From the NCBI GenBank assembly GCA_012845835.1, contig JABAKD010000016.1, positions 8,453,919-8,517,918 on the forward strand: a DNA stretch of 64,000 bases, given 5' to 3'. This DNA comes from Undaria pinnatifida. Lineage: Eukaryota; Sar; Phaeophyceae; Laminariales; Alariaceae. The notes beneath the pieces were generated by a model. The model did no database searches, had not been told where the DNA came from, and saw only the letters and a program-made list of their open reading frames with translations. This document shows positions 1-64,000 of this stretch, one piece after another. Every line of letters starts with the position of its first letter. Positions within the stretch are counted from its first letter, which is position 1. Position numbers and translations under genes: made by a program.

Positions 1-3000
1 GCCACGGAAATCCTCTATATATCTATGTATCGTTACAACCCGCACTTGATTTCATTGATGGCCATCGCGGAATGCGGTGCCGATTCTTGCGGAGTTACAG
101 AAACGAACGCCAGTGGGTCACGGCATCAGCATCTTCGGGTGGGCCAGATACTCTCAGTAAAATCCGATGCGAATCGACGAGCAGTGGGAATGCTGAACAC
201 TATAATCGACGAAAATTAAGGCACGTACTGAGGGGACAAAGGGATACCACCCGTGACCATGGTTTCTCCAGGATCCTGTAGTTCGTCAGTGAGGTTGACA
301 CCTCCTTCGAATCGAGCTGGAAATCAAGTGATACATAACGTGCAGAGCGTCCGAGAAGCCCGGAGCTGGCGCGGAAGCCCGGAGCTGGCGCGGACCGCTA
401 TCGTGTGCGTCTGTTGCCGACATCCGTCACGACAGGGGCGCCAACCGGTCCGGCATCGTTCGAGGGAAAAAAATGTCAAGATCTTGGGCTTCTGTGCACT
501 AAGCGGCCAGAAACAAACTGACGAACACCTTCCAAGCAACAGCAGCAGTAGTTCGCGCCCTCCATTCCTGTCAGGACGCCAACCTGTTCTGTGTCCACTG
601 ACAGTCACCATGTTTGAAGAGTTTTGTTTTGTTTTGTGGCGGTCGACGAATGATTCAGAATTGTGGATGATATATGTATAGTGTCGCAAGAAGTAAGACA
701 ACAACGGCAGACCAAAAAAATGGTTTGGAGCTTCTGTGATTTAGGACACGCGCGATAAACGGCATTGGAGAATGAACACGTCAACTGACATTCATTGGGG
801 AATAGAGACAGATCCCAGCACACTGGGTGTTTAATTCGTGGCCTGTCGTTCTCTGTTCCAAAACGTCTTGAGCGCACTGTTGATATTAATTAATACTATG
901 TTTTGGTAAAGAAATATTAGTGTCATCTCTACCCCACATTGCGAGTGATGCTGCATGTTGTGCGTAGCATACAAACGATGTTCCTTCTGTTACGCAACGT
1001 TTCGAGCACATGCTGCTGCTTCGCGTAAAAAAAATGCACCGGGTACAGGGTGCGTAATTACCCATGGTTACATCCCATGAAGAAAAGTGAATTTCGTTTG
1101 TTGTGATAACAGAGATTTGTGGAAAAAACACGAGCCTCGTCTACGAGTACTACCCAGAAGAAAGAGAGAACAATAAAAGAGACACCCCAGCCGCCGGGAT
1201 AAGCCAGGCCGCACCGCTTGACTGCCGCAAGAACGCTCAAAGGCCTGTTTTTTTACTCTCCCGAAGACTCACCGCCTGCACCCCCCAGCCCACCCACACA
1301 CCCCTTTCCCCCCCAGGCAAACGTCAAGCGGGGCCTGCTCAATACAGGCGGGCCCCTTAAAGGCTGATACAGCGCATAATCCATTCACATTGGCTGCTGA
1401 GCGGCAAAAACATCAGGCACGCTTCAACCTGCACCGGAAGGGGGGGGGGGGAGGGGAGGGCACGCGACTAACGCCGCGTAAGCCCCCACGAGGATGAAGC
1501 ATGCGCAGAAAGCGACGGTAGGTACTGCACGCTACCACGATCTGGCTCACTGACAGCGAGGTAATCAAATGAAAGAAAAAAAATGATCTCCCTCCTTGAA
1601 GTAGCCGCTCCCCTCTGCCTCTCTCTCCCCTTGTTTGTTCCCACCATACTTCCCCCGAAAATCCCCTTTAAAACCACAACGGTCTGCTCACATAAACGGC
1701 ACGCAGACTAAGCAGACACGCCGTTCGCCCTTAACGCCTTGGAACATGTGATAGAAAAATAAACCCACCACACTCCACCGGTTTCCTACTCCTGTGTGCC
1801 TAGCACACGGCGAGGTTTCCAACCACGTGAGTGTGCTTATGTGTTGCGGGGGTGGGGGGCATGGGAGGGGTGTGAGGGGGGGGAGCAAGAACGGAAACAA
1901 GCAAAACTTTACTCTCGACAGAGGGCGGCCACGTCGTTTTCTTTCTACATCTACCGTCGTCAGACAAAAATCGAACTGCTTACCGGTTCGACACACAACA
2001 ACCTTCCGAGTCTTCCCCGCTCCGTTGCCCCCCCCCCCCCCCACTCCCGCCCTTTTTCTTCCCCTCCCCTCCATTCTAAAAAGAAGATAACTATTGCGAC
2101 GAGAGACGTAAAAGGCGTCCCCCCTCCCCCTCTTTTGCAGTTCCTAGAAAGAGGAAGTCTTTTTGAGGCACGGAAGTCACAAACTGCTTGCTCCTTCCAC
2201 GCCTTCCCCCCCCCTTCCCCCGCCAAAATGTGCCCATAACCCCCACCGGAATGTGTCCATAACGGCAAGCTTCGGCGGCGGCAGCGGTTTTTGCAGAGAC
2301 AAAAAGGCCCACAAGCACGCCCCCGGGGCGACCCAAGCGCCTAAAAAAAAGAAAAGACGCCGTTAACTCCCGGCCTTGCACGGCACAAAACGGCATGTGG
2401 CCGATTTTGCCTCTGCTCTGGCCATAAGAGTTATATAGGGTGCCGCCGATAGCGATGGCGCCGCTTTAGAATTCCAGGGTAGGCTGGGGCGCGCACGCGG
2501 TAGTATAATAGCAGAAGACGGCGGTAGCAGCAGCAAAGGTGGGGTACGACGGAGGGGAAGTGACAGAATAGGTCAAGCCCCGGGTTTCTAATCGGTGCAC
2601 ACCAGACCGAAAAACGGTGTACTATATAATTAGTACTGGTAATATCAATGGTGTAATGTGGCGGAATGAGGTTTAGGAGCCACCAGTATCGTTTTCGAGT
2701 GACTCGTTTATTGGTGTGCAACGTGGATTTTTCAGACAGTCGAGTCTTCGTTTCCATCCGAGTATTTTGCTCAAAAAGTACTACGTATGCAGGAGGCGAT
2801 ATGAGCGAGCTTGCACATAAATACGTCTTGTCAGTCTCACCCGACCACGACAAAAACAGACAAGCCGTCGCTAAACCCCTCCCCCTCCAGAACAAAGAAT
2901 CGTATTCCAAGCAAATACACCCGTTCATCCGCCCGTTCTCGCCCGTTAACAGTGCATACCCCCCTGCCCGTCCTGGGTCTTGTTGGTTTTGTTTACTTAC
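1..3000. other. 3' flank of the light-harvesting gene, no gene recognised
   Basis: No conserved protein block was recognised here on either strand. The stretch holds homopolymer C/G runs (around 1441-1452 and 2030-2042) and C-rich tracts at 1250-1320 and 2110-2220. The last coding exon and 3' UTR of the light-harvesting gene at 3001-12024 (minus strand) should lie here. A good minus-strand acceptor with a T-rich tract ends near 2341-2349, but its downstream translation does not look like a light-harvesting C-terminus, so I did not assign it. Confidence 0.5.
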
Positions 3001-6000
3001 CTTGTGGAACATCATCATCTGTACCAGCTCGCCGATGATGGCGAGCATCGCGACGCGCGAGTGCTTGACCTCCGACAGCTTCAGCCTCTCCTGCTCTGCC
3101 GCGCTCTTGTTGTAGAAGATCTTAGAGCCCTGCGGGAGGAGAAAAGCGGCGAAAAATGCGTCCGCGAAACAAGCCAGCATCGAACATTGAACAGGAAGGA
3201 ACAACGGGGCATCAAACAAAATATCCCAAAAAATCAAGAATCCAATAATAATAATCCAAGAATTCATAATTCAACAATTCATTAATTATAAAGAAACTTT
3301 TTCAAAATTTAAATTACAAGAATTCAAAACATACTAAAATTGTGATAGGTGTGATAGATGTTGCTTGCTCAGCAGGTGCATGCGACACAACCCTTTTTAC
3401 CACATTTGTTGCCTCCCACGACGTATGGAAACTCGTCATGATGCAAATACAGACGCCATTTCAAGACAAGATATTATCCGAAAGTGGACCCCCATTTCCG
3501 AATGGGGGCCGTCCAGAAAACGATATCCGAAAATGGAAGCCTGAAGCATCACCAGTTTGGGGTCTACGGGTTGCAAACTGGTTATGCGATCCGAAAACAA
3601 TCATTTTCGGATTCGAAATCGGTCTTGTACGAAAACTTTTGAAATTTATAATCTAAGAAATTCAAAAAAGGACGCAAACGCGGTCGTAAGCGGTTTGGAG
3701 AGTGACGACCTCAAAGCAGCGGCTGACCGTTGCGAGCGACAACTATCAGCCTGCCTGCACCCATTGCCACCCGCCGTTGGTTCAACTCCGATTAAGCGGG
3801 GCGACGGCGGCCAGCGGAAAGGGCGGTCGCTGTATCTGCTCGTTCCGGTTCGGCGCTTGCGTGCCTACCCGCCTAAAAGCTTAACACAGCCTCCAGTACT
3901 TTGCAAAATACAACAACAAATTACGCAACCAATGCGTGTGCAGACGAGACGAACATGCAACACAATCACGTCCACCACAAGGAACGAAACAGTATGGGCC
4001 ACTATACAGCGACACAAAAACTAACAAGTGCGGTCTTACCAAGTGCCGAGTGCGAGCACACAGCAGAAAAAGCACTAGAAAGTATCGTACTGCACGCGAG
4101 ATGTACAGCGTCTTGCATCACGCCTCAGACAGGATACCACCCCCAAACCTTGCAGCCCGCGCTGCTCGCTGTGGTCGATGCCGTATCAAGTAGATTCGTT
4201 CACGAGTACGTACTATAGTCTACAACAGTATTCCTAATAGTGCGCAGTGACAGGCAATGCGGCAAGACATGCGACGCTTCCAAAAGAAAGGATTTCTTCC
4301 CAAGCCTTTTCTACCGTGCGGCTAATTAACCAACTCCAGCCAAACGGAAGTTGGTGGGGGGTCTCGGAACAAAGAGTTCGTGCGCATTCTCCTAACCGTT
4401 CGGTCGAGCATCGTCTAGTCCAGGGGGTTAACCATCAACCCGAGTACGTACCTCCATACTGCCGGAGGGTGGGGTGAGGGTAAGGCGGTTGAGGGAAAAA
4501 AAATAACGGAACGATTATCCCCACCCGTGATGGAATCGAAATCGTCGCGAGTTCATCGCCATGGCTTTCGACTGAAGCGACACTTTTACACCGGCCAAAC
4601 GGGCACGCTCGGGGCCGCTACTTGCATTGCTTTGTATGATGCTATAGCTTAAAACATCTTACAGATATCTCCCCCATTTCGGTGGGTTCCCCAGCAATTA
4701 ACTGGCCTCGCAGGTCCCACCTGGATAACGCGTTTCTTTTTATTTTTCTTAATCGCCCACGAGAATTTTCGCCCACGAGCATTTTCGATATTTTTGAGAA
4801 TCTTCTTTCTTCCGTTTTATCGTTTTTTTTTGTTTCTTCCCTTTTGATATATCTTACCGTGGGGTCCTGGAGGAGTGTCTCCCAGGGGTCGTTGGAGTCA
4901 CCGGAGAACGTGCCGAGGATCGACGCAAGCTCGAACACCGCGATGACTGCGCGTCATTGGCAGCGGATGAGAACAAGGACACCGTAAGAGGCCGCCCAGG
5001 CATCGCATACGAAACCAAAGCGCCGTATCAGCAGCAGAGAAGCAGCAAAGGAGAGCAGCATCACGGTGGAACCAAGAAAACAATATACAGCCACAAACAC
5101 GCAGGCCAATGGCTCGACACATCACATACAAGGCAAACATATCGCATCAGGGTTACGTTCCCCGCGGTGCGCGCTACGATAGAGGTAACGGTTTCTGCCT
5201 ATTTTAAACAATTCTGAAGGACGGGGCGCCTCACTCCAAATCGTTTGAAACCGTCATTCTTGTTTTGCATTTTTCTTTGTTGCTATGTCTAAAGCCATGG
5301 CCTCATTCATCGGGTTGCGCTTTGAGCTCACTCTATACTACTAATAAGTTTTTGGGTGAGGCATAATGAGAGCCCATCAAGTCACCACACCCTCAGAAGG
5401 CAAATGGTGCACCTCTGTACCATAGCAATGTGTCCCGCACGCGGTCCTCCGGGAAGCACTGGCGGCGGCACCGCTCCGAAGGATTTCGGCGTGACTTAAC
5501 TCTGTTTTCGACATGACTTTAAATTTTTTATGTACAATGATTAGAACCGCGTTTCTCGTTGGGGAGGTCGCCAAACCTGGGTCCCACAAGGGGTAACGCC
5601 CGTGTACAGCTCTACTATCATCGTTCTGCACGCGATGGCCGCCCATAGCTGCACCGCAATCGTGCTACACACGACGTTCGTCGACAGCTGCGCGGTAATC
5701 GTCCTGCGCGGAACGCGATGGATGACTTGGGAGCACGAGAGGAAACGGTGCAACGCAGGACGCGGGCTCTACACGAGTATAAACACGGTCGAACCCATCT
5801 CCCGAGGCATGCCCCCCGCCCCGTTCGCGCCTTCCCGCCCCTTTCGTGCTGGCGGTAGCCTTGACTTACGAAATAATTATAACAGCCACGAAGACTGTGA
5901 TTGTCCATCGTTGGCCATCCTTGACCGCTTCAAGCGATCCACTTCAAAACAACGAGCACCTACCCGCACAACACTCGTTTGCGCGTCGTCTCGAGCCGAG

Positions 6001-9000
6001 CCCCCCCTCCCCCCCCCCCTTCCTTATCCACGTCCCGCGGGAAGCCACACGCACACACCGTCAACACCGTGCACGAAACCGACGGCGCAACTACTTGTAG
6101 ATACGAGCTTGCCACAGGTCACACAATACTACAGTATTTTTAGCGTTCTTGTTTATGCTGTGGCCATTCTAGTGAAAACTCCGGTTATGGAGGGTAACAT
6201 TGGGTCGGGTCAGGGTTTATGGTGGGCCGTGACGGCGGCATATGTACCCAGGGTCGGTTTGGAGGGCTCAGGTCTGGGTGTGAATAAGGTCGGCGCGCGG
6301 TCAGGGCGCCGAGTTAGAGCAGGATCGGATTGGGTGCGACCTGCGAACTTTTTCTTGAAAGGGCTCGTGTCTACTTACGTTAATACAATTTTCAGCGGTG
6401 TATGCAGAGTATTTTGAAAAAAGCTGCTAAACACGTCCGCTGTGAGTTCCATAAATTTAGAGTCGATGCTCATCTTTGCAAGCTGCGTGATATATCGAAT
6501 TCTGCGAATACAATGAAGGAGTTAAATTGACACACGGTGTGCATAAACATATGTGGAAGTATGCGTGGCGAGCTTTGTTGCTTTTAAATCCAGGCTGAAA
6601 CCCAAAAGCGATGACCCATCACTACGTACCACATCAACGCACAGCAGTAATCTATCTACAGTCTACAATAGCTTTAGCACTCTGTCATATACGGCTAGGT
6701 ATTACAATACGCAGTCTAACAGGAACTCTTGCGCTGCGCAGTGTTATGCTGTACACAAAAAACGTCCACGTACTGTTTGACTACCAACGCTACACAAAAA
6801 AACCGTGTGGTCGGCCTGCTGCCTGGTCCAAGGCGTCACAACGTCGGTGCTTCTGTCTCTGCTGTCTGTCAACATGACAACCGGCGGCAGTCATCCCGAG
6901 CTCGAGATTCACCGCGTGATTCAAAGGCCATTCACTTCAAAGGAAGGTCGGGCAGGCGGGGCGCCATCGTGTGCTCAGATCAGACTATCGCGACGCCCAC
7001 GGTCAAGCCACGCTTCGTGGATGTCCCCCCCAAAATAAGGGTCCAGCCACAGCGAGATGGACGAAGAGCAGGCAACCCAATACTAGTCGTCCTCGCTCAC
7101 GCGCACAAGCTGGACTATCATAGTCTGTAGAAAGGCGGAAGTGGCGCGCTTGTCAACATTTTCCCAAATTTCCAAATCTCGCCATTTTTCGCCCGGCGTC
7201 CCAGCGTCTTCGCACTGCAGTTGCGGCACGAATGCCCGTCCACGATGCTCGGGGTTTCGTGTGTTTTTGAGTGTTAATATCTTCATATATGTAGCTGCGA
7301 CTAAAACACGGTAAATAACGCCCTGCTTTACGTCGAAAGGGGTGCAGGGTCAATGGTCCAAATGACAAGGCAAGCAATAAATGCGTACACCCCACCCCCG
7401 TCCCCGTGAAATCGCCCTAAAAAACGACCAGTATCTCCCCCTACAAAACCACCGGCCCCTCCACCCCCCCTCTTCCGCCAGCCTCCTCCTTCTAACGCAC
7501 CATCAGCAGCACACACATGCTCCCCGCCCCCAACCCTTGGGGAGAACTCACAAGAGAAGACCTGCGCTTGTGCTCCAACAGACACCGAGGTGAGGGCTTC
7601 GAGCGGCCCCACCTGGAACTGGTCTCCCGGCAGGTGAACGTACTGCGTCAGAATGAAACCCACAATAGCAAGCATCGCAACACGCCCGTGCTTGATCTCC
7701 GCGGCTGTGAGGGGGGAGGGGAGAGGGGGGGAGGACAAGGAGGGAAATAAGGGAGGGGGGAGGGGATGATGAGGGGAAAGGATGGGGATTAAGCAGAGGA
7801 GGGGGGGGTGGGGGGGGTGTAAGGAGATCAGGGAGGAGGCAGTAAGCACGGTAAGGAGGGGTGGGGGGGTGGGCGAAAGGAGGGGGAGGGGGAGGTGTAA
7901 GGAGAGACAGGTGCAGGGGGGCATACGTAACGAAGGTGAGGGGGGGAGACAACGAACGCAAAACGGTGTGGAGGTCGGGAGGGGGGATGGGGGAGGAGTC
8001 CACAAAGAGCAGAACCGTCAGGGTACGATGTATACCATTGGACAGGAAAACCCTGGGTAGGAGGGTGAGGGGGATGTTGGTTATATAGAACTACCCACTG
8101 GCCTACGTAGTCACGTGACTGCGTAGCTCAGTGGGTAGTTCTATGTAACAGGGGACGGTGGGATAACGCCACGTTACTTTCAATTTCCCTCTCGTGATTT
8201 TCGGTATCCGAAGGACGGGCCACGCGAGGCCACTGGCAAAGCACAGCCTCTCTTTTTATTACTACTTGTGCACTACGAAATCCATTGCCCATGCCACCTC
8301 GAAAGACTAGTACTAAAACACCACTACTGAATCCGATACCGTTGGCACAACCAGTACGACTACCACTACTACAATGCCAGTGGTTGTGCTACCACAATTT
8401 TAAGTTGATCACCCCTACCATTGCCGTTCGCAAGACCTCTCCATTCAAGCCTCCTCCTCCTCCCATCATTAATACTGCAATATACTACGGCCGTTACTTC
8501 TTCTGTTAATACAACCACAACGTGTATCATATCGCGACTACCATTACCGTTCGCAAGACCTCTGCATTAACGCCTCCCACTCCTCCTCCTACGACTATTA
8601 TTAACAATGCAATATACTATGCCTACCGCTTCTGCTACAACCACAATGTGTATCATCACGACTAATAATATTACTGCCCACCGCTGCTACTATCGTACCT
8701 GATACGCTACTGCTACTTTATTTAATACTACTGCTACCACTACATCTACTACTATTAATACTAAGATTATACTACCAGTATGCTACTACACTGTACCATC
8801 ACTAACACTACCACCAACACACTACCGCTACAACTACTACCAATACCGGTGCCACAACTGCATACCAAGTGCGCTTTGCAGCCCGACCCCTACGATAGTG
8901 CTGCGCTACTTTAGTCAACACGCGGGGTCGTCCTCATACCACCGGCACACCGTGTCCAGGTCAAAATGCTCCATCGTCGTCGACACACAGCATATGCAGT

Positions 9001-12000
9001 GTGAACATCATCGGCAAGTCGTGTGCTGCGCGCTGGCAAGCTGGCAAACGATCGGACGGACACGGGGCTTCACCGCGCCCCGCCCTGTCCAGCACATCAG
9101 CTTCGGGTGCTTTAGAGCCCTAACACCCCTCCCTATACTGATTCCAAGTAATTTCGTCCCCAAAACGGGTTTCCAGCGATAAAGGCGTTAACGCGCCCAA
9201 GGTCTATGTATCCGATCCAACGAGCCAGGCCAGCCAGCGTTCCGCCCAGCGCAAACCTGTGCCTCGCTCCCTCTCCCCCCTCTCTTTTCCAGCCCAAGGT
9301 GCGTCCCTCTCTCCAGATGTTGGAGGATGCCTCCTCGTCTCTCTTAGAGGGGGATACACGGAAATCTTCATCTATGATTCACGATATCATACCGTACAGC
9401 ACTCTACAGGAGACGAAGTTCAAAGGTTCCGAAGCTACGACGTAGGTATCTGCTGACCTGGTACCTATTACATACGTAGCAATAGCATAATAGAGAACAC
9501 CAACGCTGTGTTCCGGAAACCGCAAAGGGGGAAGACGGAGGTGTGCGTGGGGAGGGCGCTTGTACGGAGGCGTTGTGTCGCTCCTTCCTGCGCCCAGCTA
9601 CAGCAGTAGCCCTTGCCCCTTCTTTTTTTCCGTTGTATTTGGGTCATCATCGGCCTGGGTATTGCTGCCGCTGTCTATGAACATGGTATGTTATGGGATG
9701 GAGAGCTAAAACAATGGTGCGCTGCTGGTCGTATGTTTACACACTACTATTAATGTACTCTTCATGTAGCCGAAAGTGCGCCGGCAGACACTTGTCCTAG
9801 CTCAGACCCCAGTCTCGCAACACAAGAGGCCAGGGAAAACAACGATCAGAGATACCAAAACTCGAGCGCTCGGCGATATAGATGCACCGAACACTATTAG
9901 ACTAAAAGGTGACAAACGTACGCATGACGGTCATGTATATCATGGCGTATTCGTACAATATGCCGACCTCACACGTCGGTCTTCATTCGGTCAAAACAGG
10001 TGTGTGAGTGTGCCTTTGCATTACATCAAGAGCAGAAGATAGATCACTTCGGAGCAGTAGGGATCGGCGTCCACCGCATGGTCCATCACGACTCGACAGC
10101 ACTAAAGGCCCCAGCATCAGGCTTGGGCTGGACCTCCGCTGGCCTGCCACATATACAGGGAGTACACAGGAACTTGCGTACAAACCGGTAGACCCAAGTA
10201 GCCCACTCCAAAAGTTAACTCGCACATTAACAATTGTTTCGTTCATACTGAAGTCCACGGATGTCTGGTTTTGTCCCCCTCAATGCGGGTTATGTAGTTT
10301 ATTTGCGCAGAACAAGGCTGAACGTCTTAGTGTTCTTGACCCTGGCATTAGCGGGGGAGTCACCGACCTGTATCCTCCACGAGGGTATACACACCCCGTA
10401 ACACGCGCGATAGAAGTCTCACAGGCAGCTTGGAATGCTGAGTTTTGATCAAAAAATCATTTTTGGTCGATTTCACAGCTCAAGTGTACTTTATAAAAAT
10501 ATTAAGGACGTCAGCCGTGAGTTCGACAAATTTCGTTCGAGGATGACGGCTGTATGGGCGAGATGATATGGGCCTTGGGGTATTTATCCTGATACTGCTG
10601 CTGCACTCATGTCACCTGCAGGCCACCCACTACGCAAGCTCTGCATACTACCGGTACTCTTACGTACCAGCATGACCAGTTCTTCGTAGGCAGAGATGGC
10701 TCGGGTGCCCTCTTGGTATCTCTTTTACAGGTACACTATCGAGGGATGTACCAGGTAGGACAAATGTTCATCGTGTACAGCAGCAGCATGCCGATCATGA
10801 GCCGATACTTCCGTCAATCAAAAACACAGAAATGACCTGCTATCGAACAACAATACCGATAGTCGAAATCTCGGCACATGATACCTGGTACATGTTGCTG
10901 GCGTATCGTACCAGGTGCCTGATCATTTCACTGCACTGCCTGCCTGGTACGTACGACGATAGACTGGCACAGAAGGAGCAGACAGGGCAACTGCTTGCTC
11001 TCTGATTGCACTTGGAAGACAGGATTGACCTCAAGAAACATGAATATCCTCCGCAGCTACAGCATGGAACTCCAAATCCCCACTCTTAAACAGGGTCATT
11101 CCGTAAACTCACCGCGTGCTGAAGGGAGTAGGCAGCACCGTCGATGGCAAGACAGCGTCCAAGAGGCCAATATGTCCGACAAAAATATGCAGCAAGAAGC
11201 AAACACGAGAGCGCAAAGCAGGAGGGGCTGTTGTTTCAACTTTCAATTGCTTGACTTGACTTGCGTGACAGGATTCGATGTGCCACGGAGTGCTTAGTTC
11301 TTCGTTCGTACTATTACTAGCTACTCTGCATATAAAAGTTTACTGCAAATTTAGGCGCGCTGCTGTTCCTGAACTGACTTCAGACTTTGGACTGACTGTG
11401 CGAGTACGTCCATGATTTGAACTCTCCACGTACGAGCGTGCGAGCAAATACGAATCGGGGAAGAGATACTTCAACACAAAGGTAAATGCTGTGTGCGTGC
11501 GGTCTTCATCATGATACACAAGGTCGCCGTGAAACAGCTCACGAGGAAGCACACTCTGCATGGGACGGCGTAGCCAAGCCGTGCTATTCTTGCAGTGTAC
11601 GTCGCACCTTGAGTTAGCCATCATGAAGCAGCTTCGGGAGCATGCACAACAGCAACTCTTAACAATTGAATAATCAATCTTGAAAACTCGCGCAAGAAAT
11701 GAGACAGAATATCGGCCCCACTGCCGATGATGCACACGAAGACCTCCCAAGATGGCATCCTACACAAGGCTCACCGTAGGGGAGGTTGATGTTCTCTGTC
11801 AACCCGAGCGGGTCGAATCCGAAGTCGCCTATCATGGACCCGTCCAGCGTCGCGGGGGACTCAAGGAAAGGCAATGCCTTGCTTTTCGCCATCATAACGG
11901 TGCTCGACGACGCGGAGGAGGTTGCCCGCTGCGGGGCTGCCTTCACGCCGAACGACCCACTCGGCACAGGCATGAAGGCCTGGGCTCCAGCACAGCACAT

Positions 12001-12024
12001 AGCAAGCACAGCGAACGACTTCAT
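3001..12024 (-). CDS. Fucoxanthin-chlorophyll a/c light-harvesting protein, 3' incomplete
   Basis: Thylakoid antenna protein binding chlorophyll a/c and fucoxanthin. Exons in coding order: 11775-12024 (ATG at 12024), 7552-7704, 4858-4946, 3001-3129; phases agree at every junction (250 nt, phase 1; 153 nt, phase 1; 89 nt, phase 0; 129 nt, phase 0). Exon 1 encodes a bipartite plastid leader: hydrophobic signal peptide ending AQA, then Phe, the heterokont ASAF-type site, followed by GDFGFDPLGL. Exon 2 carries helix 1 (EIKHGRVAML), exon 3 the middle helix (FELASILG), exon 4 helix 3 (EVKHSRVAML). The paired E..H.R motifs are the chlorophyll ligands and salt-bridge residues of the family. Exon 4 ends at a strong donor (AAG|GTAAGT), so a short terminal exon remains below 3000. 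The second GFDPLG motif usual before helix 3 is absent. Introns of 1.7-4.1 kb are long and repeat-filled. The family call is firm; the subfamily is not decided. Confidence 0.88.
3395..3645 (+). repeat. Dispersed repeat, copy 1 (pair with 22365-22600)
   Basis: The stretch shares an ordered set of blocks with 22365-22600: TTGTTGCCTCCCA, a CCGAAA(A/G)TG block, AAGCCTGAA, GATCCGAAAAC or GACCCGAAAAC, and CATTTTCGGAT. The two copies are in the same orientation and clearly diverged. It lies in an intron of the light-harvesting gene. No coding potential was recognised, and the class of element is unknown. Confidence 0.6.
6405..6490 (+). repeat. Dispersed GCTGTGAGTTCGA repeat family member
   Basis: The core reads (G/A)CTGTGAGTTC, then about 15-20 bases later GTCGATnCTCAT and TTTGCAAGCTGCGTG. 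Related copies lie near 10495-10550, 13360-13425 and 41205-41290 in the same orientation, and near 40640-40700, 48825-48895 and 49050-49110 in the opposite orientation. A second block just downstream (6517-6595, TTAAATTGACACACG...GTGGAAGT) recurs at 16312-16380. Confidence 0.6.
7708..8000. repeat. G-rich strand: about 290-nt polypyrimidine tract before exon 2
   Basis: The + strand is almost purely G/A with long G runs. On the coding (minus) strand this is a C/T tract running directly into the CAG acceptor of light-harvesting exon 2 at 7704/7705. It is far longer than a usual polypyrimidine tract. Confidence 0.75.
8085..8144. repeat. 60-bp near-perfect palindrome
   Basis: The two 30-base halves match at 27 positions when one is reverse-complemented; the outer 16 bases (ATAGAACTACCCACTG) are perfect and the centre is GTCACGTGAC. 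The right half contains TAGCTCAGTGGGTAG, which resembles the D-arm/A-box of a tRNA gene, but no B-box follows. It lies in intron 1 of the light-harvesting gene. Confidence 0.8.
8285..8865. repeat. CTA/ACT-rich degenerate trinucleotide repeat region
   Basis: Dense imperfect repeats of ACT/CTA/CCA (for example TACTACTGCTACC and CTACTACTATTAATACT) run for nearly 600 bases inside intron 1 of the light-harvesting gene. A local direct repeat of about 30 bases with the core CCATTGCCGTTCGCAAGACC recurs near 8419 and 8543. Confidence 0.7.
10495..10550 (+). repeat. Dispersed GCTGTGAGTTCGA repeat family member
   Basis: The sequence GACGTCAGCCGTGAGTTCGAC matches the family core seen at 13360-13425. It follows an AT-rich stretch, lies within intron 1 of the light-harvesting gene and has no coding potential. 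Confidence 0.5.
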
Positions 12025-13150
12025 CGTATTGTATTTGTGTAGTAGTACGTGTTACGTTCTCTATATCAGCGACCCAGGGGAGATAAGTTCGAGAGCTTGC
12101 TTCCGCGACGCAACACAAAGTTCGCTCGTTGCGTGCGCTCTGCTGATAGAGTAGACAAACAAAGTAAGATCTGGAAATTGCGCATATTCAAGTCCAAGGT
12201 TGTCCGTGATTGGCTGTAGTTATTCCGAATCGGCCCGATATCAACCGGTTCGGCGCGTGTTGCATCGAAAAAATGTGAAACTGCCGCGTTCAGCGTGGTC
12301 TAACGTCAAACTGTCAACGCGCAATTGCCGATCGGCTGACCGCTGATCGCTGATCGCTAAACGATCGTACTCATCCCGTGCCCCACGCGACTCTCGTGCC
12401 TCCGCACCCAGACACTTGTGAAGCATACATGCATAACCCCTGCTTGGGCATCATACCTATTATTCCCCAGTACGAGCATGATACACACAACATGTTGCAT
12501 CAACGTGAACATGTCAACATGTGTATGTCAAGATCGGGGGTGGGCGGACCTCAAATCGGCTCAAAGCACACAGCAGCAAGTTCCATGTAAAAACTCGTTC
12601 CATGCAGCTGGTTCCATGTTTCCAGCTGGTGTGACCATGCTGCATCATCAGTAGCAGCGGCCATGAGTTCACCGGCAGCAAGCGAGCATAATATACATTT
12701 ATTTGTTTTCGAATGCGAGCTTGGCCGTGTAAAAACAATAATAATACGGACATCATCACCGGCGATGCTTATTGCGTCGGGTTTCCTACTCTGTGAGCGC
12801 GTGCAACGTGCGTATCGCGTGTACTTGTAAAGTATACATACCAAGTAACGTGTAACAACACCCTACGTATCATAGTTCGCTCGTCGTCATGTCATAGCTA
12901 TTAGGCCTTCCTGTAGGAGAGAGCAGCAGCGAACCATAGCACGATGACAACCTCGTAGTTTACGTTGTCATCCTTTTTTTTAGTGCCTGAAGCATGCCGT
13001 CAGCGAAGAAAGGAAGATGGATGTTTCTTCATCTGCGATGATCAAGACAAATATTATAATCGACACGCCTACCCCCCCCCCCCGCCCGGTACATGCTGTC
13101 GAGAAGCATTTAGCTGTAAGGTATCCCTTATATAGTAATGCCTATCTATA

Positions 13151-13208
13151 GTCTCGTCGCAGTGTCCATAGTACCCATGGTCTCGTCGCAGTGCCCATAG
13201 TCCCGTAG
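13151..13208 (+). repeat. Two-copy 29-bp tandem repeat
   Basis: Two adjacent units begin GTCTCGTCGCAGTG and continue with CCATAGT; the second unit differs at a few positions. Confidence 0.7.
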
Positions 13209-13359
13209 TAGCAGCAATAGCCAAAATAATGTGTGGGCGGTACAAGCGTGCAATCCAACTCCTATATTTTGTATATAATAGTCTAATTGACCATGCCTAC
13301 GCCATGTGGGTCATCCGTGGGGCTCACGCTAGTGGTTCCCCTATTATTTAATAAAATAG

Positions 13360-13425
13360 TCCTATTAATAACGTCAGCTGTGAGTTCGACGACGTTACGG
13401 TCGATACTCATCTATTTCTTTGCGC
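13360..13425 (+). repeat. Dispersed GCTGTGAGTTCGA repeat family member
   Basis: Contains AACGTCAGCTGTGAGTTCGA followed by CGGTCGATACTCATC, the fullest version of the family core in this window. The left side is AT-rich (TATTTAATAAAATAGTCC). Confidence 0.6.
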
Positions 13426-15805
13426 TTTCGGTTTTGCGATACGCACTACTGCCATATAATTATTTGTTACCCTTCCAACCCTGCGCAAACAAAATACGTT
13501 GCATGACATTGTTCGTTTTTGAGCGAGATGGTGTATAGAGCCCTCCCGCGAGTAGCCTACACTCATGAAAGCGGGGCTATAGACTACCCCCGTAGCCCCC
13601 ACGCCGTAGCTTGGTCTAACCAAAAGAAAGAGATTGATGACCAGCAAGCAAGATCACAAGAACATCGTTTAGCGGCAGAAGCAGCAACAGTGGTGGAATT
13701 TGGCAAAAATCAAGGGACTCTACTGCCAAGAAGCGAGCACGGAGGAAACTATAGAGAAAAAATCATCCACGTCCACGGCTGTTGTTGGAATTCCCTCGTT
13801 CACCTGGCTTCACCACTAGTACAACAACAAAGGATCGCAAAGCAACAACGAAAAGTGAAAAACACGTTCTAGCGAACGAAGCACATCAGCCGCCAACTTA
13901 AAGCAAATCAACTCACCGACCAGTCGCCCCGGTTGTCTAGTGATTACCTTCGAATGCTACTATTAGTAGAGTTGTTCTGGAGATCGAATCCCACGTGGGT
14001 CGGGCTGAGAAATGTAATTGCTCAAAAGAGTAATATATGAAAGAAATCAACTGCTGAGAGCGCCTAGCAGCGTGGGTAGGTGCAATTCGATGCGAGCCGA
14101 GGAGGGAAGAAAGGGATGATGGCATGTGCCGTAGTGGGGAGGGGGGGAAAGAGCCTGCTTTGTGACCCTAGATCTGAGTTACGTCGAGGGCGTGAAAAAG
14201 AGGAGGAAAAAGTGCGAACATAATAGATGGGACATGCAAAAAAAAAAAAATGAAGAAATGTTATGATCGTCTCTCGTCTCGTTACGGGCTCTTGCAGATA
14301 CAAAAAAAGTTATCGTCAACTTACTACGAGCAGTACTCGCACACGGCTATCGTTGTAGCAGCTCAGTCGCGTCCGCGGCTTGGGCATGTTGGTAATTTCT
14401 ATTAATAGCAGACCGCGAACGCCGCTGAGAGACATCGCGTGGGCCGCTGGTGTTATTTCGGGCGACGACACACTGCGCATGCGCATGCATGGACCCTCAC
14501 AGATGGTGGGTTACGGCTTTTGCCCCTTCGAGCTACCTGGTACATGGAAAGAGGTCTGCTTCGCCTCCACCTATTGACGTAACCCTCCACTGAACTCGAA
14601 ACGTTCGTCTTGTGCGCACCCAACCAGTACTTCGTATCAGTATATATTAACGCGAAGGGCTCTCTTCGCGGGCGTTTACAAACAGCACCCCCATTTTTGT
14701 GGCGCGTCTGCCAAATACTAAAACAAGGTATCCGGTGCCTCTTTCAACCTTTTTGGGACCCAGTTATGCTGACCTAAAAATATATAAGTGCGGTCTTGCT
14801 GACCAACAAGAAAAAGCGCGCAACAATAATCCATATCAGTATAATTATGCCGCGCGTGTCGTGAATTTCCTTCTGTTGCACTTTGAACGCACCTCCTACC
14901 CCAGCAACCCGGGCTTGTTTGTGTGGCCGAGGCTGAAATCGTCACTAATTTTTCTACCAGGTATAATTTTTCACTCTGAAGTCCCAAAAGGGTTCATACT
15001 GCTGCCACAACTACGCCGCAAGCGAGCGTGCTCGTCGACACAATAGCTGTACTCGTAGCTATTCAGAAATGTCCTTCCTGGTAGATAGTACACCTCTATT
15101 CTATACTGCAGTGCCATGCGTGCCTTAAACGCAACACACCCAGCACGATCGCACCACAAAAGCAACAGCAGAGCACGCTTACTATCTATTACGAACCCCC
15201 TTGTAGAAGGGTTGCGTGATTTAGCGTCCGAGAGTATTCGACACCGCGCCACCAATGTGACAATTATGTTGCATTGCTGCAGTAGGGTAAGCGCTGCATT
15301 AGCAGCATTACGGTAACACACACGCTGCTACTCGCCGCAAAGCATATCATAGGTGAGATGCGCTTCAGCTTGCCGGGGACATCATATATCTGTCGTGGGG
15401 CGCAGGGTGAGACGTGCATGGGAGAGGGGGACGCGGGGGAGGGAGTGGCGGAACATCAACAAAGCTTCAATCAAGAGGAAGCATTACGCCATGCGTGTGC
15501 TGTTAGGCGTGAACAAGGGCCTCATGAAGGTGTAATACGACGTAATTAGCAACTTGTGTATTACAGCGTCCATACAGTATGTGTTCCAATAAATAACGAG
15601 CATATGGCATGCCGTGGGCAAACGCCTGTGGCAAAGCACCGACACTAGTAGTAGTAGCAGTTCCGTAGGCGTTCGAGGCGGCGGGCGGGATGCTAGTACT
15701 ACTACCACCACCAATACGACTACTGCTACTACTACTACAACCTTCCACCAATACAACCATCACCACTACTCTTCCTACTATATTGTAGTATTTCTACTAC
15801 TTTTT

Positions 15806-18800
15806 TTACCTTGCAGTCGCGAAGGCACCGACAAGAGACCCGAGCTGCAGCCGTTCCGACCCCCCATGGGCCAGGCGCTCCTCGGTGTTGGACATCTCGT
15901 CCATCAGGTGCACCATCACCGACGGGGGCAGCTCAACTTCCATCACCTTCAACGCAAGTTCCTTTCAAGAAAGGTGAAACGAAGCAGAAAAAATAGAGCA
16001 GAGGCACAGTAGCACATCAAAAGCAACCTAGCAGCGTAGAAGCAACAAATCAGCAGAGGAGCAGCAAATCAGAAGCAGTGTACAAAACCAGAAGCAGAGC
16101 AACAAAGCAGAAGCAGAGCGAAATATGAAAATGCCACTCACCCACACCGTTTCCTTAACACGAGATTATGTTGCGTAATTACTACACAAAAAAAAACTGT
16201 TCCTTGCTGTCGCTGCCGGGGTTGTAACGAAGACCACTGATAGGGACAGCTTACGCTATACCTACAATGGGACCCGAAGGGTGCGCCAGCTAGCGTTGGG
16301 CCGCGAAAGCAACTGAGTTAAATCGACACACGACGCGTATGAAAATACGTGGAAGTGTGGTGAGCTAAAGCTTTATTTTTCCCCATCCGCCGGAGGATGA
16401 AAAAAAAAAAAAAAAAAAAATGTTCCTTGCTGTGCATTTTTTTTTTCTTGTATTTAGACGGCACGCAATGCGCAAAAAACGCACCTGCACGATGTCCCCG
16501 AGGGAGTACCCCTTCGTCGTCGTCAGCTTCAGTAGCCCGTCGAATGCGTCCTAAATTCAAGAAAACAGAGCATTTCAGGCAGGCAGGAAGACAACCATGC
16601 GGCATGCAAGCGAGACGCGGGAGGGGCGGGTCAAGGAAGTCGTCGGAAGGCAGTAAAGTCGTGGACGTGGTCTCTAAGCCGCGGCGAAGGTGTCCAACTA
16701 ATTTACATACCATAGCTCTAGCTGTGCATAGCTTTATCATTTGGGGCATAGCTCTACATAGCTGTGCATAGCTCTACTGTTTGAGGCGTATCATAGCTCC
16801 AGCTACACGTGGCATTACATTGTGAGGGCTTCGGCCTATCCTACAATACTACGCACGGTTTTGCATTGGGTGGTGTTCGAATTGAGGGCATTCTTCGATC
16901 ATACTAGGCACGGTTATGCAGTGGGTGGCGTTTTGCTTGGACGGTGTTTGCGGCATATGGGCTTATCAATGCTTTGGTGGTTCGAGGCTCATCCCCTAGG
17001 AGGAGAAAGGAGGGTCTTGTCGGGGGAGAGGGTGGGCGGGCGACCGTGAGAAAAAAAAAGCGCAAAAAACGAAGAAAACGCAAACAAAATAACGGGGAGA
17101 CTCAAAAAAATAAAAAATAAAAATGAAAGAGAACATGAACAAAAAAAAGGGAGAAGAAGGCGCTCGCCTACTCATCCACGTTCGCCATCATATCATACCA
17201 CGATAGTCTAGCTATATATCGCTATATTTGAGGGCTCCACTTCGCACCTTGAAAGACGACGTGAGCAGCGCGTTCCGGATGTACTCCATGTCCTCATTCA
17301 AAGGCGCGGCCGCACACAGGTAGGCGTGCCGTTCATCGACCTGCGCTCCCGCCCCGCCGGCAAGGACGTAAGAGGGAGGACATAAGGGTGGGTGGGTGGG
17401 TGGGTGGGTGGGTGGGTGGGTCGGCAGGCAAGACAGCAATTGACACGACAAGGCGGGACGCAACACGACACGACGAAAGCTAGACGGCCTTGCATACCGT
17501 ACGCCCCCTCTGCCCCCCAACGCCGCAACAAAAAACAGACGTCGCCGATTACCACTCTGCACGAAAACGTCACACGAATACCTAAACGGTCCTTACATGC
17601 CCGTTAAGAGTGACATGTTCTTGGATTTGGACATGAGCTACTCTCTATTTTTTAAAGCTTTTTCTGTGTCCTCTCGCCACCTTCTGGTAGGCCATGTGCG
17701 TGGACTGCAGGAGGTTCAGAACGCGACGCATGTCTCCTTGCCCTAGGCGCATTACCGCATCCACCCCGTCGGGAGTAATCACAACTCTGCCCAACACATA
17801 CAGATGAGCAGACGGTACAGCACGGCACGGTGGAGAGCAGCAGAACCGAGGAGGGGGAAAGGTAAGTTTATGAAGTTAGAAGAGGTAAGCGCTGTCCGTG
17901 CACGTACAGAAGGATGAAACGTTGCGAGCGCAGGCAGAACGTCAACACGGTCACGACACAGCAGAAATATCGGTCGCACGAACTGCAAGGCCCAACGCAC
18001 GGTTCGATATTTTCGACCAAATCGCCATTTCTACCGCCGCTGGTTTTACAACCGCTGGTTTTACCACCGCCACCATTACCGCCGTCGCCAGTACCGCTCC
18101 ACCAGGCAGCTTGATGTGTTAGGTACTTGACCTACGACTGGATGGCGGTTGCTATTGTACTATGTTTGGTGTTCACCGGCGACAGAAAATTCTACGTCGG
18201 AGAAAAAAATGTGTCGCAGGAAAAACGTCCAGTAAATTGTGAAAGAAGGAACACCCGGTTGGCGCACCAAGGTGAACAAGACAAGAGCAGTGTCCAGACG
18301 GAAGCGAATATGTTGGCGCGCTGGCGGTGAATCGGAGCTGGATTGTATAATTCGCCACACCCCGCTCACTCACTTTTCTTCGTCCACGACGTGCTGCAGG
18401 CGCCCTCTTATCTGCTCCGGCTTCAGCGGCGCGAAACGGAACTTGGTGCACCGAGACTGCAAGGCCGGGATGATCTTGTTCACGTAGTTGCAGATCATGC
18501 AGAACCGGGTGTGCTTCGTGTACTTCTCGATGACTTCGAGGCGGCAGCGGCAGCGGCAGAAACAGCGGCAGAATACGGCAACGAAACGGGACGACCGCTG
18601 TAAGGACAAGACAAGAAGAATAAAAACAACAACGACAACATCAACACCAACACCACTACTGTCACCGCCACCAACTGCCCCACCACCCCCACATCCACCA
18701 CCAACAACAACATCACTAACACCAACACCATTAATCACAACAACCTTCGACGCTTCACCTCGGCGGAGCGCAAACTGCGCGTCGTTGGTCATCGCGTCCG

Positions 18801-20721
18801 CCTCATCCAGGATGACCAGCTTCACGCCGGAGCTGAAAAGCCGTTTCGTCCCCGCGAACTCTTTGATCTGCCCACGCACGACGTCGATACCTCGGTCATC
18901 CGAAGCGTTCAGCTGTTTTTCACGTTTTTCGGGAGGGGGGAAGGGAAGAAGGGAAGGAGGGAAAGAGGGAGGGAGAGAGAGCGGGGGGGGGGGGGGGGGG
19001 GGGGGCGTTAGCGAGCGCGGTTTGCTTCAATCGTTACATTGGGAGGGGAACGGGGGGGGGGGTAGGGAGGGAAACAAGGCACAACCGGACCGGGAGCGAC
19101 AGCAACACTCAGGGGAAGGGGGGGCGAACGATTCAGAGACAGCAGAGCAAGAAATATGGGCGAGACGCACAGCGCTTCAAATATCCCGTGGAGGTAGCAG
19201 TAGTGCTAGCGGTAGCAGCAGCGGTAGCGCTAGCAGTGGTCCATCGGGGGGCGAGGCACCGTGCTGCTGCGCTCAAGCAAGCTGCTCCACGCGGACGGGA
19301 CGACTCGCCCGGCCCACTGCTATCGATCGGTCCTCGACACCACAGAAGGGCCAGCTTCTCACACGGGGCCGTGTCTCCCTCTTTCCCTTCTTCGCCCACC
19401 CCCCCCCTCCCCGCCGGTTCGGTCCGGTTCGATTTCGGAATCGGGTTCGAATACATGCTCGGGTTCGAACAGCTGTTAATTTTCGGGTGGTAGTCCGGAT
19501 TCAGGATGGGGTTCCGCGCACACTACACATATCATATGATACGGCGAGACAAACAAGACGCGACCCCCCACCTCCAGGACCATCATCTTGAAATCGGCGC
19601 CGTACAACTTCCTCGCGCACGCCAGGATGGTCGACGTCTTCCCCGTCCCAGGCGGTCCGTAGAACAGCAGATGCGGCAGCTTGTTGCTGTCGATCAGCTT
19701 TGTCACTGGAAAATAAACATGCAAAAACACACATGTAAAATGCAAGTGGAAAGTGAAAAACGGCGAGAAATCATCTGAAACTTGCAAACGAAAAATGAAA
19801 AGGAAAAGTCGAAACGCGTACCCACACGCGTGCACACGCGCAAGCGCATGCATGGAGACGAATTCGGACGGCACACGCAAAACGCAAAATACAAGAGAGC
19901 GAGCAAGTATCATGCGACGGCCTTGAACAATATCGCCCAAGGGCAAACATAACAAAAATAATAACGACACGCAACGTTTGCGAATACACAAAGAGTGTGG
20001 GGTATTGAAACATGCGAAGTGGTGAGCCCCGGCTATTAGCCCCCGACTCTTGTGCCACGAACGGAGAAAGCAAGCACCACCTTGCTGGCGCTACGGGGCA
20101 CACCCGATCGTAGAGCGCCCCCTTCTCAATCTCCCCTGCTGCGGCACGCTCTCGCCAGCTCCGGTAGGAACCGGTCTGTGGTTGCAACTGCCATATACTC
20201 CAAATTATTGTAGTGGGTGCGTTTTGCGTCAGTACCACCGTGGGATAACCGCACTGCTACCTAACTCTAACCTTAAGCACGGTATAAGCACTACTACATA
20301 CCGGTAGTAGATAAGGTAGGTAGTAGTAGTAGGAATACGTAATACCGTACCTGATACGTAGTGGCAGTGGGTCAGGTGAGGTGACGTGGGGTCAGGTGAG
20401 GAAAGACTACGGTTAGGTGAGGCCACGAGATATAGGTGAGGTGACTGTAGTGGAGGCGCAAGCGAACGATGACTACTAGGAAAACGACAACGAAAACGAC
20501 GGCTCTGACGACTCACGGATGCTGACGATGTCCTCGTGCGCGACGAGGTCTTCGAGAGACGACGGGCGGTACTTCTCCACCCAGGGTAGCGTCTGCCGCG
20601 CGGCCTCCCGGTGCGCGAGGCGCGCCAGAGCAGCGGCGCTTGTCGACCCAGACACCTCCGACACCGCCGGCTCCGTCACCTTTCCCTTCCCCTTCTCCTT
20701 CCCCTTCCCGTTTCCCTCCAC
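15806..20721 (-). CDS. RFC5: Replication factor C subunit 5 (yeast Rfc3 type), 5' exon missing
   Basis: Nuclear AAA+ clamp-loader subunit that helps load PCNA at primer ends. Exons in coding order: 20517-20721, 19572-19705, 18759-18912, 18374-18533, 17681-17786, 17248-17340, 16485-16550, 15806-15961; all phases agree and give 357 residues. Visible motifs are LPWVEKYRP (RFC box), Walker [19 protein letters not shown], Walker B LDEADAM, sensor CNYVNKI and the SRC motif [10 protein letters not shown]. The order and wording match RFC5 rather than RFC2 or RFC4. The first listed exon begins right after an acceptor (TTTTCTAG|GTGGAG) with no ATG, so a short upstream exon is missing; an ATG at 20856 is a candidate but its donor phase does not fit. 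The frame stops at TAA 15806-15808, although AAG|GTAAAA there could also be a donor. The N-terminal part of the first exon is Lys/Gly-rich low complexity. Confidence 0.93.
16700..16815. repeat. CATAGCTCTA short tandem repeat cluster
   Basis: CATAGCTCTA, CATAGCTGTGCATAGCTCTA and CATAGCTCCAGCTA variants recur here. The cluster lies in the RFC5 intron between exons 17248-17340 and 16485-16550. Confidence 0.6.
17385..17422. repeat. (GGGT)n microsatellite
   Basis: About nine uninterrupted GGGT units lie in an RFC5 intron. On the coding strand this is an ACCC tract about 45 bases upstream of the exon that starts at 17340. Confidence 0.9.
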
Positions 20722-22364
20722 CTAGAAAATATCATACCGGTGAACACGCGGACGGCAGCAGGTATGTCATGCCACATGCACTCTGTTCGTCTGGATCTAC
20801 CACAGCAATGGCGGTTACAAGTTGTACAGGATTGCATACTCCTTCGCAGGCGCCATGAAGGATCAAAGGCTTGGAGAGGTGGAGCATCAAGGCTCACTCT
20901 CCCACGTTCTGCCTTCTAATACAACGAAACATAAAACATCTCACTCGACCCCAGGGCGGCAAGACCATCCGGATTTGGTATATAGAACACTATCGGTGAT
21001 TGTAGGACTGTAATCACACAGCCAGAACGCCACATACTAATATATGACGTACTGTCTGTATGCACTCTTCAGACTATGACAGTGTCGCAGGAACCTTCTA
21101 CTCTGGACGGCACCGTGAACAAGCCGTGGTCACAGCTTTCTACCACGGCCCTCCCTTCACTCCTCTCCATCCGTATCGAGTTTGCTACGCAAAAAGTAGC
21201 ATCCTTGCATGGGCACTGGTTTTTTAAGGTTCGGCATTTCCACAGCTTGTCGAATTTCGTAGATACAGCAGGGCAGCGGTTCTGATAGAGTGGTGTTTCT
21301 TTGATATTACTCGTAAGATTATACACGGGCACACACTTGGAAGTATATCGATTTCAGGGACACGGGCTACAGTATTAGACAGATAGTCTAATGTGACAGC
21401 ATCACTATTTACTCGAACACCATACGTAGCCGGATTGCCGGGAAGGGGGGAAGGGGGGGCTGATGTGGCTGAGCGAATACAGCGTTGGGTGGTACCTGCT
21501 GTTGCTCGTTGGGGGGCGAATGACAAAATTGGAAGTCGTCACGAACGTCAACTTTGGCGAAACCAGTACCAACCGGCGCTGCCAAAACAACCGCAGCAGC
21601 AACAGCAAGAGCAGCAGGAGCGGGATCATGATAAATAAGTGTTCTTCCGTTACTGTGAGATACGCACCATAACATTTGGTAGCTGTTTCAGCGGATAAAC
21701 GCTGCCGCGGCTTTTGCGTCCCTACAAAGAGGCGGGACGGTAATCGCGCTGTTAGGCCATCTCTTATAATATAGCGTATCCGAATACGAAAATGAGATGG
21801 ATTTCCGGGTCGCAGAATTAGACGGGCAGAATTGGATCGACAACTCTTATGATGAAACCCAAATTTACAGACGTTTTTTCAACAAAGGTTTCGCGCAAAA
21901 TAATCACCAACGGCGATCGCTCGACTGCGTACTCGCACGAGTTCGCCGCACCAGAGCATCTCAGCGCATACGCAGATGAAGCTTTGTAGGTGGGGCGAAG
22001 GAAAACATGCCGTGTGCGCTTCAAGAGGGTTGCCATCTCCTTCGCTCCCGTCGATATCGTGGATCAACAACGACATGTAGCAGACGGCGGCTGTCCTCGT
22101 ACTCGACATGTACGAATATTGTGTGTCTTGTCTTGGGCGAATGGTGCAATCGCGACTACGAGGAGAGTGGCAAGGCTCTCGTAGAAGGTCACCATCACTA
22201 TCCGATCCCATCGGCTCGTGGTGAGGTCCGAGGCGTGTGCCAGTGGATAGCGGGACACAGCAGCAGCACCACGAGTACGCCTATGATACGTGTTGCTTGC
22301 CCGGAAAATAGATGTGTCTGATGCGTGTCTTGGGTCTGGTACTACTACAGCAGTACATTGATGT

Positions 22365-22600
22365 TTTCGGCATGTTACCACGCTTGTTGCCTCCCATGAC
22401 ATGTTGAAAACCAAACCCGGATGTCATTTTCGGGTATAGGGATTCCATCCTAAAAAGGACCCCTTTTTTTGGGTGGAGGCCGACCCGAAAACGACGTCCG
22501 AAAGTGCAAGCCTGAAAAACACTAGTTTCGGATCTATAAGACAGGCAAACCGGTTTTGCGACCCGAAAACGTCCATTTTCGGATCCAGAAACGGTGCAAT
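22365..22600 (+). repeat. Dispersed repeat, copy 2 (pair with 3395-3645)
   Basis: Same block order as 3395-3645: TTGTTGCCTCCCATGAC, GGGTGGAGGCCGACCCGAAAA, CGTCCGAAAGTG, AAGCCTGAAAAACAC, GACCCGAAAAC and CATTTTCGGATC. Several internal CCGAAA/TTTCGG inverted motifs suggest a small non-autonomous element, but I could not define its ends. Confidence 0.6.
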
Positions 22601-23029
22601 AAGAGATGGCCTTAGATACGATAGCAGTTGCACAGAAACTACCTATCGATTGCCCCTCGAAGCGCAGGCGAGGCAAGTCAAGGTTGAGGTTGTCGCGGGA
22701 TCAGCGCGTATGTACACGGGAAACGGACCTATCCACGGCACCTCTTCGTGTGCGGTGGCTGCTTGTATTGGCTCCTATTGCGACGACGCTCCCTCGAGTG
22801 AATTATTTCGTACTGATGTACAACAGAGGTGATACATTCTTGAAATATGAAAATCGCGGATCATGAGCCCATACCGGTATATTGAGCCCATACCGGTATG
22901 AAATACGTAGCAGGTACCAGGCACAGCATACGTACCCGGTATACCAATATGCGAAGCTCTGTTGAGCGTATTTTTCTATTTTTGACAATGCTTCGTTAGT
23001 TGCACAGAACTACTGTAAGTACCAATTCG

Positions 23030-23165
23030 ATGCGGCTGGCCGGTAAGGCTTCCGTGCCTGCTGGCGGGCCTTTCATGTGTTTTTCTTGCCTGCTGGCGGA
23101 CCTTTCATATTTTCCCCGCTGGTCCATAAGACTTCCGTGCCTGCTGGTGGGCTCTTCATAAATAT
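23030..23165 (+). repeat. Tandem repeat with GCCTGCTGG(C/T)GG core
   Basis: Two larger units (CTGGCCGGTAAGGCTTCCGTG... and CTGGTCCATAAGACTTCCGTG...) each contain GCCTGCTGGyGGGC followed by (C/T)TCAT. A third core (GCCTGCTGGCGGACCTTTCAT) sits between them. Confidence 0.65.
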
Positions 23166-24129
23166 TCAACGTCACACAGCGTCACAGCCGACGTTTGGTT
23201 GCTGGTTCTGTCACAAACGTCCTTCTGTACAACAGCTAGCTAACGTTTTTTAGATAGAGGTGGGCAAGGTGCATCTTCCGTTTTTTTTCAACTATGCGTC
23301 ACAGGTTGCAGACCTATCAACCTTCACCTTTTGCATGCCATATGACCACTCGCAACTCTGGCTCGAACCTCTGCGGCAGCCTGCAGAGAGAACAGAGTAC
23401 AGCGTGCAGAAAAAAGCACTACGATAGTACCGCCCCCGCGCGCGGCATTACTTGAAGGCCCCTGCCGAGAACTCTGCCTCAGCTGTCTCTGCCTTGGGTT
23501 GTGTCTGTTACAACTCTGCTGCGTTGTCGCTGTTTTTTACGCACGATTCACATGAGGTTGTTCATGAACGAATGAGGAAGCAAGCTTCCATCTCTCGTGT
23601 CGTTCTGGGAGTTGGACTGCTTGATTTTTGGGATATCTTCCTTGCTACATACTCGTTTCATGGAGGAGTGTCTATGCGTGGGGAGCATGGGAGGGAAGGA
23701 GCTGGCTGTGATGATGCCACTAGCGCTATGGCTGAGCACCTTGGGGGAAGGCGCTCAAGTGCTGGCTGCGGAGGTCGCCGTTGCTGCAGAAGCGTGTTGC
23801 GCAAGCTCGCATCGTTTGTTTGGGATCACCCAACACAGCTGCAGCTTCGGTATTTACTTACACCAAGCCAGCAGGCAAATCGCACATACATCAAAAATGT
23901 ACCCGCAAATTATTGCGCATGGGCGGTCACCCATTGGTCAGCGTATTTTCCAAGAAGATGTGGAAATACTTTATTAAAAACCAAAAAGGCGAACGCCATA
24001 CGGAGGAAGTTTAATATTTGACGAAATTAACGACGGACATCACCGTGTTAATTTTTAGGACTACACGCTACGAGTACACTATTATTCAAGGGTGTGTTCG
24101 GTACGGTACGTACCGAGGCGTACCGCCGG

Positions 24130-24440
24130 TATATACCGCCGGTATTACCGGTACCGGACACTTCGGTAAGGTACCGGTACCGGAAACTTCGGTAAGTTCG
24201 GTGCAACATCAATACCGATACCGGAAACTTCGGTAAGTTCGGTACGACGTCAATACCGGTACCGGACACTTCGGCAAGTTCGGTACGACATCAATACCGG
24301 TACCGGCGGTACCGGTATGCACACTTGTGTACCGGAGCCGGTACCGGTATCGGTACAACATCTATACTGGTACCGGACACTTCAGTAAGATCGGCACAAC
24401 ATCAACCCGGTACCGGACACTTCGGTACGTTTGGCACGAT
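24130..24440 (+). repeat. Left subterminal 41-bp array of the hAT-like element
   Basis: Repeated units contain CGGACACTTCGGTAAGTTCG followed by GTACGACATCAATACCGGTAC, with substitutions between copies. GGTACC-type palindromes recur at every unit junction. In hAT elements subterminal repeats usually serve as transposase-binding sites; that role is inferred here. Confidence 0.8.
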
Positions 24441-24604
24441 ATCAACCCGATTCCACCACATTGTGACGTCATCCCTTGGAGCTTTGGCTCCAGGCAGCAC
24501 TACTCCAAGCCACACACACCCAGATCCCCAAGCATCTTCCAGTACGCTCGGTATTCCGGGACTCTGAGCACGCATGAGTGACGGTGCAAAATTCCCAGAA
24601 TGAA

Positions 24605-24913
24605 ATGGCCTCCAACAGTGATGCCACCGCTTCTGGTGGCGGGTCGTCTTCGCGAGCTCCCACACACATCAGCGCCGGCGGCAGAAGTTATCGACGTGGG
24701 CGCGGAAAAGAAAGCCTGCCGGTGATTTTGCCTGTTCCTGTGTACAACTCGCGCACGAGAAACGTGTACGAGTTGCCGGCGGAGACGATCAAAGACGTCT
24801 ATGGTTTCCCAGTGCCGGCAGGTTTTCGGAGGGAAGGGACGCGTGAAGCCTCGTTTATGTACTCGATTGGCGTGTACGTCGAACCGATCGACGAGAAGAC
24901 GGCGCCCTGCTGA
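24605..24913 (+). CDS. Unidentified 102-aa ORF inside the hAT-like element
   Basis: ATG at 24605, TGA at 24911-24913. The product begins with a Ser/Gly/Ala-rich segment, then a basic patch (GGRSYRRGRGKE), then a more ordered part with PVPVYNSRTRNVYELP and DVYGFPVPAGFRREG. I recognise no domain, and no BED-type zinc finger or RNase H-like transposase motif is visible. It fills much of the unique core between the two arrays. It may be a captured host fragment, a remnant of an element gene, or a chance frame. Confidence 0.35.
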   Translation: MASNSDATASGGGSSSRAPTHISAGGRSYRRGRGKESLPVILPVPVYNSRTRNVYELPAETIKDVYGFPVPAGFRREGTREASFMYSIGVYVEPIDEKTAPC

Positions 24914-25084
24914 TAATCCAAAGGGTACCTCACCTTTTGAACAGCATACCAAGACCAAGAAAATAAGAGAAAACATATTGTAACGAAGAGAACAATGGTA
25001 ATTCACTTCAATTATATACCTCAGCGGGTATCCCCGGCCAATACTGGATTTGCTCTGTACATGTACCGCTAGTTTATGTCCAGT

Positions 25085-25515
25085 TTATGTACCTAAGCGC
25101 AAGTGTCGGTGCCTTGCCGGCGGTATATACCGCCGGTACTGCCGGTATATATATTCAAATGTGTGCCCGTACCAGTACCGGTACCGGTACAGACTTTCGT
25201 ACCGGTACCGGTACAGACTTTCGTACCGGTACCGGAAACTTCGGTAAGTTCGGTACGACATCAATACCGGTACCTGAAACTTCGGTAAGTTCGGTACATA
25301 CTGGTACCTGATTCTTCGGCAAGTTCGGTACGACATCAATACCGGTATCGGCGGTACCGGTACAAACTTTCGTACGGGTGCCGGACACTTCGGTAAGTTC
25401 GGTACATCTCCAATACTGGTACCGGACACTTCGGTAAGTTCGGTATGACGTCAATACCGGTATCGGACACTTCGGTAAGTTCGGTACGACATCCATACCG
25501 GTACCGAGAATACGG
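25085..25515 (+). repeat. Right subterminal 41-bp array of the hAT-like element
   Basis: Same unit and same orientation as the left array: ACTTCGGTAAGTTCGGTACG, then ACATCAATACCGGTACC. It opens with CGGTATATACCGCCGGTA, also present near 24127-24145 at the start of the left array, so the arrays are direct copies of one another. Confidence 0.8.
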
Positions 25516-25546
25516 GTGCCGTACCGAACACACCCTTGCTATTATT

Positions 25547-27471
25547 TTCTTTTCTTTTACAATCTCTCACACACCAGAACCGCGGAGAATAATGCTTCTT
25601 GCTGCTGTAGACTGCTGTGGGTTATTTTTTGCTCAATTTTTCCAGAAAAATTCATGTGCCTAATGTGCCTGGGGGTAGCTTGTTTTTTTGCCGATTAAAC
25701 ACAAGGTTAGGCATCATGTAGTGGTACGTGGACTGCTATCAATAGCTGTTGTAGAGAAGGACAGCTGTGACAGAACCAGCATCGACATAATTTGTCTGGG
25801 CCGTCCATCCACAGCAGTACCTTCATTTTCGATACACCCGGATCAACTAAATTGCAGTGTAGCTGCATGCTCTACCGTTTGGATGCGGGCGAACGCACGG
25901 GGGTGCAAAACGCACAATCAGCAGCCTCTTGCGTCAGCCTTCGTCCGAAGGGGAACCTTGAACCTTGTAGTCTAGATCTATACTGTACACAGTACTGTAC
26001 ATAGATAACAGACTTTGAATCCTAGAGCCGGGTATGATGCTATACTCACATCATAGCATTGCGTTACAGATATACCCTGGTACAGGGGACGCTGGGTATG
26101 TGATTCGTTCGTTGAAACAACACACCGGTTTGGTTGGTTGGGGCTATACATGATACCTGTTGCGCAGGCGTTTGGTACTACTGTTAGCAGCGCAAGTGCG
26201 GCCGGGCATGCCTAAAGCAGTCTCGCACTAAGAGTAATGTGTCTATGTCTGCGATCTGCGCGCGATGTGCGTGGTGCCAAATTTGGTGCTACAGCTGCAC
26301 CACAACGCTACATTCCCGTCGTCGCGCAACGTCCGACAAGATGCTGTTGCTATGGTGCCTACTGACTCAACGAGTACTGCTGCTGTCACGGTTGAATTGG
26401 CACCACAACAGCAGCAGATCAGAGCAGCACAAAACCTAGTCCAGCTGTACGAGTTCCACCAGCATGTACTGCCATACCGTTCGCCGTCACAGCGCCGCCC
26501 AGTTCTAGCTTCGTACGGAGCGCGCGTCGATTGTATCGTATCAGGTACAAGTCGTTAAAAAAAAAGCAAAAATGTAAAATGTCATCACACCTCAGCAGCA
26601 AGGTCGATCTCCATCGGGTCATCGGCAGACGACATGGTCGCAGGGATCGAAGTACCACCGAAGCGCGCTTTGCTCTCTCTTGCGCTTTAGACGCCACCCG
26701 GCCGTCCGCTTTGCCGGTCCCTCGCGACGATACCCTCGCTCCCGAAGATATCCCTTCAGCCACCCCAAGCTTGCTTGGAGCTTTGCCGCCCAGTAGCTTT
26801 GGAGCTTTCGAAAAATCGACGAAGCTGCAGCGTAGAGCTGTAAGGTTTCCTTGAAAACCGACGCTGAAAACCTTGACTCGGAAGAGGCGCGGACGAGTCA
26901 GGAGGGGTACTGTTATCCCCCGTCAGTCGAGGCCGGGTGCTCTAGATAGACGGCTATGTCGCTGCCTCGCTGTGAAAGGTGTGATCTCGATTATCGATTT
27001 CAAACATGTTCCCGCAAAAAAATGGGGAGTTGCACACCATAGTTACGGATTACGGTTCTGTCAGATTGAGATTTGAAATCCGTGAGATCCTCTCGACGAA
27101 GCTTCGTGCTTCAGCTTGGTGTGGTGTGGTTTTGTGTGGTACTGCACTTGCGGCTCTTAGCGGTATCACTGCCGAAGGGAGCTCGTGCGTCGGGCCTAAG
27201 CAAGTCGTTCGTGAGGCACTTTGTAGGTGAAAATCGAGCTTGATAAATTCAAATTTTACGAAAACATCGCACGTACCAGGTACCAGTGTCGACGTACGAG
27301 TAGCAAGTATCGGTAGCCTGCTCGTGCTCGCAGCCTTGACGTCTACGAGTACAGCTGTAGCAGGGTAGCATTAGCACTATCAGTTGCGGCACAGGAGCAA
27401 CGTGAATAGAGGGGTTTTCCCGCAGCAGGCACAGTCCTCAACCTGCTCGCGCCGAGAACTACGTAAACGTC
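25547..27471. other. Intergenic, 5' flank of the RAD54B-like gene
   Basis: No gene was recognised. The promoter and 5' UTR of the downstream gene should lie towards 27471. The frame at 26531-26854 has no recognisable domain and was not called. Confidence 0.5.
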
Positions 27472-30400
27472 ATGGAATTCACTTGCCTATGGTCGAAGGA
27501 CGCCCAGCAGAAGAAGAGGAAGAGGTGGACAGACGGCATCGCGCGATTCTCGCCTGGCACTGGGTTGCTCAGCTTGTGGGACCAGGTGAGCAGCGCCGTG
27601 GTTGGCCCAAGCGTCTCACGCCTCACGTCTCACGCCTCACTACCCTATATATACCGGTATATGCCAGTCTGCATGCAGCAGTAGGCTGTCTTCCCGACCC
27701 CCCCCCCTCCCGACACCGAGCATGACGATGAGGACCTCGGCGGCGGTCGACGTCACAACGCTTTATCCTCGATTTCTTATCATCCACGAGAATATGACTG
27801 TTTTCGTCAAGGTATTACCGTGTTTTCGACAATTGCCATTTTCTCCCTGTCATGCTGCTGTTGCTTCTGCTGCTATTGCCGCTACTGCTGCCGTATTATC
27901 TTCGTCGAACCTGTTCCGCCGCCCCGTTCCTGTCTCTCTTTCGCCTATTGTACCTACCGCTGCTGACCCTCCTTTCTTGCGTTCCTCCGTACGCCACCTG
28001 CGCACGCGCCCACAACCCGACGCCGCTCAGGACGATTCCACGAAGATTTCCTCCATGCGCCTGAAACCCGACGAGGCCGCCACCATCCTGCAAGCAGATG
28101 GTGACGAGGCACGAGTAGGCGGTGTCAGCATCCAGATTATGGCCAAAATCAGCCAGCAACCGCAACAGCAGCCGCAGCAACAACCACCACAATCAGGGCA
28201 ACAGCATCAACAAGGTCAACCCAGCACTACCCAACCCTCACTACCGAGCAACAAGGGAAATGCGATCGAGGAGCAAGGCGTCCCCGGAGAACCCCGGAAA
28301 GCCGCGAACGCTCAGGAAACGGGGGCAAAACGCACTACATCGCCTCCGCTAGGGAGAGGCAGAATGGTCGCCACCGGCTCCAAGGGCGATGCACAACTTG
28401 CGCGGTTGGGCCCGGCAGGTGCCGGGTTCAGGCGAGGGGGGCAAGTCGTGGGTACATCGCCTACCTCGGCTAACCTCGCCGGCAGCCGTGCCGGCGACAC
28501 TGGAGCACCGACGGTAGTTTCTGAAGCGACCGAGATTCTTGAAGCAATCGATCCTCCTGCTGGCAGGCCCCGGTTCGGCCTCGGCGGCCGTCCAAGTGCG
28601 GGTCTGAAGCGGCGCGTTTTCAAGCCCCTGGTGTCTAGGCCACCGGCGAGGGTAACGGCAACGGTATCAGCGCCGCCGCCGAAGCACGGTTTCACGAATG
28701 ACCTTGACCTTACCCCGCCTTCGCCGCCCGAAAACATGGGTTCCTTTCCCAGCGCTCGACAGGCCGCCGTCACCACCGCCGCCGGGTCCAGCGCCGGAAA
28801 CGGCAATCGGGTAGCGCTCGGGGGCGCCGGGAGAGGCAGGGGCGGGGCACGGCGGTTTCACGCCCCTCGGCAGTCGAGAGATTCGGCGCCATCGGGCACA
28901 AACGCCGGAACCGATACGGGCCCGCGTGTCACTAGCAGACCGAGCTTGGTCGCCGCTTGTGGCCATCAAGGAACAGGTCCCCTCGGGGGATGGAGCGGAG
29001 GAGCACCGGGCGGCCGTGCGTCGGCCGGCGGTGGCGGTGGCGGAGGCGGGGGCGGTGGTAGTGGCGGTGTGTCGCGCGTTGTCGTCGACGCCCTGGCCCC
29101 GAGGCCCCCCCCCCCTTGTCGCAGCGCTAACTCGGCCGTGAATCAGGAAGATTTGGTCCTGGAGTGGACCGGGGGGGATTCACCGCGGCCCCTATTGGCC
29201 GGTACTTCCCTGGCGCGAAGACTGCACCCTCACCAGAGGGAGGGACTGAAAGTGCTGTGGGAGTGCCTGGCCGGGCGAGGCGGGTGAGACGAAAGATAGA
29301 TGCTAGGCGTCTGTACAATGTGTCCTTCGAGTTCGTGGCAAAGGATTTTCATGCGTTATTTGCGGGCGGGTGTGCTAGGAGGGCGCGCGGATGTGTGGGC
29401 GGTTGGTTTGTGAGGGAAGGGGGGGAAGGAATGCTGCTGCAAGCATCATCTTCAAGCATGTCGGATACCGCTTACTCTGTCGGCGTTGACGCGACACCTC
29501 TTACCATCAAGAATATCTCGTTGCGCGGTTTAAAGGGTGCGAGTCGATATATGAGCCCTCTTCGTGGCTTCAAGTCAGGGTCGGCCCCTCACCATCTTGA
29601 CAATGCCCCCCCTCCCACGTCTGGACGTTGCCCCCCTACCCCCCCCCCCCCCGGCGCTCTTCGTAAGCAGGTACGAGGGCCGGGGGGCTATACTCGCGGA
29701 CGAAATGGGACTCGGGAAGACTGCTACGGCCATTGCGCTGTGCACGTGCGTGCTGCGGCACCGCAGGGCGGAATGCCGCAAGGCCGTCGTGGTGTGCCCT
29801 TCTTCTCTCGTGAAGAACTGGGCGAACGAGGTAACTCAACAGGCAGGCGGATAGACAGACATCCCTCGTATCGCGGAATTTTCCCCGAGATTCTTGCAGG
29901 GCAAGCGACTACCTTGCGCTCACGCGCGAGATGTTCGCCGCCAGCTTGCCAGCGGTAGATAGCGAGAGTCCGCCCCCCCGCACTGCTCCTCGCCCAAAGG
30001 AAATCTTGCCGGTTAGTTGTCACACATAGCTCGTACTGTTGTTCAGAGGGAGTGGTCGCCTCCTGTGCTTGTTGTCGCGTGCTTGTCACCCGCCCCGTGC
30101 TCCGTCCCTCTCTTGTGTCTGTTGTCTCGCTTTTCGAGGGCAACATTGCGCACGAGTCTGCAGTAGATTTATCTCCCAACCGCAGCGTGAGCATTAAGTT
30201 TCTTATTCTGAATTAAATGGAGCTCTGATGGGTGTACTTGGGCTAAGGTTCAACCAATTATCGTTCTCCGTGTATGTATGATGCCTATTTCAGGTGTCGG
30301 ACCAGCCGACGGGTTTTCAATCGACCAGCGCGTCACTGACGTTCCCACTCGCCCCTGTCATTTCCAGCCACCCCCCCCCCCCCGACACCTCCCAGTGCAT

Positions 30401-33400
30401 CTACTCTCCCCCTCCCCCCTCCCCCCCCCCTCACCTTCGGGTTGCAGTACCGGCGCAATAGCACTCAAACCGGCGTTCATAGCTTCTCTTCGTTTGGTGC
30501 TATCGTTTTGAACTTCGGTCCATCATGCGTTTATTGAATCTCGCGTCACCGCCCCCTTCCGCCCCCAACCCCACGCCGATTTCTCTCGCTCCGTATGCGC
30601 GCTCTCCGCAGTTCCGCAAATGGTGTCCTCTCGGAGGGGGCGCCGTCGCGGTCGACCAGGCGGGGGCTGCGGCCGCCCAGCTCGTGGCGGACTTCAAGAT
30701 AGGGTCGCCCGTGCGCTACCCTATCCTCGTTATCAGCTACGAGCTCTATAGGCGAGTTTTTCCGTGTTGCCTCGGGGCGCAGTGCCCGCGTGGGCCGATA
30801 ACGACGACCAAATATCGTGCTAGGTCTCTGAGTAACCGGGTCGTGCTGCACGCACTCCTGCTCGCCTACGTTGACGCAATTTGTCTGCTGAGGGGTCCCT
30901 TGTCTGCTCCGCTTTGCTTTGCTTTGCGCTCCGAACGGCGCGGCGCTGCAATTTCGTCTGTGCGCGCGTACATACGTGAGCCTGCGGATGGAGAGGTGGT
31001 TCAGTCACGCAATGCTCACCCCGTGTATGCTGCACTGGCTTGCTCCTTCTGCAAGGCAGCTGAGCTCTATGGAACCCTTGACGGTCGTCATTTTTTGCGG
31101 AATAATTTGCTTCGGCACAAACTCGTGCTGTGCCCCGGAAACTTTTGTGTTTGCGTTTTGGTATTCCCACACGAAGCCAGCCGCGATCGCAACCGCAGCG
31201 GAATGGGTCACTAGCTTACATCGTAATTCAGCGCAATCTAAAGTAGCACCTCTGCACCCCTCTCCCCTCTCCCGTATTACGTCATCGCCTGCGAGGGCCC
31301 AAAGCGTCAGAGGAAAACACGTCGTACGCTTAGCATCGCGTACGCATAGAACGCCTTCCCCCAAAACATGTGTCCACTTGCCTGACTGCAGATGTCAAGG
31401 GCGGTTCTTGTCAGAGTTTTTGTGCACCGCTGACTTACTGCGAATAGAGGGAATTTGTATCGGTTCTCTACCTAGTCACAGTGTAGGATCCGTCTGGTGC
31501 AACCTGAGCCAATGAGCATCAATGCATGTAGATAATATGTCAAAGAGTATTGTATGAAAATGTGCGCAACTCTGTGAATGGCAGGAATCACAGCAAGATA
31601 GTCAACACCACGGAGGGGCTGGGCCTCCTCATCGCGGACGAGGGGCATCGCCTGAAAAACTCGTCGGAGACGAAAACTACGAGAGCTCTAAAAGCCTGTC
31701 CCGCCGTGATGCGCCTTGTCCTGGTGAGGTGTTCACGAGGAGGTGTTGAACCTCCATACAGATCCACAGTATACCGACTGAGGGTGCGCTCCATTGTAGC
31801 CACAGCAGTTTTTAACCGGAGCCGACAAGCCGCGTTCTTTCTGGGTGACACCCGAATGCCGGAAGCGGGCTAGATACGCCTTTTGGCCGCATCTGACACG
31901 TAGCCGCAGCACTGCAGTAGAGCCGCCTGTCTGCGAGGATAGCCTCCACCGTCTCTCACCCTACCTTTTTGCTGATGGTGTCGGAGAGGCAAATTTTCTT
32001 TCCGAAACCAGGGCATAATTTTCTTCCCTTTCACCCGCCCCCCCCCCCCTGTTCTATCGGGGCCGATTGCCCCGCAGCACAGGCGCACTGGAGCAATGCG
32101 ACACGCTCGACTCCCAGTCGTCCCCCGCTTGTGGTTCGCGGCAGCCCTGGTCTGTCTCTCTCCGCGCGAACAAGTGCCGGCATTGTCCGCTTCAATTGCC
32201 ATACCTCAAATCATCGTACACATGTATACCACACTACCGCGATTACGTATTTTTTGCTTTGGCCTCGCAGACGGGCACTCCGATGCAGAACGACCTGGAC
32301 GAGTTTTTCGCTGTGGCAGACTTCGCCAACCCTGGCCTGCTAGGCACCCTCAAGAGCTTTCGGTCCAGGTGATTCACTTGTCGGTGTAGGACCTGGGTGG
32401 CCCATCCACCTATTAATTCCCACGTACTCACCCACCCCCACCCACCCACCTACCCACCCACCCGTCGCTCGCCCGAAGAGAGGGAGAGCGGGTTCGGTGC
32501 AATGGGAAAATGTTAAAACAGAACACGCCGACGTATTGCGTAACGATGCATCGCCGCCAAGAAGAAACGTCCCGACCGCGCTACCGTGCTGCGTCTACTA
32601 GTAGACGCGAGGTTTTCATGCACAATTCGCCTTCCCGGAACATTGAAGACGCCCCTTCCCCACCGCCAAATCCACCCCCGTCCTCCCCTCGATCGACCCT
32701 GCGCTATGTGCAGGTACGCCCGCCCAATCAAGGCGGCGTGGGACCGAAAAGCGAGCTGGGATGTCGCGGACCTGTCAGCGGAGAGAACGCGCGAGCTCGG
32801 GGAGGTATGGTTCACGCCCGTACCGCAGTGCGGTCGCTCCGTGATGGACCGAGCCGTTTATCTCTACCGTCTTTGTTTTAACCTCTTTGGAACTGTGTAC
32901 ACGTTTTCGGGGACAGGCTACTGGCAGTTGGTGAGGGAGGGATACATTTTTGCGTCTGTGAAAAGGGTTAAGGCCTTCACAACTACAGAGAGAAAAGGTG
33001 AAGAGAGCATACTTGATGTATGATGCTTTCAACATCGGCCATTCGAGGCAACACGCGCTGTGTGACTGCGGGAGGTCACATTTCGTCTCAAATAACTATT
33101 GAATATATTTTGCGATGCTGTGGGCTCATGGAGATGGTGGGTTGTACAGCACTTATCATGTTTTTTCCGCCACCATACCGTAAGGGTTAAGTTGATCGCG
33201 ATGAGAGCGGTGAAATGGTACGAGTGCCTTATACCTGTGTTCGGAGTTGTGGCAATAGTAGGAGGAGCTGTATGCCGAATGAAGACTCTGATTTCGACAC
33301 CGAAGAGGCGTAACTTGAGAGAACTTCGGTGTCTTTCCCGTTATTCGCTCAACTAACGCGCGTCAACCTTGGAATTTGCTTTCCCCCACCCCCTCTGCTT

Positions 33401-36400
33401 CTGCTTCCTCGTCCCCCCCCGTCCGCTCCTCGTTTCCTCTCGCATCCTCCCACCTAACCGCGCCATCGTACAAACGCACACCCCCTTTCCGAAGATCACG
33501 GGAAAGTTTGTTGTCCGGCGAACCAAAGACGTCATACGAGGCTCCCTGCCCCCGGCCTTGGAAGTGGTGATCTTCTGTCGGCCGTCGCCGCAGCAGCTGT
33601 CGCTGTATGAGGCTTGCGTTGCTACCTCGGGCGCGCGGGCCCTTCTCGTTGACATTCTGGGCGAAGAGCTTGATTCAGATGATGGAGGACAAGAGAAAGG
33701 TGTGGGCGCCACGCGTCACCTTTCCGCGGGTCTGCGGGGAGTGCTGCCGCTCATCTCCTCACTCCGGAGGCTGTGCAACCATCCGGACCTCGTCGCGGGA
33801 AGGGACTCTCAAGACGGAGCCGACAGTATCGGTGGCGGTGGCGGCGGTGGCAGCGGTGGTGATAGCAGCAGCTGTGATATAATTGTGGGTGATGGTAGAG
33901 GAACTCTACGAGAAGATCTCGACGACGATGATGGCGACGGTGACGACGGTGGCGACAGCAGTAACGACGTTTGGTCGGATGCCGAAGAAGCGGTAGGAAA
34001 ATTACGACCTCTTTCAGCGAAGAAGAAGGAAAATAACGCCGGGGTAGCAGTACCAGGAACAGCAGTGGCAACCGACGCAAACGGCAAGGGGAGCGGGCTG
34101 GCGTATAGCGGTGGACGAAAACCTGTGCGTGCGTGGAAGGTGCCTCGCGGCAGCGGAGCAGCAAAAGCAAATGCCCCGGTAGTAACGCGGGTTAATACCG
34201 CAAAGAACACATCGAAACTGGTTGCAGCTAGCGCGGAACCGCCAAAGTACGAGACAGAGGCCTCGGGAAAGGTGGTGGTCTTGGAGGCGCTGCTGAAGAC
34301 GGTGCGACGAGCGTACCCCGGCGACAAGGTGCGAACGCTCCGTAGTAGCGTATAGAAGTCTGTACGACCCTGGTAGGAGGGAAGGGGAGGAATTGATGGC
34401 TGTTGTCCCAGCAAGTGTGTGTTCGTTTCTGTTGTTTCTGAGGGTTCGGGCGCTTGCTCTCGGCTTCCCTCTTAGGAGCGGTACAAAGGGAGGGGGGGAG
34501 GGGGGGGGGTGTATTCATTTCATGCACAAGGCCATTGTCGTTAAGAGCATAGACACCCGCACCCCTACAATGTTGGGACGGAGCACGTCGGATTTTTCGT
34601 GCCCTCCAACCGGAGCGTCCGCGAGCAAAAGGCACGGGCCCCGGCCCACCATGAACTCCACGCTTAGACCCACCTCGGCGCCGCGAAGACTCTCACTATA
34701 CGCTCGTTTTAGTAATTTACCCTGCTGCACAAATTAACTCCCCCTAATTCCAAACAATTCCCCCAAAAAAAATAGGTGCAGTTCAGGGATTAACCCCCGC
34801 CCCCCGCTTCCGCCGTGTCTTCTGACGCACTCCAACAACCTCTCGCTCTTTCGCCGGCAACGACACGCGGCAGGTGGTCATTACGTCTAACTTTACGTCC
34901 GCCCTGGACGTTCTTGGCTGCCTCGCCGAGCGTAACGACTGGGGTTTCCTGCGGTTGGACGGCGGTACGTCTTCCAACCTGCGGCAGTCTCTCGTGGACC
35001 GTTTCAACAAGGCCTCGCCGAAGGACTTGTTCCTGTTCTTTCTGTCGGCAAGGGCAGGCGGCGTCGGGCTCAATCTGTGAGTATTCCACGGAGTATTCCG
35101 GGTTGATTCTGTAGAGTCCGACTGGGCGCGGTGAATTTAGGATACATCAAGATGCCGCGCATTGACTGCATCAGCAGTTTGTTCCCGTCTTGTTTCCCCC
35201 TACGTTCCGCCTCGCCTTCCGTCTGTCTCGTACCGACAAAACGCTGACGACGCCTCCCCCTACTTAAATCAAGAAGAAATGGTCAAGAGATGGCACGAGG
35301 TTCGACCGGACGAGACAGTAGGCCAACGAGAAGCAGCGCCGCGATGCGCCGACACCCGCGTTTGTTCCAGAAACCAAACAGACGGGTGCTTTCTCCGCGC
35401 GGGCTTTCTCGCGGGGGCAAATCCACACGTTGTAGTGAGCGTCTCGTTCTCTGAGCGCCTGTTAGGCGATGAGAGACCGAGATGCAATACGCGTGAGGGA
35501 TCCCGACGACTCCGCCCTTCGATCGCTGCGCGTTGCCCCTCGTGTCTGAGCAACGTGGCTGGTGATAATAAATAATAAATACGTTAATACCGATTTGTCG
35601 CTCCATCGGCACTGGCAGGGTCGGAGCAAATCGCATCGTTCTCTTCGACTCGGATTGGAACCCGGCCACCGACGAGCAGGTGAGGAGGGGGGGGAGGACG
35701 GATGGGTGGGGTGTCATTGGTGTCCTTGCGCGGTGGAGTGGGCTCGTGGGCTCGCGTCCGCATGCAGTGCGCGGAGGTAATTCGGCCTGAACTGTTTTAT
35801 TTTTGTCGCGTGAACTTTCAGGCCGGTGTTTTTCACTCGCTTGTGAGCGGGAGGCTGACGTTCGGCCGATATTAATAGCTGTGTATTCGCTGTTTCTCTT
35901 AAACTCTTAAGGTTGTTGGGCACTCCGGACCAACATCGGGACCAGCGCTTGTTCGAAGCCCTGATTCGAATCGCGATACAAAGGGGATACCTCCCCCCTT
36001 CCCCCCTCCGCTGACATGAATCCTTCCTCCAATACGACAGGCGATGGCCCGCGTGTGGCGGCTGGGTCAAACGAAGGAGGTGTCCATGTACCGCCTCCTC
36101 TGCACGGGAACGCTCGAGGAGAGCATTCTCCAACGCCAGATATTCAAGGGGGCACTCTACGACCTCATCCACGACTCGAACGACCCCTGCTTGTCGTCAA
36201 GCAGAGTAGGCAGCACCTCTTGTGGCACAAACGGCGACGACGACGACGACGGCAGACCAGGAGAGCGCAAAGGTCGACGCCCATCCGGGGGGGATGCAGG
36301 TCACGGTCGTGGTGGTGCGGCCAATGGGGGGGCGGCGGCAGAAAGCCGCGGGTTCAGCCAGGAAGAGCTGAAGGAACTGTTTGTCCTCAAGAAGACAACC

Positions 36401-36946
36401 AACAGCGACACGTATGACAAGCTCAAGCGAAGGCTGGCAACGACAACGACGATGGCAACGACTGCGCCTCCACGGGACAGGAGCTGTAGCAGTCGCCGCT
36501 TTCAGGACTCGCCTCTCATTCTCCGCGACGGGAGAACCAACAGCGGCGATGGAGGCTCATTCGCCTCTGGATCGACGCCACCGACCGCTTCCGGTGATAT
36601 CGACTGGGAGATGGAAGAAGCCGAATCGGCTGCTGATCCCACCCTTGTTGACGAGAGGTGGGAGGCGTACGGGGGGCCGTCAGACGTTTCGGACAAGGCT
36701 CTGCGGTGGGCATTGGAAGAGAGCTGCGCAGTCACAGGAGGTGGTGGTGATGGCAAGCGAAACGCCAGCGCAGTCGCCGGCCACGTGGTTACGTTTGTTC
36801 GTGAGGTCTTGAGGGGTGGGGGGGCAGCAGCACCCCGTCGTGAGAATGGCGCCGATCGCAATCCGGTCGCGGCGCAAAGAAGTAGGGAGCGATCCGATTG
36901 CAAGAGTGGCGAGGGGATTGGAGGTGAGAACACCCCGCCAGTTTGA
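27472..36946 (+). CDS. RAD54B: RAD54B-type SWI2/SNF2 DNA translocase
   Basis: Nuclear dsDNA-dependent ATPase of homologous recombination that acts with RAD51/DMC1. Exons: 27472-27585, 28031-29283, 29671-29830, 30612-30751, 31585-31723, 32271-32368, 32714-32804, 33495-34328, 34874-35076, 35619-35679, 36041-36946. All phases agree, giving 1332 aa. Residues 1-80 form the DUF2439-like N-terminal module (KKRKRWTDG, then VGGVSIQIM). Motifs follow in order: [15 protein letters not shown], Walker A DEMGLGKT (about 466-473), DEGHRLKNS (574-582), [58 protein letters not shown] (1032-1041). [12 protein letters not shown] near the C-terminus favours RAD54B over RAD54L. Oddities are a Gln/Gly-rich linker in exon 2 (about 85-420), a Gly/Asp-rich insert in exon 8, and a probable GC-AG intron after exon 4 (AG|GCGAGT). 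Confidence 0.93.
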
Positions 36947-39179
36947 TTTAACTGGGTGGTGGCGACGGCGGCACCGGTTGCGTGCCTAGGCGCGAGGGGG
37001 ACGGAGAAATGCAAATCGAGTCGAAACTGAAAATTGACGATGTTCGCGGGGCAATTGTACGATCCATTTCTTGAGATACAGCGTCGATAGGGTGCTGACG
37101 ACGGCATGCCTGCCAGATTTCAACGCGAGCGGGCGCAGCGGCCACGGCAGGGCGGCGGTGACCTCGTTACTACCGTTTGTTTTGTGTTACTACCGTTTGT
37201 TTTGTGATGCCGTTGACAAGACGGCCAAGAGGCGACAGAGGACGAGGGCCTGCTCTCCAAGCGAAAAGTGGTCGTCAAACCTTACGCATTGAGGTCAAAG
37301 CCCTGGACAACAGCCCCACTTACACCCCCCCCACGCAGGGACTACGTCAGTGATAGAGGTACCACGTGCTACCGGCCGTGCTCTGCTCCTTTTTGCAGGC
37401 GAGATTGTCGTCGCTGGACGACAAGAACCGATGTTTACCTGGTTCATGTGAGAGAGCCGTGTGGTGCGACAACACCGCCATGGCAAGAACCGAGGTTTAC
37501 CGGTACATGTGGGACGGCCGTGTGGTGTAGCGAACATCGCCGTGACTGGATCAATATGTAGTTTTTTGCGGAATTTTAGGGCGTACTGAAAGCGCAATCG
37601 CATGGTCCAGACCACAAAAATATATATTCATGGCAGTAGCTCTATTTATGTAAGAGTAGAAGCTTCGGCGCAAGGTTTTCGCACCTCTCGTTTTTCCCTG
37701 CCCCTTTGGAATGAAAGGGGTGCCTGGTACTACATTACAAATAATATGCCACATGAAGTATCGATATGCACGACGTATCGGTGCAAATATTTGGCAGATC
37801 ATCCGGAGGTCACAACGCATAGCGGCGGGTTCCAGGACCTCATCACGCAGAGCGCGCGGGCACACCAGGATCCTGTTCAATAATATTGTTCGCTTCCAAG
37901 TGTGTGTGGATGGAATGCCGGATATTTTCTTGGGAAGCGAAAACAATTTTACGACGCTGGTGCCTGTAAGTTGCTGACGGCTTGAACCGCTTGAAGGCGT
38001 GCCGTCCAGCCACAATTTTCCTTTATTTTTCCCGACGCAACCTTTTTTTTACCTCATTTTCCAAACAGGGACGTCATCCGCGTCAAGAAAAAGCATCACA
38101 TGACAAGGTGGTGCCACCGTTGCGTAGGATGACGTCGTGCAGCGCTCGGCATCCAGATATGACCCCCCTTGAACACACATCCTGAAACATTATTGACCAA
38201 CTAGACAACCGCGGTCACGTCATCCACGGCAAAAAACTCCATGGATACAAGTTGACGTCATCACGTCACGTGCCATTCAGGGATTCCACCAGTCAGTAAC
38301 ATTTCTTGTTAAAATAGATCAATCAGAACACTGCGAGCACGAAATCCCTTTCTATTCGCTGTCCTGGCATCGTCACACATGGGGGGTGCTCTTTCTGCAC
38401 CACCGATAGTCGTTCCCAAAGCAAATCGAGCTGCTCGTACGACGATAGACCGCCTGCGATCTACATACTCTTAGTAGATTCCCTCCGAGACCGCATGATT
38501 GCGCTGCGGAACAAGCCGGCCCACACAGGGAGAGGCCAGAAGCGACTATCAATAGTATATTCCCCGAGCCAAATACAGTCATGGCCCTCAACTTTATCTA
38601 CTCGAAATTTCGCCGCATCTCACCAATCCGGCACCGTCGTCAACCATCTACGCATCTGAGGAAAGGGCTCTGTGGCCCTGTCTGTGGCCTCTGACACCCG
38701 GCAAAAAATATCTCCCATATTTCGCACGGTTGCTTACACGTAAAAATTTGGAACGCTTGAACCGCCAGCCCTTCGTCCATACCCGGTACTGTTTACTAAT
38801 ACTGTACACTCGTGCCGAAATTCCTTCCTAGATGACGGTCAACGCACGCTTCCAAACCTAACCCGCCCATCCGTGGTCTAGCGACCCCTATACTCATCGA
38901 AAACGAATGCAGACCCTACCTCTCGATACGCTACCACCACTTAGAACACCAGGGACGCATCAACAACGCCGTCGAACACGCCGCCTCATATTACAGGGTC
39001 AGCAGATGAAGAAACACGCTTAACATCCCAGAGAACCGCACACACCTAAAGCTGCGTACTATTGATAATGCAATTGACTCTAACGAAAACACATAATACC
39101 ACTGAAGTGATTGGGTCTCTCCCCCCCCCCCCCGTTCTCTCCCTCCTTCCTTTCTACCCCCCTAACCCTCTCGACGACC

Positions 39180-39505
39180 ACTCCGATCGATTAATCCTAC
39201 TGGTCTGCGACTATTATACCGAGGGCTTAATCCGATTGACCCACAACTACAGAGATACAGAGATCGATCAACCCGACCGATCAATTCAATGAATCAATTC
39301 CGAAAACTAATCTAATCAATCAATCCGATCGACCAATACTGTCAGATCAATGCGATCGACCAATACTCTCAGATCATCCGGTCATCACTCCGATCGATCA
39401 ATCCAATCGATCACAATCCCATCCATCAATCCGATCCATCATACCCGATCCACCAATCCAGTCGATCAACTCGATCCATCAATCCGATTTGTCAATCCGC
39501 GACTC
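39180..39505. repeat. Degenerate GATCGATCAATCC satellite-like repeat
   Basis: Short imperfect units of the type CCGATCGATCAATC, CCGATCCATCA and CAATCCAATCGATCA follow one another for about 300 bases. The unit length varies (about 12-18 bases). Confidence 0.7.
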
Positions 39506-40214
39506 GACGACGCTTCGGCATCGGCGCCGCTGACCCCTTCCTCGCTCCTCTCGCTCCTATCTCTCCCGTCGTCGACACGGGCGCTGCTGCTGCTGCTTCC
39601 GTGTCTTTCGATTCGCTCGCCATATCGAGGCAATGCGCGGCAGCTGGTCGATGCAAACGCGAATTAGGGTTGGTGGGCCAGAGGAAACCAGGGGGGTACG
39701 AGTAGGTGGGAGGTTGGGGGTGGTGAGAGGGGCTCGTTTGCATTTTGGCGTACCAGCCATACTTATAACTGTGTCTGCAGTTGCTACACCTGTGATTTGG
39801 CTGACTACGATATACTATAGCAAGTCGCCGATTAGTTATCAGTTGGGTAAGGTATCTATTACAATTAGTTGCGTGCGGAAATTGCGAAGTTCTGTTTCCT
39901 TGCATCTGGTTGGCGCCTTCGTGGCTCCACATGTACTGGTTGAGTGATGTATATCATCGATTAAAACCAAGTCAGTCAGTTGGCTTGAGTCAGTTAGTTC
40001 GCTTTTACTGCGTCACTCATATGATAACTAGCCGTGAGTTCCAGCCAACTCACAGTCCCAGCAGGTGCTGTTGATGCTAATATTAGGTGTAAAAAGCATA
40101 CGCTGAAACGCAGAAACAAACTCAGTTGCTGGTGCTGTTACCCCGACCGTACATATCCGGACACTCGTGTTACCCGTTCTTTTTTTCCGTTTTCTACACA
40201 CTGTACATCAAGGG

Positions 40215-40495
40215 TGAGTCGGAGCCCCTAACGAACTCACCATGTTCAGATTTCACGACGCTGTCGTTTATTCCGTCGAACGAAGTGTGTGCAGCACACG
40301 AAATCACGCCACGTCTAATCCGAGATCTGCATTCTCAAGCAGATGTTGCCCAAGATCGCCGCCAGAAATCCATGTTTTCCGGAAAACTTGAGAGTTCCAA
40401 ACAAAATCTAAAAAATCGGGCCCAAAGACAACCGTCCAGGCAAAGTTTGGCTGGAATCTTCGGAATTTTAAACTTCTTTACTAAGCACAGGCCTG
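40215..40495 (-). repeat. Solo partial copy of the COQ3-intron repeat unit
   Basis: GAGTCGGAGCCCCTAACGA, GACGCTGTCGTTTATT(C/T)CGTCGAACGAAGTGTGTG, CACGTCTAATCCGAGATCT and AGGCAAAGTTTGGCTGG all recur, in the same order, in the inverted unit at about 60740-61000. This copy is truncated and has no detectable terminal repeats. Confidence 0.75.
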
Positions 40496-41204
40496 CCATT
40501 AGCAACGTACGTATAAAAGCTTTTGTACCTCTCTCCATACGAGTTACATGGTATCAGTGCGCAGAATGACTATGGACCGAAAACGCTTTTGACAAATCCT
40601 GGGGATTCAATATCTTCGAACAGTAAGAACGTGCGACCGGAGGATCACGCAGCTTGCAAGTGAGATTCGACCCTTAAATTGATCGAACTCACAGCTAACA
40701 TTAATCCCATTTGTTATCCTTGCACTGCTCTCGCGCTCCCTCCCAGTAGTAACTCAGATCCGGGGTCACATAGCGGGCCCTCCTCCCCCCTCCCCACTAC
40801 GGTACGTGCCTTCATTGTTAACGCGAGAAGAATTCAGCATTTCCTTACCTCGTCGACTCGCGTCGAATTGTGCCTACCCGTGCTTCTAGGCGCTCTCAGC
40901 AGTGATCGTTTTGTTAGTTTGTACGCTGACGTATTTGAAACATTTACAATATTAATATTAATAGTGGGTTGTTGATGCTCACCCTGGCAACATCCATGGG
41001 AGAATCTTCAGAGACATGAATAAAGAATACCTGGTGATAGACCAGGCTATAAACTCGTATGGGCAGGTCGGTGTTTCATGCAGGGTTACTAGGACGGTGG
41101 CTATTTTTTTCTTCAGTTTTGACCAGATTTTTGTTCCCCATTTCAACTCGCGACACCCCCCAGGGATTTCAAGCCAACCACATCCCGAAGCGGAAGCTTG
41201 TACA

Positions 41205-41290
41205 TCTTCTTTAAAAAATCGCCAAACGTTAGCTGTGAGTACGACCGATTGAACGGTTGAAACTCAACTTTGCAAGCTGCGTGGTACATA
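41205..41290 (+). repeat. Dispersed GCTGTGAGTTCGA repeat family member
   Basis: AACGTTAGCTGTGAGTACGAC is followed by TTTGCAAGCTGCGTGGTAC, the same pair of blocks as at 6405-6490. It ends about 150 bases before the fold-back element. Confidence 0.6.
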
Positions 41291-41443
41291 AGACCTGTGT
41301 TTCATTTATGATACAGCAGTAGTACAAGTATGGTATTTGTTAAACCTGGTTGATATTCTGAAAGAAACGAGCGGCCGGTCGGTGCATCAAGCAGCTTGCC
41401 AGAATGAGCATTGTATCGACCCACTAAATGTATCGAACTCTCA

Positions 41444-42888
41444 GGCCATTTCTTACACAGTCGGATTCCGCCAGTCGAAAACAGCCGTTTTCGACTGGAT
41501 TCTTCTGGTCCTTCTTATCGTCAGTCGAGTCGATTTCGTGGTTTTTGTGCTCTTCCTAGAGGCGGTTGGTGTGAGGGAGTACTGCTGTACTGCTGTATGG
41601 CAGTCAAAAATCGGTTGGCAGCTCTGCGCTTCGCGCGTTCTGCGCGAGCAACGCGTGCTCGCGCTCGACGAACCTTCGTCCCAGCGAGTTGGTGGCTTTG
41701 GGCTTATAGCCGAAAGCTACCTTCGTGGAGTTGCACTCAGCCGAGAGCCGCCAAAGCTACAGCAGGTGTAGCCGTTCTTGGCAAAATGGCATCGATAGCG
41801 CGCGCTGCTGCCGTCGTGTGAAACACGCTGCTGGCGAGCGGAGCTAGGAGTGCGCCACGCTGACTTGCGGCGAAAAGCAACAGCAGTATTAGCCAAGCCA
41901 GCGTCAGCGCCTTGTATGATACTGTGCTGTGTGGTACCTGGTGTGGGTGTGTGGGTGTGTGGGCGTGTGGGTGTTTGGGCATGTGGGTGTGTTTTTGGAG
42001 GTGGGATGATCGATGCGATGGGTTAAAAAAACACGTGTAAAACTTTTTCGACTGAGTTTTTCGACTGGCGAATCCAGTCGAAAAAGTAAGGCCATTTCTT
42101 TTACAGTCGGATTTGTCATTCGAAAACGGCCGTTTTCGACTGAAGCCCAAATCGGGCTTTCTTACAGAGTCGAAAAGGGTTTTCTCGACTCAACTTTCTT
42201 CCGACTGGATCCGCCAGTCGAAAAACTCAGTCGAAAAAGTTTTACACGTGTTTTTTTAACCCATCGCATCGCTCATCCCACCACAAAACACACACCCACA
42301 CGCACACAAACCCATACCAGGTACCACACAGCAGTATCATACAACAGCGCCGACGCTGCCTTGGCTAGTACTGCTGTTGCTTCTCGCCAGAAGTCAGCGT
42401 GGCGCACTCCTAGCTCCGCTCGCCAGCAGCGTGTATGACACGACAGCAGTAGCGCGCGTTATTGATGCCATTTTGCCAACAACGGCTACGCCTGCTGTAG
42501 CTTTGGCGACTCTCGGCTGAGTGCAACGCCACCAACCTGCTTGGACGAAGGTTCGTCGCGCGTGAAGCACGCGTTGCTCGCGAAGAACGCGCAAAGCGCA
42601 GAGCTGCCGACCGATTTTCGACTGCCATACAGCAGCACTCCCTTACGCCAACCGCCTCTAGGAAGAGCGCAAAACTATAAAATCGACTCGACTGACGATA
42701 AGGAGAAGGACCAGAAGAATTCAGTCGAATAAAAGTCCAATCGAAAAGGGCCGTTTTCGACTGGCGGAAACCGACTGTATAAGAAATGGCCTAAAAGTTT
42801 GCTTTTTCGACTGGATCCCCCAGTCAGAAAACTCAGTCGAAAAAAGTCGAGTCGAAAAAGCCCTTTTTCGACTGTGTAAGAAATGGCC
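41444..42888. mobile_element. Fold-back element with GGCCATTTCTTACACAGTCG termini
   Basis: A perfect 20-bp terminal inverted repeat lies at 41444-41463 and 42869-42888. Inside it the two halves (about 41444-42080 and 42187-42790) are diverged reverse complements over about 600 bases. Both carry GTACTGCTG, the CAGCTCTGCGCTTTGCGC-like block, ATGCCATTTTGCC and the (GTGTGGG)n/(CACACCC)n tract. The loop of about 100 bases contains another GGCCATTTCTTTTACAGTCG end. A further internal end lies at 42771-42790, so the element is a mosaic. The trinucleotide TCA flanks both sides (41441-41443, 42889-42891). GGCC-type termini with a 3-bp duplication suggest PIF/Harbinger, although that family normally uses TWA. 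No transposase was seen. Confidence 0.8.
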
Positions 42889-43390
42889 TCACAGCTGATG
42901 CATGCATTTTCAAAATAGTGGCTCCATCCAGCAGTAGTGCTGACCTACTGAGCTATACATGGAAACTAGGTTCGTATATACAAATACTCCGCGGTTGCAC
43001 GCTATGCTTGAGAGTCATGCCGAACCGCGAACCTTGTGGTGCTGGGTACACCGGTGGTGTTGGCTGTGTACAGGTGCTGGTCCACCGCTGGTATACTGCT
43101 GCTGCTACCACAGAGCTCGGCGCAAGTACACAGAGTTCGGTACATCTACTCAGTATTATTTAAATAATAGCAAATGAGAACAGCAATTGGAGAACGGTAT
43201 ATACAGCAGGAGAGCCGAGTCCCTTTGGTAGACCGCTCGCACAAGCAGAGCGCTCACCCTCTTCGCATCCCCTGCACATGCACCTGGCTATCAGAGTGTG
43301 GCCGGCACAACCGGGTCATAGCCTTACCGAAGCACCAGCAAGCAGCAAGCATCAATCAAGCCACACAGGAAAGGAGCTCCAGGAACTCAC

Positions 43391-43532
43391 CAAAGACCAG
43401 AGTAACGGTTCCCATGAAAGGCGCCGCTGCCTTGAATGCAGCGAAGCCGTAAGCGCTGTACAGTAGATATGCCAAGAATGTCACGGAGAAGGACGCTGTC
43501 ACGAGAACGATGTAGGATGAGATGGAGCTCAT
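43391..43532 (-). CDS. First exon of an unidentified membrane protein
   Basis: ATG at 43532; 47 codons plus one base run to a strong donor (TTTG|GTGAGTTC). The product (MSSISSYIVLVTASF... to ...FMGTVTLVF) has two hydrophobic stretches, about residues 6-26 and 30-47, so it looks like a signal anchor or a small polytopic protein. I do not recognise the family. The following exons should lie below 43390 on the minus strand but could not be identified; the fold-back element begins about 500 bases downstream. Confidence 0.35.
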
Positions 43533-45498
43533 GGTGCGTGCAGCGCGCGTCGTGAGACAGATGGATGTGATATGTCTCAAAACTCGAACTCTGGCGATGC
43601 GCGGAGATTTGATATTTGATATTTGCTCTTCGGGGAGTTCTACATTGCGTGACAGGCTTTTCGCAGGCGGGCCACAACATACTGTTATTGAAGCCAAAAC
43701 ATCCCGCGCGTGCGCAACTTCGGTGTGTTGCTTCGTCTCTGCTGCGCTGAAATGCAGGCCGCAAGAAGGATTTTCGGCTGCCTGGCGTTGTGGCTGACTT
43801 TGTGCAATTCACTTATTTTCGCGAAGCAATCGCCGACGTGCGCTTTGAGGCAGTATTCGTCACAGCAGCAGCAGTGTGCCATTCGAAGATCATTTGTAAG
43901 CATGATGTCCGGGTCATCATCACCTCGTCAGCACAGGCAAGAGGCGAGAGATAACGAACAGACAGGATGATCTAATGGTCTTGATGCCAGCATCTCGGGT
44001 CGAATTACAACACGTGCACCCTGCTTTTGTTGTGGCTCAAACATATGCTGCTGGTTCTCTGCCCTCTGGTTTTTCCGCGGGGGGGGGTGGGGTGGGGCTA
44101 GCTGTGGGCGTTCGTAACTTAACGGAGGGGGGTAGGTCTGCACGATCGTTTCGTTGGATAGACTGCGCTGCTGCTGCGGCCGCTGCTGCTGTTTCTGCAA
44201 CGTCACATGAAAACATAGGCCCACTGGCACGCCAGGCAGCCACTTGTCTAGGCATGTGCGTGGAGACAGGCCCGCGTCAGGCAAATTTAGTGCCAGATAT
44301 ACAGTTAGTAGGAAGAAATTTGAAAATACACAATTCCCATCTCGCCTACGTACGCGTTGTACGGCGGTATCGTTTTTTTTTTTTCGCACACTTCTACTTT
44401 CCAGCTTCTGGACAAGCCGTGGTCCCAGGTGTCGTCCCTTCTCCCCTCCGGTTCTTGCCTCCAATTTTTATCGCGCATAGGGTTCAGCAATCCCACTGCT
44501 CGTCGATTTTTCATCGAGTGTTGCTAACTCACGCTCTCGCGTTTTCCGCAAGTCAATTTGTGCGCAAGAAAAAGTCCCCACGAATTTATACGAGTATGCA
44601 CTCGGGGGGATTCGAACTCACGAAACTGCCCTGTACCAGGCTCGAGGAAAACCTGGTACGCCACCGGGGCGACCGGCATATATACGAGCATGAGATCAAC
44701 CACACCTGTGCCTGCTGAGATAGGCACGTGCTATCTAAACTCTGGACTAATCGTGTACAGTGGTATTTTGAAAATATGTAATTATGTCTCGTACGGGTAC
44801 GCGAGTACGTATGATATATCGCACATACATGCACATCGAAAGTTCCCGGCTAACGGCGTGTTTCTTTCGATAGTCGGGCTGTGGCGCCCTTATTTAATCT
44901 CTATGCTGCTGCAGAAACTAGTCAACTTTAGTTTCCGCGTACATAAGTCTGCCCCCTATTCGTGGAGGCTATCATATTAATAATGATCCATTCTAGTTCC
45001 CAGTAGTTTGTCCCCAACACGGGGGTGCAGCTGTCAAGGTGAACATGCGATACAGCTCCGTACTACTTGAAAGTTCGGGTCATGCATGACACGAGTCCGG
45101 TTCTCGTTTGAAGAGGATGTAGTGTGTTGTGTGACTGGCGCTTCTGTTTCAGGGGGCAGACACGGACGACATCGTCTCGCGGAGAGCGCGTCAGAACGAG
45201 TTAGTTCATATCTCGACCAAAGTCGTCGAGCTTTGGAAATATTAAACCAATCCAATGTGCGACACAATTTATAGACAAGGAAGAACCGGAGCAGAACGAG
45301 AGAAGGGGGGGGGGGTATAGTCATCTCCCATAGGTCACGTCCTTTGTCCATAGGACAATGGACTCTCGCACTCCCACAACAATGCCGGGACGGAACGCCA
45401 AGGGGGGCGGGGGGCGGTGCACACTCATATCATACAGGACGTAGTCTTTAGACCATAAGGGAGAGGCGGGGGGGGTGTAGATATTACAACCCTTGGTG
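43533..45498. other. Intergenic, between membrane-protein exon and dehydrogenase
   Basis: No gene was recognised. The 247-codon + frame at 43975-44718 has no recognisable domain and contains homopolymer-driven segments. A degenerate tRNA-like stretch (minus strand, about 44600-44670) is discussed among the rejected items. Confidence 0.4.
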
Positions 45499-48400
45499 AT
45501 GCTTGACATTGGACTGAAGGCCTCCCCCACCCCTCTTGCTGCGATTGTGGCCTCGATCTGTCTCGCCGCCGCGCTTTGCAGCAGTCTTGAGGGCAAGGTT
45601 TTTCTGGTGACGGGATCAACGGATGGCATTGGAAAGTGAGCATAACATGTTGACCGTCGTTCCATCTCCATGAGAGATGTATACCCCGCGCCGACTTTGC
45701 GGAGTGCGTAGGTGTTATGCTCCGACACTGCACACGCATTATTCACGTATTTGTGAACGCAACATAGTTCACTCATTTGTGCACAGATACAATGGATACC
45801 ATGAGTGCTGCTGTTCTGCGTGTTTCCGGGATACACGCAAATGACACGTCCTTTTCTATGTTCATCGGTGACGCCGTCGACGTTTAGATCGGTAACGATA
45901 ACTGTTCGGAGATGCGGGCTTGTAGTTGTGGCTTTCGTTCGGGCCAATGCCAAAGCCGCCCGCGAGCCCGCCCGCCCGCACACCCGTCCAGCCGCCTTTT
46001 TTCTGTTGCGTTGCATGTCGTCTTAAACCACCGTCGACCGTCGACTCTTCGCTCTCACGCGGTGGTGGTACTTAGAATTTCTTGCCTCCTCGTTCAGCGG
46101 TTTCATGTATGCCTGGTACTACTAAATTGGTATCCCCGAACACCAGCACACGTACAATTTAGGCGAGGGATCTGCGCATTTGATCTAGTACTCCAGCTGA
46201 CGGTAGTTTCATCCCGCTCCGTCCTGTCCCATCCCGCCCGGCCCCATCCCGCGCTGTTCTGTTCCGTCGATGCTACACCGAACCGCACCGCACCGCACCA
46301 AACCACACTGCACCGCAGGCACACCGCCTCACGTTTGGCGGAGGAGGGCGCGACCGTTATCGTGCACGGGCGAAGAGAGGCCGCCGTGCGAGAGACGGTC
46401 GAGTTTGTGGAGGAGTGCAGGAGTGGGGAGGCGAAAGTGGAGGGGATCGTCGCCGACATTAGCTCGCTGCGGGGGATGAACGAGCTGTGCGACGAGGTCC
46501 TGGCCCGGACGGACAGGCTCGACTGCCTGCTGAACAACGCAGGTGATGAAATATATTTAACGACGGCCGTATGGGGGGTGATGGACGAAAATTTTAGGGG
46601 GAAGATAACGTCACGGAGGGAAGGTTGGGGGGGGGGGACTTTCTAATACCGTAAGTATTGGGTTGGGTGCGGAGTTAGTAAGTATTACGCCCGTGACCGA
46701 TTCTCTTTGTTTTTCTGAATGTTTTAGGCGTGTCGTCAATAAGCATACTCCGAGTATTTATTAAACATATTTGCAGGCCAAGAGCGTCGGGCGGCGCACG
46801 TTTTCCGGGTCATCGGTGGGCCGGTTGGTGTGCCGGCTATAGTAGTTAGCCCGCTGTGTTTTTGTGCTTTTTTGGCGACCAGCCGGCGGAAAGCGAGCGC
46901 CGGCGTGTCGTCCCGACCGCCAATCTCTGTGCTGTGTTGTATTGCACTGTACTGTACTGTACTGTACGGTGCTTCTTTTACTGTTGTTATTGCTGGAGTT
47001 GTTGCTGTTGTCACCATTTGTGCTATGCTGTATTGTTGCTTCGGACTCCGTCGCGGCGACTGGTGGTCCACTGCCTTGGACATTTTGACGAGGTGCTGCT
47101 TGCGTCGAGTTTGTTGTTGTCGTTGTTTTTTGTCCGGTTTATGTACACGTGGCTGTCTGCGATGTTGGACAGTCAAGGGCTCTGCTTTCCCCGCGTGCCC
47201 CGCTTACTTGGCTCGCCCCGCTCGTGCGAGGGACTCAGGCATTGCCGAGTTAGTGCAACAGTCGTCATACCCCTCACGCTCGGTCGTCGTTTACCCTGCT
47301 GCAAAACTCGCGCTACTATTAGTAGCGATGGGGTGCTGGCGTCGTTACAATAATGCGTTTCCCCTCGAATTTCCTTTGCGCGTGTCTTGCTTCCCCCTAC
47401 CTCATTGCCCATGTGTATGGTATGGCGGCAGGGGTCTTCGAGGCAGACTTTCACCATAGCGAAGATGGATCGGAGTACACGTTTGCAGGTGCTGTGAGTG
47501 CATCGTCCTTGTTTATAACGTCGTCTGTTCCTGTTTGTTTTCGTTTCTGCTCTTCGTCAACCTCTGTAATGTAACTGCACGCACGTTTCAGATACAAACT
47601 ATTTGAATTTAGACTGGATCGTTTTTGCAGTACTCTGTAACTTGAAGATACCCAGAGAAATGGAATTCTGCATCTGTCAGACAACTGAAAGCGTGGGCGT
47701 GGGACTCTCTAGGCAGACAAACCGTCCATAGGTCTCGTCTCCATTTTCTGTAAGCAAACCCTTTAAGGTTTCGCTTGGCTGGAGGACAATTTCTGGGCGC
47801 AGGGGGAAAGCGGCTTGCATATGAAGCCCCTCTCACCACCTTATAACCGACCGACCGGCCGACCGACCGGCCGACCGGCCGACCGAACGGTCGAACGGTC
47901 GAACGATCGACCGACCGAATGACCGACCGACCAACTGATTGACCAACCGACCAACTGAACGGCCGACCGACCGACCGACCGACGCTCACAAGGTGGTGGT
48001 GGCGATGGCACGCTCCGTTTTTTCTCTGTCGGAACGATCGATATCCTTGTTGTAAAATAATGCTCGCCCAGCGAAAGCCTAACTACAACCAAGGGCACTT
48101 CTTACGCCCCCACGTCTCTCTAGTCTCCGGCTCGTCACGAGCATTTGGTCTACTCAAGTTGACAGACGCTAGTGGTCTCTTTGCTGTCTCTTGTGCCCCG
48201 TTTTTATGCCCGAAATAGTGAACGTGCTCGCCCCGTACGTGATCACTGGTCGCCTGCTGGACTTGGTGTCCAAAACCCCTGGGGGAGGGCGCGTGGTAAA
48301 TGTGGCGAGCCTCTCCGCCTCCTACTCTGTCGACTTCGACAACCTGCAGGTCAGAGAGAGAGCCTAAGACACCCCCGCCACACCCGCAACGTCCGTCACC

Positions 48401-50557
48401 TGCATCCTTTGTTGTTGTTGTTGTTGTTGTTGTTGTTATGTTGACAAATTTGTCGTCGACTTCGACAACCTGCAAGTGGGTGAGAGATGCCCCCGCTCGA
48501 TCACCACCCCCTCAATGTGCACCCCCCATGTCCTTTTGTTTTGTCATTGTTGTCGTCGTTGTTGTTGTCGTCGTTGTTGTTGTTGGTGTTGTTGGTGGTG
48601 TTATAGTTGTTGGCGTGTTGCTCGTGATGTTGTTGTCGGTGCCGCTGCTGTTGGTGATTGCTATGTTGATAATTCTAAGGTTGTCATCGGAGAATGTTCG
48701 CGGGTGCGCTCGAACCCGTCGCTGGCGTATGCCGGACTTTGAGTAACCGGCTTTGGCGAAGGCGGGCTATACTCGTACCATTCACGAGGAAGATATAATT
48801 TTAGAACACGCACATCTGACGTATCACGTAACTTGGAAAGCTGAGTATCAATCGAATTTTGGTCGAGTTCACGGCCGACGTAAATAGTTTCTTATAGAAG
48901 CGCCACCCGTCGTCTTTTCTGTCCGCACGACCGTCACCGCGTCGCACATTATCCACCGCAACCCCAACCCTCAGTATGAGAAGGAGGGGGTGCAGCAACC
49001 GCTCGCTATTATTCCCTGTTGAAGCGATCTACTTGCTACCTAACTACTGCAAAAGCCGAGTTCTATCAATCGTTATTTTGGTCGAACTCATAGCTGACGC
49101 TTTTCTACTACTTGTAAACACACCGCAGTCTATGATTCGCTATCCGCATCACCATCACCGCGTTTATTGTCCGCCGCAACCAAACCCAACCCTCAGTTTG
49201 AGAAAGGGGGGTACAGTGACCACGCGTCGTACTCCCTGTCGAAGCTGCTGGATATCATGTTCAACGCTGAGCTTGCGAGGCGAGCCCCCTCGGGGGTGAC
49301 GTGCAACTCCCTAGATCCGGGCACTGTGGACACCAAGATGCTTCGGGCCGGATGGGGCATGGGCGGAATCCCGGTCACAAGGTGAAAATGTATGATACGC
49401 CCCGCAGCACGCGCGATCGCAGTACTCGCATTGGGATGCTTTTTTTCGCCTTTTTTTTTGTGACCACGGGCTAGACTTTAGGGAAATGAGCTAAGGTGAG
49501 AACATCATCATCACCGGCAGCCTGCAAATATGGCTTTCGACGAAATCCCTCGATCTCCCAGCATAAATGTTTCAACATGGAATGAGCAAACGAACATGTA
49601 TCGGATGGTGGCGGCGTGGTTCTCACGACAGAAGGAGGCCATTGCACACGCGCGCGCCGAATCAATCAGCCCCTTTCAGATATGTTCTCCGACATTTTGG
49701 GGACAGACTTTGAAGTTGGAGAAGGGTTGTTTTTTCGGCAGTAAGGGGAAAGGGTTTGCAAGTCTAACACTTCGACTTGTGCTGTAGGAGCTGCTTTTGC
49801 CACGATCATGGCCCTCGATATCAATCACGTTGTTCACGCGGGCGCAGCTTTTTCCTCTCGGGGCGGAGGGGGGGCGGCGAAGCGAAACGCTTGGTGCTTC
49901 TGTGGGGACACCTTTGGAACACACGGAAAGGGCGAGCGATCGGGCGTGCGAGGCGTTTGGCCACCGTCGCGCCTCCAGCATAACTGCTTACCTAGTATCA
50001 TACGTTCCTAGGTATAGTCTTGACCTATTATGTTGGCTCTGTTATCATTTTTGTTGTTGTTGGGTTGTGGTATTTTGAAAACCGGCCTAGATTGCGCAGG
50101 ATCCTTGGATGGCAGGCCCCCTGCTGCCTTCTTGTCGTTCAAGACGATACGCAGTTTAGTCCGTAGGTCACGGCAGCACCGTTGTGTTCTGCAATTGAGT
50201 TATGAATAGAATTGACAAGGGACACAGATGGGAAAATTATTGTGAACTTGACGTTTATTTTTTACCCATCCGCCCGAGGAAAACAAAAAGAAACACAGCT
50301 TTTCTTGCGTTACACGAAGCGAGGATCTCTCTATATAACTTCTGACCCCTCCCCCGCAACGCCCCCCCTCTTCTACTCGACATTTCAGCGCAAACGACCA
50401 GTTCTACTTGGCGACGAGCGAAGCCGTAAGCGGCAGCTCCGGGCAGTACTATGTCAGTCGAAAGGTCTACAGCCCGCCACCGCCTGCCAAAGACGAAGAA
50501 AAATGCCGGCAGCTGTGGGAGGTGCTGGAAGAGCTCAGTGGATTGACGTACGCGTAA
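45499..50557 (+). CDS. Short-chain dehydrogenase/reductase (retinol dehydrogenase-like)
   Basis: Classical NAD(P)(H)-dependent oxidoreductase of the SDR superfamily; the substrate cannot be told from sequence. Exons: 45499-45635, 46319-46542, 47432-47488, 48219-48349, 49197-49381, 50389-50557. Phases agree throughout, giving 300 aa, a normal length. The N-terminus has a hydrophobic segment (about residues 11-27), suggesting a signal anchor. Then come the Rossmann glycine motif TGSTDGIGK, an HGRR turn that favours NADP, the NNAG motif, catalytic Ser in VVNVASLSAS and catalytic YSLSK (YxxxK), followed by LDPGTVDTKM. The layout resembles retinol dehydrogenase, WWOX and Tic32-type enzymes. Introns 4 and 5 and the 3' flank contain decayed copies of parts of exons 4, 5 and 6. 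ATG 45499 is the only plausible start in exon 1, but an upstream exon is not excluded. Confidence 0.88.
47845..47985. repeat. (CCGA)n microsatellite-like tract
   Basis: Imperfect repeats of CCGA with CCGG, ACGG and AACG variants run for about 140 bases within intron 3 of the dehydrogenase. Confidence 0.85.
48455..48475 (+). pseudogene. Duplicated 3' end of dehydrogenase exon 4
   Basis: Twenty of 21 bases match the last 21 bases of exon 4 (48329-48349), and GTGGGTGAG follows, so even a donor-like site is present. It lies 126 bases downstream in intron 4, separated by a (GTT)n tract. Confidence 0.7.
48825..49025 (+). pseudogene. Decayed tandem copy of the exon 5 acceptor region
   Basis: About 200 bases resemble the stretch ending near 49248, offset by about 220 bases. 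It includes the acceptor CAACCCTCAG, the exon start (TATGAGAAGGAGGGGG versus TTTGAGAAAGGGGGG) and a TCCCTGT(T/C)GAAGC block. Read in the exon 5 frame it meets TGA after 15 codons, so it is a relic. Confidence 0.7.
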
Positions 50558-50596
50558 TGCTGAAAATTTCTATATATTCTTGGCCATTTTTCACCG

Positions 50597-50637
50597 GCTG
50601 CTGTGGGAGGTGTAGGAAGAGCTCAGCGCACTGACCT
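50597..50637 (+). pseudogene. Decayed copy of the dehydrogenase exon 6 end
   Basis: CTGTGGGAGGTG(T)(A)GGAAGAGCTCAG repeats the end of exon 6 (about 50508-50548) some 90 bases further on. The codon for Leu is changed to TAG, and the frame continues as EELSALTYA against EELSGLTYA. Confidence 0.75.
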
Positions 50638-51929
50638 ATGCATCATGCCGTATTAAGTACAATACCGTTTTCGTGTTTTTTAAATATTTAGTTTTCTTTT
50701 GTAGGGACCCACCGGATGTGATCTACCTTTTTGGTATTTTTCGCTTTTTTTTTTTGGTTCAGAGATCCAATAGGTGAAATCTGTCAGACAGGCGGACATG
50801 CATGGCTTGTAGTTTGGGCTCGAGGTTCCTTTGGTGGCTAACGTATAATATGCAAGATGACACATACATCGGGGGGAATTTTCGAGTCGATTTTTTACTG
50901 AACAGGGGGTGGGGCACACAGCGAAAACCGTGGCTTTGGAAAGATGTCGACGACTTCCTGAGGAGACGCACTGCTCAACCGTTTTAGAAGAAATCATCTT
51001 GCATTGTAGTTCAGGAGCGGTGTTTTCCATTTTATGCGGAAATACCCCGGAATTTGTATTATTATTTTTTGATGACTTTCTGCCGTATTTTCGTTCTTAA
51101 GAGCACGTGGACGATAGCTGTGTGGGGTTTTCATACGGTGCGTTTTACACCACAGTAGTACCACCTCTCCCCGCCAAGCTGCGCGTCCAGGACATGTTTT
51201 CATGTGTGTATGTGTATGTATATGTGTTTCGGGAGGCTTTTATGCTCATGGAAGGGGTTTTCAAATTTCTTCGGTTGCCGAAAAGCGGAAACTTGCCGTA
51301 TTCGGCTTGGTAGCACCTGCATTGATGGTTTAGAGGTTACCGTAGCTCCAGGTAGAAATCGTTCTTGCTCCCACGTAACGATGGCGTCGTGTGGAGCGGG
51401 ATCAATACGCCATCTTAATATTTTTGAGCTCGGCGCGCGTGGCGCAAGCGTTGCGCATCGCCCGTTTGATACGGGTACTGTGCGGTCACACGCTCAAGGG
51501 GTAAGTATGTAGCTCGGAAATATATGACGCTATGGTAAAATATATGATGCGGTGGGTAGCGCGTGCAAGAGGTCATCGAAGCGAAGCTTGAGAATACGCA
51601 CTTGAGAGTAGGAGCGGCATTCCTCCGTAAGAAAACAATTCGCAAGCAAGCGCTAAAGACAACGCTGGCGATAACAGAGCAAACAAAGTTGTTGTTACCT
51701 CTCGTCTTCGCGCTCTTAACCCTTTCTCACCCCTTTTAGGACTTGGGGGAGGAAAATTATCGAAATTAAGGGACGGTTACAGGATCGGCCACGCTTACGC
51801 ACCTCACGTCTTGTTTTCTGTTGATTACATTATATTTGTGGTGTTTATTCCGGTAATATGTAGGTCCAAGCGGACAGATGGACGGGCGCATTCGACGTTC
51901 CGCCACAAAAGACACCAGTGAACTGGGAA

Positions 51930-52450
51930 ATTTGGCATCGTCATCATGAATGGTTGTTGGCCAACGGTTTACCGGACCAGACTTCAGGTAGAGAGCTATG
52001 ATCGTCAAGGTGGCGTCCTCGTTATCCGTGGTTCGTTGTTGGGATGGCGTCGTCATAATTCATGGTTTATTACCATGGCATCGTCATATTCATCCATCAT
52101 CATGGTGTATGGTTGTTAACGTGACATCATGATCATACTTGGTTAGCATAGCATCGTCATCTTCTCTCATGTCTGTTAGGATGGCGTCATCATCCATGAC
52201 TGTTGACATGATGGCATGGTCATGATCCATGGTTTTTCTTAGTATGACATCGTCGTCATCCATATAACGGATTGATGTTAGTACGACATACCTGTTATGT
52301 ATCATTGCATGACGTCCGGCTATTATTGTGGTCGAGTCATAAAATAATGGTTGTTGATGTGGCATCATCATCACCCAATGGCGCATATTGCTATCGTGAA
52401 CATCCACGGCTCTGTTTAGATGGCATCGTCATTATTCGTCATTATTCGTC
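51930..52450. repeat. Degenerate minisatellite, TGGCATCGTCAT core
   Basis: Units of roughly 30-35 bases contain GGTTGTTA, then ATGGC(A/G)TCGTCAT, then ATCCATG, with many substitutions and length changes. No coding potential was recognised. Confidence 0.6.
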
Positions 52451-52688
52451 ATTATTTAAGAGCCATCTCACATTTGTTAGGGTTGCAGCCGAAAGTCCCA
52501 TCACTCCTCACATGAGGAACTCAATATCTCACCCGAAAAATGACTTCGAAGGCATTCGTTCGCACAACCCGACCAAGCTTCTGTGCCTTAGTTCTAAAAA
52601 AAAATGTGCTCGCGTGAAATTACTTCATTGACCGGCAGTTCAGGACTCACATGAGGAACTCAATCGACCAGGGACTTTTTGGAGCAAA

Positions 52689-52743
52689 AACTGCAACCCC
52701 TACCATGGGATGACTCCAAAATCCCACAGTAGGGGTTGCAGTT
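52689..52743. repeat. Perfect 15-bp inverted repeat with 25-base loop
   Basis: AACTGCAACCCCTAC at 52689-52703 is the reverse complement of 52729-52743. A 19-base direct repeat, CTCACATGAGGAACTCAAT, lies upstream at 52507-52525 and 52646-52664. Confidence 0.85.
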
Positions 52744-53000
52744 GTTAAAATAAGAGTTTGTGAGCGGTTAAGCTCAACCTCAAGGGTGGAACTATCGGAT
52801 ATAGTAGGGTAACTTGGCAAGTACTTTATTTCAGGACCAGCGCACGGAAACATTTGGCCGAGTTGCGCGCACGAACATCTACGACAGTTATGTTTCGGGT
52901 GGGATATTGAGCTCCTCTCATGTTAGGAGCTCAGAGACTTCCCCCGCAACACCCTGCCGTGGAACGTCTCATAACCCCTTTATAACTCCCACCACACCCG

Positions 53001-54400
53001 TGACGCGTGTTACGATAGAGGCGCACTAGTTTGTTCCCCGTAAAAGTTCATCAATATATAGTGCTTTAAAGACGTCTCCCAAAAAACGATTTGGAGCAAA
53101 GTATAACTGCCACACCGGATGGAAAATCCCGTGGCGAAGTAGGTACACGACGAAAATCGTGCAAAAATAATACTCCGTATTATCTATTTTCCGACGAATA
53201 TTGTGAGTCATTCTACATGGTAGCCCCCCCAACTTTTCTTCATTCAGCGAAATAGCCGGTTTTGAAACCAGACCATGGCCGTATCTCCTGAAATACGGTG
53301 CCCTTTGCCACCCCGACGTCATCGTCCATTGGTATTTCGCGAACAAGGACACATGTGAAGATACTTTTTTCGTAGCATCCTTCTTCGTATCGAGCAGCCA
53401 CGAAACGTTCGTTAAACGCTGGTTTTTTGGGGGGGCTATCGTAAAATCAGTCGATTTTGGTTTAAGGAACCCCGTCGTTCATAAAACGAAGTAGCCAACA
53501 AATGCTACCTCGTTCACAGCATGCATCCCGTCTTGGAGACAAACTACTCTGAATTACACGTCGAAGTATGACGTCGTGACGAATATAGAGGTACGCTAAT
53601 TTTCTGTTTCAAGTTGCTTCATTATTTTTTTCGCATGTTTACGGATGGTAGCAGGGGTGCACCCATTCATTTCTGCGATTCCTCGCTTGGAGTGCTATAC
53701 ATATCCCACCTAAAAGCTAATTTTTGGAAAACATAAAAAAACGCCACCCCGATAAAAATTCCCAAAGGCCTAGATATACAACGAAACATGAACATATTGC
53801 GAATCACGAACGAAATTCCGACGACTTCGGGGTCAAGGAACTCCGTCGTTCAGAAATCGAACGCTCTAGTCAAGAAGTGCTTTTTTTTTTCCCTGTCAAT
53901 AGCACGCTTCTTTTGCTGCAGCAAAAAGGTTTTCATCGTCATCACCCATCATGGTTATTGATATGGTCGTTAGACGAGTGCTACGACAGGGGCAGCAGTT
54001 TTGGGCTAAAATATTTTCTGCATGACGGGGCTCCGTAATTTCAAAATCGTCGGAGTACATCGTTCCTGTTTGGCAATGTATGTATTACCTGGTATGTTTT
54101 TTTTTTCACGCGTGCTTTGATAGAGGTGTACCACTTGTTTTGTAAGGTTCCCCCAATTTGAGAGCTTAAGACCTCCCCCGAAAATTGATTTGAAGAAGAA
54201 AATAAAACTGCTGCGTACCTCGGATGAAAAATCCGCATGTATAGGGCCTAAATACACCACGAGAAATCACGCAAAAAAAAGCCTATTTAATTTCCGGCGA
54301 TTTTGGGGGTTAAGGAGCCCCGTCATTCAGAAACCATTTCGCGCGGAAACTGCTACCTCCATCGTAACATACATGCGTCTTTTTTCGTTACAACACCCTA
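53001..54400 (+). repeat. Three diverged direct repeat copies
   Basis: Shared blocks occur in the same order near 53001-53530, 53735-53870 (middle, partial) and 54108-54390: TACGATAGAGG(C/T)G or TTGATAGAGGTG, CCCAAAAAACGATTTGGA or CCCGAAAATTGATTTGAA, ACTGCC.C.CCGGAT, AAGGA(A/G)CCCCGTC(G/A)TTCA and TGCTACCTC. The outer copies might be terminal direct repeats of a small retroelement, or the set may be a tandem array. Confidence 0.5.
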
Positions 54401-54650
54401 TAGGCCATGGGATCTTGTTCATCTGGTTGAGTAGGCTCTCGTTTAAATAGAAAGCAGGTTTTGTGTGGTACAGAGCTCTTCACGTAAGCAAGTCAGGAGG
54501 AGTACATCAAGAAAAAAAAACAAACGAGGCACCTCTGCCGTAGCATGCGTTGGCGTCGTCGTCGTCATCATCATCTCCCTCGAGATCATGCTTGTAAAAA
54601 TGGCGCACATCGTCGTCACCCGTGCGCTTGATGGCCTACGAATCAAAATA

Positions 54651-55022
54651 TCAGACAACAAGTGGCATTAAGATGCGTACAGCAGGTGGATCAGGCCGCG
54701 CCTCAGCCGTCGAGGGGAAATGCTTGGCCGTCCGCCGGCGGATCGGTTTCGAGTCGAGGCTCAGCGCTCGCATCTCCTTCTCGTATTTCTCACTTTCGTG
54801 GATTCGAGTTTGTATTGTTCTTCCATCGCCACATCGCGGGCTTCCCGAGGAATCGCTTTTCACGCGAGACTCTACAGTTAATGATTCGACGGCTGGGCAA
54901 AAATGGGGAGAGGTGACCAAGCCTGCAGAGGTAGTCGGGCCCTTTGCGACATTCAGTATGTGTGCGAACTTATTGACTTCGAAGGCCATTCCATGGTAGC
55001 TGCCAGGTATGGTGCACGTCAT
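54651..55022 (-). CDS. Unassigned 123-codon ORF
   Basis: An ATG-started frame with a charged C-terminal half (IHESEKYEKEMRALSLDSKP...). No family was recognised, no splice sites were needed, and the overlapping + frames are also open. It may be chance; it is listed because the surrounding 6 kb lack another candidate. Confidence 0.15.
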   Translation of the reverse strand: MTCTIPGSYHGMAFEVNKFAHILNVAKGPTTSAGLVTSPHFCPAVESLTVESRVKSDSSGSPRCGDGRTIQTRIHESEKYEKEMRALSLDSKPIRRRTAKHFPSTAEARPDPPAVRILMPLVV

Positions 55023-56538
55023 GTATGTCTACGTACACCACCTGAGTCGAGTGAGAGAACAAACGGCTCTGGTTTCTACCACCTCGTGGAACCATCAAGC
55101 CATGGGGTAAGGACAGTCGCTGGAAGGCCCGCATAAAGTGAGAAAGCGAATCCGGGACTAAACCGGCACAGAGTATCAAGCAGATTATCCTGTCCATTCG
55201 TGTGCGTGTGGGCAGGAGTTACCGCCTGGGTCTCCGGATCCCCGTCCCAAAAAACTGTGGTACCTGGTATATGTGCATAATACCGGTATACTTCAAAGTA
55301 GTGTGTTTAACGATGTATTCGGCGCTCGTTTCTCGTTCGCCGTAAATTGCTGTCGAAAGCGGGGTTTGCGCTCTCTGCTGCGGTTTCTAGCCGCAAAACC
55401 ACACTCAACACCCCGCACAGCAGGGCTAAACGCAAAAAAAAACACAACAAGAAAAAAAAAATTACCCCCGCCTCCCCAATGGAATAGGGAACCAACCGGC
55501 CAAGGGTGGCGCACATACTCATTACCCCCCCCCCCCCCCCCCCCCCCTCCAGTTGTATGGGAAAACAACCGGCCAAGCGTGACGCGTTTCTTCTACTAGG
55601 GCCTTCTCTCTGCTCCCGCTTACAATAATACTACTAGCAGTAGTTGAACGCCAAAAAAGAGAGAAGAGAGAAGCTCGACTCCTTTGTAATCCAGCACACG
55701 CTAACCAGCCATCGCCTCATCGTGCGTGCTGCTGAACTATCGTTAGCATTGGGTCTACGTAGTGTTGTAGATTACTTCTGCTTCCGAAATGAGCGCACGA
55801 AACCTTAAGAACAGTTTATTGCCTGTGTCTGGGGTCGAATCGTGCGCGCGCGCAAAAATATGTCATTTTGCAGTCTGCCGCAATATAACCAAAAGTCGGG
55901 TACGTACGTATTCATATCTTCTCTGGAATACACGCAGCAGCTATATCGCCGGTACGTGCTACGCGTATCTACAATTTCCAAACTCGGGTGGTAGTTCGTT
56001 TCGTTCGAATCTGAACGTCTTTACAACTCCTCGTATGCTAGAAGGCACTGATTGCTTCTGGTTGTGATTGACTCTATCAGTACGTAGTCGTGGAATAGAT
56101 AAACCAAGTCAAGCCAGTCCGATAACTGCTGTATTGTAGTAGGTCTACAGATACTCATTACACTCAGTAGTAGTATCCGTTGTCCCTAAATTCGTTCGTA
56201 CCTATATCATCCCAGGTACATACTAGTATGAACATAGACTACCGCTGTTACACGTAGTACGGCATGCGTGACCCCTTCGTGTTTACGCACACTACGTACG
56301 GTACCATTCGTCGTAGTAAGGTATGCGTAGAACCCCTTTCGAACGGACACCACATGCCAGGAAATTCATACCCTCAACCTTAAGATAAAAAAAAACGCCC
56401 GATATAATCGCCGATCCTCTTATATGTCTTCTACCGGTACGTACCCCCCCCCCCCCTCCCCCCCGACCCTTGCCTGTCGTGAGCACAGACAAACCTTCAC
56501 ACACAGCAACAAGAAATAATAAAGAGACAAAAAAACAG

Positions 56539-56787
56539 TTACCCCCCGCTGATGGGCGGAATGAAAGCGATCTCGTCGCCGTCCTTCAGAGGCGTGTCTT
56601 CCTCGGGGTCAAGGTACTCCTGATTTAATGCGAGGGTCACAGTAGCCGCCACCGGCTTGAGACCGGGCAGTTTTTGCACGATGCACTCCCGGAGCTTGGA
56701 GGTGGTGGAGCTGTCGCCCGGCAGCTGGAGGGACGTTTCTTTGGTCCCCGCCATCTCTCGGCACGATGCGAAGAAGAGGACCTTGAC
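56539..56787 (-). CDS. MOCS2A: Molybdopterin synthase sulfur carrier subunit (MoaD/MOCS2A), 5' incomplete
   Basis: Small ubiquitin-like protein whose C-terminal glycine thiocarboxylate donates sulfur for molybdopterin synthesis. The exon reads VKVLFFASCREMAGTKE... and ends ...DGDEIAFIPPISGG with TAA at 56539-56541. The VKVLFFA start, the E(M/L)AG motif and the terminal Gly-Gly are the family signature, and 82 residues is nearly the full MoaD length. The ATG within CREMAGT lies inside the fold and is not the natural start. The exon probably begins after CAG at 56788-56790, with a short upstream exon not identified. The frame also stays open upstream through an Ala-rich GCC/GCT stretch to about 56945 without an ATG. 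Confidence 0.9.
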   Translation of the reverse strand, partial: VKVLFFASCREMAGTKETSLQLPGDSSTTSKLRECIVQKLPGLKPVAATVTLALNQEYLDPEEDTPLKDGDEIAFIPPISGG

Positions 56788-58866
56788 CTGTGTGTCGCCG
56801 GTTGCAGCAACGGCGGCGACGGCGGCGACGGCGGCAGTAGCAGCAACAGCAGAAGCAGAACCAACAACACCAGCAGCAGCAGCAGCGGCAGCAGAAAAAA
56901 AAGCAGCAGATGTGTAAAAAGCGGTAGCAGTGGCATTAAGTTATTATTCATATTAAATAGTAATATTAACCCGAACAAGTATATGATAGCACCTCACAAT
57001 ACGAGCGGCAGGCTAACTCTACTATACTTTCGGAAACTCATGTACGACGACAACAAAATGGGACCAGTGAAATCGACTTTGTCGAGTTTATAGTAAAAGG
57101 AACAGCTTGCAGCAGCAACAAAACTGTCACCATGCTGATGCGCGAGCTGTGCAGCTTCTTACGCTGCAATTCGTAGGCACCCCCGCCCCGATGGCTGCTT
57201 CGCGAGGACAACGCTGCAATCGTGACAACGCTGAAATCGTTACTTTTTTCGACATTTTCCCCCTCTCTTAAGTCTCAAAGGAACTGCGAGCACTGCGAGG
57301 GGTTATAGATTAATAATCGTGTTGCTTACCCCCAAGCCTAAAACAAAAAACGTTCGTATTATCACGGTGTTACTAGTAACCCTACACACAAGGGACCCAA
57401 AAAGCGAGAGGGGCAGCCTTGTCAACCGTCTGGGAAGACCGTGAAGCAGCAGCAGCAGCACAAGTACCATCATACCATCAGGCTGCGTGCAGATCGAACA
57501 CCCCCCTTTTCGTTGAAGCTCGGATAAATACCCTACCCCAACAGCCCGGGCTGTTTATGTATCGCCGACGCTGCAATCGCCACTTTCTTTCCTGGCAAAT
57601 TCGAAGTCTCAAGCTCACTTTCGCGCAACAATTTTCCCTGGTGAAATTGGGGCCTCAGCGGGGAAAAGCTCGAAAGGGCGGATTGCAGTATCGACGACAG
57701 ATGCAGATCGGGCTGCTAGAGTTGGGGATGTGTCCGAAACCCGACGTAAATATAATACCAGGTATCTACTGTAAGCACGACACAGCATGGTGCCACTTGT
57801 ACTGCCGCCGTACAGGTATAAGACCGCACTTACAGTGTACCGCTTTTCAGGGGTGTCTCGCTGTTTGCAGTCGACATATACTGCAGTAGCTGTGTCTGTA
57901 TCTGGATCCCCACAAGGTTCGCAGCGCTGGAGCACACAGCCAGTATTCTATGCCTAGTAGTCGTCTGCTGTGTACTGCATGCACCAGGTATACTCGCACA
58001 GCAGTAGTGGGGAGTGGAATCTCCTTCGCAAAAAATCGGAAGATCGACCCAAGAAGCTCCAAAAAGTGAACATCGTCGGGTGCTTATGATACTGCTACGG
58101 GTACTCCCTCAAGGAGTCGGTTTGGGGGACGCAGCTTATAAAGGCAGTCCTGGCTGAACAGCCAGCAGCTACGAACTGCAGCACAGCAATGACACTCGAC
58201 GATGTGGTGACTGATGTCATCATATACCTGGTAACTGGTATGCGTTCAATGCCCAAGGACAACAACAACAGGAGACTCGGCCAAACAACAGTCAACCGAC
58301 GCAGAGAGGCAGCACGACACGAAACAGAAATTACAGCAGTACAGGTCGTACACACCAGATATGACCCGAGATGTGAGAAAAGACAACGCAGAAAACACGC
58401 CCAGACTGCGAGACAAGCACATGGCGCATCGATTCGACGTAGTGTGACACGGGCTGCGTACTGAAGGCGTCAAAATACTCTGCTGTGCTAGCTCTCTCGT
58501 GCATCCCAGTGATCACCTGCATACTGTTGTCCATGGGAAGGCAGGGTGGTGTCAGCTTGGCGGGCAGAAACTCGCACTTTGATGAGACCAAGCGAACTCC
58601 GAGCTTCGAACTTCGAGCACCAATCTGAACTTTTTTAGAAACGCCATTAGAACCTTTCGAAACCCCCCAGAGGATTTCGAGTCCCAAACCTATCTACAAG
58701 TACCCAAACCCCAAACACTGATCACAAACCTGCTGTTGCTGTGTGTTGCCCACAAGTACACAAGTAGAAGGCTGCCAGGTGCTGTGCTGTGTTGTGCTGT
58801 GCCGAGCGAGTTGCACGTGTCCGCGTGGGGATCTAGGGACCATTAAGTCGTCACCTTCCCTGTGTC
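56788..58866. other. Divergent intergenic region between MOCS2A and COQ3
   Basis: The two genes are transcribed away from each other, so both promoters, and the missing first exon of MOCS2A, should lie here. A GCC/GCT-rich trinucleotide stretch occupies 56810-56900. No other gene was recognised. Confidence 0.5.
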
Positions 58867-61800
58867 ATGCAGCGGTTGCCTAAGCAAGTCCGGTGGCGTA
58901 GGCTCGTAGGGGCAGCAGATCGCCGATCCCTACCATTAGCAGCATGCTCGCTTGGTTCACCGCGAAGCAGAAGTCAGTCCCACAACAACAGCAGTAGCGG
59001 CAGTAGTGACAGTGGCGGTAGTCGACCACTCTGGACTGGCCGAAAAGTCGGAAGCAGAAGAGCGAATGAACACGGGCCAGGGACGGCGGCAGAAGCATGC
59101 CACGGAAATGTCAGCGAAGCCGAGGTGCAGAAGTTCCGCCACTTGGAAAAGTGAGCTGACCGAAAGCGGCATCGATTTTGACACCGCAACTTGTTTGTTT
59201 CATTTGTACTGCTGCTTGCATGTCTTGGCTTGCTTGCGCTTGCTTTGCCGTGCTCCACTTGGTTGCCGTGCTCTGCTTGCTTGCCGTGCTCTGCTTGCTT
59301 GTCTCGCTCTGTTCGCTTGCCTTGCTCTGCTACGTTGCTTGCACAACGTTGCTTCCACAACCTTTCTTGCACACTGCACACCCTTTGCTTAGGGTCGTTC
59401 TGTTACATGCCACTTTTTTCGGATTTAAGTTTTTATTTCCGAAACTTTCGGTAAACACCGAAATAATGTCTTCGCTAAGACCGGTGACAATGGAAGGCCA
59501 AAAGTTTGAAATTCCCGAAGATACCAGCCAAACTTTGCCTGAACGGTCGCCTATGGACCCAATTTGGTAAAATTATGTTTTGAAACTTTCCAGAAATCCG
59601 GGAGAAAACGATTTCTCGCGGCAATCTTGGCCAACATCGGCCTGAGAAATTCTCAAGCAGATCTTGGATTAGACGCGGCGCAATTCGTGTTCTCCACACA
59701 CTTCGTTCGACGAAATTAACGACAGCGTCGTGAACTCTGAACGCGGCGAGCTCGTTAGGGGCTCCGACCCCCTTTTAGGTGTACAGCGCTCACTCTACGG
59801 CCGGTGATTTGTGGCGGGCGCCGATCAGGCTTCTGTTAAAAACACATTTGGCGGCTGGTGTGTAGAAAACTGAAACAAAACCTCTCCATCGTCTCCCGAC
59901 GGGCGAAAAACAGAATTTCGAGAGAATGTGACGGACGACCACAGGATAACACAAGCAGCCTCTCACGCCCTAGGGCATGGATCGAGATGAACTCTTCGGC
60001 GCTGTCATTCACACTCATGTGGCCTTGTCTGGAACGAAGAGGAGTGACCATGGTTGTCTCTACCTCGAGATCGAAGGTCAATCGTATTTGGTGGGCAGTG
60101 TTGATCAAGGGTTGGTGAAGAATAGACAAATTGACTTGTTGGACCGCATGGCTATAAAAAGAGCCAGAACAAAAACATTTAGTCATTTTTTCCCCATAGC
60201 GACGTTACCCAGAGTATTTCGGCAAATAACCCCCCAAAAAAGCTTGGAAACTTTTTGGTCAAACTATCGGCTTTCCATTGTCATGTTCTTATTGCCGAAA
60301 TATTGCGGGTAATGTCGCTATGGAAAAAAAACATTTTTTTTTTTTTTTCTGGCTCTCTGGTCATGCGGTCCAACAGGTCAATTTGTTTATTTTCCATCAA
60401 GCCTTGATCAACACTGCCCACCAAACACGATTGACCTTAGAACTCGAGATAGAGACAACCCATTGTCACTCCTCTTCGTTCCGGACAAGGCCACATGAGT
60501 GTAGCTGACAGCGCTGAAGAGTCCATCTCGATCCATGCCCGAGGGCGTGAGAGGTTGCTTGTTGTGTTCTGTGGTCTTCCGTCACATCCTCTCAAAATTC
60601 TGTTTTTCGCCCGTTGGGAGACGATAGAGAGGCTTTGTTTCAGTTTTCTACACACCAGCCGCCAAATGTGTTTCTAGCAGAAGCCTGATCGGCGCCCGCC
60701 ACAAATCACCGGCCGCGGAGCGAGCGCTGTACACCAAAAGGGGGGGTCGGAGCCCCTAACGAGCTCGCCGCGTTCAGAGTTCACGACGCTGTCGTTGATT
60801 TCGTCGAACGAAGTGTGTGGAGAACACGAATTGCGCCGCGTCTAATCCAAGATCTTCTTGAGAATTTCTCAGGCCGATGTTGGCCAAGATTGCCGCGAGA
60901 AATCGTTTCTCGGATTTCTGGACAGTTTCAAAAATTAATTTTACCAAATTGGGTCCGTAGGCGACCGTTCAGGCAAAGTTTGGCTGGTATCTTCGGATAT
61001 TTCAAACTTTTGGCCTTCCATTGTCACCGGTCTAACACCCCCCCAAAAGATCGTTTTTTTTTTGCTAAACTATCGGCTTTCCATTGTCATCGGTCTAAGA
61101 CCGGTGACAATGGAAGGCCTAAAGTTTGAAATCCCGAAGATCCCAGCCAAACTCTGCCTGAACGGTCGCCTATGGGCCCAATTTGGTGAACTCATTTTTT
61201 AAAACTTTCCGAAATTCCGGAAGAAATTGATTTCTCGCGGCGATCTTGGCTAACATCTGTTGAGAATTTTGCAAGCAGATCTCGGATTGGACGCGGCGCA
61301 ATGTCGTGAACTCTGAACGTGGCGAGCTCGTTAGGGGCTCCGACCCCCTCTTGGTGTACAGCGCTCACTCTACGGCCGGTGATTTGTGGCGGGCGCCGAT
61401 CAGGCTTCTGTTGAAAACACGTTTGGCGGCTGATGAGTAGCAAACTGAGACAAAACCTCTTTATAGTCTCCCAGCGGGCGTAAAAACAAAATGTTGAGAG
61501 AATGTGACGGAAGACCACAGGACGACACAAGCAACCTCTCACGCCCTAGGGCATGGATCGAGATGAACTCTTCAGCGCTGCCACCTACACTCATGTGACC
61601 TTGTCCAGAGCGAAGATCGGTGATCATGGGTTGCCTCTATCTCGAGATCGAAGGTCAATCGTGGTTGGTGCGCAATATTGATCAAGGCTTGATGGAAAAT
61701 AAACAAATTGACCTGTTGGACCGCATGACCAACGAAAGAGGCAGGAACGAAATATTTAATCGTTTTTTTCCATAGCGACGTTACCCGAAATATTTCGGCA

Positions 61801-63944
61801 AATAACCCCCCAAAAAAATTTAGAAACTTTTTCGCCAAACTATCGGCGTTTCAATGTCATCGGTCTCGGTTTTGCATTTTTTTTTCAGAAAAAAACTGAA
61901 ATTTAGATACAGGAGTGTAGAGGATCGGGCAGCCGCACCACTCGAGCTGTGCTACCACTCGCGAGCGCACAAGACGGAGCAGGGTTGTTCTCAAGGTCAT
62001 TGGCAGGTCATGACTACGAAATCGCAGAAGGCGCAGTGAGCTTCTGACCTCTCGTCGTCGAATTGACAAAGTAGCCGCATCGAGGCGGCCGACCGGATGA
62101 ACTCGTTGACGGCAGCAGCTGGGACTTTTGTTACGTTGAGCGTTGTAGCGCGACGAGTTGTTGATGAATTCACTCCCCAAGCCACGGACACCTGCCTACA
62201 AGTAAGGCCGACTTCAGTGGGACAGCCACGCGGGTGACTTCCACGATCGTTGCTGCTGTAGTGACGGCTCTGTGCCGGGTGCACGATTGTTTTGAGACCC
62301 AACTGAGGCGCGCATTCGTTAAGATTCAACCCTCGTTGGTTTCGGTAAAATGCCGAAATTTCGTCAAAAATTGAAATGTTTACCAGTACGTATCGTCAAG
62401 AACGACCCTTACACAGCCTCTTACTTGCTTGAAAGTGGTTGCGGCCACTTCTTTGTCTGACTAACTGACTCTGACGCTGTGCTTGCCGCAACAACTCAGG
62501 GAGTGGTGGAAGCCGTCGTCTGGGAGAGGAGCGGGACCGCTGCACTCCATGAACGTCACGCGCGTACAGTACATCATAAGGTGCGATAATGACAAGCAGT
62601 CACGTACCAAAACAGCAGTGTTCCGCTGGCAACTTTACAGGGGCTACCGTTGCACGTTTGATTGCCACCCCGTTTGGAGATGTACCGATGCAGTGCAGCT
62701 TCCTGGCAACCGACTATAATACTACGAGTATAGTGATTGCTGTTTGTTGTGGATGGTGCGCCGTGTCACCGCAGTTGGTGCCGCCGAAAAATAGACGACG
62801 CCTTGGAAAACGGAAGGGGTGGGTGTTGTATGAAGTGCGGGCGGATCAGCTTGCGCCTCAACCCTTAGAAGCCAACGAACCGTTACACAGCGCACAATAC
62901 CGACCGCTGATCAAGTGTATCTATTTGTTTATACGCTTTGGCCACCAATGTTGCTTCTCTTTTGTAACAAAGTCAGCGTTGTCTTCTATGTCGAATGTAT
63001 CGCGCGCACGATCAATGCGATCGAGATAAATGTGTCGGTGTCGGTCGATGCCGAACTGCGAAGTTTGAAGTGCAATGTATTAGTTTAGGCGTTTTCCCAC
63101 GCCCTCGACTTTGCTCCAACTCCGGCTGCTGCTGGTTTTGCCCATGATCCGGCGTATACAGGCAAGTGGGGTTGATGCTGCCCAAGGCGCTTCCCCATAG
63201 GGGTTCTACGACCCCCTTGGCCGGTTTGCGTGCGCTGGACGTTGGGTGCGGAGGTGGCCTGCTGAGCGAGGTACGTTTTTCGGGTTTTCCGCCCGTGTAT
63301 ACTTTTGTTGCAGAGCGACGACAATGCGCTTGTTCAGACGGAATAGTCGAGGCCTTTGTCGACGCAGTACTCGTATTGTAGATTTATTTCCCACTACTTA
63401 CCAGTGCTACATATCGCATTGCGTTGTCAGATGTTGCCACTTGGATCGAATTACACCGACGTACTTCGTATGAAGTTCGAACTGTATAGTTATCAGGGTA
63501 CTAAACGTCATATATCAGGTACCTTATATAATTGTTTTTGGGATAGATTCGTTGGGAAATGAGGTTGTTGTAATGCGAGTAGTTACACAACAACGCAACT
63601 GCGGTAAAAACAGCTGCCGAACTCGGAGCTTTCTAGCTTGCACTTGGCCTACTACTAAGCATCCAGTATTGCGTGCAGCCCCACCCACCCGCACACCCTG
63701 CTCTTGCCGATTGCAGATCAATTTGGTACAATCATGTCAATGATGAGTATACCCTAGTCAACCGTGCGAATGCCCCACGCCCTTGTTTTTCGTTAGCAGT
63801 CGCTGGCACGGCTTGGTGCGGAGGTTACCGGGATCGACCCGTCGCCCGAGAACATTGCGGTGGCGTCGGCTCACGCCCAGGGAGATCCCCTGACTCGAAG
63901 CATTCGATACCAAGCCGCGACGGCTGAAGAGCTTGAGGCTCGAG
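58867..63944 (+). CDS. COQ3: Ubiquinone biosynthesis O-methyltransferase COQ3, runs off window
   Basis: SAM-dependent O-methyltransferase of coenzyme Q synthesis, mitochondrial matrix side of the inner membrane. Exons: 58867-59150, 62500-62580, 63162-63270, 63800-63944; the last ends at a donor (CGAG|GTGAGT) in phase 1 and the gene continues past 64000. Exon 1 starts at ATG 58867 with an Arg-rich N-terminus suited to mitochondrial import, passes through a Ser/Gly-rich linker and ends EAEVQKFRHLEK. Exon 2 gives EWWKPS...GPLHSMNVTRVQYI, the COQ3/UbiG signature. Exon 3 holds SAM motif I, LDVGCGGGLLSE, and exon 4 holds LARLGAEVTGIDPSPENI. Phases agree at each junction (2, 2, 0). Intron 1 (3349 nt) contains a complete 3-kb transposable element; without it the intron would be about 330 nt. 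Confidence 0.92.
59480..60320 (+). repeat. Repeat unit, copy 1 (direct)
   Basis: Begins GACCGGTGACAATGGAAGGCC, passes through AGCCAAACTTTGCCTGAACGG, TTAGGGGCTCCGACCCCC and GGCGGGCGCCGATCAGGCTTC, and ends near the TATTTCGGCAAATAACCCCC and ACTATCGGCTTTCCATTGTC blocks. Confidence 0.85.
60325..61070 (-). repeat. Repeat unit, copy 2 (inverted)
   Basis: The same blocks as copy 1 occur in reverse-complement order, from TCATGCGGTCCAACAGGTCA to GGCCTTCCATTGTCACCGGTC. Copies 1 and 2 could form a hairpin several hundred bases long in an intron transcript. Confidence 0.85.
61095..61880 (+). repeat. Repeat unit, copy 3 (direct)
   Basis: Same orientation and block order as copy 1, from GACCGGTGACAATGGAAGGCC to AAATAACCCCCCAAAAAAATT and CAATGTCATCGGTCT. 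It has a deletion near 61300 relative to copy 1: the block around CGAACGAAGTGTGTGG is missing. Confidence 0.85.
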
Positions 63945-64000
63945 GTGAGTCTACCACGCCGGAGTATGACTGTTCTTGTTGTCAAGCGCTTTGTCCTTTG

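Follow-up and report, generated by a model that had tools for sequence, protein, structure and literature searches.

The element considered here raises the question of how a mobile DNA whose two ends are inverted relative to each other comes to carry two tandem arrays that run in the same direction. It lies in a 64,000-nucleotide stretch of Undaria pinnatifida DNA, referred to below as the window, and its parts are listed in Table 1.

Structure of the element

The first-pass annotation had described an 8-bp duplication around perfect 20-bp inverted termini, together with GGTACC-rich arrays that face the same way despite those termini, and both descriptions hold. Without its octamers, the element is 1452 bp long. 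Reading from the left, a terminus, a palindromic leader, and an array lead into the middle, after which come a second leader, a second array, and the other terminus. The termini are identical over 20 bp and at 22 of their first 23 positions, and both leaders and both arrays share one direction between them: the two halves of the element align directly with a score of 338 versus 50 in inverse orientation. The motif TTCGGT occurs inside the element 19 times forward, left terminus included, and once reversed, in the right terminus, which leaves 18 forward and 0 reversed occurrences within the arrays proper. The main period of the arrays is 41, and GTTCGGTACG is common to the terminus and the 41-bp unit (shuffle p=0.002). 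TTCGGTA, the motif of the arrays, is found in the terminus too, and its repeated copies are putative transposase-binding sites. The richness in GTAC and CCGG palindromes that had been remarked upon was found as well (50 of the 315 GTAC and 40 of the 258 CCGG occurrences in the window lie in the element), and is probably simply a consequence of the unit sequence.

Table 1. Parts of the element, with positions in the window
Feature	Positions	Strand	Basis
Left target-site duplication CTATTATT	24079..24086	no strand	Window sequence; 8-bp register family-wide
Left terminal inverted repeat CAAGGGTGTGTTCGGTACGG, perfect 20 bp	24087..24106	+	Window sequence; genome occurrences of its first 18 bp
Left leader: near-perfect palindrome CCGCCGGTATATACCGCCGG and the sequence after it	24120..24153	+	
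Left array, ~41-bp units, motif TTCGGTAAGTTCGGTAC	24146..24446	+	
Middle segment, ~650 bp, conserved among family copies, coding selection not detectable	24447..25099	no strand	
111-aa open frame, searches without a relative; not maintained as a frame across the family, nor under selection	24578..24913	+	
Decayed inner copy of the left terminus; recognizable in the family consensus, shortened and non-significant in the window copy	25100..25112	+	
Right leader, same direction as left leader	25117..25147	+	
Right array, same direction and module order as left array	25163..25506	+	
Right terminal inverted repeat, perfect 20 bp	25519..25538	-	
Right target-site duplication CTATTATT	25539..25546	no strand	

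The whole window was scanned for 11-bp inverted termini flanked by direct repeats of 5-11 bp. Among the 18 rows returned, this element is the sole one whose direct repeat is 8 bp long and is not itself a palindrome. The remaining rows are mostly steps within long inverted repeats; non-palindromic repeats also occur in a 5-bp pair (55432) and in a 7-bp pair, CAGCGCC (41912-42344). The same scan on 20 Markov-random windows gave four rows, all with 5-bp repeats. Elsewhere in the window, positions 41808-42449 hold nested long inverted repeats with arms of 103-119 nt at 91% complementarity, the inner of which (41912-42344) is flanked by the CAGCGCC repeat, and positions 59478-61600 hold a large multi-arm inverted repeat whose arms reach 286 nt at 91% and 167 nt at 99% complementarity. 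One frame of the window has the fucoxanthin-chlorophyll protein chain FCP11 as its best match, consistent with a brown alga.

Family copies and target-site duplications

The organism's own genome (511,146,479 bases in 68 contigs) was searched, and at least 40 near-full copies, the window copy included, were scored among 474 candidates. Matches to the first 18 bp of the terminus number 85 forward and 89 in reverse, and those to the reversed-pattern control 0. In 27 of the 40 copies, both termini are present with no more than 3 mismatches in 18 positions, and the 13 without both were excluded from the octamer and array-motif counts. Flanking octamers match at six or more of the eight positions in 24 of these 27 copies and perfectly in eight, the other three matching at 1, 2, and 4 positions. 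The mean match is 6.59 of 8, compared with 3.36 when pairs are shuffled and 2.22-2.85 when the register is shifted (11 shifts), and per-position flank identity is 0.78-0.89 at the eight octamer positions and 0.00-0.37 outside them. Eleven further copies were chosen for their exact termini (11 of the 15 close terminus pairs among the matches listed, the other four being already in the set); the middle is present in nine of them, and octamers match at six or more positions in eight. The symmetrized target profile, from 32 of 38 copies, has A3/T6 at 77% and T4/A5 at 53%. The family that had been supposed from a single copy is thus real, and with 474 candidates, 40 of them scored, and no coding capacity, it is a family of non-autonomous DNA transposons that move in trans by cut and paste.

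Outside this genome, the 17-bp terminus gave 0 matches in viral contigs. For an 18-bp core of the unit, 37 single matches were obtained, and BLAST showed an array in none of the 37. A 19-bp terminus occurred in two stretches of prokaryote genomes, approximately the chance expectation, and neither carried an array.

For each of the 27 copies, the two flanks were joined and set against the family loci and the window; nine copies gave a match across the junction. Paralogous empty sites with a single octamer and no gap inside it, as had been anticipated for a mobile element of this kind, were found for six copies (L048, L057, L060, L064, L072, and L080); the window copy is not among them, its joined flanks having no match across the junction among the family loci and the window. 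The two outcomes that would have counted against the first-pass annotation, no further copy with these termini and an empty allele with its octamers apart, thus did not arise. The L048 empty site lies in L090 and that of L057 in its own repeated flank, whereas those of the other four lie in L099 and, for two of them, also in L101. L073 has an 8-base gap at the octamer, leaving its empty site unsupported, L082 has a 5-base gap near the octamer, and the ninth junction-matching copy, L056, falls outside the displayed alignments. L060, L064, L072, and L080 are inserted at the same octamer of one dispersed repeat; the orientation of L060 and L072 is opposite to that of L064 and L080, and the four differ from each other by 9.4-11.4%. 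Four copies at one octamer, in both directions and this far apart, imply at least two independent insertions and therefore a favored site. The same dispersed repeat is seen in L099, L101, and L096, with a weaker copy in the window at 6429-6492.

Superfamily assignment and the transposase partner

Elements of the hAT superfamily have termini that start CA(A)GG. Those of the present family start with CAAGGGTGTG, and their perfect 20 bp falls within the ~10-25 bp given for hAT inverted repeats in the relevant part of PMC3942097. Duplications of 8 bp, as in hAT, are documented by the 24 of 27 copies, the fall in identity outside the octamer, and the empty sites. The earlier description as a non-autonomous hAT-like element stands as far as the duplications, short termini, and many non-coding copies go; a transposase gene between such termini was not found. 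Pfam returned no match for the two longest middle frames of the window element, and so neither transposase similarity nor a dimerization domain in them.

The hAT dimerization domain PF05699 gave 150 scored hits over the cut-off among 371 candidates in the same genome. These hits include matches of ~285 bp repeated in many places, and hAT elements look abundant. A partner was sought by comparing 100 of the 174 exact ends with 85 of the 150 hAT positions, among the matches listed, and within this comparison no autonomous hAT element with these termini was found; the full-length, transposase-encoding relative that had been envisaged is likewise missing among the matches listed. Only the exact end at C30:12293646 and a pair of ends at C21:7450136 have a hAT hit within 20 kb, again among the matches listed. 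The hit near the C21 pair lies outside the family copy. The C30 end belongs to L102, a family copy with a different hAT element nested in it; its exact terminus is 1.3 kb from the hAT domain, but the domain belongs to the nested element, and L102 was rejected as the partner. In L102 (G000:C30:12293000-12299000), that nested element is ~2.27 kb long, has perfect 18-bp termini, CAGGGATGTTCACGGAGT, and octamers CAATTTAT (read by eye), contains a frame with the hAT dimerization domain, and sits within a family copy at 647-4481.

Membership in the hAT superfamily is likely, judging from the octamer and the termini; because the element lacks its own transposase and no partner was found, we call it hAT-like only. 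P, KDZ, and Mutator-like elements can give duplications of similar size. The octamer alone is not decisive between superfamilies, and the family might instead belong to P, KDZ/Zisupton, or Mutator; in the part of the Ectocarpus transposable element paper that gives genome coverage, KDZ accounts for 1.80% and hAT for 0.05%. However, short termini together with duplications of exactly 8 bp fit hAT, as its ends are characterized in PMC3942097, the CA(A)GG start fits hAT as well, and hAT domains are abundant in this genome; we judge a non-hAT affiliation to be quite unlikely.

Age, selection, and decay

The first-pass annotation had suggested a young family, a view that the copies do not bear out. 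Across 40 copies, the middle diverges from the consensus by 3.9-13.3% (7.3% in the window copy), the closest pair differ by 6.4%, and the median pairwise divergence is 11.1%. Their tree is star-like, with terminal branches totaling 2.253 and internal branches 0.099, and support reaches at least 0.9 at 7 of 38 nodes. Octamers of the 24 good copies carry mismatches at 21 of 192 positions (10.9%), about twice the per-copy divergence, in agreement with the age implied by that divergence. These values fit insertion in one old burst. Note that resemblance to the window copy was the basis for choosing these copies; a younger subfamily may therefore exist elsewhere.

Change ratios of 0.86-1.09 in the six frames of the middle give no sign of coding selection. 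Attempts to read the middle as coding were rejected: 12 stretches in viral contigs matched a pattern and no relative was confirmed among them, no PDB or phage match was obtained, and the frame in the window copy hinges on a single base that departs from the family consensus. The palindromes had also been proposed as methylation targets. In the middle of the 40 copies, no CpG-specific decay was detected (134 of 3830, or 3.50%, versus 352 of 9384, or 3.75%, outside CpG), and without a CpG excess of C-to-T change, the palindromes show no sign of CpG methylation targeting. In the 10 window units, CpG transitions number 9 of 100 and those at other C/G positions 4 of 110, too few to weigh.

Shared module order of the two arrays

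Unit number in the 27 copies varies from 4 to 12 on the left and from 2 to 8 on the right, and their arrays contain TTCGGTA 557 times forward and 18 times in reverse. The direct alignment of the two arrays beats the inverse one in all 27 copies. In the window copy, the arrays align with a score of 336, versus a mean of 239 and a maximum of 331 over 2000 permutations of right-array blocks; in the family, array order reaches p ≤0.05 in 22 of 27 copies (200 permutations), and five do not pass. Block permutation also breaks unit junctions, which favors the observed order, and these p values are generous. Overall, one array repeats the other, module by module and in the same order. Tandem amplification, which had been put forward to account for the arrays, fits the variable unit number but not this shared order, as the arrays are not independent local expansions.

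Left-array units differ by 0.194 within a copy and 0.188 between copies, and right-array units by 0.162 and 0.158; units are thus no closer within than between copies, and the arrays were diverse before the burst. The conserved core shows no clustering in the 10 window units (p=0.81); over 390 units, conservation is 0.93 in the core and 0.83 in the spacer, a weak difference because spacers hold indels.

Ordered duplication by itself invites another account, in which a template switch during excision-gap repair placed a copy of the left end in the right half. The leader and array are indeed duplicated directly and in order, and left and right units differ by 0.178 within and 0.179 between copies, which places the duplication before the burst. 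However, in the consensus, the duplicated block begins at the very first base of the terminus, a rare outcome for a random switch, and we regard a repair origin as distinctly improbable.

A buried terminus and short forms

That first base was located in the consensus of 46 copies, where CAAGTGTGCGTCGGTAC aligns with CAAGGGTGTGTTCGGTAC directly before the right leader, the same position that the terminus holds at the outer left end. The alignment has 15 matches, two mismatches, and one gap over 18 bp (dinucleotide shuffle p of 0.0014 and 0.0046 in 83 bp, and 0.0006 and 0.004 in 40 bp), and as a control, the terminus query against the rest of the middle gave p of 0.93 and 0.73. An inner right end is not recognizable in the consensus (p of 0.29, 0.33, 0.55, and 0.29). 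In the window copy alone, the inner left end gave p of 0.015 and 0.198, its best match falling at another place, and the inner right end gave 0.19 and 0.084. A soft alignment of the window copy's inner ends was dropped because it ran past the element once flanks were added. Judged from the consensus, the right half has the appearance of a complete short element, whereas the left half resembles only the left part of one.

Two of the eleven further copies have such a short form. L103 (500 bp, octamers GTATTCCT twice, matching 8/8) and L104 (742 bp, octamers matching 5/8) both consist of termini, a leader, and one unbroken direct array, and lack the middle. The first part of the L104 array is left-like and its later part right-like, in a classification of left and right units that is only 71% accurate against a base of 56%; the pattern favors recombination, and it also fits the natural array order. 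Short forms may be building blocks of the long form or recombination products between its direct arrays.

We think it probable, at roughly 0.6, that the long form is a composite of two hAT-like short elements lying in the same direction around ~600 bp. Two elements, each with terminus, leader, array, and terminus, would have lain ~600 bp apart; their far ends would have been used together, as in macrotransposition, making the whole one mobile unit, and the inner ends would have decayed after the joining. A composite origin would explain why the arrays share a direction although the termini are inverted. Solo LTRs form by recombination between direct repeats, and comparable recombination between the direct arrays could remove the middle and yield short forms such as L103 and L104.

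The element could also derive by deletion from an autonomous transposon whose two ends carried direct arrays from the start; the middle would then be what remains of that transposon's interior, and the short forms would have arisen by further deletion. Such is the usual origin of non-autonomous elements in the accounts of Ds-del and the BuT2 MITEs that PMC3260210 and PMC3942097 contain, and L104 looks like a left-right recombinant; the middle is conserved among copies, as expected under any single-source model. However, simple deletion does not need a decayed outer terminus opening the right half, no transposase similarity accompanies the middle, and the only hAT domain near exact termini in a family copy is that of the nested element in L102. 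We therefore consider deletion unlikely, and prefer the composite. Without the composite reading, what is left is a well-supported but ordinary non-autonomous family.

More tentatively, one-way arrays may present the two inverted ends to transposase with different polarity, and the family may cycle between long and short forms; we entertain this as a possibility that is rather doubtful.

Comparison with known systems

If the composite origin is correct, a macrotransposition-like event gave rise to a successful natural family and was not a one-off rearrangement. The family would also allow the role of subterminal-site direction at hAT-type ends to be examined in a natural setting, and such elements are little studied in this lineage.

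Herves of Anopheles gambiae is a hAT element, likewise of the 8-bp type. As described in PMC3143072, its left end contains a tandem array of three imperfect 100-bp repeats, which resembles the arrays reported here, and its transposase binds a short motif that recurs at both ends; the motif of the present family is similarly repeated, and may be bound. Herves differs, in that same description, in being autonomous, in having one array only, and in lacking a left-end copy inside its right half. The left and right ends of Hermes, as portrayed in PMC10368747, likewise differ in their subterminal repeats despite inverted termini, but those repeats are few and short, whereas the present element has one-direction arrays at both ends. 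The Tetris foldback element, in the part of PMC4079207 that deals with its structure, is similarly non-coding, with 8-10 bp duplications, tandem repeats near its ends, and no autonomous partner found; its tandem repeats lie inside the inverted repeats and are hence mirrored, whereas those reported here are direct. Tetris, with those 8-10 bp duplications, is assigned there to Mutator by its authors.

Nearby Ac/Ds elements of maize can use the ends of two copies together, as we infer for this family. Macrotransposition by linked elements in direct orientation was reportedly described by Huang and Dooner in 2008. Linked Ac/Ds pairs react together to give 8-bp duplications, according to the relevant section of PMC3744419, and the Ac/Ds system, as outlined in PMC3260210, likewise comprises non-autonomous elements, 8-bp duplications, and repeated subterminal hexamers. 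The present family differs from Ac/Ds in that the composite-like arrangement, which a comparable event would have produced, is the common form of the family and carries arrays of ~41-bp units.
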